Source: Burkholderiales bacterium
GTDB lineage: Bacteria; Pseudomonadota; Gammaproteobacteria; Burkholderiales; Burkholderiaceae_C
Reading direction: 5' to 3'
Length of the DNA: 64,000 nt
NCBI GenBank assembly: GCA_028868995.1
Contig: JAGWTH010000019.1
Coordinates: 1-64,000, forward strand
Shown: piece by piece, positions 1-64,000 of the stretch
How the letters are laid out: every line of letters begins with the position of its first letter
How positions within the stretch are numbered: the first letter of the stretch is position 1
Position numbers and translations under genes: made by a program
Notes under the pieces: model-generated
What the model was told of the DNA's origin: nothing
What the model saw: only the letters and a program-made list of their open reading frames with translations
The model's database searches: none

Positions 1-908
1 GGCCGCCCGCCTCCGCCGCCGAGGCGGCCCGCCGCCGGCGCGAAGCCGAGGAACGCGCCCGGCGCGCGGAGCAGGAGGCGCGCGCGCGCCAGCGGGCGGA
101 ACTGAGGGCCCGGGCCGAGGCCCTGGCGAAACAGCTGGAGGAGCAGGAGCGGCAGGCGCGCGAACAGCTCGCGCAGGCGCGGGCCGCTGCCTCCGCGACA
201 TCGCAGCCGCAGGAAGCCGCCTCCGCGCCCGCCGCGGCGGCCAGCGCGGCGCCGTCCGACCAGGCGCTGGACCAGTGGCCCGTGGACACCCGCCTGAGCT
301 ACGCGCTGACCGGCCAGTTCCGCGGCCCCCTCTACGGCGACGCGCAGGTGCTCTGGCAGCGCGAAGGCAGCCGCTACCAGGTTCGGCTGGCGGTGCACGT
401 CCAGGTGTTCGGCACCCAGGTCCTCACCAGCCAGGGGGAGGTCACGCCCGAGGGCCTGGTGCCGCGTGCCTACGAGGAACTGCGCCCCGGCAAGCGCCGA
501 TTCGCGCGCATCGGCGACGACGTCGTCACGCTGGAGAACGGCCGCACCGTGCCGACGCCGCCGGGCGTGCAGGACAGCGCCAGCCAGTTCGTCGAGCTCA
601 CCCAGCGCTTCGCCAGCGGGCGCGAGAAGCTCGAGGTCGGCCGCAGCATCCCCATCTGGCTGGCGCGCCCGGGCGGCGTCGACCTGTGGATCTACGACAT
701 CCTCGGGCGCGAGGAGCTGGCCACGCCGAAGTTCGGCACCGTCGAGGCCTACCACCTGAAGCCGCGCTCGATCACCAACCCGCGCGGCGACTACAGCGTC
801 GAGATGTGGTTCGCCCCCAGCCTGCAGTACCTGCCGGCGCGCATCCGGCTCACCAAGGGCGACGAGGCCTGGATCGACCTCGTGGTCGACCACATCGAGC
901 AGCGCTGA
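1..908 (+). CDS. DUF3108 domain protein, C-terminal part (5' end outside window)
   Basis: The frame is open from base 3, so only the last 301 residues are present. The visible part begins with about 75 residues rich in Ala, Glu and Arg that should form a charged coiled coil, then an Ala/Pro linker, then a globular domain starting near WPVDTRLSYALTGQFRG. I recognise that domain as DUF3108, a beta-rich periplasmic or envelope family of unknown function. The TGA at 906-908 lies three bases from the stop of the convergent paaK. A signal peptide or membrane anchor, if present, lies outside the window. The coiled-coil plus DUF3108 arrangement is typical of Burkholderiales members; the biochemical role is unknown. 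Confidence 0.8.
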   Translation, partial: PPASAAEAARRRREAEERARRAEQEARARQRAELRARAEALAKQLEEQERQAREQLAQARAAASATSQPQEAASAPAAAASAAPSDQALDQWPVDTRLSYALTGQFRGPLYGDAQVLWQREGSRYQVRLAVHVQVFGTQVLTSQGEVTPEGLVPRAYEELRPGKRRFARIGDDVVTLENGRTVPTPPGVQDSASQFVELTQRFASGREKLEVGRSIPIWLARPGGVDLWIYDILGREELATPKFGTVEAYHLKPRSITNPRGDYSVEMWFAPSLQYLPARIRLTKGDEAWIDLVVDHIEQR

Positions 909-911
909 GCG

Positions 912-2207
912 TCAGCGCGGGCGCTGGTCGACGACGCGCCTGGCCTTGCCGAGGCTGCGCTCGATGCCGCCCGCGGGCCGCAGGTCGATGCGCGCGGTCG
1001 TGCCGATGAAGGACTTGATGTGGTGGGCGAGCCGCTCGGCCGCGGCCCGCGCCGCGCTGTCGTCGTGCGCCCGGCCCGGGGCCATCTCCACGGCCACGGT
1101 CAGCGCGTCGAGGGGTCCCTCGCGCGTGAGGATGCACTGGTAGTGCGGCGCGAGCGCCGCGTCCTTCAGGATCAGCTCCTCGATCTGCGTGGGGAACACG
1201 TTGACCCCGCGCACGATCATCATGTCGTCACTGCGGCCGGTGATCTTCTCCATGCGGCGCATGGTGCGCGCCGTGCCGGGCAGCAGGCGGGTGAGGTCGC
1301 GCGTGCGGTAGCGGATCACCGGCAGCGCCTCCTTGGTGAGGCTGGTGAAGACCAGTTCGCCGAGCTCGCCGTCCGCCACCGGCTCGCCGGTGTCCGGGTC
1401 GATGATCTCGGGATAGAAGTGGTCCTCCCAGATGGTCGGGCCGTCCTTGGTCTCGACGCACTCGTTGGCCACGCCCGGGCCCATCACCTCCGACAGGCCG
1501 TAGATGTCCACCGCGTCGATCTTCAGGCGCTGCTCGATCTTCTGCCGCATGTCGTTGGTCCAGGGCTCGGCACCGAAGATGCCCAGGCGCAGGCTGCACT
1601 CGCGCGGGTCCAGCCCCTGGCGCTCGAACTCGTCGGCGATCGCCAGCATGTAGCTGGGCGTCACCATGACGATGTCCGGCCGGAAGTCGTTGATCAGCTG
1701 CACCTGGCGCTCGGTCTGGCCGCCGCCGAAGGGCACCACGGTGAGCCCCAGCTTCTCGGCGCCGTAGTGGGCGCCCAGGCCGCCGGTGAACAGGCCGTAG
1801 CCGTAGCTCACGTGCACCATGTCGCCGGGCCGCGCGCCGGCGGCGCGGATGCTGCGCGCCATCACGGTGGACCAGGTCTCGATGTCGTTCCTCGTGTAGC
1901 CCACCACCGTGGGCTTGCCGGTGGTGCCGCTGGAGGCGTGGATGCGCACGCACTGCTCGCGCGGCACGGCCAGCATGCCGAAGGGATAGGCGTCGCGCAG
2001 GTCGGCCTTGGTGGTGAAGGGAAAGCGCGCCAGGTCCGCCAGGCTGCGGCAGTCGTCCGGGTGCACGCCGGCCGCGTCGAACTTGCGCCGGTAGGCGGGC
2101 GAGTTGAAGTAGGCGTGGCGCAGGGTGGACTTCAGGCGCTTCAACTGCAGCGCGCGCAGCTCGTCGACGCCGGCCTTCTCGACCGGTTCGAGGGGAAAGC
2201 TCTTCAT
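912..2207 (-). CDS. paaK: Phenylacetate-CoA ligase
   Basis: Activates phenylacetate with ATP and CoA to phenylacetyl-CoA, the first step of the aerobic hybrid phenylacetate pathway, in the cytosol. The 431-residue product has the adenylate-forming P-loop SSGTTGKPTVVGYT near residue 100 and the family C-terminus with DDMMIVRGVNVFPTQIEE, where bacterial PaaK proteins carry the catalytic subdomain. Length matches the family (about 430-440). The start is set by GGAGGA four bases before ATG and by a four-base ATGA overlap with the end of paaI. It is the last gene of paaG-paaI-paaK. The ring-epoxidase genes paaABCDE and the ring-opening gene paaZ are not in this window. Confidence 0.93.
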   Translation of the reverse strand: MKSFPLEPVEKAGVDELRALQLKRLKSTLRHAYFNSPAYRRKFDAAGVHPDDCRSLADLARFPFTTKADLRDAYPFGMLAVPREQCVRIHASSGTTGKPTVVGYTRNDIETWSTVMARSIRAAGARPGDMVHVSYGYGLFTGGLGAHYGAEKLGLTVVPFGGGQTERQVQLINDFRPDIVMVTPSYMLAIADEFERQGLDPRECSLRLGIFGAEPWTNDMRQKIEQRLKIDAVDIYGLSEVMGPGVANECVETKDGPTIWEDHFYPEIIDPDTGEPVADGELGELVFTSLTKEALPVIRYRTRDLTRLLPGTARTMRRMEKITGRSDDMMIVRGVNVFPTQIEELILKDAALAPHYQCILTREGPLDALTVAVEMAPGRAHDDSAARAAAERLAHHIKSFIGTTARIDLRPAGGIERSLGKARRVVDQRPR

Positions 2208-2647
2208 GTCTCCTCCGGGATCACCGTGCCCTGGATGCTGGCGCTCTTGCCGCGGAACACCGCGACCACCTCGCCGCGCTGGTTGGTGACCTTCATGTCG
2301 TAGATGCCGTGCCGGCCCTGCAGCACCTGCTCCACGCCCTCGCACGTGAGCAGGTCACCCAGGTGCGCGGGCTTCAGGAACTCGATGCTGCAGCCGGCCG
2401 CGACCGTCACCTTGTTGTGGCTGTTGCAGGCGAAGGCGAAGGTGGAGTCGGCGAGGGTGAAGATCAGGCCGCCGTGGCAGATCTTGTGGCCGTTGAGCAT
2501 GGGCTCGCGCACCTGCATGCGCATCACCGCGCGGCCGGGCCGGCATTCGACCAGCTCCATCCGCAGGAAGTCCTTGCTCGCCGCATCGACGGCGAACATC
2601 GCCTCGCCCACCGCCGCGGCGAGCTGCTCGGGCGTGCGCGCGCTCAT
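2204..2647 (-). CDS. paaI: Hydroxyphenylacetyl-CoA thioesterase
   Basis: A 147-residue hotdog-fold thioesterase. In the phenylacetate pathway PaaI hydrolyses dead-end ring-hydroxylated CoA esters and frees CoA. The family signature HGGLIFTLADSTFAFACN is present, with the Asp used for catalysis in this family, preceded by NGHKIC. It overlaps paaG upstream and paaK downstream by four bases each, so the three proteins are probably made in coupled fashion from one mRNA. The domain and the neighbours together make the PaaI assignment firm; by domain alone it could be a generic PaaI-family thioesterase. Confidence 0.9.
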   Translation of the reverse strand: MSARTPEQLAAAVGEAMFAVDAASKDFLRMELVECRPGRAVMRMQVREPMLNGHKICHGGLIFTLADSTFAFACNSHNKVTVAAGCSIEFLKPAHLGDLLTCEGVEQVLQGRHGIYDMKVTNQRGEVVAVFRGKSASIQGTVIPEET

Positions 2648-3447
2648 TCGCCGGTGAAGCGCGCCGGGCGCTTCTCGCGGAAGGCCATGACGCCTTCGAT
2701 GTAGTCGTGCGTGCGGCCCAGGGCCGACTGGGTGTCGCGCTCCAGGTCCAGCTGGCGGTCCAGGTCGTTGGTGCCGGCGGCGCGCAGCAGCCGGCGCGTC
2801 TGCACCAGCGCGGTGGTGGGCAGGGCCGCCAGGCGATCCGCCAGCTGCAGCGCGGCCTCGACGCAGTCCTGGCCTTCGGGCGCCACGTCCCAGATCATTC
2901 CCCAGGCCTTGGCGTCCTGCGCGCTCAGCTTGTCGCCCAGCAGGGCGCAGCCCATGGCGCGGGCCAGGCCCAGCTTGTGCACCAGGAACCACGAGCCGCC
3001 GGCATCCGGGATCAACCCGATCCGGCTGAAGGCCTGGATGAAGCTGGCGCCGGGGGCGGCGACGGCCAGGTCGCAGGCCATCGCGAAGGAGGCGCCCGCG
3101 CCGGCCGCGACCCCGTTGACCGCCGCGATCGTCGGAACGCGCAGGTCCATCAGCTTGCGGATGGAAGGATTGAAGGCCTGCTCGATCACCGGGCCGGGGT
3201 CGGCGCGCCGGACCAGGTCCGGGCCCGGCTCGAAGTCGAACTCGGCCAGGTCGGCGCCGGCGCAGAAGCCGCGGCCGGCGCCGGTGAGCACGGCGGCGCG
3301 GATCGCCTGGTCCGCCTGGATGCGATCGAGGATGGACCAGAGCTCGCGGTGCATCTGGCGGGTGAAGCTGTTGAGGGCCTGGGGCCGGTTCAGCGTGATG
3401 AGGCCGACGCTTCCGCGTGCCTCGTACAGGACGGTGGCTTCGCTCAT
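2644..3447 (-). CDS. paaG: 2-(1,2-epoxy-1,2-dihydrophenyl)acetyl-CoA isomerase (crotonase fold)
   Basis: A 267-residue crotonase-fold protein. PaaG turns the ring epoxide of phenylacetyl-CoA into the oxepin form before ring cleavage. The oxyanion-hole segments GRGFCAGADLAEF and NGVAAGAGASFAMACDLAVA are present. The second segment has Ala/Ser where true hydratases carry the first catalytic Glu, and IGLIPDAGGSWFL has Asp where they carry the second, as expected for the isomerase PaaG and not for a hydratase. It is the first gene of the paaG-paaI-paaK unit. It starts at ATG 3447, about 90 bases from the divergent crotonase gene at 3540. Confidence 0.88.
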   Translation of the reverse strand: MSEATVLYEARGSVGLITLNRPQALNSFTRQMHRELWSILDRIQADQAIRAAVLTGAGRGFCAGADLAEFDFEPGPDLVRRADPGPVIEQAFNPSIRKLMDLRVPTIAAVNGVAAGAGASFAMACDLAVAAPGASFIQAFSRIGLIPDAGGSWFLVHKLGLARAMGCALLGDKLSAQDAKAWGMIWDVAPEGQDCVEAALQLADRLAALPTTALVQTRRLLRAAGTNDLDRQLDLERDTQSALGRTHDYIEGVMAFREKRPARFTGE

Positions 3448-3539
3448 GGGGACTCCTCGCCCGAATCTAGCATCGCGGCCCCTCGGGCCCGGAGCATGGT
3501 TTCCCTTGGTTATAGTTGGCCGCGAACCAGGAGAACGGC

Positions 3540-4319
3540 ATGGCCTACGAATTCATCGAAGTGCGCACCGAGGCGGGCAAGGTGGGCGTGATCACCCTCA
3601 ACCGCCCCAAGCAGCTCAACGCCCTGAACAACCCGCTGATGGACGAGCTCGGCCAGGCCATGAAGGCCTTCGACGCCGACGACGCCATCGGCTGCATGAT
3701 CCTCACCGGCAGCGAGAAGGCCTTCGCCGCCGGCGCCGATATCGGCGCCATGGCGAGCTACACCTTCGCCGACGTCTACAAGCACGACTACATCACGCGC
3801 AACTGGGAGACCATCCGCTCGGTGCGCAAGCCGGTGATCGCGGCGGTGAGCGGCTTCGCCCTGGGCGGCGGCTGCGAGCTGGCGATGATGTGCGACTTCA
3901 TCATCGCCGCGGACAACGCGAAGTTCGGCCAGCCCGAGATCAAGCTGGGCATCATCCCCGGCGCCGGCGGCACCCAGCGCCTGCCGAGGGCTGTGGGCAA
4001 GGCCAAGGCCATGGACATGGCGCTCACCGGCCGCATGATGGACGCCGCCGAGGCCGAGCGAGCCGGCCTGGTGAGCCGGGTCGTGCCGCTGGACAAGCTG
4101 ATGGAGGAAACCCTGGGCGCGGCCCTGCAGATCTGCGACTACTCGCAGCTCGCCGTGCTGGCGGCCAAGGAGTCGGTCAACCGCGCCTTCGAAAGCGGCC
4201 TGGCCGACGGCGTGATGTTCGAGCGCCGCCTGTTCCACGCCCTGTTCGCCACCGAGGACCAGAAGGAAGGCATGGACGCCTTCGTCAACAAGCGCAAGCC
4301 GGCCTTCAAGCACCGCTGA
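3540..4319 (+). CDS. Enoyl-CoA hydratase (PaaF/crotonase type)
   Basis: A 259-residue crotonase with both catalytic glutamates of true hydratases: [17 protein letters not shown] and [19 protein letters not shown]. It therefore should add water across the double bond of a trans-2-enoyl-CoA. It is divergent from paaG, so PaaF (2,3-dehydroadipyl-CoA hydratase) is a natural guess, but near-identical short-chain enoyl-CoA hydratases occur in fatty-acid and amino-acid breakdown. The start is chosen from AGGAG seven bases before ATG; an upstream extension of eight codons has no ribosome-binding site. The Arg/Lys-rich end KPAFKHR is usual for the family. Confidence 0.87.
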
Positions 4320-4385
4320 CCGGGCCCGACGCGCGCAGCGCGCCCGCCAAAGTCTTCGGCGGCGGCAGCCGCCGGATTTTCCCCT

Positions 4386-4391
4386 TATAAT
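4386..4391 (+). promoter_or_regulatory. Consensus -10 element (TATAAT) of the tRNA promoter
   Basis: A perfect TATAAT sits 11 bases before the tRNA 5' end, in a local AT-rich break of an otherwise GC-rich stretch. No good -35 hexamer is visible 16-18 bases upstream. The element fits a stable-RNA promoter with a very short leader. Confidence 0.6.
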
Positions 4392-4402
4392 CTCCGGCTC
4401 TT

Positions 4403-4479
<77 letters not shown>

Positions 4480-4503
4480 GAACACAACGCTCGCGTTGAC
4501 ACC

Positions 4504-4537
4504 AAAGGCACTGTCCCGCACAGTGCCTTTGTCTTTT
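4504..4537 (+). terminator. Rho-independent terminator after the tRNA
   Basis: An 11-base-pair stem AAAGGCACTGT / ACAGTGCCTTT with a five-base loop (4504-4530) is followed by GTCTTTT. It ends the tRNA transcript about 25 bases past the CCA end and precedes the next gene. Confidence 0.85.
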
Positions 4538-4558
4538 CACAGCCTCTGGATCTACACC

Positions 4559-4972
4559 ATGAACCGCTGGAGCCGCCTCCTCTTGTCCGCCCTGCTGGCC
4601 CTGGCCGCGGGCGCGGCCTTCGCCCAGGCCGTGATGCGCGACGCCCCCAGGGACGTCAAGCCCGGCATCATCGCCGTCAGCGCCACCCCGCCCGTCATCA
4701 GCGTCGACGGCAAGGACGACCGCCTCTCGCCCGGCGCCCGCATCCACGACCGCAACAACATGCTGGTGCTGTCCGGCGCGCTGGCCGGCCAGACCCTGTA
4801 CACGGTCTACAGGCGCGACCAGGCCGGCCTGGTGCACGAGGTGTGGCTGCTCAACGCGGACGAGTACGCCAAGGTGGGCGGCATCAGCGATGGCGACCCC
4901 AACGGCTACAAGCGCTTCTACGAGCTGCTCCAGGCGATCTGGAACGCCCGCTGGCTGACCCTCCTGAAGTGA
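4559..4972 (+). CDS. Small secreted protein of unknown function
   Basis: I do not recognise the family. The 137-residue product starts with a clear Sec signal peptide ([23 protein letters not shown], cut expected after AFA). The mature part is about 115 residues with no transmembrane segment. It includes a segment [20 protein letters not shown], predicted to be a beta-rich domain, and ends in [10 protein letters not shown]. The stop is eight bases before the miaB start, so the two are likely co-transcribed. The chosen ATG gives a canonical signal peptide, although its ribosome-binding site is weak; longer in-frame starts would run into the tRNA terminator. It is probably a conserved periplasmic hypothetical protein of Burkholderiales. 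Confidence 0.8.
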
Positions 4973-4980
4973 GTCCGGCC

Positions 4981-6318
4981 ATGAAGAAGGTGTACATCAA
5001 GACCTTCGGCTGCCAGATGAACGAGTACGACTCGGACAAGATGGCGGACGTGATGAACGCGGCCGAGGGCTACGAACCCACCGACGACCCGGAGCAGGCC
5101 GACCTGATCCTGTTCAACACCTGCTCGGTGCGCGAGAAGGCGCAGGAAAAGGTGTTCTCCGACCTCGGGCGCGTGAAGCACCTGAAGAAGAAGGGCGTGC
5201 TGATCGGCGTGGGCGGCTGCGTGGCCAGCCAGGAGGGCGCGGCCATCATCGAGCGCGCGCCCTACGTGGACGTGGTGTTCGGCCCGCAGACCCTGCACCG
5301 CCTGCCCGAGCTGCTGGCGCAGCGCGGGCGCCAGCAGCGGCCCCAGGTGGACATCAGCTTTCCCGAGATCGAGAAGTTCGACCACCTGCCGCCGGCCCGG
5401 GTGGAAGGGGCGTCCGCCTTCGTCTCGATCATGGAAGGCTGCTCCAAGTACTGCAGCTACTGCGTCGTGCCCTACACGCGCGGCGAGGAGGTCTCGCGGC
5501 CCTTCGAGGACGTTCTCACCGAGATCGCCGGGCTGGCCGACCAGGGCGTGAAGGAAGTGACGCTGCTCGGGCAGAACGTCAACGCCTACCGCGGCAGGAT
5601 GGGCGACACGGCGGAGATCGCCGACTTCGCCCTGCTGATCGAGTACGTGGCGGAGATCCCCGGCATCGAGCGCATCCGCTACACCACCAGCCACCCCAAC
5701 GAGTTCACCCAGCGCCTGGTGGACGTCTACGGCCGCGTGCCGCAGCTGGTGAGCCACCTCCACCTGCCGGTGCAGCACGGCAGCGACCGCATCCTGATGG
5801 CGATGAAGCGCGGCTACACCGCCATGGAGTACAAGAGCACGATCCGCAAGCTGCGCGCCGTGCGGCCGCAGATCTCGCTGTCCTCCGACTTCATCGTGGG
5901 CTTCCCGGGCGAGACCGAGGAGGACTTCGGCCGGCTGATGAAGCTGGTGGAGGACGTCGGCTACGACGCCAGCTTCTCCTTCATCTTCAGCCCGCGGCCC
6001 GGCACGCCGGCGGCCAACCTGCCGGACGACACGCCGCACGAGGTGAAGCTCGGGCGCCTGCAGCACCTGCAGGCCGTGCTGGAGGACAACGTCCGGCGCA
6101 TCAGCGCCAGCCGCGTGGGCACCGCGCAGCGCATCCTGGTCGAAGGGCCCTCCCGCAAGGACCCGAACGAGCTGATGGGCCGCACCGAGTGCAACCGCAT
6201 CGTCAACTTCGCCGGTCCGCAGCGGCTGGTGGGGCAGATGGTGGACGTGACCATCACCCAGGCCCTGCCGCATTCGCTGCGCGGCGAGGTCGTGGTGCGC
6301 GAGAAGCTCGCGGCCTGA
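4981..6318 (+). CDS. miaB: tRNA-2-methylthio-N6-dimethylallyladenosine synthase
   Basis: A radical-SAM methylthiotransferase that adds a methylthio group to i6A37 of tRNAs reading codons that start with U. All six cluster-binding cysteines are visible: C11, C48 and C80 of the N-terminal UPF0004 domain for the auxiliary [4Fe-4S] cluster, and C154, C158 and C161 (GCSKYCSYC) for the SAM cluster. The C-terminal TRAM domain is present ([20 protein letters not shown]). The length of 445 residues is normal for MiaB. The start at 4981 gives the usual [15 protein letters not shown]-terminus. It is convergent with ffh, whose stop lies 10 bases away. Confidence 0.96.
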
Positions 6319-6328
6319 GGGATCGCGG

Positions 6329-7696
6329 TCAGAAGGGGAGCTTGGGGAGGCCGCCCTTGCCCCCGCCCATGCGGCGCATCATCTTCATCAGCCCGCCGCC
6401 CTTCATCTTCTTCATCATCTGCTGCATCTGCTCGAACTCGTTGAGCAGGCGGTTGACCTCCTGCACCTGCACGCCGGCGCCGGCGGCGATGCGGCGCTTG
6501 CGGGTCGCCTTGATGATCTCGGGCTTGCGGCGCTCAGCCGCCGTCATCGAGCAGATGATGCCCTCCTTGCGGCGGATGTCGCGCTCGGCCTTGTCCAGGT
6601 CCACCTGGCCGGCCTTGGCCTGCACCTGCGAGGGCATCTTGTCCATGAGGGTCGACAGGCCGCCCATCTGCTTCATCTGGCGCAGCTGGGCGAGGAAGTC
6701 CTCCAGGTCGAAGCCGCCGCCGCCCTTGACCTTGGCGGCGAGCTTCTGCGCGGCCTCCATGTCGACGCCGGCCTGCACCTGCTCCACCAGCGCGACGATG
6801 TCGCCCATGCCCAGGATGCGGCCCGCGTGGCGCTCGGCATCGAACACCTCCAGGCCGTCGATCTTCTCGCTGGTGCCGGCGAACTTGATGGGCGCGCCGG
6901 TCACCTGGCGCACCGACAGCGCGGCGCCGCCGCGCGAGTCGCCGTCCAGCTTGGTGAGGACGACGCCGGTGAGCGGCAGCGCCTCCTTGAAGGCCTTCGC
7001 GGTGTTGACCGCGTCCTGGCCCTGCATCGCGTCGACCACGAACAGCGTCTCGACCGGCTTGACGGCGGCGTGCAGCTCCTTGATCTCGCGCATCATCGCC
7101 TCGTCGATCGCCAGCCGGCCGGCCGTGTCGACCAGCAGCACGTCGAAGTACTGCTTGCGCGCGTGGTCCAGCGCCGCCAGGGCGATGTCCACCGGCTTCT
7201 GGTCGGGCGCGCTCGGGAACCACTCGGCGCCGGCCTGCTTCGTGACCGTCTTCAGCTGCTCGATGGCCGCCGGCCGGTAGACGTCGCCGGAGACCGTCAG
7301 CACCTTCTTCCTGCGCTTGTCGATCAGGTGCTTCGCCAGCTTGGCGGTGGTGGTGGTCTTGCCGGCGCCCTGCAGGCCCGCCATCAGGATCACCGCCGGC
7401 GGCTGGGCGGCGAGGTTGATGTCGCTGACGCCCTCGCCCATGGTGGCCACCAGCTCGCGGTGCACGATGCCCACCAGCGCCTGGCCGGGGTTGAGCGAGC
7501 CCACCACCTCCTGGCCGAGCGCCTTCTCCTTCACGCGGGCGATGAAGTCGCGCACCACCGGCAGGGCGACGTCGGCCTCCAGCAGGGCCATGCGGACCTC
7601 GCGCAGCATCTCCTGCACGTTGTCTTCGGTGATGCGGGCCTGGCCGCGCATCTGCTTGACCAGCCGGGAGAGTTTGTCGGAAAGGGCGGAGGCCAT
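6329..7696 (-). CDS. ffh: Signal recognition particle protein
   Basis: The SRP54 GTPase that binds 4.5S RNA and signal sequences and delivers nascent membrane proteins to FtsY. Domains in order: an N domain of about 90 residues; a G domain with P-loop GLQGAGKTTTTAK, DTAGRL and TKLDGDSRGGAAL; and a Met-rich M domain whose end carries KMKGGGLMKMMRRMGGGKGG. The length of 455 residues is standard. The start at MASALSDKLSRLVKQ matches the family. It is divergent from a CcsA-like gene, the same arrangement as ffh-ypjD in enterics. Confidence 0.97.
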   Translation of the reverse strand: MASALSDKLSRLVKQMRGQARITEDNVQEMLREVRMALLEADVALPVVRDFIARVKEKALGQEVVGSLNPGQALVGIVHRELVATMGEGVSDINLAAQPPAVILMAGLQGAGKTTTTAKLAKHLIDKRRKKVLTVSGDVYRPAAIEQLKTVTKQAGAEWFPSAPDQKPVDIALAALDHARKQYFDVLLVDTAGRLAIDEAMMREIKELHAAVKPVETLFVVDAMQGQDAVNTAKAFKEALPLTGVVLTKLDGDSRGGAALSVRQVTGAPIKFAGTSEKIDGLEVFDAERHAGRILGMGDIVALVEQVQAGVDMEAAQKLAAKVKGGGGFDLEDFLAQLRQMKQMGGLSTLMDKMPSQVQAKAGQVDLDKAERDIRRKEGIICSMTAAERRKPEIIKATRKRRIAAGAGVQVQEVNRLLNEFEQMQQMMKKMKGGGLMKMMRRMGGGKGGLPKLPF

Positions 7697-7770
7697 GGGA
7701 AAGTGGGGGCTGCGCCACAGCGGCGCGGGGCGTCCCCGGGCGGGGAAAGGCCAGGGGCTAAACTCGACCC

Positions 7771-8565
7771 ATGATTCTATCCAGTGCGTCCCCGGCGGAG
7801 GCGACGCTCTCCCTGGCCGCCGCGGTCGCCTATGCGGTGACCGCGGCCGGCGCCGCGCGGCTCAGCGGGACCGCGGCACGGCGGGCGCTCCTGGTCGCCT
7901 GGCTGCTGCACGCCGGCGCCATCGCGGCCGGCCTGCTGGGACAGCCGCGCTTCGGCTTCGCGCCCGCCCTGTCGGTCACCGGCTGGCTGGTGCTCACCGT
8001 CTATGCGGTGGAGTCGCAGATGTTCCCCCAGCTGCGCGCGCGCTGGGCGCTCGCCGGGCTCGGCTCTGTGGCGGTGCTGCTGCCCCTGGTGTTCCCCGGC
8101 ACGCCGCTGCACGAGAGCGCCTCGCCCTGGATGCCCCTGCACCTGGCCCTGGGCATCGCCTGCTACGGCCTGTTCGCCGCCGCGGCCGTCCACGCCTGGA
8201 TGCTGCAGCGGGTGGAGCGCAGCATCCGCCAGGGCGCCGAGCCCCAGGCGGGCCTGCCGCTGCTGACGCTGGAGCGCCTAACCTTCCGCTTCGCCACCGC
8301 CGGCTTCGTGCTGCTCACCGGCACGCTGGTGGCCGGCATCTTCTTCTCCGAGGCGCTGTACGGCCGGGCCTTCCGCTGGGACCACAAGAACGTGTTCTCG
8401 CTGCTGTCCTGGGTCGCCTTCGCCGCCCTGCTGCTCGGGCGGGTGCGCTTCGGCCTGCGCGGGCGGCGGGCCGTCAGCGTGATCTACATCGGCTCCGTGC
8501 TGCTGCTGCTGGCCTACGTGGGCTCGCGCTTCGTGCTGGAAGTCGTGCTCAAGCGCGCCGCATGA
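7771..8565 (+). CDS. CcsA/YpjD-like multi-pass membrane protein (cytochrome c assembly family)
   Basis: A 264-residue inner-membrane protein with about eight hydrophobic helices, of the cytochrome c assembly (CcsA/ResC/CcmC) superfamily. The conserved RWDHKNVFSLLSW near residue 210 takes the place of the tryptophan-rich heme-handling loop, and histidines flank the helices (MPLHLALGIACYG). Its position divergent from ffh is the same as ypjD of Escherichia coli, whose role is not settled. True CcsA proteins work with CcsB/ResB, which is not here, so a heme-export role should not be assumed. It overlaps the next small gene by four bases. Confidence 0.85.
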   Translation: MILSSASPAEATLSLAAAVAYAVTAAGAARLSGTAARRALLVAWLLHAGAIAAGLLGQPRFGFAPALSVTGWLVLTVYAVESQMFPQLRARWALAGLGSVAVLLPLVFPGTPLHESASPWMPLHLALGIACYGLFAAAAVHAWMLQRVERSIRQGAEPQAGLPLLTLERLTFRFATAGFVLLTGTLVAGIFFSEALYGRAFRWDHKNVFSLLSWVAFAALLLGRVRFGLRGRRAVSVIYIGSVLLLLAYVGSRFVLEVVLKRAA

Positions 8566-8792
8566 AATTCCTGGTCCTGTTCGCGGTGCTGTTCATCGCC
8601 TACCTGGTCTGGCGCAACGACCGGGTCGACCGGGGCGGCGAGCCTCCCCGCACCCCGCGCCAGCCGCCCGCGCCCCAGCCCATGGTGAGCTGCCCGGTCT
8701 GCGGCCTGCACCTGCCGCAGGCCGACGCCGTGCGCGGCGGCGACGGCCGCTTCTACTGCAGCCAGGAGCACCGGCTGCGCGCCGGCGCCTGA
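8562..8792 (+). CDS. PP0621-like small protein with a membrane anchor and zinc-ribbon-like tail
   Basis: A 76-residue protein. An N-terminal hydrophobic segment (MKFLVLFAVLFIAYLVW) is followed by a Pro/Arg linker of about 25 residues. The tail has CPVCG, then 17 residues later YCSQEH, a pattern typical of small zinc-binding (TRASH/MYM-like) knuckles. It starts by a four-base ATGA overlap with the CcsA-like gene and ends nine bases before pilS. It resembles the conserved PP0621 family of unknown function, which is commonly found in this position in Burkholderiales. Confidence 0.8.
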   Translation: MKFLVLFAVLFIAYLVWRNDRVDRGGEPPRTPRQPPAPQPMVSCPVCGLHLPQADAVRGGDGRFYCSQEHRLRAGA

Positions 8793-8801
8793 GGCCCGAG
8801 C

Positions 8802-10525
8802 GTGGCCAGCCGCAAGGGATCCGACTCTTCCTGGGGCCACTCCACGTGGACGTGGGACGTGCCCGCACCGCTGCAGGCAGCGCCGGATCCGTCGCCCTTC
8901 CAGCGCCTGTGGCTCGGCTTCATGGTGGCCCGCATCGGCACGGGCGTGACCCTGCTGGTGCTGCTGGGCGGCCTGATGGCCTCCGGGCTCGTGCCGACCG
9001 ACCCGTGGCAGCTCGCGCTGTGCGCCGCCTACCTGGCCGCCTCGGTCGCGGTGCGCCTGTTCAACCGGCCGGCCGCGCCGGGACGCAGTTTCGACCCGCA
9101 GTGGGTCTCGACCATCGGCATCGACGTGCTGGCCTTCTCCACCCTGCAGTTCGTGCAGGCGGTCAACCTCAACTACTCGCCGCTGTTCGCCCTGCCGGTG
9201 CTGACGGCCGCGGTGCTGGGGTCCAGGCTGCTGGCCCTGGGCACCGCCGCGGGGGTGACGCTGGTGCTGCTGACCGACGGCTGGGTGCAGTCGCTGGAGC
9301 TGGGCGACCACACGTCCCGGCTGCTGCAGGCGGGGCTCACGGGCGCCGGCTATTTCGTCGTCGCGCTGTTGGCCAACCAGCTGGCGGTGCGGCTGGCGCG
9401 CGAGGAGCAGGCGGCGCGCCTGGGCCGCTCGGCCGCGCGCACGCAGGCGCAGGTCAACGAGCTGGTGATCGACACGCTGACCGACGGCCTGCTGGTGGTG
9501 AGCACCGACTGGCGCATCCACGCCGCCAATCCGGCGGTCCGGGCGCTGCTCGGATGGCAGGCCAGCGAGGCCCCCGCCTCCCTGGCCCTGGTGTCGCGTC
9601 CCGGCTGGAAGCCGCTGGTGGCCGTCGCCCAGCGCACCTTCGACACCGGCGAGCCGCAGAGCGCGGAGCTGGCGCTGCGGCTGGGCCCCTCGGAGCGGCT
9701 GCACCTGCGGGTGCGCACGCGCCTCACGCCGCCGCAGGACGCCGACAGCCAGGCGCTGTGCGTGATGTTCCTGCAGGACCTGCGCGAGGCCGAGGCGCGG
9801 CTGCGCACCGAGAAGCTGGCGGCCATGGGCCGCATGTCCGCCGCCGTGGCGCACGAGATCCGCAACCCGCTGGCCGCGATCGCCCAGGCCAACGCCCTGC
9901 TGGCGGAGGAGCTGGACGACCCCGGGCACCAGCAGCTGAGCGCCCTGGTGCGCAAGAACACCCAGCGGCTGTCGCAGATCGTCGACGACATCCTCGACAT
10001 CGCCCGCCTGCAGGCGCCCAGCACCGACTGGCTGGAACTCGACCAGGCCGCGCTGCCGCTCGTGACCGAGTGGCAGCGCCAGAACGAAGCCGGCGAACGC
10101 CTGCTGCTGCGACCCGGCTCCAGCCCCGCCTGGGCCGCTTTCGACGGCGAGCACCTGCGGCGCATCCTGGTGAACCTGCTCGATAACGCGCTGCGCTACG
10201 CCTCGCGCGCGCCGGCCGCCACCGTCGTGGCCACCGACCTGCACCTGGGCCAGGCGCGGCTGCGGGTCTGGAGCGACGGGGCGCCGCTGGACCCCGGCGT
10301 TCAGCGCCACCTGTTCGAGCCCTTCTTCTCCTCCGAAAGCCGCTCCAGCGGCCTGGGCCTGTACATCTGCCGCGAGTTGTGCGAGCGCCACGGCGCGCTG
10401 ATCGCCTACGCGCGCTCGCCGGCCCCGGATGGCAGCGCCCGCGAGGGAAACGACTTCAGCGTGATATTCCGCACGCGCGCGGCGGTGGTGCCAGGCGGCG
10501 AACCCTTGGGCACAATACGCGCCTG

Positions 10526-10526
<1 letters not shown>
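8802..10526 (+). CDS. pilS: Type IV pilus sensor histidine kinase
   Basis: A membrane kinase of 574 residues. In the PilS family it senses pilin in the inner membrane and phosphorylates PilR. About six transmembrane helices fall in residues 40-205, then a cytoplasmic coiled coil, a PAS-like domain (VIDTLTDGLLVVSTDWRIHAANP, about 225-330), the H-box AAVAHEIRNPLAAI with H351, and an HATPase domain with NLLDNALRYA and SSGLGLYICRELCERHG. The start is GTG 8802; no better start precedes the first helix. It overlaps pilR by one base (TGATG). In this window pilR follows, but no pilin gene is present. Assignment as PilS and not a generic NtrB-like kinase rests on the six-helix input region and the pilR neighbour. 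Confidence 0.88.
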
Positions 10527-11957
<1,431 letters not shown>

Positions 11958-11980
<23 letters not shown>

Positions 11981-12548
11981 GGCGCCCGATCCGCTCTGGC
12001 AGGACGGCTGGTACCGGTTCGCGCACCGCGTCGCCTCGCCCAACTTCGGCCCGCGCCCGGCCGGCGCGCAGGTCGACCTGATCGTCGTGCACTCCATCAG
12101 CCTGCCGCCCGGCGTCTACGGCGGCGACGCGGTGCAGCGCCTGTTCACCAACACGCTGGACTGGGATGCGCATCCCTATTTCGCCCGGATCCGTGGCCTC
12201 GAGGTGTCGGCGCACTTCTTCATCCGCCGCGACGGCGCCCTGCTGCAGTTCGTGAGCTGCGACGACCGCGCCTGGCACGCCGGCCGGTCCAGCTACCGCG
12301 GGCGCGAAGAGTGCAACGACGACTCCATCGGCATCGAGCTGGAAGGCCTGGAAGGCGAGGCCTTCGAGCCGGCGCAGTACGAGGCCCTGTCCGCCGTGTG
12401 CGCCGCCATTGCGCAGCACTACCCCATCCGGCATGTCGCCGGCCACGAACACATCGCGCCGGCGCGCAAGCAGGATCCCGGCGCGGGCTTCGAGTGGGCC
12501 TTGCTGCGGCGCGACCTGGGCTGGCCGCGGGACTGGTTTCCCGCTTAG
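11958..12548 (+). CDS. ampD: 1,6-anhydro-N-acetylmuramyl-L-alanine amidase
   Basis: A 196-residue cytosolic zinc amidase of the Amidase_2 family. It cuts the stem peptide from anhydromuropeptides during peptidoglycan recycling and so indirectly sets AmpC beta-lactamase induction where AmpR is present. The zinc ligands fit the family: His in VVHSISLPPG, His in HVAGHEHIAP and Asp in RKQDPG. The segment SAHFFIRRDGALLQFV is the substrate-cleft strand. The start overlaps the end of pilR by 23 bases and gives the usual short N-terminus. Confidence 0.93.
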
Positions 12549-12673
12549 GGGTCCCGCCCGCATCGCGGCCGCCGCCTCCCAGTGGCGGCCGGGCAACGCA
12601 TCCATCGCCAGGCCTTTCACGCCGCGCGCACCGGCGCGACGGCGTGCGGCGCCGTCACAGCTCCTCCACAGCC

Positions 12674-12682
12674 TTGTCCACA
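12674..12682 (+). promoter_or_regulatory. Possible DnaA box (TTGTCCACA)
   Basis: TTGTCCACA differs at one base from the TTATCCACA DnaA consensus. It lies about 50 bases upstream of the nrdA -35 element; a poorer copy (TCCTCCACA) lies ten bases further upstream. In Escherichia coli DnaA sites upstream of nrdAB tie dNTP supply to replication, which is the basis for the suggestion. One nine-base match is weak evidence alone. Confidence 0.35.
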
Positions 12683-12709
12683 GGGCATGCACCCGTTTCT
12701 TCGCGTCAA

Positions 12710-12757
12710 CCACTAGATCTAGGTGCTTGATGCCCCCAGGGACACTAGCTATAGTGT
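12710..12757 (+). promoter_or_regulatory. Tandem NrdR boxes
   Basis: Two 16-base palindromes match the NrdR-box pattern acaCWATATATWGtgt. CCACTAGATCTAGGTG is at 12710-12725 and ACACTAGCTATAGTGT at 12742-12757. Their centres are 32 bases apart, three helical turns, which is the spacing typical of NrdR pairs. The second covers the -10 element of the nrdA promoter and the first ends two bases before the -35. NrdR is an ATP/dATP-sensing repressor of ribonucleotide reductase genes; its own gene is not in the window. Confidence 0.85.
12727..12755 (+). promoter_or_regulatory. Sigma-70 promoter of nrdA
   Basis: TTGATG (-35, 12727-12732) and TATAGT (-10, 12750-12755) are separated by 17 bases. Transcription should begin near 12762, giving a leader of about 60 bases. 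The -10 lies inside the second NrdR box. Confidence 0.7.
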
Positions 12758-12823
12758 CCCGCAAGGGAGTGACGCGCTACACTTCGCCCCCTCCCAAAGA
12801 ACAAACGCAGACGAGGAAGAAGC

Positions 12824-15757
12824 ATGCAACCTGCCCTGGGCCCCACCACCACCGATCTCGCCGGCGCCATGGGCGCCGCCCCGCTGGCCGAAGCCGGCCC
12901 CGCCGCCGGCCCGCTGGCGCATTACCAGATCATCCGCCGCAACGGCGCGGTGGTGCCCTTCGCTCCGGACAAGATCGCCATCGCGATGATGAAGGCCTTC
13001 CTGGCCGTGCACGGCACGCAGGGCGCGGCCTCGGCGAGCGTGCGCGAGACGGTGGACGTGCTGACCCAGGCCGTGGTGCGCGCCATGCTGCGCTCGCGCC
13101 CGGGCGGCGGCACCTTCCACATCGAGGACGTGCAGGACCAGGTGGAGCTGGGCCTGATGCGCGGCGGCCACCACGAGGTGGCCCGCGCCTACGTGCTGTA
13201 CCGCGAGCGCCGCGCCCAGGAGCGCGCCAGGCAGGCGCAGGAGCAGGCACCCGCCGCGCCGCAGTTCCACGTGACCGACCGCGGCCAGCGCGTGCCGCTG
13301 GACACCGCGGCGCTGCAGGCGCTGATCGTCGACGCCTGCCAGGGCCTGGGCGCCGACGTGAAGCCCGAGCCGATCGTGGCCGAGACCATGCGCAACCTGT
13401 ACGACGGCGTGCCGCTGGACGAGGTCTACAAGGCCTCCATCCTGGCCGCCCGCACGCTGATCGAGAAGGAGCCGGACTACACCTTCGTCACCGCCCGCCT
13501 GCTGCTGCACACGATCTTCAAGGAGGTGGTCGGCCAGGAGGTCAAGCAGGCCGACCGCGCCGCCGCCTACGCGGACAACTTCCCCCTCTTCATCAAGAAG
13601 GGCGTGGACAACGAGCTGCTCGACGACAAGCTGCTGCAGTACGACCTGAAGCGCCTGGGCGCCGCGCTCAAGCCCGAGCGCGACCACAAGTTCGACTACC
13701 TGGGCCTGCAGACCCTGTACGACCGCTACTTCCTGCACGTGCGCAAGACCCGCATCGAGCTGCCGCAGGCCTTCTTCATGCGCGTGGCCATGGGCCTGGC
13801 GCTCAACGAGATCGACCGCGAGGCCCGCGCCATCGAGTTCTACGAGGTCCTGTCCAGCTTCGACTTCATGTCCTCGACGCCGACGCTGTTCAACAGCGGC
13901 TCGCTGCGCTCCCAGCTGTCCTCCTGCTACCTGACCACCGTGCCGGACGACCTGGACGGCATCTACGAGTCGATCAAGGAGAACGCCCTGCTGTCCAAGT
14001 TCGCCGGCGGCCTGGGCAACGACTGGACCCGCGTGCGCGCGCTGGGCTCCCACATCAAGGGCACCAACGGCGAATCGCAGGGCGTGGTGCCGTTCCTGAA
14101 GGTGGTGAACGACACCGCCGTGGCCGTGAACCAGGGCGGCAAGCGCAAGGGCGCCGTCTGCGCCTACCTGGAGAGCTGGCACCTGGACGTGGAGGAGTTC
14201 CTGGAGCTGCGCAAGAACACCGGCGACGACCGCCGCCGCACCCACGACATGAACACGGCCAACTGGATCCCGGACCTGTTCATGCGCCGCGTCATGGAAA
14301 AGGGCGAGTGGACCCTGTTCTCGCCCTCCTCCGTGCCCGACCTGCACGACAAGTTCGGCACCGAGTTCGAGAAGGCCTACCTGGCCTATGAGGAGAAGGC
14401 CAAGCGCGGCGAGATCAAGCCGAGCAAGACCGTCGCGGCCACCGACCTGTGGCGCAAGATGCTCTCGATGCTGTTCGAGACCGGCCACCCCTGGATCACC
14501 TTCAAGGACGCCTGCAACGTGCGCTCGCCCCAGCAGCACGCCGGCGTGGTGCACTCGTCCAACCTGTGCACCGAGATCACGCTGAACACCTCGGACACCG
14601 AGACGGCCGTCTGCAACCTGGGCTCCGTGAACCTGCTGCAGCACCTCAAGGACGGCAGGATCGACCAGGAGAAGCTGAAGAAGACCATCGCCACCGCGAT
14701 GCGGATGCTCGACAACGTGATCGACATCAACTACTACGCGGTCAAGAAGGCGCGCGACTCCAACATGCGCCACCGCCCGGTGGGCCTGGGGGTGATGGGC
14801 TTCCAGGACGCGCTGTACGATCTGCGCATCCCCTACGCCAGCAAGGAGGCGATCCAGTTCGCCGACGAGTCGATGGAGGCGGTCTGCTACTACGCCTACT
14901 GGGCCTCCACCGAGCTCGCCCGCGAGCGCGGCCGCTATTCCAGCTACAAGGGCTCGCTGTGGGACCAGGGCATCCTGCCCCTGGACACCCTGGAGCTGCT
15001 GGCGAAGCAGCGCGGCGAGCAATACGTGGACGTGGACCGTTCCGCGACGATGGACTGGGACGCCCTGCGCCGCAAGATCGCGGCCGACGGCATGCGCAAC
15101 AGCAACTGCGTGGCCATCGCCCCGACCGCGACCATCTCCAACATCATCGGCGTGGACGCCTCGATCGAACCCTGCTTCGGCAACCTGTCGGTCAAGTCCA
15201 ACCTGTCGGGCGAGTTCACCGTCATCAACCACTACCTGGTGCGCGACCTCAAGCGCCTGGGCCTGTGGGACGACGTGATGGTCATGGACCTGAAGCACTT
15301 CGACGGCTCGCTGCGCCCGATCGACCGCGTGCCGCAGGAGGTCAAGGCCCTGTACGCGACCGCCTTCGAGGTGGAGCCGGTGTGGCTGGTGGAAGCCGCC
15401 GCCCGCCGCCAGAAGTGGATCGACCAGGCCCAGTCCCTGAACATCTACATGGCCGGCGCCTCCGGCAAGAAGCTGGACGAGACCTACAAGCTCGCCTGGC
15501 TGCGCGGCCTGAAGACCACCTACTACCTGCGCACCACCAGCGCGACGCAGGCGGAGAAGTCGACGGTGCAGTCCGGCCGCCTGAACGCGGTGAGCAACGG
15601 CAGCGCGGCAGGCGGCATGCAGGCCGCGGGCGCCGGAGGCATGAGCGCGCTCGAGGCGGCGGCCGCCGCGGCGCGCGCGCAGATGGAAGCAGCGGCGCCC
15701 GCGACCGACATCAAGTTCTGCGGCGTCGACGACCCGACCTGCGAGGCATGTCAGTGA
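12824..15757 (+). CDS. nrdA: Ribonucleoside-diphosphate reductase, large subunit (class I, two ATP-cones)
   Basis: Makes dNDPs from NDPs, with NrdB supplying the radical. The 977-residue length is longer than the 761 of Escherichia coli because of an additional N-terminal ATP-cone (about residues 33-130, IIRRNGAVVPFAPDKI) in front of a second cone (about 145-245, aligning with the E. coli one). This resembles the long NrdA of Pseudomonas. Catalytic residues are present: C368 (LSSCYL), N580, C582 and E584 (NLCTEI), and C597. The C-terminus CGVDDPTCEAC carries the cysteines that reload the active site by thioredoxin or glutaredoxin. AGGAAGAAG precedes the ATG. Regulation is through the NrdR boxes upstream. 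Confidence 0.96.
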   Translation: MQPALGPTTTDLAGAMGAAPLAEAGPAAGPLAHYQIIRRNGAVVPFAPDKIAIAMMKAFLAVHGTQGAASASVRETVDVLTQAVVRAMLRSRPGGGTFHIEDVQDQVELGLMRGGHHEVARAYVLYRERRAQERARQAQEQAPAAPQFHVTDRGQRVPLDTAALQALIVDACQGLGADVKPEPIVAETMRNLYDGVPLDEVYKASILAARTLIEKEPDYTFVTARLLLHTIFKEVVGQEVKQADRAAAYADNFPLFIKKGVDNELLDDKLLQYDLKRLGAALKPERDHKFDYLGLQTLYDRYFLHVRKTRIELPQAFFMRVAMGLALNEIDREARAIEFYEVLSSFDFMSSTPTLFNSGSLRSQLSSCYLTTVPDDLDGIYESIKENALLSKFAGGLGNDWTRVRALGSHIKGTNGESQGVVPFLKVVNDTAVAVNQGGKRKGAVCAYLESWHLDVEEFLELRKNTGDDRRRTHDMNTANWIPDLFMRRVMEKGEWTLFSPSSVPDLHDKFGTEFEKAYLAYEEKAKRGEIKPSKTVAATDLWRKMLSMLFETGHPWITFKDACNVRSPQQHAGVVHSSNLCTEITLNTSDTETAVCNLGSVNLLQHLKDGRIDQEKLKKTIATAMRMLDNVIDINYYAVKKARDSNMRHRPVGLGVMGFQDALYDLRIPYASKEAIQFADESMEAVCYYAYWASTELARERGRYSSYKGSLWDQGILPLDTLELLAKQRGEQYVDVDRSATMDWDALRRKIAADGMRNSNCVAIAPTATISNIIGVDASIEPCFGNLSVKSNLSGEFTVINHYLVRDLKRLGLWDDVMVMDLKHFDGSLRPIDRVPQEVKALYATAFEVEPVWLVEAAARRQKWIDQAQSLNIYMAGASGKKLDETYKLAWLRGLKTTYYLRTTSATQAEKSTVQSGRLNAVSNGSAAGGMQAAGAGGMSALEAAAAAARAQMEAAAPATDIKFCGVDDPTCEACQ

Positions 15758-15796
15758 GCTCGCGGCGCATGCGAGGCCACGAGAAATGAAAGAGGT

Positions 15797-15823
15797 ATCG
15801 GCGTTCTCCGACAGGACGCCGAT
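15797..15823 (+). other. Stem-loop between nrdA and nrdB
   Basis: ATCGGCGT (15797-15804) pairs with ACGCCGAT (15816-15823). The stem can extend inward by two more pairs, leaving a seven-base loop. No T-run follows, so it is not a standard terminator; it may be a processing or stability element in the 154-base gap. Confidence 0.5.
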
Positions 15824-15865
15824 GCAATCAAGCAACAAAATGCGACCCGGATGTGAACGGACACT

Positions 15866-15893
15866 TTGATTCGCGCATCCGTGCTCGCATAAT
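15866..15893 (+). promoter_or_regulatory. Possible separate promoter of nrdB
   Basis: TTGATT (15866-15871) and CATAAT (15888-15893) are 16 bases apart. Transcription would start near 15900, about a dozen bases before the nrdB ATG. No NrdR-type palindrome overlaps it. Confidence 0.5.
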
Positions 15894-15911
15894 CCGAGCA
15901 CTGGAACACCT

Positions 15912-17147
15912 ATGTTGACCTGGGACGACGAAGTCACGCCCACACCGTCAAAGCCCGTGAGCAGCGGTTTACCCACCAACCGCGAGGCGATGCATTCACC
16001 GCTCACGCAGCCCGTTCCGATTTCCCAGCCCGCCCTGCGCACGCTCGACGACGGCGCCATCGCACCCGCCGCGATCGCGCCGCAGCCGGCCGCGCGCAAC
16101 CCGGCGAGCTCCGCGCAGGCGACCAGCCAGCGCCGCGTGACGGCGGCCGACAAGCGCATCATCAACGGCCAGACCGACGTCAACCAGCTCGTCCCCTTCA
16201 AGTACAAGTGGGCCTGGGAGAAGTACCTGGCGACCTGCGCCAACCACTGGATGCCGCAGGAAATCAACATGAACCGCGACATCGCCCTGTGGAAGGACCC
16301 CAACGGCCTTTCCGAGGACGAGCGCCGCATCATCAAGCGCAACCTCGGCTTCTTCGTCACCGCTGACTCGCTGGCCGCCAACAACATCACCCTGGGCACC
16401 TACCGCCACATCACGGCGCCCGAGTGCCGCCAGTTCCTGCTGCGCCAGGCCTTCGAGGAGGCCATCCACACCCACGCTTACCAGTACATCGTGGAGTCGC
16501 TGGGCCTGGACGAGTCCGAGATCTTCAACGCCTACCACGAGGTCCAGTCGATCCGGGACAAGGACGAGTTCCTGATCCCGTTCATCGACGCGATCATGGA
16601 CCCGAACTTCCGCACCGGCACGCCGGAGAACGACCAGCGCCTGCTCAAGAGCCTGATCGTCTTCGCCTGCCTCATGGAAGGCCTGTTCTTCTACGTCGGC
16701 TTCACCCAGATCCTGGCGCTGGGCCGGCAGAACAAGATGACCGGCGCCGCCGAGCAGTACCAGTACATCCTGCGCGACGAGTCGATGCACTGCAACTTCG
16801 GCATAGACCTCATCAACCAGATCAAGCTCGAGAACCCGCACCTGTGGACCTCCGACTTCAAGGCGGAGATCAAGGGCCTGTTCCAGAAAGCCGTCGAACT
16901 CGAATACCGCTACGCCGAGGACACCATGCCCCGCGGCGTGCTGGGACTCAATGCCTCCATGTTCAAGGGCTACCTGCGCTACATCGCCAACCGGCGCGCC
17001 ACGCAGATCGGCCTGGAGGCGCTTTTCCCGAACGAGGAAAACCCCTTCCCCTGGATGAGCGAAATGATTGACCTGAAGAAGGAGCGCAATTTCTTCGAGA
17101 CCCGCGTGATCGAATACCAGACGGGTGGCGCTCTTTCCTGGGATTGA
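15912..17147 (+). CDS. nrdB: Ribonucleoside-diphosphate reductase, small subunit
   Basis: A 411-residue R2 protein holding the dinuclear metal centre and radical. Metal ligands can be placed at D152 ([11 protein letters not shown]), E183 and H186 ([10 protein letters not shown]), E256 (ACLMEGLFF), and E290 and H293 ([10 protein letters not shown]). The sequence is close to the Chlamydia-type group, including [17 protein letters not shown]. However, the radical position holds Tyr (Y190) and the first ligand is Asp, so a normal tyrosyl-radical class Ia enzyme is expected and not the Mn/Fe class Ic. The first 75 residues are low-complexity and precede the family core at [18 protein letters not shown]. 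It is probably transcribed from its own promoter and from nrdA. Confidence 0.95.
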
Positions 17148-17297
17148 AGGCGACTGCGAGCAGTTCGGATTGACCGCCCGCACGCACCACGGCACGCAGA
17201 GGCCGGGGCGTGACGGGCGCAGGTGTTCGTGAGGCTGGGCTGCGGCCCAACCCCACGGATCGCTTCGTGCCACCAACAAGGCGCGGAGTGCTCTTTG

Positions 17298-17315
17298 GTT
17301 GATGTTTGAATCAAC
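17298..17315 (+). promoter_or_regulatory. Inverted repeat before the histone-like gene
   Basis: GTTGAT-N6-ATCAAC lies 20 bases upstream of the start codon, just before the AGGAG ribosome-binding site. It could be an operator or a small mRNA hairpin. The remaining 187-base gap after nrdB shows no gene. Confidence 0.3.
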
Positions 17316-17334
17316 TTGAACAGGAGATAGTGAC

Positions 17335-17799
17335 ATGGCAACTGCGAAGAAATCGGCCGCCAAGAAGGCGGTGAAGAAGGCTCCGGCGAAGAAGGCCGCC
17401 GCCAAGCGTCCGGCCGCCAAGAAGGCCGCCGCCAAGCGCCCGGCGGCGAAGAAGGCCGCTGCGAAGCGTCCGGCCGCCAAGAAGGCTGCCGCGAAGCGTC
17501 CGGCGGCGAAGAAGGCCGCCGCGAAGCGCCCGGCCGCCAAGAAGGCTGCCGCGAAGAAGGCGCCGGCCAAGAAGGCCGCCGCGAAGAAGAGCACCGCCAA
17601 GAAGGCGGCGAAGAAGGCCCCTGCGAAGAAGGCCGCGAAGAAGGCGCCTGCGAAAAAGGCTGCGAAGGCCCCTGCGAAGAAGGCCGCGAAAGCGCCTGCT
17701 GCCAAGGCCAGCGCGCCCGCCGCGGCGGCTGCGCCTGCCGCGCAGACCACGCTGAACCCGCAAGCGGCCTGGCCGTTTCCGACCGCCGCCAAGCCCTGA
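17335..17799 (+). CDS. Lys/Ala-rich histone H1-like DNA-binding protein
   Basis: A 154-residue, very basic protein made of [11 protein letters not shown]-type repeats up to about residue 115, then an Ala-rich part ending [17 protein letters not shown]. It resembles eukaryotic histone H1 tails and the AlgP/HctB/BpH1 proteins, which coat and compact DNA. The conserved WPFP tail is usual in Burkholderiales members. The start has AGGAG eight bases upstream. Low complexity makes homology uncertain, and copy number of the repeat is likely to vary between strains. A strong terminator follows. Confidence 0.85.
17404..17553 (+). repeat. Five tandem 30-base repeats ([10 protein letters not shown])
   Basis: Five in-frame copies encode the ten-residue unit [10 protein letters not shown] without change at protein level, while third codon positions vary (cgt/cgc, gcc/gct/gcg). 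The unit recurs in degenerate form both before and after. Confidence 0.9.
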
Positions 17800-17861
17800 A
17801 GAAGCGGCACACGGGCGCGACGCTCTGCGTTTCGCCCGTGGCGGTCTGGTACCTCCAAGGA

Positions 17862-17888
17862 CCCGCGGCTCACGCCGCGGGTTTTTTT
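17862..17888 (+). terminator. Rho-independent terminator after the histone-like gene
   Basis: CCCGCGGC / GCCGCGGG, eight pairs with a TCAC loop, is followed by seven T. A second hairpin with a long loop (17810-17840, CACGGGCG / CGCCCGTG) lies between it and the stop codon. Confidence 0.9.
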
Positions 17889-17955
17889 CATGCCGGCGCA
17901 CGCCTGCTGCGCCCGGCGATCACCCCGCGCACCTGCCGCAGGCGCGGCTCACGGC

Positions 17956-18282
17956 TCAGGAATGCTGGGCGTCGTGCTTCTGGCGATGGATCGCACGGCT
18001 CGCCGCGTCCTGGTGCCGCACCAGGCGACGGCGCTCACGGGCCGTCACGACGCCGTCGCTCTTGGCGCGCGATTCCTCGCGGGCGATATGGGACTCGCGG
18101 CGCTCCAGGTGCTGCGCCTCCCGCGGCGTCAGCTGGCCGGAGGCGACCCCCTGGTCGATGCGCTTTTGCTGGTTGGCCGCGCGCTGGTCGATGCGCGGGG
18201 TGGAATCGCCGGGCGCCGCCTGCGCGAACGCGCCGCCGGTGGCGGCCAGGCACAGGGCCAGGACGAGGTGCTGTTTCTTCAT
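17956..18282 (-). CDS. Small secreted protein with Arg/Gln-rich helical body
   Basis: A 108-residue product with a Sec signal peptide (MKKQHLVLALCLAATGGAFAQ). The mature part is almost wholly helical and charged, with RAANQQKRIDQGVASGQL and HLERRESHIAREESRAK. The pattern NQxxRIxxGxxSGxLTxxE is one I recognise from uncharacterised proteobacterial periplasmic proteins; the function is not known. AGGAG lies eight bases before the ATG. The high His and Arg content of the tail (RRLVRHQDAASRAIHRQKHDAQHS in the last 24 residues) might bind metal or acidic polymer, which is only a guess. Confidence 0.78.
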   Translation of the reverse strand: MKKQHLVLALCLAATGGAFAQAAPGDSTPRIDQRAANQQKRIDQGVASGQLTPREAQHLERRESHIAREESRAKSDGVVTARERRRLVRHQDAASRAIHRQKHDAQHS

Positions 18283-18422
18283 GCCGATTCTCCTAGGCGT
18301 GGCCACGGCAGCCACGCCTACGCAACGCACCCGCGTTCCAAGACGATGAATGCGGGACGGAAAAGCAGCGGTAAAGCTGTGTGAAGCCGAAGGGCGTCCC
18401 GGCGAATGGCGCCCGGCGCGGG

Positions 18423-19070
18423 CTACTTCCCCTGCCCCGCCAGCTCCATGCGCCGCCGCAGCCGCGCGGCCTCCCCGGTGTCCCCGGCCTTTTCCGCGCT
18501 CAGCGCCTGCGCCCCCAGCCAGGCCATCACGCTGCGCCGCCAGCCCTGCTGCGAAGCGGTGGCCGCCGCGACCTGCAGCACCTCGGGATCGGCCCGGCCG
18601 GTGCGCAGCAGCACCCCCGCCGCGATAAGCCGCGACAGCGGATCCGGGATGCCCCGCAGCGCCGCCGCCCCGCCCGCGCCGCTTGCGATGCCGCGATAGG
18701 CCGCGGGCAGCAGCGCCTCCTGCTGCGGCGCCAGCGTTCCCGCCAGGAAGTCGGCATAGGCACGCTCCGCCTCGGGCGCATCCGTGCGCAGGGACTCGAA
18801 GCCGCTGCAGGGCGCGAAGTCCAGGCTCGCCACCTGCACCGCGCAGCGGGTGAGTTCGGCCCGCGCGACCAGCGCCGGCTGCGCGGTGCGCGCGAGCTCG
18901 GCGCGCAGCCGCGTGAATTCCGCGTTCGCGACCCGGTCGTCCCCCGACAGCCAGGCGCGCTCGAAGCGCTCGCGCGCGCCGTCGGCGTTGACCAGCCAGT
19001 CGGGCTGCGGCGGCGCGCTCGCGCATCCGGCCAGCGCCAGGGCGATGCAAAGGGGCAGGAGCATCCTCAT
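18423..19070 (-). CDS. Lipoprotein of an Mla/MCE-type operon
   Basis: A 215-residue predicted lipoprotein with lipobox LALAGC (Cys at about residue 16). The body is helical and Ala/Arg-rich; I do not recognise a named domain. It begins by a four-base ATGA overlap with the end of the MCE gene and is last in the run permease, MCE protein, lipoprotein. An outer-membrane or periplasmic partner of the lipid-transport proteins, like PqiC/MlaA-type lipoproteins in other systems, is a reasonable inference. C41-like cysteines (LTRCAVQV, APCSGF) could form a disulfide. Confidence 0.75.
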   Translation of the reverse strand: MRMLLPLCIALALAGCASAPPQPDWLVNADGARERFERAWLSGDDRVANAEFTRLRAELARTAQPALVARAELTRCAVQVASLDFAPCSGFESLRTDAPEAERAYADFLAGTLAPQQEALLPAAYRGIASGAGGAAALRGIPDPLSRLIAAGVLLRTGRADPEVLQVAAATASQQGWRRSVMAWLGAQALSAEKAGDTGEAARLRRRMELAGQGK

Positions 19071-20056
19071 GGCAGGTCGATCTTCCGTTCCTTCGCCAGG
19101 GGCCACTTGCGGTTCAGTTCGTTGATCAGGTCGTCGACGCGGCGCAGGTCGGCCTCGACCTGGTCGCGCAGGCCGCCGAGGTCCTGCGTCGCGCCGTTCA
19201 CGTTGCCGGCGATGCCGCGCGCCTGCTCGATCACCGCGTCCATGCGCCCCAGCGTGGCCCGGGCTTCCGTGAGCAGGGCCTGCACCTGGCGCAGGCTGGC
19301 CTGCACGTCGTCGGCCAGGCCGCTCGGGCCGAACACCCGGGTGTCGGCATGCGCGGCCAGCCGCTGCAGCTGCGCCAGCGTCGCGTTCGCCCGGTCGATC
19401 GTGGCCACCAGCCGGCGCGCGGCCTCCTCGTTGCCGAAGATCGCATGCAGCGCGCCCTGGCGACCCTGCAGCTTCTGCGTGAAGGCCCGCAGGTCGGCCA
19501 CCGTGCGACTGAGGTCCGAGCTCTGGGCGGTCATCTGGTTCAGGTTGTCCAGCACGTCCTTGGTCGAGCCGATCACCCGCCCGAGCTCCTCGTTGAAGTC
19601 GCCGCGCAGCACGGGCCGCTCGGCCCCGTCCGGCAGCGGCGGGTCGGTCAGGATGCCGGTGTAGGCGCGCAGCTGGGTGGCGCCGATGATCGGCTTGATC
19701 AGGGTGAACACGCTGGTGGTGCGCAGCCAGCGCGCGTCCTTGCGCGCCACGTCGATCTCGATGCGCACGTTGCCGTTCTCGCCCAGCGACACCCGCTGCA
19801 CCCGGCCGATCGGGAAGCCCTGGAAGCTCAGGTCCATGCCGGGCGTCACGCCTTCGGCGTTGTCGGTGACGAGCACCAGGTGCTGCTTGGGCTCGAAAAA
19901 GCCACGCGCATCCAGCAGGAACAGCGCCGACGCCACGATCAGGGCGAGCGTGAAGGCCAGCAGCAGCGCCGCCTTCAGCTCCAGGTTGCGCGCGGCGGCG
20001 GGATCGCCGACCGGCTGCGGCGGCGGGGCGGGGGAGAGGCTCGGTTGGTCGGCCAT
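19067..20056 (-). CDS. MlaD-family (MCE domain) protein
   Basis: A 329-residue inner-membrane-anchored periplasmic protein. One transmembrane helix falls at about 28-48 (LKAALLLAFTLALIVASALFLL), followed by the MCE domain (about 55-135: VTDNAEGVTPGMDLSFQGF, IGRVQRVSL). A long helical region after 160 is likely to build the needle or tube seen in PqiB/LetB-like and single-MCE proteins. It binds and passes lipids between the two membranes in known family members. The permease lies just upstream (five bases) and a lipoprotein overlaps downstream. Confidence 0.85.
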   Translation of the reverse strand: MADQPSLSPAPPPQPVGDPAAARNLELKAALLLAFTLALIVASALFLLDARGFFEPKQHLVLVTDNAEGVTPGMDLSFQGFPIGRVQRVSLGENGNVRIEIDVARKDARWLRTTSVFTLIKPIIGATQLRAYTGILTDPPLPDGAERPVLRGDFNEELGRVIGSTKDVLDNLNQMTAQSSDLSRTVADLRAFTQKLQGRQGALHAIFGNEEAARRLVATIDRANATLAQLQRLAAHADTRVFGPSGLADDVQASLRQVQALLTEARATLGRMDAVIEQARGIAGNVNGATQDLGGLRDQVEADLRRVDDLINELNRKWPLAKERKIDLP

Positions 20057-20060
20057 GAGG

Positions 20061-20873
20061 TCAGATGTAGTTTCCCACCAGGGACAGCGCCTCCAGCACC
20101 AGCAGCACGCCGAACATGCGCACCAGCCCCAGCAGCGCCGCGCTCTCGCGCGAGGCGTCGTCGTCGATGTTGTTCATGCCGGAGGCCACCGGGATCACCG
20201 ACACCGCGCCGGCGAACAGCAGCGTCTTGAGCGCGAAGACGAAGGTGAACGCCGGCTCGAACACGTGGGCCGCCATGCGCGTGTAGGCCTGGGCACCGGC
20301 GCCGCTGAAGCCGTAGACGGCGAGGTAGGCGAGCACGCCGGCCACCACGAAGGACAGCGCGGCCAGGGTGATGCAGGAGAACACGCCGGCGACCAGCCGC
20401 GGCAGCACCTCCACTTCCAGCGGGTCCAGCTGCTGCCGGCGCAGGGCGGAGAAGTGGCCGCTGCGGCGCATCTCGACCAGGATCGCCCCGTTGGGGATGG
20501 TGCAGCGCAGGGCCACGAACAGGGCCGCCGTGAGCGGGATCAGCTCCACCACCAGAACGCGCACGACCATCTCCAGCGCGTATTGCGACAGCCCGTAGCT
20601 GGCCGCCGTGACCACGACGATGCGCGTGATGATCAGCGTGAACAGGGAGATCAGCACCGTGAACCAGCCGAGGAGGGGGGCCGTCTGCAGGACCACGTGG
20701 CGCGCGAGGTTGCGGCGCGTGTGCGGCCCGTAGCTGCGCGGCGACAGCGCCCGCACCGCCATGGTCGCGCCGAAGAAGACGATGCGCGCCCAGGCCAGGG
20801 CCCAGCGCGCCGGCGCCAGGCTGGTGTGGCCCACGGTGCGGGTCCAGGTCGACCAGTGCGTCATGGCAGCCAT
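20061..20873 (-). CDS. MlaE-like ABC permease
   Basis: A 270-residue protein with five to six hydrophobic helices. It has the MlaE-family core around VELIPLTAALFVALRCTIPNG, where the family has a conserved acidic residue and the EQ-loop-like region facing the ATPase. Together with the MCE protein next to it this should be a lipid transporter of the inner membrane. No mlaF-type ATPase gene is in the cluster, so the ATPase must be shared or encoded elsewhere. The start is uncertain: ATG at 20894, 20873 or 20864 are all in frame and none has a strong ribosome-binding site. Confidence 0.78.
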   Translation of the reverse strand: MAAMTHWSTWTRTVGHTSLAPARWALAWARIVFFGATMAVRALSPRSYGPHTRRNLARHVVLQTAPLLGWFTVLISLFTLIITRIVVVTAASYGLSQYALEMVVRVLVVELIPLTAALFVALRCTIPNGAILVEMRRSGHFSALRRQQLDPLEVEVLPRLVAGVFSCITLAALSFVVAGVLAYLAVYGFSGAGAQAYTRMAAHVFEPAFTFVFALKTLLFAGAVSVIPVASGMNNIDDDASRESAALLGLVRMFGVLLVLEALSLVGNYI

Positions 20874-20959
20874 GGTAATGGCCCCGGCGGCCACGAACCG
20901 TCGGTCCGGGCCTACAGTGGGGGCTGCGCGGCCGGCCCGGGCCGCGAAAGGACACCGGC

Positions 20960-22324
20960 ATGGATGGATTCGACTGCGACCTGTTCGTCATCGGCGGCGG
21001 CAGCGGCGGCGTGCGGGCGGCCCGCATGGCCGCCCAGCGCGGCGCCCGCGTGCTGCTGGCCGAGTGCGCTGCCCTGGGCGGCACCTGCGTCAACGTAGGC
21101 TGCATCCCCAAGAAGCTCTACAGCTACGCGGCCCAGTACGGCGCCGACTTCGCCGACGCGGCCGGCTTCGGCTGGGACGTCGCCCCCGCGGGCCTGGACT
21201 GGGGTCGGTTGAAGAAGAACCGGGCCCACGAGATCGCCCGCCTCAACGGCGTGTACGAGCACCTGCTGCGCACCGCGGGGGTGGAACTGCTGCGCGGCTG
21301 GGCGACGCTCGCCGACGCGCACACCGTGCAGGTGGCCAGCGCCGAGGGCGAGACCCGCTGGCGCGCCCGCCACATCCTGCTGGCCACCGGCGGCACGCCC
21401 TCGGTGCCGCACTTCCCCGGGCGGGAGCACGTGCTCACCTCGGACCAGATGTTCGACCTCGATCCCTTCCCGCGACGCCTGGTGGTCGTGGGCGGCGGCT
21501 ACATCGCCTGCGAATTTGCCTCCATCTTCCAGGGGCTGGGCTCGCAGGTGACGCAGCTGCACCGCGGCGACCAGGTCCTGCGCGGCTTCGACGAGGACGT
21601 GCGCCAGTTCCTGGCCAAGGAGTTCCGCCAGCAGGGCATAGCCCTGCGCCTTCGCGCGGACGTCGCCGCGGTGGAGCGGCGCGCCGACGGCCTGGCCGTG
21701 ACCCTGGCCGGCGGGGAGGTGATCCCCGCGGATGCCGTCCTCTACGCGACCGGGCGCGTGCCCAACGTCTCCGGCCTCGGGCTGGAGGCCGCGGGCCTGG
21801 CGCTCACGCCGCACGGCGCGATCCAGGTGGACGCCCACCAGCGCACGGCCGTGCCCTCCATCCTGGCGGTGGGCGACATCACCGCGCGCATCCAGCTGAC
21901 GCCGGTGGCGCTGGCCGAGGCCATGGTGGTGGTCGACACGCTGTTCGGCGACGGCCGGCGCCGCATGGACTACGAGCTGGTTCCCACCGCGGTCTTCACC
22001 CATCCCGGCATCGGCACCGTGGGGCTGACCGAGCAGCAGGCGCGCGAGCGGCACGGGGCGGTGCGCGTCTTCCGCTCGGAGTTCCGGGCGCTCAGGCACA
22101 CGCTCAGCGGCAACCCCGAGCGCACGCTGATGAAACTGGTGGTCGACGCCGCGAGCGACCGGGTCGTGGGCCTGCACATGGTGGGCGCCGAGGCCGGCGA
22201 GATCGTGCAGGGCTTCGCGGTGGCGATGAAGGCGGGGGCGACCAAGGCGGTCTTCGACGCCACCATCGGCATCCATCCGACGGCCGCCGAGGAGTTCGTC
22301 ACCATGCGCGAGCCGGTGGCCTGA
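20960..22324 (+). CDS. gor: Glutathione-disulfide reductase
   Basis: A 454-residue flavoprotein that reduces oxidised glutathione with NADPH. The FAD dinucleotide fold FVIGGGSGGVRAAR is at the N-terminus. The redox-active disulfide is C43/C48 in GGTCVNVGCIPKK, and the NAD(P) fold is LVVVGGGYIACEFA. The C-terminal active-site base is His in IGIHPTAAEEF. The GCIPKK form and lack of lipoyl-dehydrogenase features support glutathione over dihydrolipoamide as substrate. It is divergent from the MlaE-like gene, with 86 bases between them. Confidence 0.94.
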   Translation: MDGFDCDLFVIGGGSGGVRAARMAAQRGARVLLAECAALGGTCVNVGCIPKKLYSYAAQYGADFADAAGFGWDVAPAGLDWGRLKKNRAHEIARLNGVYEHLLRTAGVELLRGWATLADAHTVQVASAEGETRWRARHILLATGGTPSVPHFPGREHVLTSDQMFDLDPFPRRLVVVGGGYIACEFASIFQGLGSQVTQLHRGDQVLRGFDEDVRQFLAKEFRQQGIALRLRADVAAVERRADGLAVTLAGGEVIPADAVLYATGRVPNVSGLGLEAAGLALTPHGAIQVDAHQRTAVPSILAVGDITARIQLTPVALAEAMVVVDTLFGDGRRRMDYELVPTAVFTHPGIGTVGLTEQQARERHGAVRVFRSEFRALRHTLSGNPERTLMKLVVDAASDRVVGLHMVGAEAGEIVQGFAVAMKAGATKAVFDATIGIHPTAAEEFVTMREPVA

Positions 22325-22331
22325 GGGCCCG

Positions 22332-22559
22332 TCAGCCGTCGTGCCGGTCGTCCTCCGGCGGCAGGTAGGTGGTGCTGCGGTCGATCCGGGCGTCGTAGGC
22401 GGCGACCTCGGCGCTCGCGCAGCGGATCTCCGCGCGGTCCAGCGGATGGCACCGGCGCCGGCGCAGCCCGGTGAGCTGCTCGGACCGCTCGACCCGGGCA
22501 CGCACCCGGGCGGGATCGATGATCAAGGCAAAGGGATCGACGGTCGGCGCGGTCGTCAT
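22332..22559 (-). CDS. Small conserved-looking protein of unknown function
   Basis: A 75-residue product, Arg/Asp-rich, starting MTTAPTVDPFALIIDPARVRARVERSEQL and ending in TTYLPPEDDRHDG. It has no signal peptide, membrane segment or motif that I recognise. It is convergent with gor (seven bases apart). I believe similar short proteins with DPFALI near the start occur in other Comamonadaceae, but cannot confirm it here. Codon use is like the surroundings, which supports a real gene. Confidence 0.62.
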   Translation of the reverse strand: MTTAPTVDPFALIIDPARVRARVERSEQLTGLRRRRCHPLDRAEIRCASAEVAAYDARIDRSTTYLPPEDDRHDG

Positions 22560-22724
22560 GGTCCTGGAGTTCTCCGGCTGGCGAGGGCGCGCCCTCGCGG
22601 TCTTGCCCGACTGTGTCCCGGGGCGGCCGGCCACGGGGTCGGAGCGCGGCGTTACAGCTTGTAGGACGGCGGCGCACCGCCGGCCGGCGAGGGGGCCGCC
22701 GGGGCGCGTGTGCACAATAGGACC

Positions 22725-24218
22725 ATGCCCTCCCTGCCGCCTTTCATCGCCCCGACCCGCCACCACGATGCCGAGAGCGCCCTGGAGCAGGTCCGCGCGA
22801 TCTACGGGCAGGCCGTCCAGCACCTGCGCGAAGCCATGCAGCGCTTCGTGGCGGGCGAGGAGCCCGCCGGGCGTGTGCGGGCCTGCTACCCCTACGTGCG
22901 CATCCACACCGACACCGTGGCGCGCCAGGCGGCGCTGGAGAGCTCCGGCCTGTCCTACGGATTCGTCGCGAGCGCGGGCCGCTACGAGACGACGCTCACC
23001 CGCCCCGACCTGTACGGCAGCTACTACCTGCAGCAGTTCCGCCTGCTGCTGCAGAACCACGGCGTGCCGCTGGAGGTGGGCACCAGCCACGAGCCGATCC
23101 CGGTCCACTTCTCCTTCGCCGAGCACGACCACATCGAGGGCGAACTGGACCCGTCGCGGCGCATGCGCATGCGCGACCTGTTCGACCTGCCGGACCTGTC
23201 GACCATGGACGACGGCATCGCCAACGGCACCGTGCGCTTCGAGCCGGGACAGCCATTGCCCCTGTCGCTGTTCACCGCGGCGCGCGTGGACTACTCGCTG
23301 CACCGCCTGCGCCACTACACCGGCACGGCGCCCGACTGGTTCCAGAACTTCGTGCTGTTCACCAACTACCAGTTCTACATCGACGAATTCGTCAAGCTGG
23401 GCCATGAGCAGATGAACCGGCCGGACAGCGAGTACGTCGCCTTCGTGGAGCCGGGCAACGTGGTCACGCGGCGCACGGGCCTGCCGGCCGAGGCGCTGGA
23501 CGCGCTGGGCGCTCCGCCGCCGCGCCTGCCGCAGATGCCGGCCTACCACCTGATCCGCCCCGGGCACGGCGGCATCACGATGGTCAACATCGGGGTCGGC
23601 CCGGCGAACGCGAAGAACATCACCGACCACGTCGCCGTGCTGCGGCCGCATGCCTGGCTGATGCTGGGCCACTGCGCCGGCCTGCGCAACAGCCAGCAGC
23701 TGGGCGACTACGTGCTGGCGCACGGCTATGTCCGCGAGGACCACGTGCTGGACGAGGAGCTGCCCCTGTGGGTCCCGATCCCGGCGCTGGCCGAGATCCA
23801 GGTGGCCCTGGAGCAGGCGGTGGAGGACGTCACCCGGTGCCAGGGCGCGGACTTGAAGCGCATCATGCGCACCGGCACGGTGGCGAGCACGGACAACCGC
23901 AACTGGGAGCTGCTGCCCGGCAACGAGCCGCAGCGCCGCTTCTCGCAAAGCCGCGCGGTGGCACTGGACATGGAAAGCGCCACCATCGCCGCCAACGGCT
24001 TCCGCTTCCGCGTCCCCTACGGGACCCTGCTGTGCGTGAGCGACAAGCCGCTGCACGGCGAGATCAAGCTGCCCGGCATGGCCAACCAGTTCTACCGCGA
24101 GCGCGTCGACCAGCACCTGCGCATCGGCATGCGGGCGATCGAGATCCTGCGCTCGCAGGGCTCGCAGCGGCTGCACAGCCGCAAGCTGCGCAGCTTCGAC
24201 GAGGTCGCCTTCCAGTAG
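22725..24218 (+). CDS. amn: AMP nucleosidase
   Basis: Splits AMP into adenine and ribose-5-phosphate, helping to set the adenylate pool. The 497-residue length fits the bacterial enzyme (about 484-500). The N-terminal AMP-nucleosidase domain extends to about residue 165 (ACYPYVRIHTDTV). The C-terminal nucleoside phosphorylase fold has MVNIGVGPANAKNITDHVAV, GHCAGLRNSQQLGDYVLA and ALDMESATIAANGFRFRVPY, where the MES segment binds the ribose. The ATG at 22725 is preferred over an upstream GTG. AGG lies seven bases before it. Confidence 0.94.
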   Translation: MPSLPPFIAPTRHHDAESALEQVRAIYGQAVQHLREAMQRFVAGEEPAGRVRACYPYVRIHTDTVARQAALESSGLSYGFVASAGRYETTLTRPDLYGSYYLQQFRLLLQNHGVPLEVGTSHEPIPVHFSFAEHDHIEGELDPSRRMRMRDLFDLPDLSTMDDGIANGTVRFEPGQPLPLSLFTAARVDYSLHRLRHYTGTAPDWFQNFVLFTNYQFYIDEFVKLGHEQMNRPDSEYVAFVEPGNVVTRRTGLPAEALDALGAPPPRLPQMPAYHLIRPGHGGITMVNIGVGPANAKNITDHVAVLRPHAWLMLGHCAGLRNSQQLGDYVLAHGYVREDHVLDEELPLWVPIPALAEIQVALEQAVEDVTRCQGADLKRIMRTGTVASTDNRNWELLPGNEPQRRFSQSRAVALDMESATIAANGFRFRVPYGTLLCVSDKPLHGEIKLPGMANQFYRERVDQHLRIGMRAIEILRSQGSQRLHSRKLRSFDEVAFQ

Positions 24219-24228
24219 GCCGCGGCGC

Positions 24229-25347
24229 TCAGTCGTTGCCGATGCGGACCAGTTCGTCCACTTCGTCGATGATGAAGGCGCCGCCGCCGCCGCCCGCGGA
24301 ACGGGACTGGACCTCGTAGCGCACGACGCGGTGCAGCTCGGGCGAGACCCAGGCCGTGCCCTGGTACGTGCCGCGCGCGACCACCAAGGCGTTGTGGTTC
24401 TCGGCCCAGCCTCGCAACGAAATGCGCACCGTGCGCAGATCCCGCCCGTCGACCTTCATCTTCTGTTCTCCCTCGACATGCGCCTCGAGGTCGTACGACA
24501 TGCCGGAGCCGGGAACGATGCTGGGGTAGACCATCTTCCAGCTGCCCGCTGGCACGCGTCCGCCCGGCGCCCAGCCCCCGGGGGGCGTGACCTGGTCCAG
24601 TTCGCCCGTCAAGGCGGAGGAGATCCGCACGGCGCCGCTCGCGGACTCGATCCGCGCGCCGCTGTTGAAGCTGACGTCTCCGCCGACGACGCGCTCGGCG
24701 CGCAGGACGACGGTCTGCTGCCGTCCGCTGGCGCGGTCGGTCAGCCGGTAGTCGAAGGTGTCGCCCTTGGCGACGGTGGCCCGCAGCGCCGGCATCGGGG
24801 ACGCTGCTTGGGAGGCCTGCGGGGCCTGCGCCGACAGCGAGGGCTGCGGGGCCGGCACCGCCTTCACGGGGGCCGGTGCCGCCGTGCTCGCGACCACGCT
24901 GGCAGGTAGCATGACCACGCCCTCCCGCTCGTCGCGGCGATCGAAGACGTTGAACTGCCCGAACACCAGGCGCACCCAGGTGGGGTAGGTGTAGGCCGCG
25001 CCCGTGTTGTGGTCGATGATGGCGCCGATGCCGCCGCCGATGAGGATGTTGCCCGCCAGGCCCGCATTGGCACGCGACACCAGCCTGCCCTTCGCGTCCG
25101 GCCGGCCGCCGGCGGCACAGGTAATCTCCAGGTCCTGGCTGGACCGGCGCACCTGCGTGCTCGTGCCCGACTTGGCGATGGAAGTGCCATGATCGTTGAT
25201 CAGCGTGCAGTCGGCGCCGTCGACCAGTTCGCCCTGGTCGGTCGCGGTCTCGATGCGCAGCGAATGCGTGGTGCCCTGCGTGACGGACGCGCAGCCGGTG
25301 CACAGCAGGATGCACAAGGCCAGGCCCGCGGCGGCGATGCCTCTCAT
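24229..25347 (-). CDS. Lipoprotein of unknown function, two-part
   Basis: A 372-residue predicted lipoprotein with lipobox LLCTGC (Cys near residue 19). The first part (to about 130) contains GTTHSLRIETATDQGELV and a Gly-rich hydrophobic run GNILIGGGIGAIIDHNTGAA, a pattern I have seen in uncharacterised lipoproteins of gamma- and betaproteobacteria. A Pro/Ala-rich linker (about 150-190) joins a beta-rich C-terminal domain. An internal cysteine pair (DCTLINDHG, LEITCAAGG) could make a disulfide. The gene ends 10 bases from amn, convergent. The strong purine run before the ATG serves as ribosome-binding site. Confidence 0.75.
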   Translation of the reverse strand: MRGIAAAGLALCILLCTGCASVTQGTTHSLRIETATDQGELVDGADCTLINDHGTSIAKSGTSTQVRRSSQDLEITCAAGGRPDAKGRLVSRANAGLAGNILIGGGIGAIIDHNTGAAYTYPTWVRLVFGQFNVFDRRDEREGVVMLPASVVASTAAPAPVKAVPAPQPSLSAQAPQASQAASPMPALRATVAKGDTFDYRLTDRASGRQQTVVLRAERVVGGDVSFNSGARIESASGAVRISSALTGELDQVTPPGGWAPGGRVPAGSWKMVYPSIVPGSGMSYDLEAHVEGEQKMKVDGRDLRTVRISLRGWAENHNALVVARGTYQGTAWVSPELHRVVRYEVQSRSAGGGGGAFIIDEVDELVRIGND

Positions 25348-25442
25348 GGTCTTCCCCCCTCTTCTTGATGGCGCCGATTCTAGGGAGGCGTCCGGGTCCC
25401 GGCGTCATGGAAAGCCCGCGGTCGCCGGCCCGGCGGGATCGC

Positions 25443-26294
25443 TCAGCGGGCGACCGCGGTCCCCATGGCCTCGCCCATCCGCACCGCGCGCCCGGACACC
25501 CACCCGGGCGTGAACGCCAGCACGTCCTTCGGCAGCAGCAGCACCACCGTCGACCCGAGCAGGAAACGGCCCATCTCGGCGCCCTTGGCGAGCACGATGT
25601 GCTGATCCTCGTAGCGCCATTCGCGCGGCTCGCGCGTGCGCGGCGGGTTGACCACGCCGTGCCAGACCGTGGCCATGCTGCCGACGATGGTGGCGCCCAC
25701 CAGCACCAGCACCATGGGGCCTCCCGCGCACTCGAATTCGCACACGACGCGCTCGTTGCGCGCGAACAGGCCCGGCACGTGCTGCGCCGTCAGCGGATTC
25801 ACCGAGAACAGCTCGCCGGGGATGTAGACCATCCGCTTCAGCCGCCCCTCGCAAGGCATGTGGATGCGGTGGTAGTCGCGCGGCGACAGGTACAGCGTCG
25901 CGAACCGGCCGTCCTCGAAGCTTGCCGCCAGCCGCGCGTCGCCGCCCACCAGCGCGCGCACCGAATACGTGTGCCCCTTGGCCTGCACCAGCTGGTCCCG
26001 CGCGATCGGGCCCAGCTGGCTGATCGCCCCGTCCACCGGGCAGACGAAAGGGGCGGCAGCGATGGGCCGCACGCCCGGGCGCAGCGGACGGGTGAAGAAC
26101 TCGTTGAAGGTCGGGTAGCTCTCGATGCGCGGGTCGGCCGCCTCGGCCATGTCCACGCCGTAGCGCGCCACGAACCTGCGGATCACCCAGTGCGTCAGGC
26201 CGCCCAGGCGCACGCTGGCCAGGCGGCCCATGACCCCGGTCAGGAGCTTCTTGGGCAGCAGGTGCTGCAGCGTGATCGCAAGGGGTGTGGGCAA
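25443..26294 (-). CDS. psd: Phosphatidylserine decarboxylase (TTG start)
   Basis: Converts phosphatidylserine to phosphatidylethanolamine at the inner membrane. The 283-residue proenzyme has the self-cleavage motif LGST (in GRFLLGSTVVLLLP near the C-terminus), where Ser becomes the pyruvoyl group. It also has the conserved YLSPRDYHRIHMP and FNEFFTRPLRPG. TTG 26294 is chosen because AGGA lies five bases upstream and the protein then begins, like its relatives, just before ITLQHLLPKK. A longer in-frame version has a non-homologous N-terminus. It is divergent from the NodI-like gene, 89 bases apart. Confidence 0.9.
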   Translation of the reverse strand: MPTPLAITLQHLLPKKLLTGVMGRLASVRLGGLTHWVIRRFVARYGVDMAEAADPRIESYPTFNEFFTRPLRPGVRPIAAAPFVCPVDGAISQLGPIARDQLVQAKGHTYSVRALVGGDARLAASFEDGRFATLYLSPRDYHRIHMPCEGRLKRMVYIPGELFSVNPLTAQHVPGLFARNERVVCEFECAGGPMVLVLVGATIVGSMATVWHGVVNPPRTREPREWRYEDQHIVLAKGAEMGRFLLGSTVVLLLPKDVLAFTPGWVSGRAVRMGEAMGTAVAR

Positions 26295-26383
26295 GGAGGT
26301 CCTTCGGGCGGAAGACGAAAATTCTAAGGTCCCGGCCGTGCCGGCAGCGCCGGCGGCCCGGCTGCGACACAATCGGCCTGCCC

Positions 26384-27310
26384 ATGTCCGAGCCGCTCCT
26401 CGATGCCCGCGAACTCACCAGGCGCTACGGCGAGACCACCGTGGTGGACGCGCTGTCGTTCCACATCGCCGCCGGCGAATGCCTGGGCGTCATCGGCCCC
26501 AATGGCGCCGGCAAGACCACCACCATCCGCATGTGCCTGGGCCTCACCGAGCCCGACGACGGCGAGATCAGCGCCCTGGGTCTGGCCATGCCGCGCGACG
26601 CGCTGGCCATCAAGGCGCAGCTGGGAGTGGTCAGCCAGTTCGACACGCTGGACCCGGATTTCACCTGCGCCGAGAACCTGCTGGTGTACGGGCGCTACTT
26701 CGGCCTGCCGGAGCAGGGGATCCGCGAACGCATCCCGCGGCTGCTGGAATTCGCGGCGCTGTCCCACAAGGCCGATGCCCGGCCCGGCGAGCTGTCGGGC
26801 GGCATGCGCCGGCGCCTGTCGCTGGCGCGCGCCCTGGTCAACGACCCGCGCCTGCTGGTGCTGGACGAGCCCACCACCGGCCTGGACCCGCAGGCGCGCC
26901 ACCTGATGTGGGAGCGGCTGCAGCTGCTGCTGCAGCAGGGCAAGTCCATCCTCCTCACCACCCACTTCATGGACGAGGCCGAGCGCCTGTGCGACCGCCT
27001 GCTGGTGCTGGACCACGGCCGCAAGATCGCCGAGGGGCGGCCGCGCGACCTGATCGCCGAGCACCTGGAGCCCGATGTGGTGGAGGCCTACGGCAACGGC
27101 GCCCTGGCACTGGCCGACAGCCCGCTGAAGGCGCTGGCGCGCCGCACCGAGGTGAGCGGCGAGACCGTCTTCTTCTACACCCTGGATGCCCGGCCCCTGC
27201 TGGACGTGCTGGCGCGCGAGCACCCGCGCCTGCGCACCCTGCACCGGCCGTCGAACCTCGAAGACCTGTTCCTCAAATTGACTGGCCGGCAAATCCGGGA
27301 GGGCGCATGA
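26384..27310 (+). CDS. ABC-2 exporter ATPase (NodI-like)
   Basis: A 308-residue ATP-binding protein. It has Walker A GPNGAGKTTT, signature LSGGMRRRLSLARAL, Walker B LLVLDEPTTGLDP and a switch His in ILLTTHFMDEAERLCD. The C-terminal 80 residues match the NodI/DrrA type. Substrate is unknown: NodI-like proteins are common in Burkholderiales that do not nodulate. It overlaps the permease by four bases (ATGA), so the two form one transporter. The short ATG at 26384 is used because the upstream extension overlaps the psd start region and lacks homology. Confidence 0.9.
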   Translation: MSEPLLDARELTRRYGETTVVDALSFHIAAGECLGVIGPNGAGKTTTIRMCLGLTEPDDGEISALGLAMPRDALAIKAQLGVVSQFDTLDPDFTCAENLLVYGRYFGLPEQGIRERIPRLLEFAALSHKADARPGELSGGMRRRLSLARALVNDPRLLVLDEPTTGLDPQARHLMWERLQLLLQQGKSILLTTHFMDEAERLCDRLLVLDHGRKIAEGRPRDLIAEHLEPDVVEAYGNGALALADSPLKALARRTEVSGETVFFYTLDARPLLDVLAREHPRLRTLHRPSNLEDLFLKLTGRQIREGA

Positions 27311-28113
27311 AGTCCCACCACCGCTCCCACTGGCGGCCGCCGGAGCTGTCCTGGCGCTGGTGGCCCGTGTTCCGGCGCAACCTGCTGGTGTGGCGCAAGC
27401 TGGCCATCCCCAGCCTGATCGGCAACATCGCCGAGCCGCTGATCTGGCTGGTGGCCTTCGGCTACGGCCTGGGCGCGCTGGTGGGGCGCGTGCGGCTGGA
27501 AGGCGCCGAGGTGCCCTACATCCTGTTCCTGGCCAGCGGCTCGATCTGCATGAGCGCCATGAACGCCGCCAGCTTCGAGGCGCTGTATTCCGCCTTCTCG
27601 CGCATGCACGTGCAGAAGACCTGGGACGGCATCATGAACGCGCCGGTGAGCCTGGACGACATCGTGCTGGCCGAGATGCTCTGGGCCGCCTACAAGGCCC
27701 TGTTCACCGCCACCGCCATCCTGGCGGTGATGCTGGCGCTGGGCATCTCCTACAGCCCCAAGCTGGCGGTCGCCTGGCTGGTGCTGGCGGCGGCGGGCAT
27801 CACCTTCTCCTGCATTGCCCTGATTTTCAACGCGCTCGCCCAGGGCTACGATTTCTTCACCTACTACTTCACCCTGTTCCTCACTCCCATGATGTTCCTC
27901 TCCGGCGTGTTCTTCCCGCGCGAGCAGCTGCCGGAACTGGTGCGCACGCTGTCGGCCTTCCTGCCGCTGACGAGCGCGGTGGAACTTGTGCGGCCGATGT
28001 TCATGGACCGCTGGCCGGCACACCCGCTGGCGCACCTCCTGGTGCTGGCCGCCTATGCCGTGGCCGCCTTCTGGGCGGCCCTGGCCTTCACCCGGCGCCG
28101 CTTCGCCGCCTGA
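27307..28113 (+). CDS. ABC-2 exporter permease (NodJ-like)
   Basis: A 268-residue protein with six hydrophobic helices of the ABC2_membrane family. The family signature near the C-terminus, LFLTPMMFLSGVFFPREQLP, is clear, as are the following LTSAVELVRPMFM and the final positively charged FTRRRFAA. It pairs with the ATPase just upstream. Substrate is unknown; lipid-linked or polysaccharide substrates are possible, and the psd neighbour is not evidence for a phospholipid. Downstream, eight bases later, begins a flavin-barrel gene that may be in the same transcript. Confidence 0.88.
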   Translation: MKSHHRSHWRPPELSWRWWPVFRRNLLVWRKLAIPSLIGNIAEPLIWLVAFGYGLGALVGRVRLEGAEVPYILFLASGSICMSAMNAASFEALYSAFSRMHVQKTWDGIMNAPVSLDDIVLAEMLWAAYKALFTATAILAVMLALGISYSPKLAVAWLVLAAAGITFSCIALIFNALAQGYDFFTYYFTLFLTPMMFLSGVFFPREQLPELVRTLSAFLPLTSAVELVRPMFMDRWPAHPLAHLLVLAAYAVAAFWAALAFTRRRFAA

Positions 28114-28121
28114 ACGACGCC

Positions 28122-28607
28122 ATGGCCCCGCAGCTTCCGTCCGACCTGGTGGCCATGATGGCCAAGGGCGTGTCCGTGATCGTCGCCTCCCGCAACGCGC
28201 AGCTGCGCCCCAGCATCATGCGCGCCGTGGGCAGCCGGGTGGAGGCCGACGGCCGCGACGTCACCGTCTACCTGGCCCGGCGCCAGTCCCGCCAGCTGTT
28301 GCAGGACCTCGCCGCCACCGGGTGGATCGCCGTGGTGTTCAGTTCCCCATCGACGCACCGCAGCGTGCAGCTGAAGGCCTCGCGCGCCGAGATGCGCGGC
28401 GCCGGCGAGGCCGATGCGCCGGTGCTGGCGGCCTACCTGCAGTCCATGGAGCAGGAGATCCAGCAGGCGGGGTTCGGTCCGCGGACGACGCGCGCCATGC
28501 TCGCCCACCGGCTGGACGACCTGGTCGCCGTGCGCTTCACGCCGGAACAGGCCTTCGACCAGACGCCCGGGCCGCGCGCCGGGGCGGCCCTGGGAGGGGC
28601 GCGGTGA
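28122..28607 (+). CDS. PNPOx-like split-barrel protein
   Basis: A 161-residue protein whose N-terminal two-thirds fit the pyridoxamine 5'-phosphate oxidase-like (FMN-binding split barrel) fold: GVSVIVASRNAQLRPSIMRA, then VTVYLARRQSRQLLQDLA. The C-terminal third is helical. It overlaps the next gene by four bases (GTGA), and the next gene starts with a second domain of the same fold, which hints that the two barrels form a heterodimer (these barrels dimerise to bind flavin or heme). The function is unknown; heme, F420 and FMN ligands are all known in the superfamily. Confidence 0.72.
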   Translation: MAPQLPSDLVAMMAKGVSVIVASRNAQLRPSIMRAVGSRVEADGRDVTVYLARRQSRQLLQDLAATGWIAVVFSSPSTHRSVQLKASRAEMRGAGEADAPVLAAYLQSMEQEIQQAGFGPRTTRAMLAHRLDDLVAVRFTPEQAFDQTPGPRAGAALGGAR

Positions 28608-29953
28608 GCGCACCGGCGCTGCAGGACATCCGCGCCTGCTTCGAGGGGGCGATCCCCGGGGTGGTGGCGACCTGCAGCGCCGAGGGCGTGCCCAACGTCG
28701 CCTACATCTCCCAGGTGTTCTACGTCGACGAGCGCCACGTGGCGCTGTCCTTCCAGTTCTTCAACAAGACGCGGCAGAACATCCAGGCCAACCCGTACGC
28801 CACCACGCTGGTGCTCCATCCCGGCACCGCCCGCTTCTATCGCCTGCACCTGCGCTACGTGCGCACCGAGACCGAGGGGCCGCTGTTCGAGGGAATGCGA
28901 GCGCAGCTGGCAGGCATCGCCTCGCACACCGGCATGCAGGGCGTGTTCCGGCTGCTCGGCTCCGACGTGTACCAGGTCGAGGAGATCGAGGCCCTGGAAG
29001 GCGACCCGCTGCCGCCGCCGCCGCCGCGCACCCACCTGCTGGGCGCCGTGCGCCGGACCGGCGAGCGGCTGGCGCGCTGCACCGGGCTGGACGAGGCCCT
29101 CAACGTGCTGCTGGCCAGCCTGAACGAGCACCTGGGCATCCGGCACGCGATGGTGCTGATGCTGGACCCGGCGGCGCAGCGCCTCTACACCGTGGCCAGC
29201 TGCGGCTACCCCACCTCGGGCGTCGGCTCGGAGATCGGCGTGGGCCAGGGCGTGATCGGCATGGCCGCGCGCGAGCGCACGCCGGTGCGCATCGGCTACA
29301 TGACCACCGCCGCCCTGTACAGCCAGGCGATGCGCAGCAGCTTCGACGCCAACGTGCCCGACTTCGAGCCGGTCACCGAGATTCCCTATCCCGGCCTGGC
29401 GCAGCCGCAAAGCCAGCTCGCGGTGCCCATCGCGAGCAGCAGCCGCATGCTGGGCGTGCTGTTCGTCGAGAGCACGCAGGAGCTGCAATTCAGCTTCGAG
29501 GACGAGGATGCCCTGGTGGCGATCGCCGGCCACCTGGGCGCCGTGATCGATCTGACGCAGGCCGCCACCGAGTCCACGGACGGCACCGCCGCGCCCGCGG
29601 CCCCGGCGTCCGCCAGTGCGCCGGCGGCGGTGCCGCCGCTGGCCGTGCGCCACTTCCCGGCCAACGACAGCATCTTCTTCGGCGACAGCTACGTCATCAA
29701 GGGCGTGGCGGGCGCCATCCTGTGGAAGCTGCTGCGCGACCACCGGCAGCTGGGGCGCACCGAGTTCAGCAACCGCGAGCTGCGGCTGGACCCGGCGCTG
29801 AAGCTGCCCGACGTCACCGACAACCTCGAGGCCCGCCTGCTGCTGCTGCAGCGCCGGCTGGCCGAACAGGGCGCGGCGGTGCGCATGGAGAAGACCGGCC
29901 GCGGCCGCTTCCGGCTGGTGCTGCAGCGGCCGGTGGAGCTGATCGAGGTCTAG
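28604..29953 (+). CDS. PNPOx-like barrel + GAF domain + winged-helix-like tail
   Basis: A 449-residue protein with three parts. Residues 1-140 are a split-barrel flavin-type domain (GVVATCSAEGVPNVAYISQVFYV, HVALSFQFFNKTRQN). After a Pro-rich linker, residues about 165-325 are a GAF domain (EALNVLLASLNEHLGIRHAM, GVGQGVIGMAARERTPV, LAVPIASSSRMLGVLFVES). After an Ala/Pro linker, residues about 350-449 form a helical tail ending in FSNRELRLDP, NLEARLLLLQRRL and RGRFRLVL, reminiscent of winged-helix regions in adenylate-cyclase-associated regulators. GTG start with GGAGG upstream. No enzyme motif is seen; a redox or ligand sensor is plausible. Confidence 0.78.
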   Translation: MSAPALQDIRACFEGAIPGVVATCSAEGVPNVAYISQVFYVDERHVALSFQFFNKTRQNIQANPYATTLVLHPGTARFYRLHLRYVRTETEGPLFEGMRAQLAGIASHTGMQGVFRLLGSDVYQVEEIEALEGDPLPPPPPRTHLLGAVRRTGERLARCTGLDEALNVLLASLNEHLGIRHAMVLMLDPAAQRLYTVASCGYPTSGVGSEIGVGQGVIGMAARERTPVRIGYMTTAALYSQAMRSSFDANVPDFEPVTEIPYPGLAQPQSQLAVPIASSSRMLGVLFVESTQELQFSFEDEDALVAIAGHLGAVIDLTQAATESTDGTAAPAAPASASAPAAVPPLAVRHFPANDSIFFGDSYVIKGVAGAILWKLLRDHRQLGRTEFSNRELRLDPALKLPDVTDNLEARLLLLQRRLAEQGAAVRMEKTGRGRFRLVLQRPVELIEV

Positions 29954-29957
29954 GGCC

Positions 29958-30692
29958 TCAAATCGCCACCAGCCCCGGCACCGCCTCCATCCCGAGCGCC
30001 TGGGCCAGCTTGCCCCATTCGCCCGCCGACAGGTGCGGCCGCACCACCTGCAGCACGGCGGCGAAGGCCGGCGGCGGCGCCTTGGCGCGCAGGTCGGCCA
30101 GCACGGCGGCGCGCTCGGCCGGGCTCAGGAAGGGGATCATCCAGCGCATGACCCCCATCATTTCCGCGGGCGGGATGGAGCCGACCAGCTCGTCGTGCAG
30201 GGCCACCAGTTCGGCGTCGGTGTAGCGCGCCCACAGCACGGCGTTGTGCGCCGTCTCCTCGACGTGCATGTGCTGGAAGTTGCCCGCCACGAACAGCGCC
30301 AGCGCGCGGTACAGCGCCTGCGCCGCGACCGGGCGCTGCGCCGGGGCCGCCAGGCGCAGCGCGGCCACCAGGTCCGCCAGCTGCGCGATGTCACGCACGT
30401 GCTCCTCGTGCTCCTGGCCGACGCGGTCGCTGGCGCCGGGGGAGCGGGCCTCGATGGCCGCGTGCACGTGCTCGTTCTCGTGCGTCAGGTGCGCTCCGCA
30501 GAATTCGAGCAGCTGCTGCACGCGGGCGGTGGCCTGGGCGAGGTCGGCCTCGTCGAGGGCATCCATGCGGCCGACGGCCAGCAGCGTGTCGGCCATGAAG
30601 GCGCGCACGGCCTTGTGGATTCCGGAGTACAGGTCGAAGCGCCGTGCCTCGGCCGCGGCCACGTTCTGCAGTTCCTGGGATGTGATCTTCAT
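29958..30692 (-). CDS. Hemerythrin-like domain protein
   Basis: A 244-residue mostly helical protein. The spacing of likely metal ligands fits a hemerythrin-like four-helix bundle: His in YSGIHKAV, HLTHENEHVH, QEHEEHV and MHVEETAHN. Such domains hold a di-iron centre and bind O2 or NO, or sense iron and redox. The C-terminal 70 residues (MMGVMRWMIPFLSPAERAAV, about 180-244) form an additional helical region seen in related hypothetical proteins. It is convergent with the GAF protein (4 bases apart). The ATG at 30692 has AAAGAAG upstream. A three-fold direct repeat lies about 85 bases before it. Confidence 0.72.
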   Translation of the reverse strand: MKITSQELQNVAAAEARRFDLYSGIHKAVRAFMADTLLAVGRMDALDEADLAQATARVQQLLEFCGAHLTHENEHVHAAIEARSPGASDRVGQEHEEHVRDIAQLADLVAALRLAAPAQRPVAAQALYRALALFVAGNFQHMHVEETAHNAVLWARYTDAELVALHDELVGSIPPAEMMGVMRWMIPFLSPAERAAVLADLRAKAPPPAFAAVLQVVRPHLSAGEWGKLAQALGMEAVPGLVAI

Positions 30693-30774
30693 CGTCTTCT
30701 TTCGTCGGGGTGACGGCACCAGCGCCGTGGAAAGAAGCTTAGGAACGCGCGGCCAGGCACGTTCTGAAGAATCC

Positions 30775-30801
30775 CTTAAGCAAATCTTCAATAAACCTTA
30801 A
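30775..30801 (-). promoter_or_regulatory. Three direct repeats with 11-base period upstream of the hemerythrin-like gene
   Basis: On the plus strand CTTAA (30775), CTTCA (30786) and CTTAA (30797) are exactly 11 bases apart (CTTAA-N6-CTTCA-N6-CTTAA). The minus-strand reading is TTAAG-N6-TGAAG-N6-TTAAG. This geometry is that of OmpR-family response-regulator sites, and CTTAA-N6-CTTAA is the PmrA/QseB form. The last unit overlaps the stop codon of the GMC gene. No matching -10 is seen at the usual distance. Confidence 0.4.
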
Positions 30802-32456
30802 ACGGCTGCGGGCACGCCTGCGGCGTGGACGGCATCACGGGACGCCCGCGCCGACTGCCGGATCAGGTCGGCGGCCTTCTCCGCGATCATGATCGTCGGG
30901 GCGTTGGTGTTGCCGCCGATCAGGCCGGGCATGATGGACGCGTCCACCACGCGCAGGGCCTCGATGCCGTGCACCCGCAGCTGCGCGTCCACCACGTCCA
31001 GCGGCCCGCTGCCCATGCGGCAGGTGCCCACCGGGTGGTAGATGGTGTCGGCGTGGCCGCGGATGAAGGCCTCGATGGCGGCGTCGTCGCGCGCACCCGC
31101 CGAGGCCGGCAGCTCGCGGCCGCGCAGGGCGGCGAGCGCCGGCTGCTCCAGGATGCGCCGCAGGATCTTGAAGCCGAGCACCAGGCGGCGCAGGTCGTCG
31201 GGGTCGCCGAGGAAATTGGGGTCGATGCGCGGGGCGGCCAGCGGGTCCGCGCTGCGCAGCGTCACGCTGCCGCGGCTGCGGGGCCGCAGCACGCAGACGT
31301 GGGTGGAAAAGCCGTGGCCGAACACGGTCTTGCGGCCGTGGTCGACCAGCTTGCCCACCACGAAGTGCAGCTGGAGGTCCGGGATCGGCTCCTCGGGCGT
31401 GCTGCGGATGAAGCCGCCGGCTTCGGCGAAGTTGGTGGTCAGCATGCCCGTGCGGTGGCGGCGCCACTCGACGATGCCCCGCAGGGCGTTGGCCATGCCG
31501 GTGAACGACAGGCCGAACAGGTCGGTGAGGTGGGGAGCGTCCACCACCTGCACCACGTCGGGATGGTCCTGCAGGTGGCGGCCGACGCCCGGCAGGTCGT
31601 GCACCACCGGGACGCCCAGCTCTCGCAGGTGCTCGCCCGGGCCGATGCCCGAGAGCATGAGCAGCTGCGGCGACTGGAACGCGCCGGCGCTGAGGACCAC
31701 CTCGCGCCGGGCGCGCAGTTCCCGCAGCGTGCCGGCCTGGCGGAAGGCGACGCCGACCGCGCGCCGGCCCTCCAGCAGCACCCGCGTGGCGTGCGCCCCG
31801 GTGAGCACGTGCAGGTTGGGCCGCTGCCGGTGGGGAGTGAGGTAGGCCTTGGCGGCGCTGAAGCGCTCGCCGTTGCGGTGGGTCACCTGGTACAGGCCGA
31901 CGCCCTCCTGGTCGGGGCCGTTGAAGTCGCGGTTGTCCGGGTAGCCGGCCTGCTTCGCCGCCTCGACGAACACCGGGCTGAAGCGGTTGGGACTGCGCAG
32001 GTCCATCACGTTGAGCGGGCCGTCGCCGCCGTGCAGCGCATCGGCGCCGCGCTCGTTGTGCTCGCTCCTGCGGAAGTAGGGCAGCACGTCGTTCCAGCCC
32101 CAGCCTTCGTTGCCCTCCGCGGCCCAGGCGTCGTAGTCGGACGGGTGGCCGCGCGTGTAGATCATGGCGTTGACGGAGCTGGAGCCGCCCAGCACCTTGC
32201 CGCGCGGCTGGTAGCCGCGACGGCCGCCGAGGCCGGGCTGGGGCTCGGTCTGGAACGCCCAGTTGAACTGCATGGTCTTGGCCAGCACGGCCAGGCCGCC
32301 CGGGCAGTGGACCAGAACGCTGGAGTCCGGCGGGCCGGCCTCCAGCAGGGCGACCTGCACCTCCGGGTCCTCGCTCAGGCGGGCGGCCAGCGCGCAGCCG
32401 CCGGAGCCGCCGCCGACGATCAGGTAATCCACGGTGCTGGGAAGCTCGGCGCTCAT
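30798..32456 (-). CDS. GMC-family FAD oxidoreductase (alcohol/choline dehydrogenase type)
   Basis: A 552-residue flavoprotein. The FAD-binding start is YLIVGGGSGGCALAARLSE. GMC signature 1 (RGKVLGGSSSVNAMIYTRG) and signature 2 (GAFQSPQLLMLSGIGPGEHL) are both present. The active-site His lies in YHPVGTCRMG and the closing NTNAPTIMIAEKAADL is present. The family oxidises primary alcohols with electrons passed to quinones or O2. It most resembles membrane-linked alcohol dehydrogenases of the AlkJ/BetA branch. No betaine-aldehyde dehydrogenase or regulator is adjacent, so choline is not a safe substrate call. The start has GGAGA five bases upstream. Confidence 0.92.
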   Translation of the reverse strand: MSAELPSTVDYLIVGGGSGGCALAARLSEDPEVQVALLEAGPPDSSVLVHCPGGLAVLAKTMQFNWAFQTEPQPGLGGRRGYQPRGKVLGGSSSVNAMIYTRGHPSDYDAWAAEGNEGWGWNDVLPYFRRSEHNERGADALHGGDGPLNVMDLRSPNRFSPVFVEAAKQAGYPDNRDFNGPDQEGVGLYQVTHRNGERFSAAKAYLTPHRQRPNLHVLTGAHATRVLLEGRRAVGVAFRQAGTLRELRARREVVLSAGAFQSPQLLMLSGIGPGEHLRELGVPVVHDLPGVGRHLQDHPDVVQVVDAPHLTDLFGLSFTGMANALRGIVEWRRHRTGMLTTNFAEAGGFIRSTPEEPIPDLQLHFVVGKLVDHGRKTVFGHGFSTHVCVLRPRSRGSVTLRSADPLAAPRIDPNFLGDPDDLRRLVLGFKILRRILEQPALAALRGRELPASAGARDDAAIEAFIRGHADTIYHPVGTCRMGSGPLDVVDAQLRVHGIEALRVVDASIMPGLIGGNTNAPTIMIAEKAADLIRQSARASRDAVHAAGVPAAV

Positions 32457-32540
32457 TGCGGTCTCCTCTGGTCTCCTGGGGTCGCTCCAGTCTAGTCAAG
32501 GACTGGCCAGGAAAGGCGGGTCGCTGCTCTAATGCGTCTC

Positions 32541-33350
32541 ATGGAAAACGCCATGCCGCCCCCCGAGGGCACCATCACCACCGAGCGCCGCGGGCCGCTG
32601 CTGCTGGTCGGGATCAACCGGCCGGCCAAGCGCAACGGCTTCACGCCGCGCATGTTCCGCGAACTGGCGCAAGCGTACTCCCTGCTGGACGACGATGCCG
32701 AGCTGCGGGTGGGCGTGCTGTTCGCCCACGGCGACCATTTCACCGCCGGCCTGGACCTGCCGGCCATCGCGCCGGCCATGCGCCAGGGCGAGAAGCTGTG
32801 GCCCCAGGGCGCGGTGGAGCCGCTGAACCTGGGCAGCCCGGGCTACCGGCGCCGCACCAAGCCGATGGTGGTGGCCGTCCAGGGCATCACCTTCACCCTG
32901 GGCATCGAGCTGATGCTGGCCGCCGACATCGTCGTGGCGGCCGACGACTGCCGCTTCTCGCAGCTGGAGGTCCAGCGCGGCATCATGGCCACCGGCGGCG
33001 CCACCCTGCGGATGGCGGAGCGCGCGGGCCTGGGCAACGCCCTGCTGCACCTGCTGACCGGCGACGAGTTCGGCGCGGCCGAGGCGCTGCGCCTGAACTT
33101 CGTGCAGAAGGTGGTGCCGCGCGGGCAGGAGCTGCCGGAGGCGATCCGGATCGCGGAGACCATCGCGGCCCAGGCGCCGCAGGCGGTGGTGGCCACGCGC
33201 CTGAATGCGCTCAAGGCGGTGGAGCGCGGGCCGCTGGAGGCGATGGCCGAGTTCGTCGCGGTGCAGCAGCGCCTGGCGCGCACGGAGGACGCGGCCGAGG
33301 GCGTGCGCTCCTTCGTCGAAAAGCGCCCCGCCCGCTTCACGGGCCGTTAA
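32541..33350 (+). CDS. Crotonase / enoyl-CoA hydratase-family protein
   Basis: A 269-residue crotonase-fold protein. The first oxyanion-hole segment is GDHFTAGLDLPAIAP and the second KGITFTLGIELMLAADIVVA-like (VQGITFTLGIELMLAADI), with the first catalytic Glu present. The second segment VQRGIMATGGATLRMAERAG has Gly where hydratases have the second Glu, so a hydratase activity is doubtful; isomerase, hydrolase or lyase chemistry is possible. Starts at 32532, 32541 and 32553 are all in frame without a clear ribosome-binding site; 32541 (MENAMPPPEG) is chosen by likeness to relatives. A weak terminator follows. Confidence 0.85.
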   Translation: MENAMPPPEGTITTERRGPLLLVGINRPAKRNGFTPRMFRELAQAYSLLDDDAELRVGVLFAHGDHFTAGLDLPAIAPAMRQGEKLWPQGAVEPLNLGSPGYRRRTKPMVVAVQGITFTLGIELMLAADIVVAADDCRFSQLEVQRGIMATGGATLRMAERAGLGNALLHLLTGDEFGAAEALRLNFVQKVVPRGQELPEAIRIAETIAAQAPQAVVATRLNALKAVERGPLEAMAEFVAVQQRLARTEDAAEGVRSFVEKRPARFTGR

Positions 33351-33355
33351 GCCCT

Positions 33356-33373
33356 GCCCCGGTTCGGGGCTTT
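33356..33373 (+). terminator. Likely short terminator after the crotonase gene
   Basis: GCCCCG / CGGGGC with a three-base loop is followed by TTT and an AT-rich stretch. It sits between the crotonase stop and the ohrR operator and would insulate ohrR. Confidence 0.5.
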
Positions 33374-33377
33374 GGCA

Positions 33378-33399
33378 ATTCAATTGCACGCAATTGAAT
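33378..33399 (+). promoter_or_regulatory. OhrR operator
   Basis: A perfect 10-base inverted repeat, ATTCAATTGC-AC-GCAATTGAAT, lies 21 bases before the ohrR start. It contains the AATT half-sites typical of OhrR/MarR operators (TACAATT...AATTGTA). It overlaps the putative -35 of the ohrR promoter, as expected for autorepression released by organic peroxides. Confidence 0.85.
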
Positions 33400-33412
33400 G
33401 GCGAGCTACATT
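33384..33412 (+). promoter_or_regulatory. Putative ohrR promoter giving a leaderless transcript
   Basis: TTGCAC (33384-33389) and TACATT (33407-33412) are 17 bases apart. Transcription would begin within one or two bases of the ohrR ATG at 33420. There is no Shine-Dalgarno sequence upstream of that ATG, which agrees with a leaderless mRNA. Confidence 0.5.
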
Positions 33413-33419
33413 CACGGTC

Positions 33420-33869
33420 ATGCCCGCGCGCACCTTCTCCCCGGACGACGCCCTCAGGCTGGACAACCAGCTGTGCTTCGCCCTCTATTCGGCCTCGCTG
33501 GCGATGACCAAGCTCTACAAGCCCCTGCTCGACGAGCTGGGCCTGACCTATCCGCAATACCTGGTGATGCTGGTGCTGTGGGAATCCGACGGGCCCATGG
33601 TGTCCGAGCTGGGCCAGCGCCTGTCGCTCGACTCGGGCACGCTGACGCCGCTGCTCAAGCGCCTGGAAGCGGCCGGGCTGGTCAGCCGCCTGCGCGACGT
33701 CGCGGACGAGCGGCGCGTGCACATCCACCTCACCGCCGCCGGACGCAAGCTGAAGGCGCGCGCGGCCAAGGTCCCCGGCTGCGTGCTGGCGGCCAGCCAG
33801 TGCTCGCTGGCCGAAGTGCTCGAACTCACCCAACGGGTCCGCCAGCTGCGCGAGCGGCTGGCGGCCTGA
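33420..33869 (+). CDS. ohrR: Organic-peroxide-sensing MarR-family repressor
   Basis: A 149-residue winged-helix dimer. The reactive cysteine of OhrR is C19 ([12 protein letters not shown]), and two C-terminal cysteines, C121 and C128, suggest the 2-Cys type of Xanthomonas, in which peroxide oxidation makes an intersubunit disulfide. The DNA-binding segment is [20 protein letters not shown] with the wing at [14 protein letters not shown]. It sits 31 bases before ohr and just downstream of a perfect AATT palindrome, so autoregulation and control of ohr are expected. Confidence 0.93.
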
Positions 33870-33900
33870 CCCTCCCCTCCCTCACACACAAGGAAAACCC

Positions 33901-34320
33901 ATGACCACGCCCCTCGACAAGGTTCTGTACACCGCCCGGACCCACGCCGTCGGCGGCCGCGAAGGCACCGGCCGCTCCGACGACGGCCGCATCGAAGTGA
34001 CGCTGTCCTCGCCCGGCGGTGCCGGCCGCGGCACCAATCCCGAGCAGCTGTTCGGCATCGGCTACTCCGCCTGCTTCCTGGGCGCGCTGAAGGCCGTGGC
34101 GCCCAAGCTGGGCGTGTCCGTGCCGGCCGACACCTCCATCGCCGCGGAGGTGGACCTGGGCCCGACCTCGCTGGGCTACGGCATCGCGGTGCGCATGACG
34201 ATCACCCTGCCGGGCCTGGAGCGCGCCCGGGCGGAGCAGCTGGTGGCCGAGGCCCACAAGGTCTGCCCCTACTCCAACGCCACCCGCGGCAACATCGACG
34301 TCGCCCTCACCGTCGGCTGA
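33901..34320 (+). CDS. ohr: Organic hydroperoxide resistance peroxidase
   Basis: A 139-residue OsmC-family thiol peroxidase that reduces organic hydroperoxides using lipoylated proteins. The two redox cysteines are C58 (GYSACFLGA) and C122 ([16 protein letters not shown]). The catalytic Arg/Glu region [13 protein letters not shown] and TNPEQLF is intact. AAGGA precedes the ATG. It directly follows its repressor ohrR, so it is transcribed with ohrR; no separate operator palindrome is seen in the 31-base gap. Confidence 0.95.
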
Positions 34321-34342
34321 GCGCCTGCGGCGACAATGCCGC

Positions 34343-35350
34343 ATGACCGCAGACGCCCGCCATCCCTACGAGACCCTCACGCCGGACGTCGTGCTCGACG
34401 CGCTGGCCTCCGTGGGCCTGTTCGGTGACGGGCGCCTGCTCGCGCTGAGCTCCTACGAGAACCGCGTCTACCAGGTCCACCTGGAGGACCCGTTCGAGGG
34501 CAGCGCCATCGTCGTGGCCAAGTTCTACCGGCCGGGCCGCTGGAGCGAGGCGCAGATCCTCGAGGAGCACGCCTTCGCCCAGGAACTGCAGGCCGCCGAG
34601 GTTCCGGTGGTCGCGCCGCTCGCCCCGGGCGGCCGCACGCTGCACCGGCATGCCGGCTTCGGCTTCAGCGTGTCGCCGCGGCGCGGCGGCCGGGCCCCGG
34701 AGCTGGACGACGCCGAGGTTCTGGAATGGATCGGGCGCTACCTCGCCCGGCTGCACACGGTGGGCGCACGTGCCCCGTTCGCCACCCGGCCGGCGCTGGA
34801 CCTCCATACGTTCGGCGAGGAGCCGCGCGAGTGGCTGCTGGCGCACGACGCGATCCCGCTGGACGTGCAGAAGGAGTGGGAGCGCGCCTGCGACCAGGCG
34901 CTGGCGCAGATCCGGGAAGCCCTCGCCCGCGCGCACGCGGCCGGCGTGCGCCCGCTGCGCCTGCATGGCGACTGCCACCCCGGCAACATCCTCTGGACGC
35001 CCGACGCCGGCCCGCATTTCGTGGACCTCGACGATGCGCGCACCGGCCCGGCCGTGCAGGACCTCTGGATGCTGCTGTCCGGGGAGCGCGCCCAGCGCCA
35101 GAGGCAGCTCGGCGCCTTGCTGGACGGCTACGAGCAGATGCGCGACTTCGATCGCGGCGAGCTCGCCCTGGTGGAGCCCCTGCGCACGCTGCGCCTCATC
35201 CACTACAGCGCCTGGCTGGCGCGCCGCTGGGACGACCCGGCCTTCCCGCTCGCGTTCCCGTGGTTCGGCAGCTCCGACTACTGGCGCGGGCAGGTGCAGA
35301 TGCTCGAGGAGCAGATGGAGGCGATGGAGGAGCCGGCGCTGGTGGCCTGA
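34343..35350 (+). CDS. srkA: Stress response Ser/Thr kinase SrkA (YihE/RdoA)
   Basis: A 335-residue small-molecule-kinase-fold protein that acts as a Ser/Thr kinase protecting cells from stress-induced death in enterics. The catalytic loop LHGDCHPGNILW and the Mg-binding FVDLDDARTGP are intact, and the N-terminal SSYENRVYQV and VAKFYRPGRWS hold the ATP-binding Lys. Its length matches the family (328-335). It follows ohr by 22 bases, a sensible stress neighbour. It ends facing htpG. Confidence 0.92.
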   Translation: MTADARHPYETLTPDVVLDALASVGLFGDGRLLALSSYENRVYQVHLEDPFEGSAIVVAKFYRPGRWSEAQILEEHAFAQELQAAEVPVVAPLAPGGRTLHRHAGFGFSVSPRRGGRAPELDDAEVLEWIGRYLARLHTVGARAPFATRPALDLHTFGEEPREWLLAHDAIPLDVQKEWERACDQALAQIREALARAHAAGVRPLRLHGDCHPGNILWTPDAGPHFVDLDDARTGPAVQDLWMLLSGERAQRQRQLGALLDGYEQMRDFDRGELALVEPLRTLRLIHYSAWLARRWDDPAFPLAFPWFGSSDYWRGQVQMLEEQMEAMEEPALVA

Positions 35351-35361
35351 CGTGCAGCGCC

Positions 35362-35376
35362 CTGCCCGAAGGGCAG
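35362..35376. terminator. Hairpin between convergent srkA and htpG
   Basis: CTGCCC-GAA-GGGCAG forms a six-pair stem with a three-base loop, 11 bases after the srkA stop. There is no T-run on the plus strand, so terminator strength is uncertain. Confidence 0.35.
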
Positions 35377-35428
35377 AAGTCTCCTCCTCGGGCGCGCGCC
35401 GCGCCTCATCCCGCAGTCCGTTGCCGGC

Positions 35429-37339
<1,911 letters not shown>

Positions 37340-37367
37340 GGCTTGTGGCTCGGATGCGGCGCTCCCG

Positions 37368-37396
37368 AACTAGGGATGCCCGCGGAGATTTTCAAG
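37368..37396 (-). promoter_or_regulatory. RpoH (sigma-32) type promoter of htpG
   Basis: On the minus strand CTTGAAA (37396-37390) is followed after 14 bases by CCCTAGTT (37375-37368), a six-of-eight fit to CCCCATNT. The start of transcription would lie about 20 bases before the htpG ATG. Heat-shock control of htpG is known in many proteobacteria. Confidence 0.65.
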
Positions 37397-37500
37397 GCGG
37401 CTGATGCTACTGCACCGCGGCGTGAATTTTTCGACGGTTCCACCGCTCGGCGGCGACGGGCGCGCATCGAAGATTGCAACGACTGGTTACAGTTTGTCGC

Positions 37501-37692
37501 ATGAGGACCGACCTGCCATTCCCGCCCTGGGCCGACCTGCTGCACCGCGCCGTGGACGACGCCTTCACGCTCACCGTGGCCGCGCAGGCGGATACCGGCT
37601 GGGGCGGCCTCGCCGCCGAGGCGGAACCGGCACTCACCCTGCACACCGAGGTGCCCGCCACCGAGCCGGTCGTGGTGACGATCACGCTCTGA
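37501..37692 (+). CDS. Small predicted protein, unknown
   Basis: A 63-residue open frame, MRTDLPFPPWADLLHRAVDD then an Ala/Glu/Thr-rich part. It has no signal peptide or known motif. A TACAGT -10-like element ends seven bases before the ATG and there is no Shine-Dalgarno sequence, so if real it would be leaderless. It is followed by a good terminator. The coding case rests only on codon use and position. Confidence 0.4.
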   Translation: MRTDLPFPPWADLLHRAVDDAFTLTVAAQADTGWGGLAAEAEPALTLHTEVPATEPVVVTITL

Positions 37693-37717
37693 TCCCCGGA
37701 CCCGGCCGGGAAACGAA

Positions 37718-37741
37718 AAAGGGCTGCTCGCGCAGCCCTTT
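37718..37741. terminator. Bidirectional terminator
   Basis: AAAGGGCTGC-TCGC-GCAGCCCTTT is a ten-pair stem. On the minus strand it is followed by TTCGTTT, ending the DUF4148-like gene. On the plus strand it follows the small frame at 37501. Confidence 0.85.
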
Positions 37742-37765
37742 GCTTCTTCAGGAGGCGTCCCGGGA

Positions 37766-38056
37766 TCAGAGGCTCTTCTCGCCCGAGGGGATCTGGCCCA
37801 GGCGCATGGCTTGCGCGGCCTGCGCGATCACGGCCTGGCGGCTGACGCTCGAGGGCTGCATCGCCAGCACGCGCGAGCCGGCCGGCTCCGGGTTGTAGTG
37901 GGCGACCGCCTGGACGGCCTCCGCGGCGACTTCGGCGCGGGTGCGCGTGCCGTGGAACTGGATGACGTTCTGGGAGCCATCGGCCTCGTCGGCGCGGGCC
38001 ACGCCGGTGGCGGCGGCGGCAACGGCGAAGGCGGCGAGCAGGATCTTGCTGTTCAT
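37766..38056 (-). CDS. DUF4148-like small secreted protein
   Basis: A 96-residue protein with a Sec signal peptide (MNSKILLAAFAVAAAATGVARA) and a short mature part. The segment TRTRAEVAAEAVQAVAHYNP fits the RAEV pattern of the DUF4148 family, small periplasmic proteins common in Burkholderiales and of unknown role. AAAGG precedes the ATG. Its promoter region carries three 11-base-spaced CTAA repeats of the same kind as those before the adjacent response-regulator gene, so it is probably a direct target of that two-component system. Confidence 0.8.
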   Translation of the reverse strand: MNSKILLAAFAVAAAATGVARADEADGSQNVIQFHGTRTRAEVAAEAVQAVAHYNPEPAGSRVLAMQPSSVSRQAVIAQAAQAMRLGQIPSGEKSL

Positions 38057-38141
38057 GATGCGGACCTTTCTTTCGATCGTGAGAGACATTTCTTGTCCGG
38101 TGGCCGCGGGGCTTTTCGTTCCCCGCATTCACCGTGTCTTC

Positions 38142-38184
38142 ACTGTAGGTGCCGCTGTTTAGGTCAGCCTTAGCCCTTTATTAG
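38142..38184 (-). promoter_or_regulatory. Response-regulator box and -10 upstream of the DUF4148-like gene
   Basis: On the minus strand CTAAT (38184), CTAAG (38173) and CTAAA (38162) are spaced by exactly 11 bases. Ten bases after the last comes TACAGT (38147-38142), a -10 element preceded by CACC. The arrangement CTAAN-N6-CTAAN-N6-CACCTA is shared with the box before the QseB-like gene. Confidence 0.7.
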
Positions 38185-38198
38185 CTGGGCATGAGCAA

Positions 38199-39551
38199 TC
38201 AGGCGGCCGCCTCGACGCGCGCGATCAGGCCGCTGCGGTCCTCGCGGTTGCGCAGCGTGAGCAGCAGGCCGGCGCGCTGCGCGGCCGCCTTGGCGATCGC
38301 CAGCCCCAGCCCGCTGCCGTTGGTGCCGTTGCCCGGCACGCGGAAGAAGCGGTCGAACACCCGCGGCAGCATGTCCTGCGGGATGCCGGGCCCCGTGTCC
38401 ACGACCTCCACCGCCACCCGACCCTGGTCCTGCAGCAGGCGCACGTCCACCACGCCGCCCTCAGGCGTGTAGCGCAGCGCGTTCTCGATCAGGTTGTCCA
38501 GCAGGCTGCGCAGGTCGCTGGCCGTGCACGCCAGCGGGATCGGGGTGTTGCCCTGCTGCGAGCTCACCAGGCCGAGGTCGATGTTGCGCTGGTCCGCCAG
38601 GCCGATCAGGGTGTTGACGCTCTCGCGCAGCTGGGCGCGCAGGTCCACGATCGCCGGGCCGTCGGCGCCCGCGCTTTCCTGCTTGGACAGGCGCAGCAGC
38701 TGGTCGACCAGGCGCTGGGCGCGGCGCACGCCGGCTTCCAGATGCGCGAAGCGCTGTTCGGCCGCGGGGCAGTTCATGTCGTTGCGCATGTTCTCCACCT
38801 GCAGGCCGATGGCCGCGATGGGCGTGCGCAGCTCGTGGGCCGCGTCCTGCACGAACCGGCGCTGCGTGGCGAAGGCGTCGCGCAGCCGGCGCAGCAGGCT
38901 GTTGAAGGAGGCGATCAGCGGGGTGAGCTCCTGCGGCACGTTGGCCACCGACAGCTCGGAGATGTTGTGCTCATCCTGCCGCGCGGCCTGCCGGCCGATG
39001 TCCTGCAGCGCGCGCGAGATCGCCCGCGCCACGCCCCACAGCACCAGCATCGACAGCGGCAGCATCAGCAGGAAGGGCGCGACCGCGGCGCCGGCCCGCT
39101 CCGCGGCCAGCTTGGCCCGGAAATCGAGGCTTTGCAGCACCTGCACGCCCTGCTTGTCGGCGCCGTGCGCCGGCAGGGTGTAGACGCGCCAGCGCTCGCC
39201 GTCGCCGGACACGTCGTGGAAGCCGGCGCCCGCCTGCAGCGGCAGGCGCAGCTGCGGCCAGGACGACGCCTGCAGCGCGCCGTCGGCCGCATAGGTCTGA
39301 ACCACGTAGGAGCCCTTCTTGAGCACGCGCTCCGCGTTCAGCTGGGGCGGCGCGGGCATGGCCTTGCTGGTCAGGGCCTCGGCCAGGTCCTGCATCTGGT
39401 CGTCGAGGAAGGCGCCGACCATGTGCGAGTACGACCAGTAGGAGATGGCGGCGGAACAGGCGCCCACCACCAGGAACACGGGCACCAGCCACAGCATGAG
39501 CGCCCGCCGCAGCGAGCACATGGGCCCGTTGGGGAAGACGTGCCACCTCAT
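38199..39551 (-). CDS. QseC/PmrB-like sensor histidine kinase
   Basis: A 450-residue membrane kinase. Transmembrane helices fall at about 18-40 and 155-178 and flank a periplasmic domain of about 115 residues. Next come a HAMP-like linker, the H-box DAAHELRTPIAAI with H239, an N-box NLIENALRYTPEGG, and G-boxes DTGPGIP and NGSGLGLAI. The periplasmic region (PPQLNAERVLKKGSYVVQTY) resembles the QseC-type two-helix sensor fold. It overlaps the regulator gene by four bases. The signal is unknown. Its closest family names are QseC, PmrB and TctE. Confidence 0.88.
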   Translation of the reverse strand: MRWHVFPNGPMCSLRRALMLWLVPVFLVVGACSAAISYWSYSHMVGAFLDDQMQDLAEALTSKAMPAPPQLNAERVLKKGSYVVQTYAADGALQASSWPQLRLPLQAGAGFHDVSGDGERWRVYTLPAHGADKQGVQVLQSLDFRAKLAAERAGAAVAPFLLMLPLSMLVLWGVARAISRALQDIGRQAARQDEHNISELSVANVPQELTPLIASFNSLLRRLRDAFATQRRFVQDAAHELRTPIAAIGLQVENMRNDMNCPAAEQRFAHLEAGVRRAQRLVDQLLRLSKQESAGADGPAIVDLRAQLRESVNTLIGLADQRNIDLGLVSSQQGNTPIPLACTASDLRSLLDNLIENALRYTPEGGVVDVRLLQDQGRVAVEVVDTGPGIPQDMLPRVFDRFFRVPGNGTNGSGLGLAIAKAAAQRAGLLLTLRNREDRSGLIARVEAAA

Positions 39552-40237
39552 GGCGCGGCTCCCGCGGCCACGGCCTGCGCCGGGCCGGCCACGCGCCAGC
39601 CCAGGCCGCGCACGTTGCGGATGGTGTCCGGCCCCAGCTTGCGGCGCATGCCGTGGATCAGGACGTCCACCGCGTTGCTGCTCACCTCCTCGCCCCAGCC
39701 GTAGATGCGGTTTTCCAGCTGCTCGCGCGAGAGGATCGCGCCCGGCCGCTCCAGCAGCGCGTGCAGCAGCGCGAACTCGCGCGCCGACAGCTGCGAGCGC
39801 TCGCCCTGCACCAGCACCTCGCGGGTGGTCAGGTCGAGCTGCACCGCGGTGTTGCCGATGACCGAATGGGCGCTGCCGTCGCGCCGGCGGATCACCGCGC
39901 GCATGCGCGCCAGCAGCTCGCGCAGCTCGTACGGCTTGAGCAGGTAGTCGTCGGCGCCCAGGTCCAGGCCCTCCACGCGGTCGTCGACGCCGTCGCGCGC
40001 CGTCAGCACCAGCACGGGCGTGGTGTCGCCGCGGCCGCGCGCGTGGCGCAGCACCTCCACGCCATCGCGTTTGGGCAGCCCCAGGTCCAGCAGCACGCAG
40101 GCGTAGTCGCCGTCGGCCCAGGCGCTCTGGGCGAGCAGGCCGTCCTTGACCCAGTCGACCGACCAGCCCTGGGCGGCGAGGCCTTCCTTCAGGCTGTGCC
40201 CGATCATCTCGTCGTCTTCGACCAGCAGGACGCGCAT
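39548..40237 (-). CDS. QseB/PmrA-like response regulator (OmpR family)
   Basis: A 229-residue regulator. The receiver domain has VEDDEMIG and phospho-acceptor D51 (LLDLGLPKRDG), then a winged-helix DNA-binding domain with LSAREFALLHALLERPG and SSNAVDVLIHGMRRKLG. ATG 40237 is chosen because GGAGAG lies nine bases upstream; an in-frame ATG five codons earlier lacks one. The gene is first in a two-gene operon with its kinase and is divergent from the Csu-type pilus operon. A pair of CTAAC-N6-CTAAC repeats in its promoter suggests autoregulation. Confidence 0.9.
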   Translation of the reverse strand: MRVLLVEDDEMIGHSLKEGLAAQGWSVDWVKDGLLAQSAWADGDYACVLLDLGLPKRDGVEVLRHARGRGDTTPVLVLTARDGVDDRVEGLDLGADDYLLKPYELRELLARMRAVIRRRDGSAHSVIGNTAVQLDLTTREVLVQGERSQLSAREFALLHALLERPGAILSREQLENRIYGWGEEVSSNAVDVLIHGMRRKLGPDTIRNVRGLGWRVAGPAQAVAAGAAP

Positions 40238-40300
40238 CCCGGTTCTCTCCATGCGGGGTAGGGGGCTGCAGTGCCTCCACAGGCACTGGCTTACCCGTGA

Positions 40301-40332
40301 AGGATAGGTGGGCTTTGTTAGAGCTGCGTTAG
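40301..40332 (-). promoter_or_regulatory. Autoregulatory box and -10 upstream of the QseB-like gene
   Basis: On the minus strand CTAAC (40332-40328), then six bases, CTAAC (40321-40317), then six bases, CACCTATCCT, with -10 TATCCT at 40306-40301 ten bases after the second repeat. It has the same geometry and the same CACCTA junction as the promoter of the DUF4148-like gene. Confidence 0.7.
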
Positions 40333-40542
40333 GCAGGGGATTGCCGCCGGGACCGGCGGGGGCGTTTTGGTTGAGATGATTCGAAATGTTGCGAAATTAC
40401 CGCTCCCCATCCGTCAGCCCCGGCGTACCGCCCATCCCGGCAGGAAGCCTTTCAGGCGGGTTTTGGCCGCCATTTGCGCCAAAAACATCACTTTCTTCGG
40501 AATATCGGCCCGCTAACTCTTTGATTTCCCTGACACACCCGG

Positions 40543-40571
40543 TTGAGAAGGAGTCGGACAGCACCTACAGT
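40543..40571 (+). promoter_or_regulatory. Putative promoter of the Csu-type pilus operon
   Basis: TTGAGA (40543-40548) and TACAGT (40566-40571) are 17 bases apart. Transcription would start near 40578, leaving a leader of about 70 bases that contains the CTAG repeat. Confidence 0.55.
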
Positions 40572-40586
40572 TCACCCATACCAGCA

Positions 40587-40613
40587 ACTAGGCAATATGC
40601 CTAGCTACCTAGT
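40587..40613 (+). promoter_or_regulatory. CTAG-rich inverted repeat in the pilus leader
   Basis: CTAGGC-AATAT-GCCTAG (40588-40604) is a perfect six-base inverted repeat, followed by CCTAGT at 40608-40613, so three CTAG tetramers fall in 26 bases. CTAG is rare in this kind of genome. It lies just downstream of the predicted transcription start, a position for a repressor site or a leader hairpin. Confidence 0.45.
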
Positions 40614-40648
40614 CCAACTGCTTACCGACTGTCGTTGAGGAGCTTCAC

Positions 40649-41125
40649 ATGAAATCTCTGAAATTTGCCCGTATCGCTGCTGTCGCGCTGGCCGCGGCGG
40701 CTTCCTCGGCGGCATTCGCCGCCGACTCCCAGAACCTGGCCGTGTCGGCCACGGTCGCCGGCACCTGCAAGCTGACCGCCGTCCCGGCCATGGGCTTCAC
40801 CCTGGATCCCAGCGTGGGCGGCACCGGCACCGCCAGCTCCGCGGTGCAATACAAGTGCACCAAGGGCCTGTCGGCGGGCGCCTTCACCGTCGGCGCCGTT
40901 TCCAACGGCACCACCGGCTACAGCGGCACCCTGACCAACGCCGGCACCGACACGATCGCCTACTCGATCAACTGGACCAACCCGTCGGCCTTCACCGGCA
41001 CCGGCTTCGGCTCGGGCAGCACGGCCAACACCGTGACGCTGAACGGCACGATCGCCGCCGCCGCCTACCAGAACGTGGCCGCCGGCACCTACAACGGCAC
41101 GGTCGCCGTCACGATCGCCCCGTAA
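40649..41125 (+). CDS. Spore coat U-domain major pilin subunit (CsuA/B-like)
   Basis: A 158-residue secreted protein. A Sec signal peptide (MKSLKFARIAAVALAAAASSAAFA) is followed by an Ig-like SCPU domain with DSQNLAVSATVAGTCKLT, a disulfide cysteine pair (TCKLT, YKCTKG), and the family end YNGTVAVTIAP. In Csu (archaic sigma-class) chaperone-usher pili this is the main rod subunit, completed by donor-strand exchange. GAGGAG precedes the ATG. It is first of five genes in the operon and by position the most expressed. Confidence 0.9.
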   Translation: MKSLKFARIAAVALAAAASSAAFAADSQNLAVSATVAGTCKLTAVPAMGFTLDPSVGGTGTASSAVQYKCTKGLSAGAFTVGAVSNGTTGYSGTLTNAGTDTIAYSINWTNPSAFTGTGFGSGSTANTVTLNGTIAAAAYQNVAAGTYNGTVAVTIAP

Positions 41126-41188
41126 GCCACCAGGCTTGCTGCCAACGCGCCGTCCCGCGGGACGGCGCCTCCTTCTCCCACCTCACCG

Positions 41189-41689
41189 ATGCTGCACCGA
41201 ATGGGCCACGGCCTGGGCCGCCGCATGGGCGCGATTGCTGCCGCCCTGTTGCTGGCTGCCGGTGTCCCCGCCAGGGCGGACACCAGCCAGCTCGCGGTCT
41301 CCGCCGTCGTCCTGTCCAACAGCATCTGCCGCTTCCTCACGGGCCCGGCGACGCTGAACTTCGGCACCATCGACCCTTCCTCCGGCACCGCGGCCACCGC
41401 ATCCACGACGATGCAATTCTGGTGCTGGGGTTTCGTGGGCACCACCACCTACTCGGTGCAGGCCGGCAACGGGCTCTACTCCCCGGGCGCGGGACTGCGG
41501 CGCGTTCGCCACACCACGTCGACCAGCGACTTCATGGCCTACACGCTGAACCTCTCGCCCGCTTCCGCCACGGTCGGACGGTTCGCGATCCAGACCGTCA
41601 CGGTGAGCGGTTCCATCGCACCTACGGAATTCCAGAATGCCAGGGTGGGAGCCTATTCGGATACAGTCGTGATCAGCCTCGACCCCTGA
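41189..41689 (+). CDS. Second spore coat U-domain pilin subunit
   Basis: A 166-residue SCPU-domain protein with an N-terminal signal segment (GAIAAALLLAAGVPARA). The mature start is DTSQLAVSAVVLSNSICRF, the cysteine pair is ICRF and FWCWG, and the end is YSDTVVISLDP. In Csu operons CsuA and CsuB are adaptor or minor subunits; only one such gene is present here between the major pilin and the chaperone. An in-frame ATG at 41189 is used; MGH and MGA a few codons later are alternatives. Confidence 0.87.
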   Translation: MLHRMGHGLGRRMGAIAAALLLAAGVPARADTSQLAVSAVVLSNSICRFLTGPATLNFGTIDPSSGTAATASTTMQFWCWGFVGTTTYSVQAGNGLYSPGAGLRRVRHTTSTSDFMAYTLNLSPASATVGRFAIQTVTVSGSIAPTEFQNARVGAYSDTVVISLDP

Positions 41690-41719
41690 GACCTCGCCGC
41701 AGCGAGGGCTGATCCCGTC

Positions 41720-42466
41720 ATGAACCTGCCGTCCCTTGCCCGCATCGCCGGTCTGTGCCTCGTCGCAACCGCCGTTGCCGGCGCCGTGCCGCCTGCGCTG
41801 GGCGGCGAGTTCTCCGTGACTCCCATCAGCGTGGATCTGAAGCCCGGGGCCATGAGCGAGACCATCACGGTCACCAACCACGCCAAGGACAAGCTGCGGG
41901 TGAACATCCGCCTGATGCAGTGGACCCAGGACGCCCAGGGCAAGGACGTGTACACGGACAGCAACGACCTGGTCTACTTCCCGCGCCAGATGGACGTGGA
42001 GGGGGAAGCCAAGCGCCTGGTGCGCGTGGGCCTCAAGACCCCCGCCGGCACGATGGAACGCACCTATCGCCTGTTCATCGAGGAGCAACCCGAGGCCACC
42101 CCGGACCCCGCCCGTTCCCAGATCGCGTTCTATTTCCGCTTCGGCGTGCCCATCTTCGTCGCCCCGGCGGTGCCCAAGCCGCAGCCGGACGTGCCCGTCC
42201 CGACGCTCCAGGGCGGCAAGCTGTCGATCCCCGTCAAGAACACCGGCAACCAGCATTTCCGGCTGGTGAAGATCGCGATCAGCGACGCCGCCGGCTACCT
42301 GGAGGAGATCTCGGGCTGGTATTCGCTGGCCGGCACCGAACGCACCTACACGGCGACCCTCCCCCCCGACGTGTGCCGCAAGGCGGGCACGCTCGACGTA
42401 TCGCTCGTGGGCGAGGGTTTCCGACTGGACCGCAAAGTGAATGTGGATCCTGCGAGCTGCTCGTGA
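41720..42466 (+). CDS. Periplasmic pilus chaperone (CsuC-like)
   Basis: A 248-residue PapD-like chaperone with a signal peptide (LARIAGLCLVATAVAGAVPPALGG). The two Ig-like domains carry the archaic-family start FSVTPISVDLKPGAMSETITV, the subunit-binding strand YFPRQMDVEGEAKRLVRVGL with its conserved Arg, and YRLFIEEQP. It holds pilin subunits in the periplasm and hands them to the usher. It overlaps the usher start by 26 bases. Confidence 0.92.
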   Translation: MNLPSLARIAGLCLVATAVAGAVPPALGGEFSVTPISVDLKPGAMSETITVTNHAKDKLRVNIRLMQWTQDAQGKDVYTDSNDLVYFPRQMDVEGEAKRLVRVGLKTPAGTMERTYRLFIEEQPEATPDPARSQIAFYFRFGVPIFVAPAVPKPQPDVPVPTLQGGKLSIPVKNTGNQHFRLVKIAISDAAGYLEEISGWYSLAGTERTYTATLPPDVCRKAGTLDVSLVGEGFRLDRKVNVDPASCS

Positions 42467-44924
42467 TCCCGGCCCCCTCCGCGGCGTCCTGACGCCGCCT
42501 CCCCGCCGTTCCCGCCGCAGCGGGAACGGCCCCCGCGCCTTCTCCCGCGCCCTGCTGGCCACCTGCTGCCTGCTGGCGCTGCGCCTGCCCTTGCCGGCGC
42601 AGGCGCAGCCCGCGGCACCCGCCGGCAACGCCGCCGCGCCGGCGCCGGCGCAAGCCGACGAACTGATCCTCACCGTGACGGTCAACGGCGTGGCGCGCGG
42701 GGAGTACACGCTGCTGCGCCAACCCGGGGGCGACTTCTGGGTGCGCGGCGAGGACCTGCCCCGCCTGAAGCTGGAGCCGCTGGCGCCGGCTCGCCGCACG
42801 ATCGGCAAGGACACCTACTACTCCATGCAGGCGCTGGGCGCGAGCGGGGTGCAGTACAACGAGGCGGAACTCGCACTGGCCGTGCAGTTCCCGACCGCCC
42901 GGCTCGAAGGCACCGTCATCGACCTGGCGGCGCCGCCGACCCCGGCCGTCCCGACCGAGCCGCGCACGAGCCTGATCCTCAGCTACCGGCTGGCCGCCAC
43001 CAACCCCGGCCAGGGCCAATCCACGCAGATCGGGCTGGACACCGACGCCAACCTGCGCCTCGGCCCCCTGCTGCTGCGGCAGACCGCGCGGGTGGCCACC
43101 GGGACCCAGTTCAACGGCTTCACCCGCGGGACCAGCCAGCTGATCTGGGACAACCGGGCGGACGCCCAGCGCTTCACGGCGGGTGACGTGGTGTCGAACG
43201 CGGGCCAGTACGGCGTGGCGATGACGGGTGCCGGACTGATGGTCACCAAGCTGTACGACATGCGGCCCGACCTGATCAAGCAGCCCACCGCGACCCTGCG
43301 CGCGGCGACGCCCGTGCCGGCCCAGGTCGAGGTGTCGGTGGACGGAAACACCATCTACCGGGGCAGCGTGGGGCCGGGCCCGATCACGCTGGACAACCTG
43401 CTGCTGTACGGCGGCACCCGCAACGTGCAGGTGACCGTGACGGACGCCTCCGGCCACCGCGAGGTGATCACCCAGCCCATCCTGTTCACCGACTACGTGC
43501 TGGCCCAGGGCTTCCACGAATACAACTACTTCGTGGGCCGGCGCTCGGAGCTCGGGCTGGACAACGCCTGGCACTACAAGGAGATGGCCTGGCAGGGCTA
43601 CCACCGCTACGGCGTGACGGACTCGCTCACGGTGGGTGCGGGCGGCGAGGGCAATCCGGACTTCACCACCCTGGGCGGCGGCATCACCCTGCGCAGCGAC
43701 CGCCTGGGGCTCGTCTCGCTGGACCTGATCGCCAACCACGACCGGGTGGCCCGCACCACGGCCGGCGGCTGGGCCACGCGCTACAGCTACATCACCCCCC
43801 ACTGGTCGATGCAGCTGGGACGGCGCCAGTTCGAGCCGGGCTTCCGCACCTTCCTCACTTCGCCGACCAACCCCTTCCTGCGCAGCGAGACCCGGGCCGG
43901 CGCCTCCGTGCAGCTGTGGCAGTCCACGCTCTCGGCCGACTGGGTGCGCAGCGAGGACGCGCTGGGCCGCACCGACACGGGCATCCTGCGGCTCGCCGCC
44001 AACGTCACCCGGCACGCGACGCTCAGCGGCGAACTGCAGAACACGCGCAATCCCGACGGCAGCCGGGACTGGTCGGCCTACGTGTTCCTGCGCTACGACC
44101 TGGACCGCGACCGCTGGATGGGCGCCACCGTGCGCTCCAGCCCCGGCGACCGGGGGCTCGACCTGGAGACCGGCAAGAACCTCGTGCAGGGCGAGGGTGT
44201 GGGCTACCGCATCGGCACCAGCAATGACCAGCGCAGCGCCGGCGGCGACAGTGGCTACGCCTTCGCCACGGCCAAATGGAACCTGCGGCCCCTGTCGCTG
44301 GAGTTCCTGGGCACCTCCGCCACGCAGGGCGGCAACGCGAGCTACACGGAAGTCGCGGCCAGCGGCGCCGTGGTGGCGGTCGACGGCTTCTGGGGCCTGA
44401 CCCGGCAGGTGAACGACAGCTTCGCCCTGGCGCGGCTCGGCGTCCCGCAGCCCGGCGTGCAGGTGCTCCTGAACAACCAGGTCGAAGGCGTCACCGACGA
44501 CCGCGGCCTGCTGTTCATCCCCGACGTCGGCGCCTTCGGCAACCAGGACATCTCGATCAACGACCGGCAGGTCGGCATGCAGTACGAGCTGGCCGCGCGC
44601 CGCCAGACCATCTCGCCGGCCTACCGCAGCGGCAACGTGGTGGACTTCGGAGGCAAGAAGCTGAGCGCGGTGGCGGGCATGGCCTGGGAGCTCGCCGACG
44701 GACGGCGTACACCCATCGCCTCGCGGGCTTGGACCCTCAGCGGACCCGCCGGTACCCTGAAGGTGGAAACCAGCAACACGGGCGACTTCTACCTGGAGAA
44801 CGCGCAGCCCGGCACCTACACCGGATCGCTGCAGATCGGACGGCGGGTTTATGCTTGCCGCGTGACCGTCCCGGAGTTCCCGGAACCGGTGCTGGAACTG
44901 AAGGAAGGGATCGTCTGTGAATAG
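42441..44924 (+). CDS. Outer-membrane usher (CsuD-like, FimD/PapC family)
   Basis: An 827-residue usher. After an N-terminal extension of about 35 residues comes a signal-like segment (RALLATCCLLALRLPLPAQA). The N-terminal chaperone-binding domain (LILTVTVNGVARGEYTLLRQ) is followed by the 24-stranded barrel with the plug (QVEVSVDGNTIYRGSVGPG, NLLLYGGTRNVQVTV) and two C-terminal domains ending in PEFPEPVLELKEGIVCE. The length fits archaic ushers. The start is unclear because the region before the signal peptide has only the ATG at 42441, inside the chaperone gene. It secretes and assembles the pilus. Confidence 0.92.
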   Translation: MWILRAARDPGPLRGVLTPPPRRSRRSGNGPRAFSRALLATCCLLALRLPLPAQAQPAAPAGNAAAPAPAQADELILTVTVNGVARGEYTLLRQPGGDFWVRGEDLPRLKLEPLAPARRTIGKDTYYSMQALGASGVQYNEAELALAVQFPTARLEGTVIDLAAPPTPAVPTEPRTSLILSYRLAATNPGQGQSTQIGLDTDANLRLGPLLLRQTARVATGTQFNGFTRGTSQLIWDNRADAQRFTAGDVVSNAGQYGVAMTGAGLMVTKLYDMRPDLIKQPTATLRAATPVPAQVEVSVDGNTIYRGSVGPGPITLDNLLLYGGTRNVQVTVTDASGHREVITQPILFTDYVLAQGFHEYNYFVGRRSELGLDNAWHYKEMAWQGYHRYGVTDSLTVGAGGEGNPDFTTLGGGITLRSDRLGLVSLDLIANHDRVARTTAGGWATRYSYITPHWSMQLGRRQFEPGFRTFLTSPTNPFLRSETRAGASVQLWQSTLSADWVRSEDALGRTDTGILRLAANVTRHATLSGELQNTRNPDGSRDWSAYVFLRYDLDRDRWMGATVRSSPGDRGLDLETGKNLVQGEGVGYRIGTSNDQRSAGGDSGYAFATAKWNLRPLSLEFLGTSATQGGNASYTEVAASGAVVAVDGFWGLTRQVNDSFALARLGVPQPGVQVLLNNQVEGVTDDRGLLFIPDVGAFGNQDISINDRQVGMQYELAARRQTISPAYRSGNVVDFGGKKLSAVAGMAWELADGRRTPIASRAWTLSGPAGTLKVETSNTGDFYLENAQPGTYTGSLQIGRRVYACRVTVPEFPEPVLELKEGIVCE

Positions 44925-45399
44925 GCGCCTGCTCACCTGGTTGGTGGCGCTGCTGGCCGCCGGCCCGGCCCTCGCGGCCACCACCTGCCGGATCAGCTCG
45001 AACGGCGGCATGGCCTTCGGCGGCTACGACGTGCTGTCCTCGGCGCCCGACGACTCGATCGCCACCGTCGCGGCCCTGTGCACGCGCAATGGCGGCGCCC
45101 GGAACGTGACCATCACCCTCCAGCTGAACCAGGGCTCCAACGGCACCTCCGTGAGCGCGCGGCGCATGCGGAACCTCGGCCCCGCCGGCGGCTTCCTGAA
45201 CTACAACCTGTTCCGCGACTCCGCGCGCAGCGCCATCTGGGGCTTCAGCACCGGGGTGGACACGATGTCGCTGAGCCTCACCATCCCCAACCGCGGCAGC
45301 AGCACCGCCACCTTCACCATCTACGGCCGCATCCCCGCGCTGCAGGACGTGGCCGTGGGCAGCTACACCGACTCGGTCACCGTCACCGTCACGCCCTGA
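44917..45399 (+). CDS. Short spore coat U-domain protein, likely pilus tip subunit
   Basis: A 160-residue protein with a signal peptide (MNRRLLTWLVALLAAGPALA) and one SCPU domain (TTCRISSNGGMAFGGYDV, VAALCTRNGGARNVTI, ending YTDSVTVTVTP). It takes the place of CsuE, the tip adhesin, but CsuE proteins have two domains and about 330 residues, so here the tip would lack the separate adhesin domain. GTG start, overlapping the usher by eight bases, with AAGGAAGG upstream. Confidence 0.85.
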   Translation: MNRRLLTWLVALLAAGPALAATTCRISSNGGMAFGGYDVLSSAPDDSIATVAALCTRNGGARNVTITLQLNQGSNGTSVSARRMRNLGPAGGFLNYNLFRDSARSAIWGFSTGVDTMSLSLTIPNRGSSTATFTIYGRIPALQDVAVGSYTDSVTVTVTP

Positions 45400-45415
45400 G
45401 CGGCGGCCGGCGCGC

Positions 45416-45790
45416 TCAGACCGCGCCGGGCGGCAGCCCCGTGGGCACATCGGCCGGCGCGGGCCCCTCGCCGAACTCGTTGGGCCCGGTGCTGGGCAGG
45501 GTGAGCCAGTACAGCACCAGGATGAACCCGAGGATCGGGATCAGCCCGACCAGCTGGAACCAGCCGCTCTTGCCCACGTCGTGCAGGCGGCGCGCGCTGA
45601 CGGCCAGGCCCGGCAGCAGCAACCCCAGGTTGACCAGCAGGGCGAGCAGGGGCACGTGCAGCAAGCCCAGCACCAGCGAGGCCAGGAACCAGGCCAGCAT
45701 GAAGTACCAGAACTCCGACCGGCCGGCGCGGCCGCCGAAGTCGGCGTACTTGTCGCGCAGGCAGCGGATGACCGCTTGCTTGAGATCCAT
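45416..45790 (-). CDS. DUF805 membrane protein
   Basis: A 124-residue inner-membrane protein of the DUF805 (YhaH-like) family. The start is DLKQAVIRCLRDKYADFGGR with the family motif GRAGRSEFWYF, two or three hydrophobic helices (LASLVLGLLHVPLLALLVNL), and the SARRLHDVGKSGWFQL motif. The function is unknown. GGAGGG lies just before the ATG. It is convergent with the pilus operon. Confidence 0.9.
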   Translation of the reverse strand: MDLKQAVIRCLRDKYADFGGRAGRSEFWYFMLAWFLASLVLGLLHVPLLALLVNLGLLLPGLAVSARRLHDVGKSGWFQLVGLIPILGFILVLYWLTLPSTGPNEFGEGPAPADVPTGLPPGAV

Positions 45791-45865
45791 GCAACCCTCC
45801 GTCGTTTGGCGTCGCCATGATACGGAGGGGGCCGCGGAAGGCAACCCGCGGCGGTGCGGCCGGCT

Positions 45866-46622
45866 TCAGGGCTCGGCGCTCCAGTCCTCGTCCTCGCGCA
45901 GCAGGGCGCGCAGGTGCAGCAGGGCTTGCTTGTGGATCTGGGAGATGCGGCCCCGGGGTGAGCCGCATGGGGTCGGCCACCGCGTCGAAGGGGAGCTCCT
46001 GCAGGTAGTGGCTGCGCACGACGAGCTTTTCCTGCGGCGGAAGACCGTCGATGGCGTGCAGCAGGCGCTCGCGCAGCTGTCTCAGGGCCACCGTGCGGCA
46101 GAAGGGCTGCACGCATTTGTCATCGCTCTCGACCATGCCGGTGCCTTCCAGCATCCAGCAGATGGCCAACCCGATGCCCACGTCGGACACGATCCGCAGG
46201 AGCTGCTCGGGGTCGTCAGGGATCCTGCCCTGCGGATGCAGACCGGCCTGTTCGGTGAGGTCTTGCAGGCGTTCCTTGCGCAGTCGCTGGCGCTTGGCGA
46301 TCTGCCGTGGCCTCTCGTTCAGCCGCTCGATCCCGCTCAGGATGAATCCGTGCATGCGCCGGGCGGCGAAGGTGCGGAACTGCACGCCCCGCGCCGGGTC
46401 GTAGCGGTCGAGCGCCGCAAGCATGCCGACCGAAGCGTACTGCAGGAAGTCCTCGAACTCCACCTCGTTGGAAAAGCGCTTCGCGTAATAGGTGGCCGCC
46501 ACGACCCGGGCGTAGGGCAGGTGCAGTTCGAGCAGTTGCTCTCGCGCCGCGGCATCTCCGCTCTCCCGCCGACGCTGCCAGAGTGCGGCTTCGCTCGCCG
46601 TTGCCGATGCGACCGGTTCCAT
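45866..46622 (-). pseudogene. FliA-like sigma factor, frameshifted in region 4
   Basis: The frame from ATG 46622 encodes a sigma-70 family protein of the FliA/WhiG type. Region 2 has FLQYASVGMLAALDRYDPARG and FRTFAARRMHGFILSGIERL; a region-4 start is LPPQEKLVVRSHYLQELPFDAVAD. The helix-turn-helix that should follow (LTRGRISQIHKQALLHLRAL) appears only after removing one base from a run CCCCGGGG at 45951-45958; the corrected frame ends at TGA 45866-45868 with 251 residues. Uncorrected, the frame runs on into the DUF805 gene region. Either a sequencing error in a homopolymer or a true mutation explains it. No other complete flagellar gene is in the window, and a fliP remnant lies four bases upstream. 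Confidence 0.75.
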
Positions 46623-46626
46623 GGCC

Positions 46627-46740
46627 TCAGTGGAAGGACCCGACCAGTGCCTTGAGCACGAGCGTCCAGCCGTCGACCAGCACGAATACGAGCACCTTCA
46701 ACGGCAAGGCCACCGTCGACGGTGGCAACACGTCCACCCC
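46627..46740 (-). pseudogene. C-terminal remnant of flagellar export protein fliP
   Basis: Thirty-six codons read VDVLPPSTVALPLKVLVFVL then VDGWTLVLKALVGSFH and a TGA. This is the last membrane helix and tail of FliP: the LPPS..ALP.K.L.FVLVDGW...SL..SF pattern is characteristic. Upstream the match stops and no start or signal peptide is present, so over 200 residues are missing. The stop lies four bases before the fliA-like ATG. It suggests a decayed or rearranged flagellar locus. Confidence 0.7.
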
Positions 46741-46990
46741 TTGAAATGAAGGTCGGGATGCGCTCCATGGGATGTGCGATCCATTCAGCCGGCATTCACG
46801 CATAGGCGTTCAGGCTGGTCTCCACATCAACCCCGCCACGAGGTGCCCCATGCAATCCGAACGCCGCCCCGAGCTCCCCGCCGCTGGCCGCCCTGCCCGC
46901 CGCGCCTGGGCCTTCGACGTGCTGCCGGACGGCCCCCGCTGGCAGCGTGACGGCATCCGGAACGGCCGTTCCTGAGGGATACCGCACACG
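46741..46990. other. Non-coding gap; one weak short frame
   Basis: No recognised gene lies between the fliP remnant and the promoter of the glycine-zipper gene. A 41-codon plus-strand frame at 46850-46975 (MQSERRPELPAAGRPARRAW...) has GAGGTG before its ATG but no known relative; I regard it as unproven. The minus strand shows no further flagellar homology that I can detect. Confidence 0.4.
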
Positions 46991-47045
46991 GCTGAACGGA
47001 TCTTCACATTCGTTCAGCTTGCGTTCACGCAACGGGGCCTAAAGT
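46991..47045 (+). promoter_or_regulatory. Response-regulator-type repeats and promoter of the glycine-zipper/PepSY/two-component operon
   Basis: CGTTCA is repeated with an 11-base period (47011-47016 and 47022-47027), with another TTCA ten bases before. A -10-like TAAAGT (47040-47045) follows 12 bases after the last copy. GCTGAAC (46991-46997) and GTTCAGC (47012-47018) also form an inverted repeat. Direct repeats of this kind are typical of PhoP/OmpR-type regulators, and such a regulator is encoded 0.9 kb downstream in the same direction. Confidence 0.5.
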
Positions 47046-47073
47046 ACACCCCATGAACACCAGGAGTCCTTCC

Positions 47074-47631
47074 ATGCAACGCTTCGCTCTCATCGCCCTC
47101 CTCGCCGGCAGCGCCGCCGCCGCCCACGCGCAGGTGCCGATGCCGGCACAGGCCCCGACCTTCGTCGACCGCGCCCGGGTGCAGGAGGTGCAACCGCAAT
47201 ATGAAATCGTGCAGGTGCCGCGCCAGCAGTGCACCACCCAGCTGGTGCAGGACCCGGCCCCGGCGCCCACGCCCGCCAGCGGCTACGCCGGCACCATCAT
47301 CGGCGGCCTCGCCGGCGGCCTGCTGGGCCATCAGGTGGGCGGCGGCAACGGCAAGACGGCGGCCACCGCGGCCGGCGCCGTGATCGGCGCGCTGACCGGC
47401 CAGCACATCGCCAACAGCAATGCCGAACCCACCGCGCCGCCGCCCCCGCGCGAGGTGCAGAACTGCCAGACCGTGTACGAGCAGCAGCAGCGCGCCAACG
47501 GCTACCGCGTGACCTACGAGTACCGCGGCAACCAGTACGTGACCGTGCTGCCCCAGCGCCCGGGCGCCAGCATCCCGGTGCGCGTGTCGGTGACGCCGCT
47601 GGAAGAAGGCCAGTACCATCCCGCCAACTGA
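47074..47631 (+). CDS. Glycine-zipper (2TM) envelope protein
   Basis: A 185-residue secreted protein. A signal peptide (MQRFALIALLAGSAAAAHAQ) is followed by a region with VPRQQCTTQLVQDP, then a glycine-zipper segment (YAGTIIGGLAGGLLGHQVGG, continuing to about residue 120), and a C-terminal part with EVQNCQTVYEQQQRANGYRV. It belongs to the Rickettsia 17-kDa antigen-like superfamily but lacks a lipobox. ATG 47074 is chosen over 47053 because AGGAG lies eight bases before it and the signal peptide begins there. It leads a run with PepSY, response regulator and kinase genes and may report envelope stress. Confidence 0.85.
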   Translation: MQRFALIALLAGSAAAAHAQVPMPAQAPTFVDRARVQEVQPQYEIVQVPRQQCTTQLVQDPAPAPTPASGYAGTIIGGLAGGLLGHQVGGGNGKTAATAAGAVIGALTGQHIANSNAEPTAPPPPREVQNCQTVYEQQQRANGYRVTYEYRGNQYVTVLPQRPGASIPVRVSVTPLEEGQYHPAN

Positions 47632-47656
47632 ACCCGAACCAGCGAGTCCGCACGCC

Positions 47657-47896
47657 GTGAAAGCCCTGCGCATCGTCCTCGTCGCCGCCCTGGTGGCCGC
47701 CACCGGCCTGCCCGCCTGGGCGGACGTCAGCCGCGACGAGGCCGCCGCCGTGGCCCAGCGCCAGACCGGCGGGCGCGTGCTGGCCGTGGAGCGCGCCGAG
47801 GCGGGCGGCCGTCCGGCGTGGCGGGTCAAGGTCGTCACGCCGCGCGGCGAGGTGCGCGTGGTCCTGGTGGACGTGGCCACCGGGCAGCCGCGCTAG
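47657..47896 (+). CDS. Small periplasmic PepSY-domain protein
   Basis: A 79-residue protein with a signal peptide (MKALRIVLVAALVAATGLPAWA) and one PepSY domain (SRDEAAAVAQRQTGGRVLAV, WRVKVVTPRGEVRVVLVDV, ATGQ). PepSY proteins of this kind often sit beside two-component genes, where they may modulate the sensor. GTG start. It lies 13 bases before the response-regulator gene. Confidence 0.88.
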   Translation: MKALRIVLVAALVAATGLPAWADVSRDEAAAVAQRQTGGRVLAVERAEAGGRPAWRVKVVTPRGEVRVVLVDVATGQPR

Positions 47897-47908
47897 GGCG
47901 GCGCCCCG

Positions 47909-48576
<668 letters not shown>

Positions 48577-48580
<4 letters not shown>

Positions 48581-49911
48581 AGCCCCGCTACTCCATCCGC
48601 GCGCGCCTGCTGCTGGGCGCCGCGCTGGTGCTGGTGGCTTTCATGGCGGGCGCGGGTTTCGCGCTGGAGCGCGCCCATGCCGACAGCGTGCGCGACCAGC
48701 ACTTCAGCCGCTTGCAGGGCACCGTCTACCTGCTGCTCGCGCGCGCCGAGCTGGACGACAGCGGCGCGCTGGTGATGCCGCCCAGCCTGTCCGAGCCGCG
48801 CCTGTCGCTGCCGCAGTCGGGCCTGTACGCCAGCATCTCCAACCCCAAGCGGCAGCAGCAATGGACCTCGCCTTCCGCCGTCGGCGTGCATCCGCCCTTC
48901 GTGCGCGACGGCATCGCGCCGGGCGAGTGGCGCTACGCCACGCTGCCCGGCAGCCCGCGCGGCTACCTGGCGGTGAGCTACGCGGTGAACTGGGCCACCG
49001 GCGCCAGCTCGGCCCCGCTGGTGCTGTCGGTGCTGGAGGACCGGCGCGAGTACGACCGCGAAGTCGCGGTGTTCGCGCGCACGCTGTGGACCTGGCTGGG
49101 CGGCGCCGCGGTGCTGCTGCTGGTGGCGCAGCTCCTGCTGCTGCAGTGGGCGGCGGGGCCGCTGGCGCGGGTGGTGGCGCAGGTGCGCCGGATCGAGGCC
49201 GGCGAACAGGAACGCATCGAGGGCCGCTACCCGGCGGAGATCCAGCCGCTGGCCGACAACCTCAACACGCTGATCCGGCAGGAGCGCGAGCGGCAGGTCC
49301 GCTACAAGGAGGCGCTGAGCTTCCTGGCGCACAGCCTGAAGACGCCGCTGGCGGTGCTGCGCAATGCGCTGGCCGAGCCGCGGCAGCTGCCCGACACGGT
49401 GCGCGAGCAGGTCGCCCGCATGGACGACATCGTGCAGCACCAGCTGGGGCGCGCGCGCGCCGGCGGCGCCACCCGCTTCGCCCCGCCCGTGCTGCTGCCC
49501 ACCGTCCTCGACCGCGTGCGCGATGCCCTGCGCAAGGTGTACGCGGACAAGGGCCTGGCGATCGCGACCGACTGCGCGCCCGACCTCACCTGGCGCATCG
49601 ACGAAGGCGACCTGTTCGAGATCCTGGGCAACGTGATGGACAACGCCGCCAAGTGGGCGCGCACGCGGGTGAGCGCGCGCGCCTGGCGCGAGGGCGGCCG
49701 CCTGCACCTGCGGGTGGAGGACGACGGCCCCGGCTTCAGCGACACCGAGTCGGTGCGGCAGATCCACGTGCGCGGCGACGAGCGCGTGCCGGGCCACGGC
49801 GTGGGCCTGGCCGTGGTCGACGACCTGGTGGCCAGCCACCACGGCGAGCTGAAGCTCTCGCGCGGGCCGCTGGGCGGCGCGCTGGTGGAGATCGTGCTGC
49901 CCGCGGCCTGA
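48577..49911 (+). CDS. PhoQ-like sensor histidine kinase
   Basis: A 444-residue membrane kinase. Two transmembrane helices (about 10-30 and 172-192) flank a periplasmic domain of about 140 residues. The HAMP region is followed by an H-box SFLAHSLKTPLAVLRNAL with H252, in which Ser replaces the usual Glu after His as in the PhoQ subfamily (AHSLKTPL). An HATPase domain has NVMDNAAKWA, DDGPGFS and GHGVGLAVVDDLV. Its signal is unknown (divalent cations or peptides in PhoQ itself). The acidic patch used by PhoQ to bind cations is not evident. Confidence 0.89.
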
Positions 49912-49915
49912 TCGT

Positions 49916-50548
49916 TCAGGCCGTGCGCACCGTGCCGTCGCCGTGCGGCGCCGCCGCGAAGGCCGGCCAGGCTTCCGCCCGCCGGCTGAAGGCCGCCAGC
50001 TGCGGATGCTCCACGGCCGGCGCCGAGTTCGGCACCATCTCCTGCACGAACTTCCACGCCACGGCGGTGCTCACCCAGCCTTGCGTGAGCGCGGCTTCGC
50101 CGGCCGGAGCGGTGCGGCGCGCCAGCTCGCCCTCCAGCGCGCGGCAGGCGGCGGCCAGCTGCGCGTCGACGCGCTCCAGCCAGGGGGCGTGCTGCTTGTC
50201 GGCCGGCCGCAGGTGGTGCTCGTAGACGATCTGCACGGCCTTCTCGCAGGCGGCAAGCGCCAGCCCGGTGAGCCGCAAGTCCTGCTCCAGCGCCGCGGGG
50301 TCCTGCGGGTCCAGGGTGCGCGGCCGCGCCAGGGCCTGCGCGTACTGCAGGATCAGCGTCGAATCCATCAGCACCGTGCCGCTGTCGCACACCAGCGTCG
50401 GCGCCTTCACCACCGGGTTCACGTGCCGGAACGCATCGAGATGGCGGAACACCGACAGCGACTGGTGCTCGAAGCGCAGGCCGAGCAGTTGCAGCGACAC
50501 CGCGACGCGGCGCACATAGGGGGAGTCGAGCATGCCGATCAGTTTCAT
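49916..50548 (-). CDS. Glutathione S-transferase family protein
   Basis: A 210-residue protein. The N-terminal thioredoxin-like domain starts MKLIGMLDSPYVRRVAVSLQ, with Ser at the glutathione-activating position, KAPTLVCDSGTVLMDSTLIL as the glutathione-binding loop with the conserved cis-Pro and Ser, and an all-helical C-terminal domain. The substrate is unknown. It is convergent with the PhoQ-like gene (five bases). The short form starting at 50548 is used since it matches the family start. Confidence 0.9.
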   Translation of the reverse strand: MKLIGMLDSPYVRRVAVSLQLLGLRFEHQSLSVFRHLDAFRHVNPVVKAPTLVCDSGTVLMDSTLILQYAQALARPRTLDPQDPAALEQDLRLTGLALAACEKAVQIVYEHHLRPADKQHAPWLERVDAQLAAACRALEGELARRTAPAGEAALTQGWVSTAVAWKFVQEMVPNSAPAVEHPQLAAFSRRAEAWPAFAAAPHGDGTVRTA

Positions 50549-50627
50549 GGGGGCCTCCGGGGTCCATTGTGCGCACGCGGCGGCACCCCGGCGCCGGCGA
50601 GCGCGAAAACCCGGTAAGGTCACGCCC

Positions 50628-51110
50628 ATGGACGCATCCCGCACCCAGCCCCTGATCGAGCTGCTGAGGCAGCAGGAAATGGCCGCCCTGGGCACCTTGC
50701 GCCAGGGCGATCCCTTCGTCTCCATGGTGCCCTACGCCCTGCTGCCGGACGGCGCCGTGGTGATCCACGTGAGCCGGCTGGCCACCCACACGCGCGACAT
50801 GGAGCAGCACCCGGGCGTGAGCCTGCTGGTGATGGCCGATCGCCGCCCGGAGGTGCCGGCCCAGGCCCTGCCCCGCGCCACGCTGCAGGGCGAGGCGCGG
50901 CCCTGCCCGCCCGAGGCGCCGGAGCATGCCGCCGCGCGCGCGGCCTACCTGGCGCGCTTCCCGGACAGCGAGCCGATATTCGGCTTCTCGGACTTCAGCC
51001 TGTTCCTGGTGCGGCCGCGCGCCGTGCGCTTCGTCGGCGGCTTCGCGCAGGCCTGGTCGATCACCGGCGACGGCTACGCGCAGGCCTTGGCGGCGGCAGC
51101 GCCTGCCTGA
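50628..51110 (+). CDS. HugZ/PNPOx-like flavin- or heme-binding barrel protein
   Basis: A 160-residue split-barrel protein of the pyridoxamine-phosphate oxidase-like family: LIELLRQQEMAALGTLRQGD, FVSMVPYALLPDGAVVIHVS, then HTRDMEQHPGVSLLVM and FSLFLVRPRAVRFVGGFAQA. The FGFSDFSLF...VGGF end is like that of HugZ-type heme-degrading proteins, though shorter. The true ligand is not set by the sequence. AAGG lies before the ATG. It is divergent from the glutathione transferase. Confidence 0.8.
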   Translation: MDASRTQPLIELLRQQEMAALGTLRQGDPFVSMVPYALLPDGAVVIHVSRLATHTRDMEQHPGVSLLVMADRRPEVPAQALPRATLQGEARPCPPEAPEHAAARAAYLARFPDSEPIFGFSDFSLFLVRPRAVRFVGGFAQAWSITGDGYAQALAAAAPA

Positions 51111-51235
51111 GCCGCGGCTCCCCAGCAAGCTTCCCCTCTTGACGGCCGGCGCGCACGGCCCAGAATGTCCGCCAGGGAGTCGTGCAGCAAAGCTGCCTCG
51201 TACGCCCCGGCCCGGCCGGAGGCTGGAGTTCGTCG

Positions 51236-51568
51236 ATGTTGTTCAAGTGGCTGAAGCGTCGCTCCGAGCCCGCGCCCGCCTCGAAGCCGCGGCGTCCCGC
51301 GCCGGGGTCTTCTTCCCGCCCTGCGGCCTCGCGGTCTTCCGCGCCGAATTTCGAGCCCACCGAGCCGGCCGGCCTGCCCGAGGTCGTGGGCGAGGGCAAC
51401 ACCCATGCCGACTGGAGCGCCTGGGAGGACTCCGTGGCGGCGCTGGACAGCCAGTTGCCCGGCGCCTCCGCCCACGACCGCATCCGCGTGCGGGACACCA
51501 CCCCCAGCCAGCTCGAAGAACAGGACCCGTTCGAGGCCGTCCGGCTGAAGAACCGGGGCAAGAAGTAG
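51236..51568 (+). CDS. Unknown small basic-then-acidic protein
   Basis: A 110-residue product. The first 45 residues are basic and Pro/Ser-rich (MLFKWLKRRSEPAPASKPRR), likely disordered; the rest is acidic, with EVVGEGNTHADWSAWEDSVA and PSQLEEQDPFEAVRLKNRGK. There is no signal peptide or membrane segment. GGAG precedes the ATG by nine bases. I do not recognise the family, but the Trp/Asp motif HADWSAWEDSV looks conserved enough to be a real protein. Confidence 0.65.
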   Translation: MLFKWLKRRSEPAPASKPRRPAPGSSSRPAASRSSAPNFEPTEPAGLPEVVGEGNTHADWSAWEDSVAALDSQLPGASAHDRIRVRDTTPSQLEEQDPFEAVRLKNRGKK

Positions 51569-51580
51569 CGCCCGGCGGCC

Positions 51581-52294
51581 TCAGGTCGCCGGCATCCACG
51601 CCCCCTTGAACAGCACCGGGCCCGTCGGTCCGCTGCCGGCCGGCGCCCCTCCCTTGGGCTCCAGGCTGATCGCCAGCGCCGGCACCTGCCGCAGCTGGCC
51701 TTCGGCGGCGGTCAGCGTGACCTTGGCGCCGTCGCCCAGCACCCCCAGCGAACGCGGACCGCCCGAGGGCGGCAGCGCCCACAGCTGCAGCGACCGGTCC
51801 GGCTGCTCGCGGAAGCTGCCCAGGCGCTTGAGCGTCAGCGTGCCGTGGCGCGCATCGAAGGTGACCAGCATGGCCGGCGCCGACCGGTCGTCCTGCAGCA
51901 TGCCCACGTAGCGGATCTCCGGCGCGGCGCGCACCTGGGAGAGCTGCGAGCCGAGGTAGCCGGCCAGGGTGAAGGCCATCACCGCGGCGAAACCGCCCGC
52001 CAGCGCCGTCGCGCGCCAGAAGCGGGGGCGCACCGCGGGCGGGCGCGCGGCCTGCGGCGCCTCGGCGCGCAGCGCGATGGCGATGCGCTTCCAGACGTTG
52101 GGGCTCGGTGCCTCGCCGGGCTGCAGCTCGGTCATCGCTGCCAGCCGCTCCTGCCAGACCAGCGCGGTGGCACGCAGCCCCGGGCTCTGCCGGGCCAGGG
52201 CTTCGAAGCGGCGCCGGGCGCCGCCGCGCAGGCTGCCGAGGGCGTAGGCGGCCGCCAGGCGGTCCGCGAGTTCGGGATGGCGCATCGGGTTCAT
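51581..52294 (-). CDS. Anti-sigma factor (RskA-like)
   Basis: A 237-residue inner-membrane anti-sigma factor. The N-terminal cytosolic helix bundle has ELADRLAAAYALGSLRGGAR and NVWKRIAIALRAE; one transmembrane helix follows (about 92-114, FWRATALAGGFAAVMAFTLA), then a periplasmic RskA domain (MLVTFDARHGTLTLKRLG, SLQLWALPPSGG, ending near GPVLFKGAWMPAT). It holds the SigK-like sigma factor encoded 10 bases upstream until proteolysis releases it. Confidence 0.9.
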   Translation of the reverse strand: MNPMRHPELADRLAAAYALGSLRGGARRRFEALARQSPGLRATALVWQERLAAMTELQPGEAPSPNVWKRIAIALRAEAPQAARPPAVRPRFWRATALAGGFAAVMAFTLAGYLGSQLSQVRAAPEIRYVGMLQDDRSAPAMLVTFDARHGTLTLKRLGSFREQPDRSLQLWALPPSGGPRSLGVLGDGAKVTLTAAEGQLRQVPALAISLEPKGGAPAGSGPTGPVLFKGAWMPAT

Positions 52295-52304
52295 GGGGCC
52301 TCCC

Positions 52305-52895
52305 TCAGGCGAAACGGGCCATGCAGCCGCGCAGCTGCTCGATGCCGCGGCGGATCCAGCTCTTCACGGTGCCCAGCGGCAGCCGCAGCTGCTGCGCGAG
52401 CTCGCCGTGGCTCAGGTCGCGCAGGTAGGCCAGGCTCACCACCTCCCGCTGGCGTGCCTCCAGCTGGCGCAGGCATTCGTGCAGCGCCCAGGCGGACTCG
52501 CTCGCCTGCCGGGTGTCCATGGGGTTGGCCCCGTCGCCGGGCAGCGTTTCCGCCAGGCTGTCGTCCAGTTCGACGGCCACGTCCGCGCGCTCGCTGGCGC
52601 GCCGGCGCAGGAAGTCCAGCGCCCGGCTGCGCACGATGAGGCCCAGCCAGGCCAGCGGCGGGCTGAGCGCGCTGCGATAGCTGCCGGCCACGCGCCAGAC
52701 GTTCAGGTAGGCCTCCTGCAGCACGTCCTCGGCCCATTCGCGCTTGCCCACCACGCGCAGCGCCAGCCCGTACATCTTGGAGCAGGTGTGGTCGTAGAAG
52801 GCCTGGAAGGCCTGTTCGCGTGCGGGCAGCGGCAGCGCCGCGGCGGCCACGCGTTCCAGCAGCTCGATCAATCGCAGGTCGTCGGGGGAGTCCAT
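52305..52895 (-). CDS. ECF RNA polymerase sigma factor (SigK-like)
   Basis: A 196-residue extracytoplasmic-function sigma factor. Region 2 has FYDHTCSKMYGLALRVVGKR and DVLQEAYLNVWR; region 4 has LEARQREVVSLAYLRDLSHG and the helix-turn-helix LRLPLGTVKSWIRRGIEQL. Its anti-sigma gene follows in the same operon. The divergent ferritin-like gene shares the intergenic region and is a likely target. It starts at ATG 52895. Confidence 0.93.
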   Translation of the reverse strand: MDSPDDLRLIELLERVAAAALPLPAREQAFQAFYDHTCSKMYGLALRVVGKREWAEDVLQEAYLNVWRVAGSYRSALSPPLAWLGLIVRSRALDFLRRRASERADVAVELDDSLAETLPGDGANPMDTRQASESAWALHECLRQLEARQREVVSLAYLRDLSHGELAQQLRLPLGTVKSWIRRGIEQLRGCMARFA

Positions 52896-52957
52896 CCCCC
52901 GAAGCTACGCGACAAACCCGCCGGCGGATGCAAACCCGGACGCGGCCCGGGGACTTG

Positions 52958-53001
52958 CGCATCCTGGCGTCGCCGGCCCGCGTATCCGGGAGGTCGCATC
53001 C
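52958..53001. repeat. Three CGYATCC copies in the sigma / ferritin-like intergenic region
   Basis: CGCATCC (52958), CGTATCC (52981) and CGCATCC (52995) lie between the divergent sigma-factor and ferritin-like genes. They could be parts of ECF-dependent promoters, but spacings of 23 and 14 bases do not fit a single -35/-10 pair well. Confidence 0.3.
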
Positions 53002-53026
53002 GCGGCGCCCATTCCAGGAGATCACC

Positions 53027-53596
53027 ATGACCACCGCAGCTTCCACCCGTCGCACCTTCCTCGGCTCCTCCGGCGTGCTGTCCGCCACCGCCGTCGCCCT
53101 GCTCGCCGGCCGTCCCGCGCTGGCGCAGGGGATGGCGGGCGATCCGGCCAAGGATGCCGGCATCCTCAACGTCGCCCTGGCGCTGGAGCACGAGGCGATC
53201 AACGCCTACCAGCTGGGCGCCGGCAGCGGCCTGCTGACCAAGCCGGTGCTGGCGGTCGCCCTGCAGTTCCAGGGCCACCACAAGGGCCACCGCGATGCGC
53301 TGACCGCCACCATCCGCAAGCTGGGCGGCCAGCCGGTGGCCGAACTGAAGCCCGAGGACTACGCCCGCGCGCTCGACGCCCAGGCCTTGAAGAGCCAGGC
53401 CGACGTGCTGGCGCTGGCCGCGCGCCTGGAGCTCGGGGCGACCAACGCCTACCTCGGTGTGATCCCGTCCTTCGCCAGCCACGACCTCGCCCAGGTGGCC
53501 GGCCGCCTGGCGGCCGACGAGACCATGCACTACACGGCGCTCACCGAGGTGCTGGGCCGGCCGCTGCCGGCGGCGGCCCTGAGCTTCGGCGCCTGA
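53027..53596 (+). CDS. Tat-exported ferritin-like domain protein
   Basis: A 189-residue protein. A twin-arginine signal (STRRTFLGSSGVLSATAVAL) ends near ALAQ. The mature part is a four-helix ferritin-like bundle with likely metal ligands in LEHEAINAYQ, FQGHHKGHRDAL, RLELGATNAY and LAADETMHYTAL. Tat export suggests that it folds with its metal in the cytosol. AGGAG lies six bases before the ATG. It is divergent from the SigK-like gene and may belong to its regulon; similar ferritin-like proteins accompany SigK/RskA pairs in other Burkholderiales, to my knowledge. Confidence 0.87.
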   Translation: MTTAASTRRTFLGSSGVLSATAVALLAGRPALAQGMAGDPAKDAGILNVALALEHEAINAYQLGAGSGLLTKPVLAVALQFQGHHKGHRDALTATIRKLGGQPVAELKPEDYARALDAQALKSQADVLALAARLELGATNAYLGVIPSFASHDLAQVAGRLAADETMHYTALTEVLGRPLPAAALSFGA

Positions 53597-53606
53597 GCCG
53601 CGCCGT

Positions 53607-54275
53607 TCAGCGCCGGGCGAAGGGCGGCTGGTCGAAGTGGGCCACGCGCGTGGCCCGGCCGGCGATGCACACCTCGCGGAACTGGTACAGCAGCGCGGCG
53701 GTCGGCGCGGCGATCCAGCTGCGGCCCACGGGCATGCGCAGGATCGGCCGCCCGGGCTCCTCGGGCGGGTCCAGCAGCGGCGCGTCGGCGCGCATGAATT
53801 CGCCCACCGGGATGCGGTGCACGCTGGCCACTTCGGCCGCATGGGGACGCAACTGCGCGGCGGCGCCGGCCCAGACCACCACCGGCGTGATGACGAAGCC
53901 CGAGCGGGTCGCGTAGTCGTCCAGCGTGCCGAGCACGGCGGACTCGGGCAGCTGCAGTCCCAGCTCCTCGGCCAGTTCGCGCAGCGCCGCCTGCTGCGGG
54001 GATTCGCCGGGATCGATGCCTCCGCCCGGCAAGGCCCACTGGCCGGCGTGCCGGTGGAGGCTGGCGGCGCGCCGCGTGAGCAGCAAGGCGCTGCTGCGGC
54101 TCCAGCCCGCTGGCGCGGCGATGCCGGCCAGGTCCGCGCCGCCGCCCTCCTCGGCCAGGGCGAGCGCGACGGCCGCGGCCCGGTGCGTCCCTGGCGGCAG
54201 CCGCCGGGCCTCGAAGGCAGCGAGCCGGCGGCGCACCGCCTCGCGCAGCGTTTCGTCCAGCAGCGGGCCTTGCAT
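53607..54275 (-). CDS. Nudix hydrolase
   Basis: A 222-residue protein with the Nudix box in the centre (GGGIDPGES, then seven residues on, RELAEELGL), which binds Mg and hydrolyses a nucleoside-diphosphate-linked substrate. The N-terminal SLHRHAGQWALPGG and the flanking HRIPVGEFM fit the CoA/ADP-ribose pyrophosphatase-like (NUDT7/YeaB) branch, so CoA derivatives are possible. It is convergent with the ferritin-like gene. Confidence 0.9.
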   Translation of the reverse strand: MQGPLLDETLREAVRRRLAAFEARRLPPGTHRAAAVALALAEEGGGADLAGIAAPAGWSRSSALLLTRRAASLHRHAGQWALPGGGIDPGESPQQAALRELAEELGLQLPESAVLGTLDDYATRSGFVITPVVVWAGAAAQLRPHAAEVASVHRIPVGEFMRADAPLLDPPEEPGRPILRMPVGRSWIAAPTAALLYQFREVCIAGRATRVAHFDQPPFARR

Positions 54276-54304
54276 CGGCCCACGTTAGCACAGGGCCGCG
54301 GCGC

Positions 54305-55003
54305 TCACTCCTCCAGCGGCACCGCGGGCCGGATCGCTTCCAGCGTCGCGGCATCGACGGCGATCTGCCGCACGTCGGCCTCCGGGGCGGTGGGCGACTC
54401 TTCCCGCACCGTGACGTCGCGGATGCCGAAGCGTGCCATGTCCTCGGGCGAGAGCGAGTAGAACTCGTCGACGGCGTAGGGCGGGATCTTGCCGAACCAG
54501 CAGACGAAACCATCCACGCCGATGCGGCGGTAGAAGGCCTCCTCCCGGCGCGCGAGGGCGCGCGCCTGCGCCAGGTCGGCGTCGCTCCAGTGCTCCTCGC
54601 CACGCTGCGCGCGGTACAGCACGTGGGCCATGTTGCCGTGCCAGCCCACCGCGAGAGGACCCGAGAGCCGCTTGTGCCGGCCGGCGGGGAAGACGTAGTT
54701 GGCGCAGGAGGACAGGCAGGCCCGGTCCACCTCGACGTCGAGCCCGCGCCGGGCCACAGCTTCGCCCACGTCCAGCGCCGGCGCCACCAGGCCGCCCAGG
54801 GAATGGATCACAAGTCGGCGGATGGCCGGGTCCTGCTCCAGCAGGCGCTGGAAGGCCTGCGCCGAGGCGGCGTCGATGCGCCCGTCGAACACGATGGCCT
54901 CACCGGACTCGCGCACGCTCGCCGAGCCGTTCGGCTGCGCCGCCGCGGTCCCGGCGGCCGCCAGCGCCACGGCGAAGGCAGCGCCGCGCCAGGCCGGTGT
55001 CAC
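54305..55003 (-). CDS. Periplasmic ClpP/crotonase-fold protein (COG3904-like)
   Basis: A 232-residue protein with a signal peptide (GAAFAVALAAAGTAAAQP). The core RRLVIHSLGGLVAPALDVGE and VDRACLSSCANYVFPAG matches a group of uncharacterised periplasmic proteins with the ClpP fold; the SLGG and the CLSSCANY segment stand where ClpP-like proteases have the oxyanion strand and nucleophile. Two nearby cysteines may form a disulfide. Catalysis is not proven. GTG start overlaps the pgi stop by four bases, an odd partner for a glycolytic gene. Confidence 0.78.
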   Translation of the reverse strand: MTPAWRGAAFAVALAAAGTAAAQPNGSASVRESGEAIVFDGRIDAASAQAFQRLLEQDPAIRRLVIHSLGGLVAPALDVGEAVARRGLDVEVDRACLSSCANYVFPAGRHKRLSGPLAVGWHGNMAHVLYRAQRGEEHWSDADLAQARALARREEAFYRRIGVDGFVCWFGKIPPYAVDEFYSLSPEDMARFGIRDVTVREESPTAPEADVRQIAVDAATLEAIRPAVPLEE

Positions 55004-56553
55004 GCCGCCCGGCCGGCGCGCAGGCGCCGCAGCAGTCCGGCGGTGGAGCCGTCGAGCCCCGCGGTGTCGCCGGACGCCAGCCGCTGCGCGAGGTCGCCCG
55101 CCAGCACCTTGCCCAGCTCCACGCCCCACTGGTCGAAGCTGTCGATGCCCCAGACCGCACCGCTGGTGAACACGCGGTGTTCGTACAGCGCGATCAGCGC
55201 GCCCAGCGAGGCCGGATCCAGCGTTTCCAGGACGAAGAAGCTGCTGGGGCGATTGCCGGGGAAGTTGCGGTGGCCGCCGGCGTCGGCCCGGCCCTGCATG
55301 AGGGCCTGCGCCTGCGCGAGCGCGTTGGCAAGCAGCAGGTCGTGGTGGCCCGGCAGCGCATGCGCGGCCTGCCGCACCGCGAAGAACTCCACCGGCACGC
55401 GGTCGGTCCCCTGGTGCAGCATCTGGAAGTAGGCGTGCTGGCCGTTGGTGCCCGGTTCGCCCCACAGCACGGGCGAGGTGCCGAAGGCGAGCGGCCGGCC
55501 GTGGGCGTCGACGCTCTTGCCGTTGCTTTCCATCTCCAGCTGCTGCAGGTAGGCTGGCAGCCGGCGCAGCGCGCTGTGGTAGGGCGCGATGCTGCGGCTG
55601 GAGAAGCCGTGGAAGTCGCGGTACCAGACGTCCAGCAGGCCCAGGCGCACCGGCAGGTTGCGCTCCAGCGGCTCGAGGCGGAAATGCAGGTCCATCGCGT
55701 GGGCGCCGGCCAGCAGCTCGCGGAAGCGCTGCGCGCCGACCGCGATGGCGAGCGGCAGGCCGATGGCCGACCACAGCGAGTAGCGACCGCCCACCCAGTC
55801 CCAGAAGCCGAAGGTGGTGGCGACGCCGAACTCGCGCGCGGCCTCCACGTTGGTGGTCAGCGCGGCGAAGTGGCGCGCGACGTCCCGCCCGCCTTGCCGC
55901 TGGAACCAGGCGCGGGCCGAGCGCGCGTTGGTCATGGTCTCCAGCGTGGTGAAGGTCTTGGACGCCACCAGGAACAGCGTGCCCTCGGGCCGCACGCGCT
56001 GCAGCACCGCGTCCAGCTCGTGGCCGTCGACGTTGGAGACGAAGTGGAAGCGCTGGGCCGGCTTGCGGAACGCGTCGAGCGCCGCGACCGCCATCTGCGG
56101 CCCGAGATCGGAACCGCCGATGCCGATGTTCACCACGTCGGTGATCGCCGCGTCGGCGCGCACTCGCTCGGCGTAGGCGAGCATGGCGTCCAGCGTCTCG
56201 TGCACGGCCACCGAGTCCGCATCGCCCGCGTCGCGCGGGGCGCGCAGCAGCCAGTGCTTGACCGCGCGCTGCTCGGTGTTGTTGATGCGCTCGCCCGCGA
56301 ACATGGCATCGCGCCACGCCTCGACCCCAGTCTCGCGCGCGAGCGAGAACAGCGCCTGCTCGGTCGCGGCGTCGATGAGGTTCTTGGACAGGTCAGCGAA
56401 GAGGTGCGGCGCCGGCTGGCTGAAGCGCTCGAAGCGGCCGGCGTCTTGCGCGAAGGCCTGGCGCAGGTCGAACGCAGCGCCTTCGGACCGGAAGCGTTCC
56501 TGCAGCCGGCGCCAGGCCAGCGTCTCGTCGCAGCGCGGCCGTGCGGCGCTCAT
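55000..56553 (-). CDS. pgi: Glucose-6-phosphate isomerase
   Basis: A 517-residue cytosolic enzyme interconverting glucose-6-phosphate and fructose-6-phosphate. The signatures [35 protein letters not shown] (active-site Glu/His region) and the C-terminal [14 protein letters not shown] (active-site Lys) are all present. It is between tal and the ClpP-like gene, overlapping both by four bases. In an organism relying on the Entner-Doudoroff route it works mainly toward glucose-6-phosphate for zwf. Confidence 0.96.
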
Positions 56554-57494
56554 GCCTGCAGCAGCTTCTCGAGCTTCACCGCATCCGCGGCGAAGGCACG
56601 GATGCCCTCGGCCAGCTTTTCCGTGGCCATGGCGTCCTCGTTCAGGGCCCAGCGGAAGCCGATCTCGTCGTACTGCACGCGCCGCACCTCCGCGGCCTTG
56701 GCCTGCTGCGGGTCGAGGGCGCGCGGCACCGGCGCCTCGGACTGGCGCAGCTCGCCCATCAGCTCGGGGCTGATGGTGAGCAGGTCGCAGCCGGCCAGGG
56801 CGAGGATCTGGCCGGTGTTGCGGAAGCTCGCGCCCATCACCTCGGTGGCGATGCCGAAATGCTTGTAGTACTGGTAGATCTGGCGCACGGACTTCACGCC
56901 CGGGTCGTTGGCGCCGGCGTTCGCCGCCTCGTCCCAGGACGCGCCCGCGCTCTTCTTGTACCAGTCGTAGATGCGGCCCACGAAGGGCGAGATCAGCTGC
57001 ACGCCTGCATCGGCGCAGGCCACGGCCTGGCAGAAAGAGAACAGCAGCGTGAGGTTGGTGTTGATGCCGCGCTTCTGAAGGCGCTTCGCGGCCTGGATGC
57101 CTTCCCAGGTGGAGGCCACCTTGATCAGCACGCGGTCCACGGGCACGCCCTCGGCCTGGTACAGCTCGATGAGGCGCTCGGCGCGCGTGTACGTGGCCTC
57201 CGTGTCGAAGCTCAGGCGCGCGTCCACCTCGGTGGACACCCGGCCGGGGATCAGCCCCAGGATCTCGGTGCCGAAGCGCACGATCAGCCGGTCCATCACC
57301 TCGTCGAGGGGGCGGCCCCGGAAGCGCTGCATCGTCTCGCGCAGCAGGGGCGCGTACTCGGGCTTCTGCGCGGCCTTGAGGATGAGCGAGGGATTGGTGG
57401 TCGCGTCCCGCGGCTGGTACTGGGCGATCTGCCGGAAGTCGCCGGTGTCGGCGACGACGGTGGTGAACTGCTTGAGGGCATCCAGTTGGTTCAT
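56550..57494 (-). CDS. tal: Transaldolase (TalB type)
   Basis: A 314-residue enzyme of the non-oxidative pentose phosphate pathway. The Schiff-base Lys lies in [16 protein letters not shown], with [14 protein letters not shown] at the N-terminal signature and [15 protein letters not shown] after it. The start [20 protein letters not shown] is the family start, although no good Shine-Dalgarno sequence precedes it; the upstream in-frame extension would run into the regulatory region. First gene of tal-pgi-ClpP-like, divergent from zwf. Confidence 0.95.
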
Positions 57495-57564
57495 GCGCGC
57501 ATTATGGTCCGCGACCGGATCGCCGTGGCGGATCCGGCGCGCGGCGAAGGGCTTCTGTGGTGCA

Positions 57565-57577
57565 GTAACGAAATTAC
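57565..57577. promoter_or_regulatory. Possible HexR site near tal
   Basis: GTAACGAAATTAC is a palindrome GTAA-N5-TTAC, close to the known HexR pattern (TGTAATTWAATTACA-like). It lies 70 bases before the tal start. Another palindrome, GTATT-GGATCG-AATAC, is at 57590-57605. Confidence 0.5.
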
Positions 57578-57620
57578 CAGCCACTTGTTGTATTGGATCG
57601 AATACGAACCCCCATTTCAT

Positions 57621-57635
57621 TGAAACTAAGTTACA
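57621..57635. promoter_or_regulatory. Possible HexR site near zwf
   Basis: TGAAACTAAGTTACA is a near-palindrome (TGWAACTWAGTTWCA) of the HexR type, 31 bases before the zwf start. The hexR gene follows zwf, so local control is likely. Confidence 0.55.
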
Positions 57636-57666
57636 TTAGGCCACTCCTTCCGCGCCCGACCTTCCC

Positions 57667-59121
<1,455 letters not shown>

Positions 59122-59155
59122 TGTCTCGTCCCGCCTCCATCAGGAAAGGACACTG

Positions 59156-60000
59156 ATGCTGGACCGCATCAAGGCCTCCATGCCCTCGCTGGCGCCGGCG
59201 GAGCAGCGCGTGGCGCGCCTGGTGCTGGGCGACCCGCGCGCCTTCGCCAACCTGCCGGTGAGCGAGCTGGCCGAGCGCGCCCACGTGAGCAAGCCCACGG
59301 TCGTGCGCTTCTGCCGCAGCATGGGCTACGACGGCCTGTCCGACTTCAAGCTCAAGCTCGCCGGCAGCGTCAGCGAGGGCGTGCCCTTCATCCACCGCAG
59401 CGTCGATGCCGACGACAAGCCCGGCGACGTGCTGGTGAAGGTGGTCGACAACGCGGTGGCCGCCTTCCTCAAGTACCGCAACGACGCCTCGACGTATGCG
59501 ATCGAGAAGGCGGCCGAGGCGCTGGCCGCCACCCACAAGACCGGGCGGCGCATCGAGTTCTACGGCGTCGGCAACTCCGGCGTGGTGGCGCTGGACGCGC
59601 AGCACAAGTTCTTCCGCCTGGGCATCAACACCATCTCCTACAGCGACGGCCACATGCAGGTGATGAGCGCGACGCTGCTGGGCCCGGGCGACTGCGTGGT
59701 GGTGATCTCCAACTCGGGCCGCACCCGCGACCTGATGGACGCCTGCGACATCGCGCGGCGCAACGGCGCCACCACCATCGTGATCACCGCCACCGGCTCG
59801 CCGCTGGCAACCGCCGGCCACATCCACCTGGCGGCGGACCACCCGGAGGGCTACGACCGCTACAGCCCCATGGTGTCGCGCCTGCTGCACCTGATGATCG
59901 TCGACGTGCTGGCCACGGTGGTGGCGCTGCGCATCGGCGGCGGCCGCCTGCAGCCGATGCTGCGCGAGATGAAGAACAACCTGCGCACCAAGCGGTACGC

Positions 60001-60004
<4 letters not shown>
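59156..60004 (+). CDS. hexR: HexR, RpiR-family regulator of central carbon metabolism
   Basis: A 282-residue regulator. An N-terminal RpiR-type helix-turn-helix ([20 protein letters not shown]) is joined to a SIS sugar-phosphate isomerase-like domain ([40 protein letters not shown]). HexR proteins release DNA on binding 2-keto-3-deoxy-6-phosphogluconate. AGGAAAGGA precedes the ATG. Its place right after zwf and the palindromes upstream support the HexR name. Its TAG shares a CTAG palindrome with the stop of the convergent peptide-transport gene. Confidence 0.92.
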
Positions 60005-61007
<1,003 letters not shown>

Positions 61008-61011
<4 letters not shown>

Positions 61012-61985
61012 CCGGGCATCTCCGCGCCGGCATCGTGCAGCCAGCAGGCCGCGCGGGTGGCGCCGGCGTTCAGAAGGTCGGGCCGCTCGCGCGTGCAGCG
61101 GTCGAAGGCGCGCGGGCAGCGCGGGTTGTAGGCGCAGCCGCTCGGGATGGCGTTCAGGCGCGGCATGGCGCCGTCGATCTGGTTCAGGCGCTCGCGGTCG
61201 CTGTCCATGTCGGGGATCGAGGCCATCAGCCCCAGGGTGTAGGGATGCGCGGGCTGGTGGATCACATCGTGCACCGGGCCGATCTCGGCGATGCGGCCGG
61301 CGTACATCACCGCCACGCGGTCGCAGGTCTCGGCGATCACGCCCATGTCGTGGGTGATCAGCATGACCGCGGCGCCGTGCTCGCGGCACACGCGCTTGAG
61401 CAGCTGGATGATCTGCGCCTGGATCGAGACGTCCAGGGCGGTCGTGGGCTCGTCCGCCACGATCAGCTTGGGCTCCGCTGCCAGCGCCAGCGCGATCACG
61501 ACCCGCTGGCGCATGCCGCCGGAGAACTGGTGCGGATAGTGGTCGATGCGCTGCGCCGCCGCCGGGATGCCGGTGTCCTCCAGCAGCCCGATGGCGCGCC
61601 TGCGCGCTTCCGCGGCGCTCACCGGCAGGTGGACCTGGATCGTCTCCACCAGCTGCCGGCCGATCGTGTACAGCGGGTTGAGCGAGGTGAGCGGATCCTG
61701 GAAGATGGCGCCGATCTTGCGGCCGCGGATGTGGCGCATGCGCTCGAACGGCAGGTTGTCGATGCGCTCGCCTTCCAGCAGGATCTCGCCCGAGGCGATG
61801 CGCCCGGGCGGCTCCAGCAGGCCGATGATGGCCGCGCCGGTGAGCGACTTGCCCGCGCCCGATTCGCCCACCACGCCCAGCACCTCGCCGGGCGCGATGT
61901 CGAAGGAGACGTGGTCGAGCGCCCGCAGGGTGCCGCGGCGCGCGGGGAATTCGACGACGAGGTCCCGGACCTGGAGGAGGCTCAT
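61008..61985 (-). CDS. Di/oligopeptide ABC transporter ATPase (DppD/OppD type)
   Basis: A 325-residue ATPase with Walker [11 protein letters not shown], signature [15 protein letters not shown], Walker [14 protein letters not shown] and the C-terminal four-cysteine loop region ([14 protein letters not shown]), which can hold an iron-sulfur cluster in some family members. It works as a heterodimer with the DppF-type ATPase. Four-base overlaps join it to both neighbours. Confidence 0.93.
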
Positions 61986-62893
61986 TGCAGCTTCGGGTTC
62001 AGGGCGTCGCGCAGCCAGTCGCCCAGCAGGTTCACCGACAGGGCGATCAGGATCAGCATGATCCCGGGGAAGACCGCGATCCACCATTCACCCGAGAACA
62101 GGTAGTCGTTGCCGATGCGGATCAGGGTGCCCAGAGAGGGCGACGTGGGCGGCACGCCCACCCCCAGGAAGGACAGCGTCGCCTCGGTGATGATGGCCGT
62201 GGCGACGTGGATGGTAGCCAGCACCAGCACCGGCCCCATCACGTTGGGCAGCACGTGCCGCCGCATGATGCGCAAGGGCGCCACGCCGCTGACGCGCGCC
62301 GCCTGCACGTATTCCTTGTTGCGCTCCACGAGCGTGGAGCCGCGCACGGTGCGGGCGTACTGCACCCAGCCGGTGATGGTCAGCGACAGGATCAGAACGC
62401 CGAAGGCCACGGTGTTCTGCGCGTTCGGGAACATGGCCCGGCCGACACCGGCGATCAGCAGCGCGATCAGGATCGCCGGGAAGCTGAGGACCACGTCGCA
62501 CAGGCGCATCAGGAAGGCATCGACCCAGCCGCCCTGGAATCCCGCCAGCAGCCCCAGCGCCACGCCGATGAGGACCGAGAACACCACGGAGACCACGCCC
62601 ACGACCAGCGAGATGCGCGCGCCGTACATCAGGGCCGACAGGATGTCGCGGCCCTGGTCGTCGGTGCCCAGCAGGTAGGTCCTGCTGCCGCCGTGCATCC
62701 ACGCGGGCGGAAGGCGGGCGTCGCCCAGCACCAGGCTCGTCAGGTCGAAGGGGTTGTGCGGCGCGACCCACTGCGCGAACACGGCGCAGAACACGCAGGC
62801 GAAGGCCACGGCCGCCGCGGCCATCGCGAGCGGGGAGGTGCGGAAGCTGTAGCCGACATCGCTGTCGGCCCACCGCAGGAGCGCTTGTTTCAT
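61982..62893 (-). CDS. Di/oligopeptide ABC transporter permease (DppC/OppC type)
   Basis: A 303-residue permease. After the N-terminal helix ([20 protein letters not shown]) comes the OppC_N and BPD_transp_1 region with five further helices and the EAA-loop ([22 protein letters not shown]), the ATPase contact. [21 protein letters not shown] is the family signature. It needs a DppB-type partner, which does not lie between it and the binding-protein gene. Confidence 0.93.
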
Positions 62894-62951
62894 CGGGAGG
62901 GCAGGGGCGGCCGCGCCGCGGGGCGGCCCCGCGGCGCGCCTTTCCGGGCTC

Positions 62952-64000
62952 TTACTTCTTGATGCTGATCCAGGCGAACGGCATGTAGTTGTCGGCGCGC
63001 TGGGTGAGCGTCACCTTCTTGCTCACGCCCCAGGCCAGCGCCTGCTGGTGCAGCGGCAGGTGGCCGATGTCGTCCATGTGGATCTTGAACGCCTCGTGGA
63101 TCATCTGGTCACGCTTCTTCTGGTCGGTCTCCGACTGGATGGCGGTGATCAGCTTGTCCAGCTCCGGGTTGCAGTAGGCGCCCAGGTTGAACTGGCCGGC
63201 ACCCTTGCCGTCCGGGCAGGCCATGAGCGAGTTGAGCGCGTCGTGGGCATCGTAGGTCGAGGGCGTCCAGCCCAGCATGTAGAAGCTGGTGTCGCGGCGC
63301 AGGACCTTGGGGAAGTAGGTGGCCTTGGGCTCGGCGGCCAGGTCGATCTTCACGCCGATGCGCGCCAGGTTGGCGGCCACCGCCTGGCAGATCCGCGCGT
63401 CGTTGACGTAGCGGTCGTTCGGGCAGTTCATCGTGACCTCGAAGCCGTTCGGATAGCCGGCTTCGGCCAGGAGCTTCTTGGCCGCCTCCGGGTCGTAGGG
63501 CAGGCGCTTGTCCATCGCGGCCTCATAGCCGTGCACGCCCGGGCCCACCATCAGCGCCGTCGGGTGCGAGGCGCCCCGCATCACGGTCTTCTGGATGCCG
63601 ACGATGTCGATCGCCTGGTAGAAGGCCTGGCGCACGCGCTTGTCCTTGAAGGGATTCTTGCCCTTCACGTTGGAGTACAGCAGCTGGTCGCGCTTCTGGT
63701 CCATGCCCAGGAAGATGGTGCGCAGCTCGGGGCCGACCAGCACCTTGGCGTTGGCCGAGGCGTTGATGCGGTCGACGTCCTGCACCGGCACCGGCTCCAT
63801 CACGTCCACCTCGCCGGACAGCAGCGCGGCGACGCGCGTGGCGTCGTTGCCGATCGGCGTGAAGATGATTTCCTGGGCGTTGCCGTCGATCTTGCCCCAG
63901 TAGTTGCCGTTGCGCACGAACACCGTGCGCACGCCCGGCTGGCGCTCGCGCAGGCGGTACGGGCCAGTGCCGTTGGCGCGGAAGGAGGCGGCATTCTCGA
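62952..64000 (-). CDS. Peptide ABC transporter substrate-binding protein, C-terminal part
   Basis: The frame continues past the right edge, so the signal peptide and N-terminal lobe are outside the window; about 349 residues are visible. They match the SBP_bac_5 (DppA/OppA/GsiB) family: FRANGTGPYRLRER, FVRNGNYWG, VRQAFYQAIDIVGIQKTVM, YDPEAAKKLLAEAGYPNGFE, and the end ALAWGVSKKVTLTQRADNYM. It delivers peptides or glutathione-like ligands to the permease encoded 58 bases downstream. Ligand choice cannot be read from this part. Confidence 0.92.
   Translation of the reverse strand, partial: ENAASFRANGTGPYRLRERQPGVRTVFVRNGNYWGKIDGNAQEIIFTPIGNDATRVAALLSGEVDVMEPVPVQDVDRINASANAKVLVGPELRTIFLGMDQKRDQLLYSNVKGKNPFKDKRVRQAFYQAIDIVGIQKTVMRGASHPTALMVGPGVHGYEAAMDKRLPYDPEAAKKLLAEAGYPNGFEVTMNCPNDRYVNDARICQAVAANLARIGVKIDLAAEPKATYFPKVLRRDTSFYMLGWTPSTYDAHDALNSLMACPDGKGAGQFNLGAYCNPELDKLITAIQSETDQKKRDQMIHEAFKIHMDDIGHLPLHQQALAWGVSKKVTLTQRADNYMPFAWISIKK

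Follow-up and report, generated by a model that had tools for sequence, protein, structure and literature searches.

The regulator BqsR (CarR) of Pseudomonas aeruginosa recognises the operator TTAAG(N)6TTAAG, and its operators may overlap to form runs of as many as five pentamers (PMC4682146). In one dissected BqsR promoter the last two pentamers were critical and the upstream ones added to the output, while the most downstream pentamer overlapped the -35 position (PMC4682146). In Klebsiella, PmrA binds CTTAAT and CCTAAG as half-sites in head-to-tail order (PMC3973317). The DUF4148 family belongs overwhelmingly to the Burkholderiales and its biochemical activity is not known; one member is reported to be critical for virulence (PMC7549894), the domain of another to be putatively essential, and a DUF4148 operon of Achromobacter to be among those most induced by arsenite or antimonite. 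The open-access literature on DUF4148, as far as it was available to us, describes neither the operator of the regulator studied here nor direct two-component control of DUF4148 genes.

Several described systems resemble the locus in gene content. In Burkholderia pseudomallei a DUF4148 gene also lies directly downstream of a two-component system, in irlR2-irlS2-BPSS1996 and in irlRS-BPSS1038, a closeness that the authors say may be coincidental (PMC7549894). These differ from our locus in that irlR2-irlS2 resembles IrlRS, which is tied to Cd and Zn resistance, and in that the available part of that paper describes no operator or target link (PMC7549894); a later paper on the Burkholderia irl system, in its available part, leaves direct promoter binding open. 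AgrRS-prsQ2 of Cupriavidus metallidurans shares with the proposed system an autoregulated OmpR-family regulator, and the gene for a small predicted periplasmic protein is the top upregulated gene of the resistant mutant, whereas the AgrR box is described as an inverted repeat, ATTACA-N4, with some direct half-sites (PMC7380067). PrsQ2 is called CopQ-like, and a link to DUF4148 was not found in the available part of the paper (PMC7380067). DbfQRS of Vibrio cholerae combines a two-component operon with an adjoining gene for a small periplasmic protein and shows signs of positive autoregulation (PMC12714742). The BiofilmReg operon of Burkholderia was considered and set aside as a different system with DUF4136, reportedly absent from Comamonadaceae (PMC5192318).

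The window, by which we mean the whole 64,000-nucleotide stretch of DNA that was analysed, comes from a 3.76 Mb genome whose source is described as a soil bacterium. The features concerned are as follows.

40649-45399, plus strand: SCPU (spore coat U) chaperone-usher fimbrial operon, five genes (Pfam)
40301..40332, minus strand: regulator promoter, two pentamers with an 11-base period, then -10-like TATCCT (40306-40301)
39548..40252, minus strand: response regulator of the OmpR/PhoB family, PmrA/QseB subfamily, 234 aa (Pfam Response_reg and Trans_reg_C)
38199..39551, minus strand: QseC-like sensor histidine kinase (Pfam HisKA and HATPase_c)
38142..38195, minus strand: DUF4148 promoter, four pentamers with an 11-base period, then -10-like TACAGT (38147-38142)
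37766..38056, minus strand: small DUF4148-family protein, 96 aa (PF13663)

The regulator has the receiver and the winged-helix Trans_reg_C domain of the OmpR/PhoB family (PF00072, 82.9 bits; PF00486, 68.8 bits), and the start common to its relatives is MRVLLVED, from 40237. Its nearest NCBIfam models are PmrA and QseB, but it stays below the equivalog cut-offs of both (225.5 bits vs 330 for PmrA/BasR and 220 bits vs 345 for QseB), and its best PDB matches are the BasR chains 8jo2 and 4s04. The label "QseB-like" given in the earlier note is loose, because neither cut-off is reached. The ATG of the kinase gene overlaps the stop codon of the regulator gene, and the kinase scores 199.2 bits against the QseC equivalog cut-off of 475. 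The DUF4148 protein, which we aligned with 29 relatives, passes the PF13663 gathering cut-off (41.2 bits vs 27); its N-terminus looks like a signal peptide when judged by eye, and its AlphaFold model is of low confidence (mean pLDDT 67.2, pTM 0.28). The closest named loci, a listing of 80 from which records of the own genome may have been omitted, are mostly from Ramlibacter. Among these 80, all five SCPU fimbrial proteins were matched beside the regulator in one locus only (L135).

On the minus strand, the regulator gene is preceded by CTAAC (40332-40328), N6, CTAAC (40321-40317), N6 and CACCTATCCT (40310-40301), and the DUF4148 gene by CTAAT (38184-38180), N6, CTAAG (38173-38169), N6, CTAAA (38162-38158), N6 and CACCTACAGT (38151-38142). 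The letters bear out the exact 11-base period of the CTAAN repeats and the ten bases from the last repeat to the -10 claimed earlier for both promoters, with a TA-hexamer at that distance in each. All three pentamers claimed before the DUF4148 gene are present; a fourth, CTCAT (38195-38191), in phase with them and three bases past the kinase stop codon, had been missed. This array lies between the kinase stop and the DUF4148 start and scores 22/22 on a four-pentamer pattern. The TAnnnT hexamers are, judging by their letters and position, putative -10 elements.

The arrangement is that of BqsR in having pentamers separated by 6 bp, in runs, with the last one at the -35 position; it differs in its letters (TTAAG there; CTAAG, CTAAA, CTAAC, CTAAT and CTCAT here), in its few exact sites against the 432 reported for BqsR with up to two mismatches, and in its local target, DUF4148 (PMC4682146). 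Similarly, the PmrA (BasR) box of Klebsiella and Salmonella consists of head-to-tail six-base half-sites five bases apart, which gives the same period of 11, and the natural Klebsiella half-site CCTAAG contains CTAAG, whereas the usual half-site is CTTAA(G/T) and the local regulator lies below the PmrA cut-off, as given above (PMC3973317). The window pentamers match neither TTAAG nor CTTAA(G/T). Among the base-contacting residues described for PmrA (PMC3973317), Asn188 and His195 are kept in the local regulator, and Lys153, Thr187 and His193 are replaced by Arg, Ser and Leu, respectively. Set against these sources, as far as they were available, the operator architecture and autoregulation are already known for the PmrA/QseB subfamily, and neither the regulon nor the DUF4148 link was found described in them.

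We scored 65 regulator upstream regions, namely that of the window and those of 64 of the 80 named loci (13 of them from Pantoea), the other 16 being left out because the script did not locate the regulator start. The pattern CTAA-N7-CTAA-N11-TAnnnT reached 10 or 11 of 11 in 58 of the 65, window included, and less than 10 in seven. When the spacing of the pentamers was changed to 8, 9, 10, 12, 13, 14 or 15, the corresponding numbers fell to 0, 1, 0, 0, 0, 2 and 2 of 65, and six alternative gaps to the -10 gave 0-1 of 65. Of the 64 non-redundant upstreams, 30 contain an exact pentamer pair, and in these the T, the A and the T of the -10 are present in 29, 30 and 30 cases. Some loci carry a small hydrophobic ORF between array and regulator, which would place the operon as a whole under the control of the array. 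The CACCTA string, on which the original description of the shared -10 region had relied, is present in both window promoters, yet the full string recurs in only 1 of 60 other genomes; it was therefore ruled out as a conserved signal, and CACC was dropped while TAnnnT was kept, only the pentamers and TAnnnT being conserved.

Before DUF4148 genes, the four-pentamer pattern scored 21-22 of 22 at the 11-base spacing in 27 of 30 upstream regions (the set of 30 loci retrieved from 36 genomes that had a match), as compared with a top score of 17 at the control spacings 9, 10, 12 and 13. The three low-scoring upstreams (L047, L055, L061) belong to copies away from the system, and the same genomes hold a copy beside it. 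Thus, the geometry typical of BqsR and PmrA, i.e., head-to-tail pentamers with 6-bp spacers and the last one at the -35 position, was found in 58/65 regulator and 27/30 DUF4148 upstreams, and the check for conservation in orthologous promoters proposed in the earlier note came out in its favour once CACC was left aside, although counts across relatives are not independent because the sequences share ancestry. After the kinase gene, a four-pentamer array (CTAA or CTCA, a variant that recurs among relatives) scored 18-19 of 19 in 57 of 65 non-Pantoea named loci, a count that leaves out the 13 Pantoea loci and two loci (L139, L142) that end before this region; the control spacings 10 and 12 gave a top score of 14.

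Scanning of the own genome for CTAA-N7-CTAA-N7-CACCTA returned two matches, both at the window promoters, and the reversed-pattern control returned none. In contrast, the looser pair CTAA-N7-CTAA, scanned as exact pairs, matched 6 times vs 12 for the reversed control, which is no numerical enrichment; the expectation of a non-chance frequency genome-wide therefore holds for the full string and fails for the loose pair. The six matches correspond to four loci. Two of these are the window promoters, one lies before a further DUF4148 gene, and one is an inverted repeat that precedes an rpoH-like gene. By this assignment, all exact direct pairs found in the own genome precede the regulator or a DUF4148 gene. 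The second DUF4148 gene, unlinked to the first (contig C50; PF13663, 43.1 bits), is preceded by CTCAC, CTAAG, CTAAG and CTAAA and then TAGAGT, and the pentamer pair was not found at the third PF13663 match of the own genome (24.8 bits, below the cut-off), so that two of the three matches carry arrays. CopQ/PrsQ proteins were tried as DUF4148 relatives and rejected, as the second DUF4148 protein, used as a tblastn query on plasmids, gave no match.

Two other candidate targets in the own genome were rejected. The site at C11:29276 is the inverted repeat TTAGCACTC-N9-GAGTGCTAA, located directly before an ORF called rpoH-like from its first 130 residues; we take it to be a CIRCE element and excluded it from the count. 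The string CACCTACAGT, identical to the -10 region of the DUF4148 promoter, also occurs at 40562-40571 on the plus strand, before the SCPU fimbrial operon, and by eye no in-phase pentamer accompanies it there. A search for CACCTACAGT with one mismatch gave at least two matches in 31 of 100 shuffles; the two real matches are exact, and the shuffle figure covers one-mismatch matches.

The lack of enrichment of the loose pair would fit repeats without function, produced by chance and shared ancestry, as would a scan of 399 genomes of the family, 46 of which had triple CTAA arrays, with reversed-pattern matches at least as common. Because of this control, the family scan is not evidence beyond the genus, and the named loci were used instead. 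Within 59 genomes of the genus (own genome included), however, the triple CTAA was found in 39, in 95 rows vs 5 for the reversed control. Moreover, in Ramlibacter, Variovorax, Polaromonas and Pantoea the letters of the spacers differ whereas the spacing is exact, the controls showing that pentamers and spacing are kept where spacers have diverged, and arrays stand also at unlinked DUF4148 genes. We therefore regard an origin by chance and ancestry as extremely improbable.

The 95 rows represent 60 distinct sites, and 53 of these have a DUF4148 ORF start within 300 nt, as assigned with a profile built from four proteins, all from loci then scored; two of the 53 are weak profile matches (L090, E 2.9e-4; L226, E 2.7e-5). 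The predicted clustering before DUF4148 genes was thus found at the level of the genus. One site is a regulator-operon promoter (L226), one (L091) precedes an ORF that is rpoH-like by eye, and one (L092) has no gene class attached. Four further sites (L084, L222, L223, L224) adjoin an ORF that, judged by eye, is hemerythrin-like, and they are oriented away from it; they may reflect another role of the array or a site of a different regulator. In the same 59 genomes PF13663 gave 243 matches in total at E 0.001; compared with the 53 arrays, this makes DUF4148 genes with an array the minority.

The distribution of the arrays follows that of the regulator. Exact triple arrays were present in 36 of 45 genomes with a regulator orthologue and in 3 of 14 without one (Fisher p 1.2e-4, kinship ignored), and in genomes at least 90% complete the figures were 32 of 39 and 0 of 8 (Fisher p 2e-5, kinship ignored); the orthologue search was limited to 48 scored candidates for each genome. 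This co-occurrence is a correlation among relatives. Nine genomes had the regulator and no exact triple array, and eight of them contained a relaxed array (at least 12/15, a threshold used without a control). In G065, which has DUF4148 relatives and no regulator, an array was not found in the two stretches looked at. Among the three exceptions of the opposite kind, G064 carries a regulator fragment at a contig end, and G017 (69% complete) and G061 (80%) are drafts in which the regulator was not detected. These two drafts could speak for arrays bound mainly by another OmpR-family regulator of the same genome, the local regulator being merely one target, and the own genome does hold three more regulator matches of 50-60% identity (C79:1101, C10:25162, C79:4924). 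Yet the exact pentamer pair is absent at all three, array presence tracks the local orthologue, and the Pantoea loci keep array and regulator together, which makes binding mainly by another regulator quite improbable in our judgement.

The regulators of the 13 Pantoea loci are 73-75% identical to that of the window. Their upstream regions contain a pair made of an ATAAT- or TTAAT-type pentamer and CTAA, scoring 10 of 11 in 13/13 loci, and a CTAAT array lies on the side that points away from the regulator in 13/13. In the four loci inspected (among L164-L182), this array stands before an ORF of 122 aa that diverges from the regulator gene; the one scanned with Pfam (L164) is of the AraC type, and we take the ORF to be MarA-like. 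An array before an AraC-type ORF suggests a regulatory cascade in Pantoea.

The preferred reading, which we hold to be very probably correct, is that of an autoregulated two-component system whose regulator would bind the head-to-tail pentamers as a class II activator of its own operon and of DUF4148 genes, because the ladder is common to both and is kept in many relatives. The regulator would bind CTAAG-like pentamers repeated every 11 bases, on about one face of the helix, and the last pentamer would occupy the -35 place, ten bases ahead of the -10; this placement, together with the fit of the local arrays to the operator logic of BqsR and PmrA, makes class II activation likely. Its own operon would be switched on through two pentamers, perhaps more weakly, and at least one small secreted DUF4148 protein through four, perhaps more strongly, an order of promoter strength that we infer by analogy with BqsR. 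Autoregulation with a small secreted protein as a target, as originally suggested, is thus supported as the simplest reading by the conserved motif and its clustering before DUF4148 genes.

An array that covers the -35 position could also be read as the site of a repressor, the local regulator blocking RNA polymerase there until its phosphorylation state changes. AgrR, an OmpR-family regulator from the same order, is reportedly active when unphosphorylated, so that the switch can run either way, but it is described as a Type II activator (PMC7380067), and BqsR activates from pentamers over the -35 (PMC4682146). The promoters themselves also speak against repression. A -10 element without a -35 box is, as a general principle, suited to an activator. 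We consider repression unlikely.

Of the 44 loci L103-L146, 29 contain a relative of the window DUF4148 protein. Ten other proteins in the following position were compared with Pfam: three exceed the PF13663 cut-off, two resemble the family at scores below that cut-off, and for the remaining five (Variovorax L146, L147, L150 and L151; Pseudorhodoferax L132) Pfam gives no credible match. In L132 the place of DUF4148 after the array is taken by a 214-aa protein (8180-8821) without a Pfam match. The usual occupant is DUF4148 in Ramlibacter, Caenimonas and Polaromonas; in the four Variovorax loci tested, the protein is small and Pfam again gives no credible match. By analogy with DbfQ, the array might mark a portable slot for a small exported protein after the kinase, which, once induced, would bind the sensor domain of the kinase and close a feedback loop. 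We offer this tentatively and think it rather doubtful; DbfQ, a PepSY protein, does bind the kinase of its system (PMC12714742), whereas an interaction between the local DUF4148 protein and the kinase is hypothetical.

Our results speak against a coincidental neighbourhood of two-component system and DUF4148 gene in the Ramlibacter-Variovorax group. The promoter signature, which can be scanned for across other Comamonadaceae genomes, connects a group of DUF4148 genes with a single type of two-component system and thereby makes their function directly testable. If the slot and feedback reading were true, it would give DUF4148 its first molecular function.
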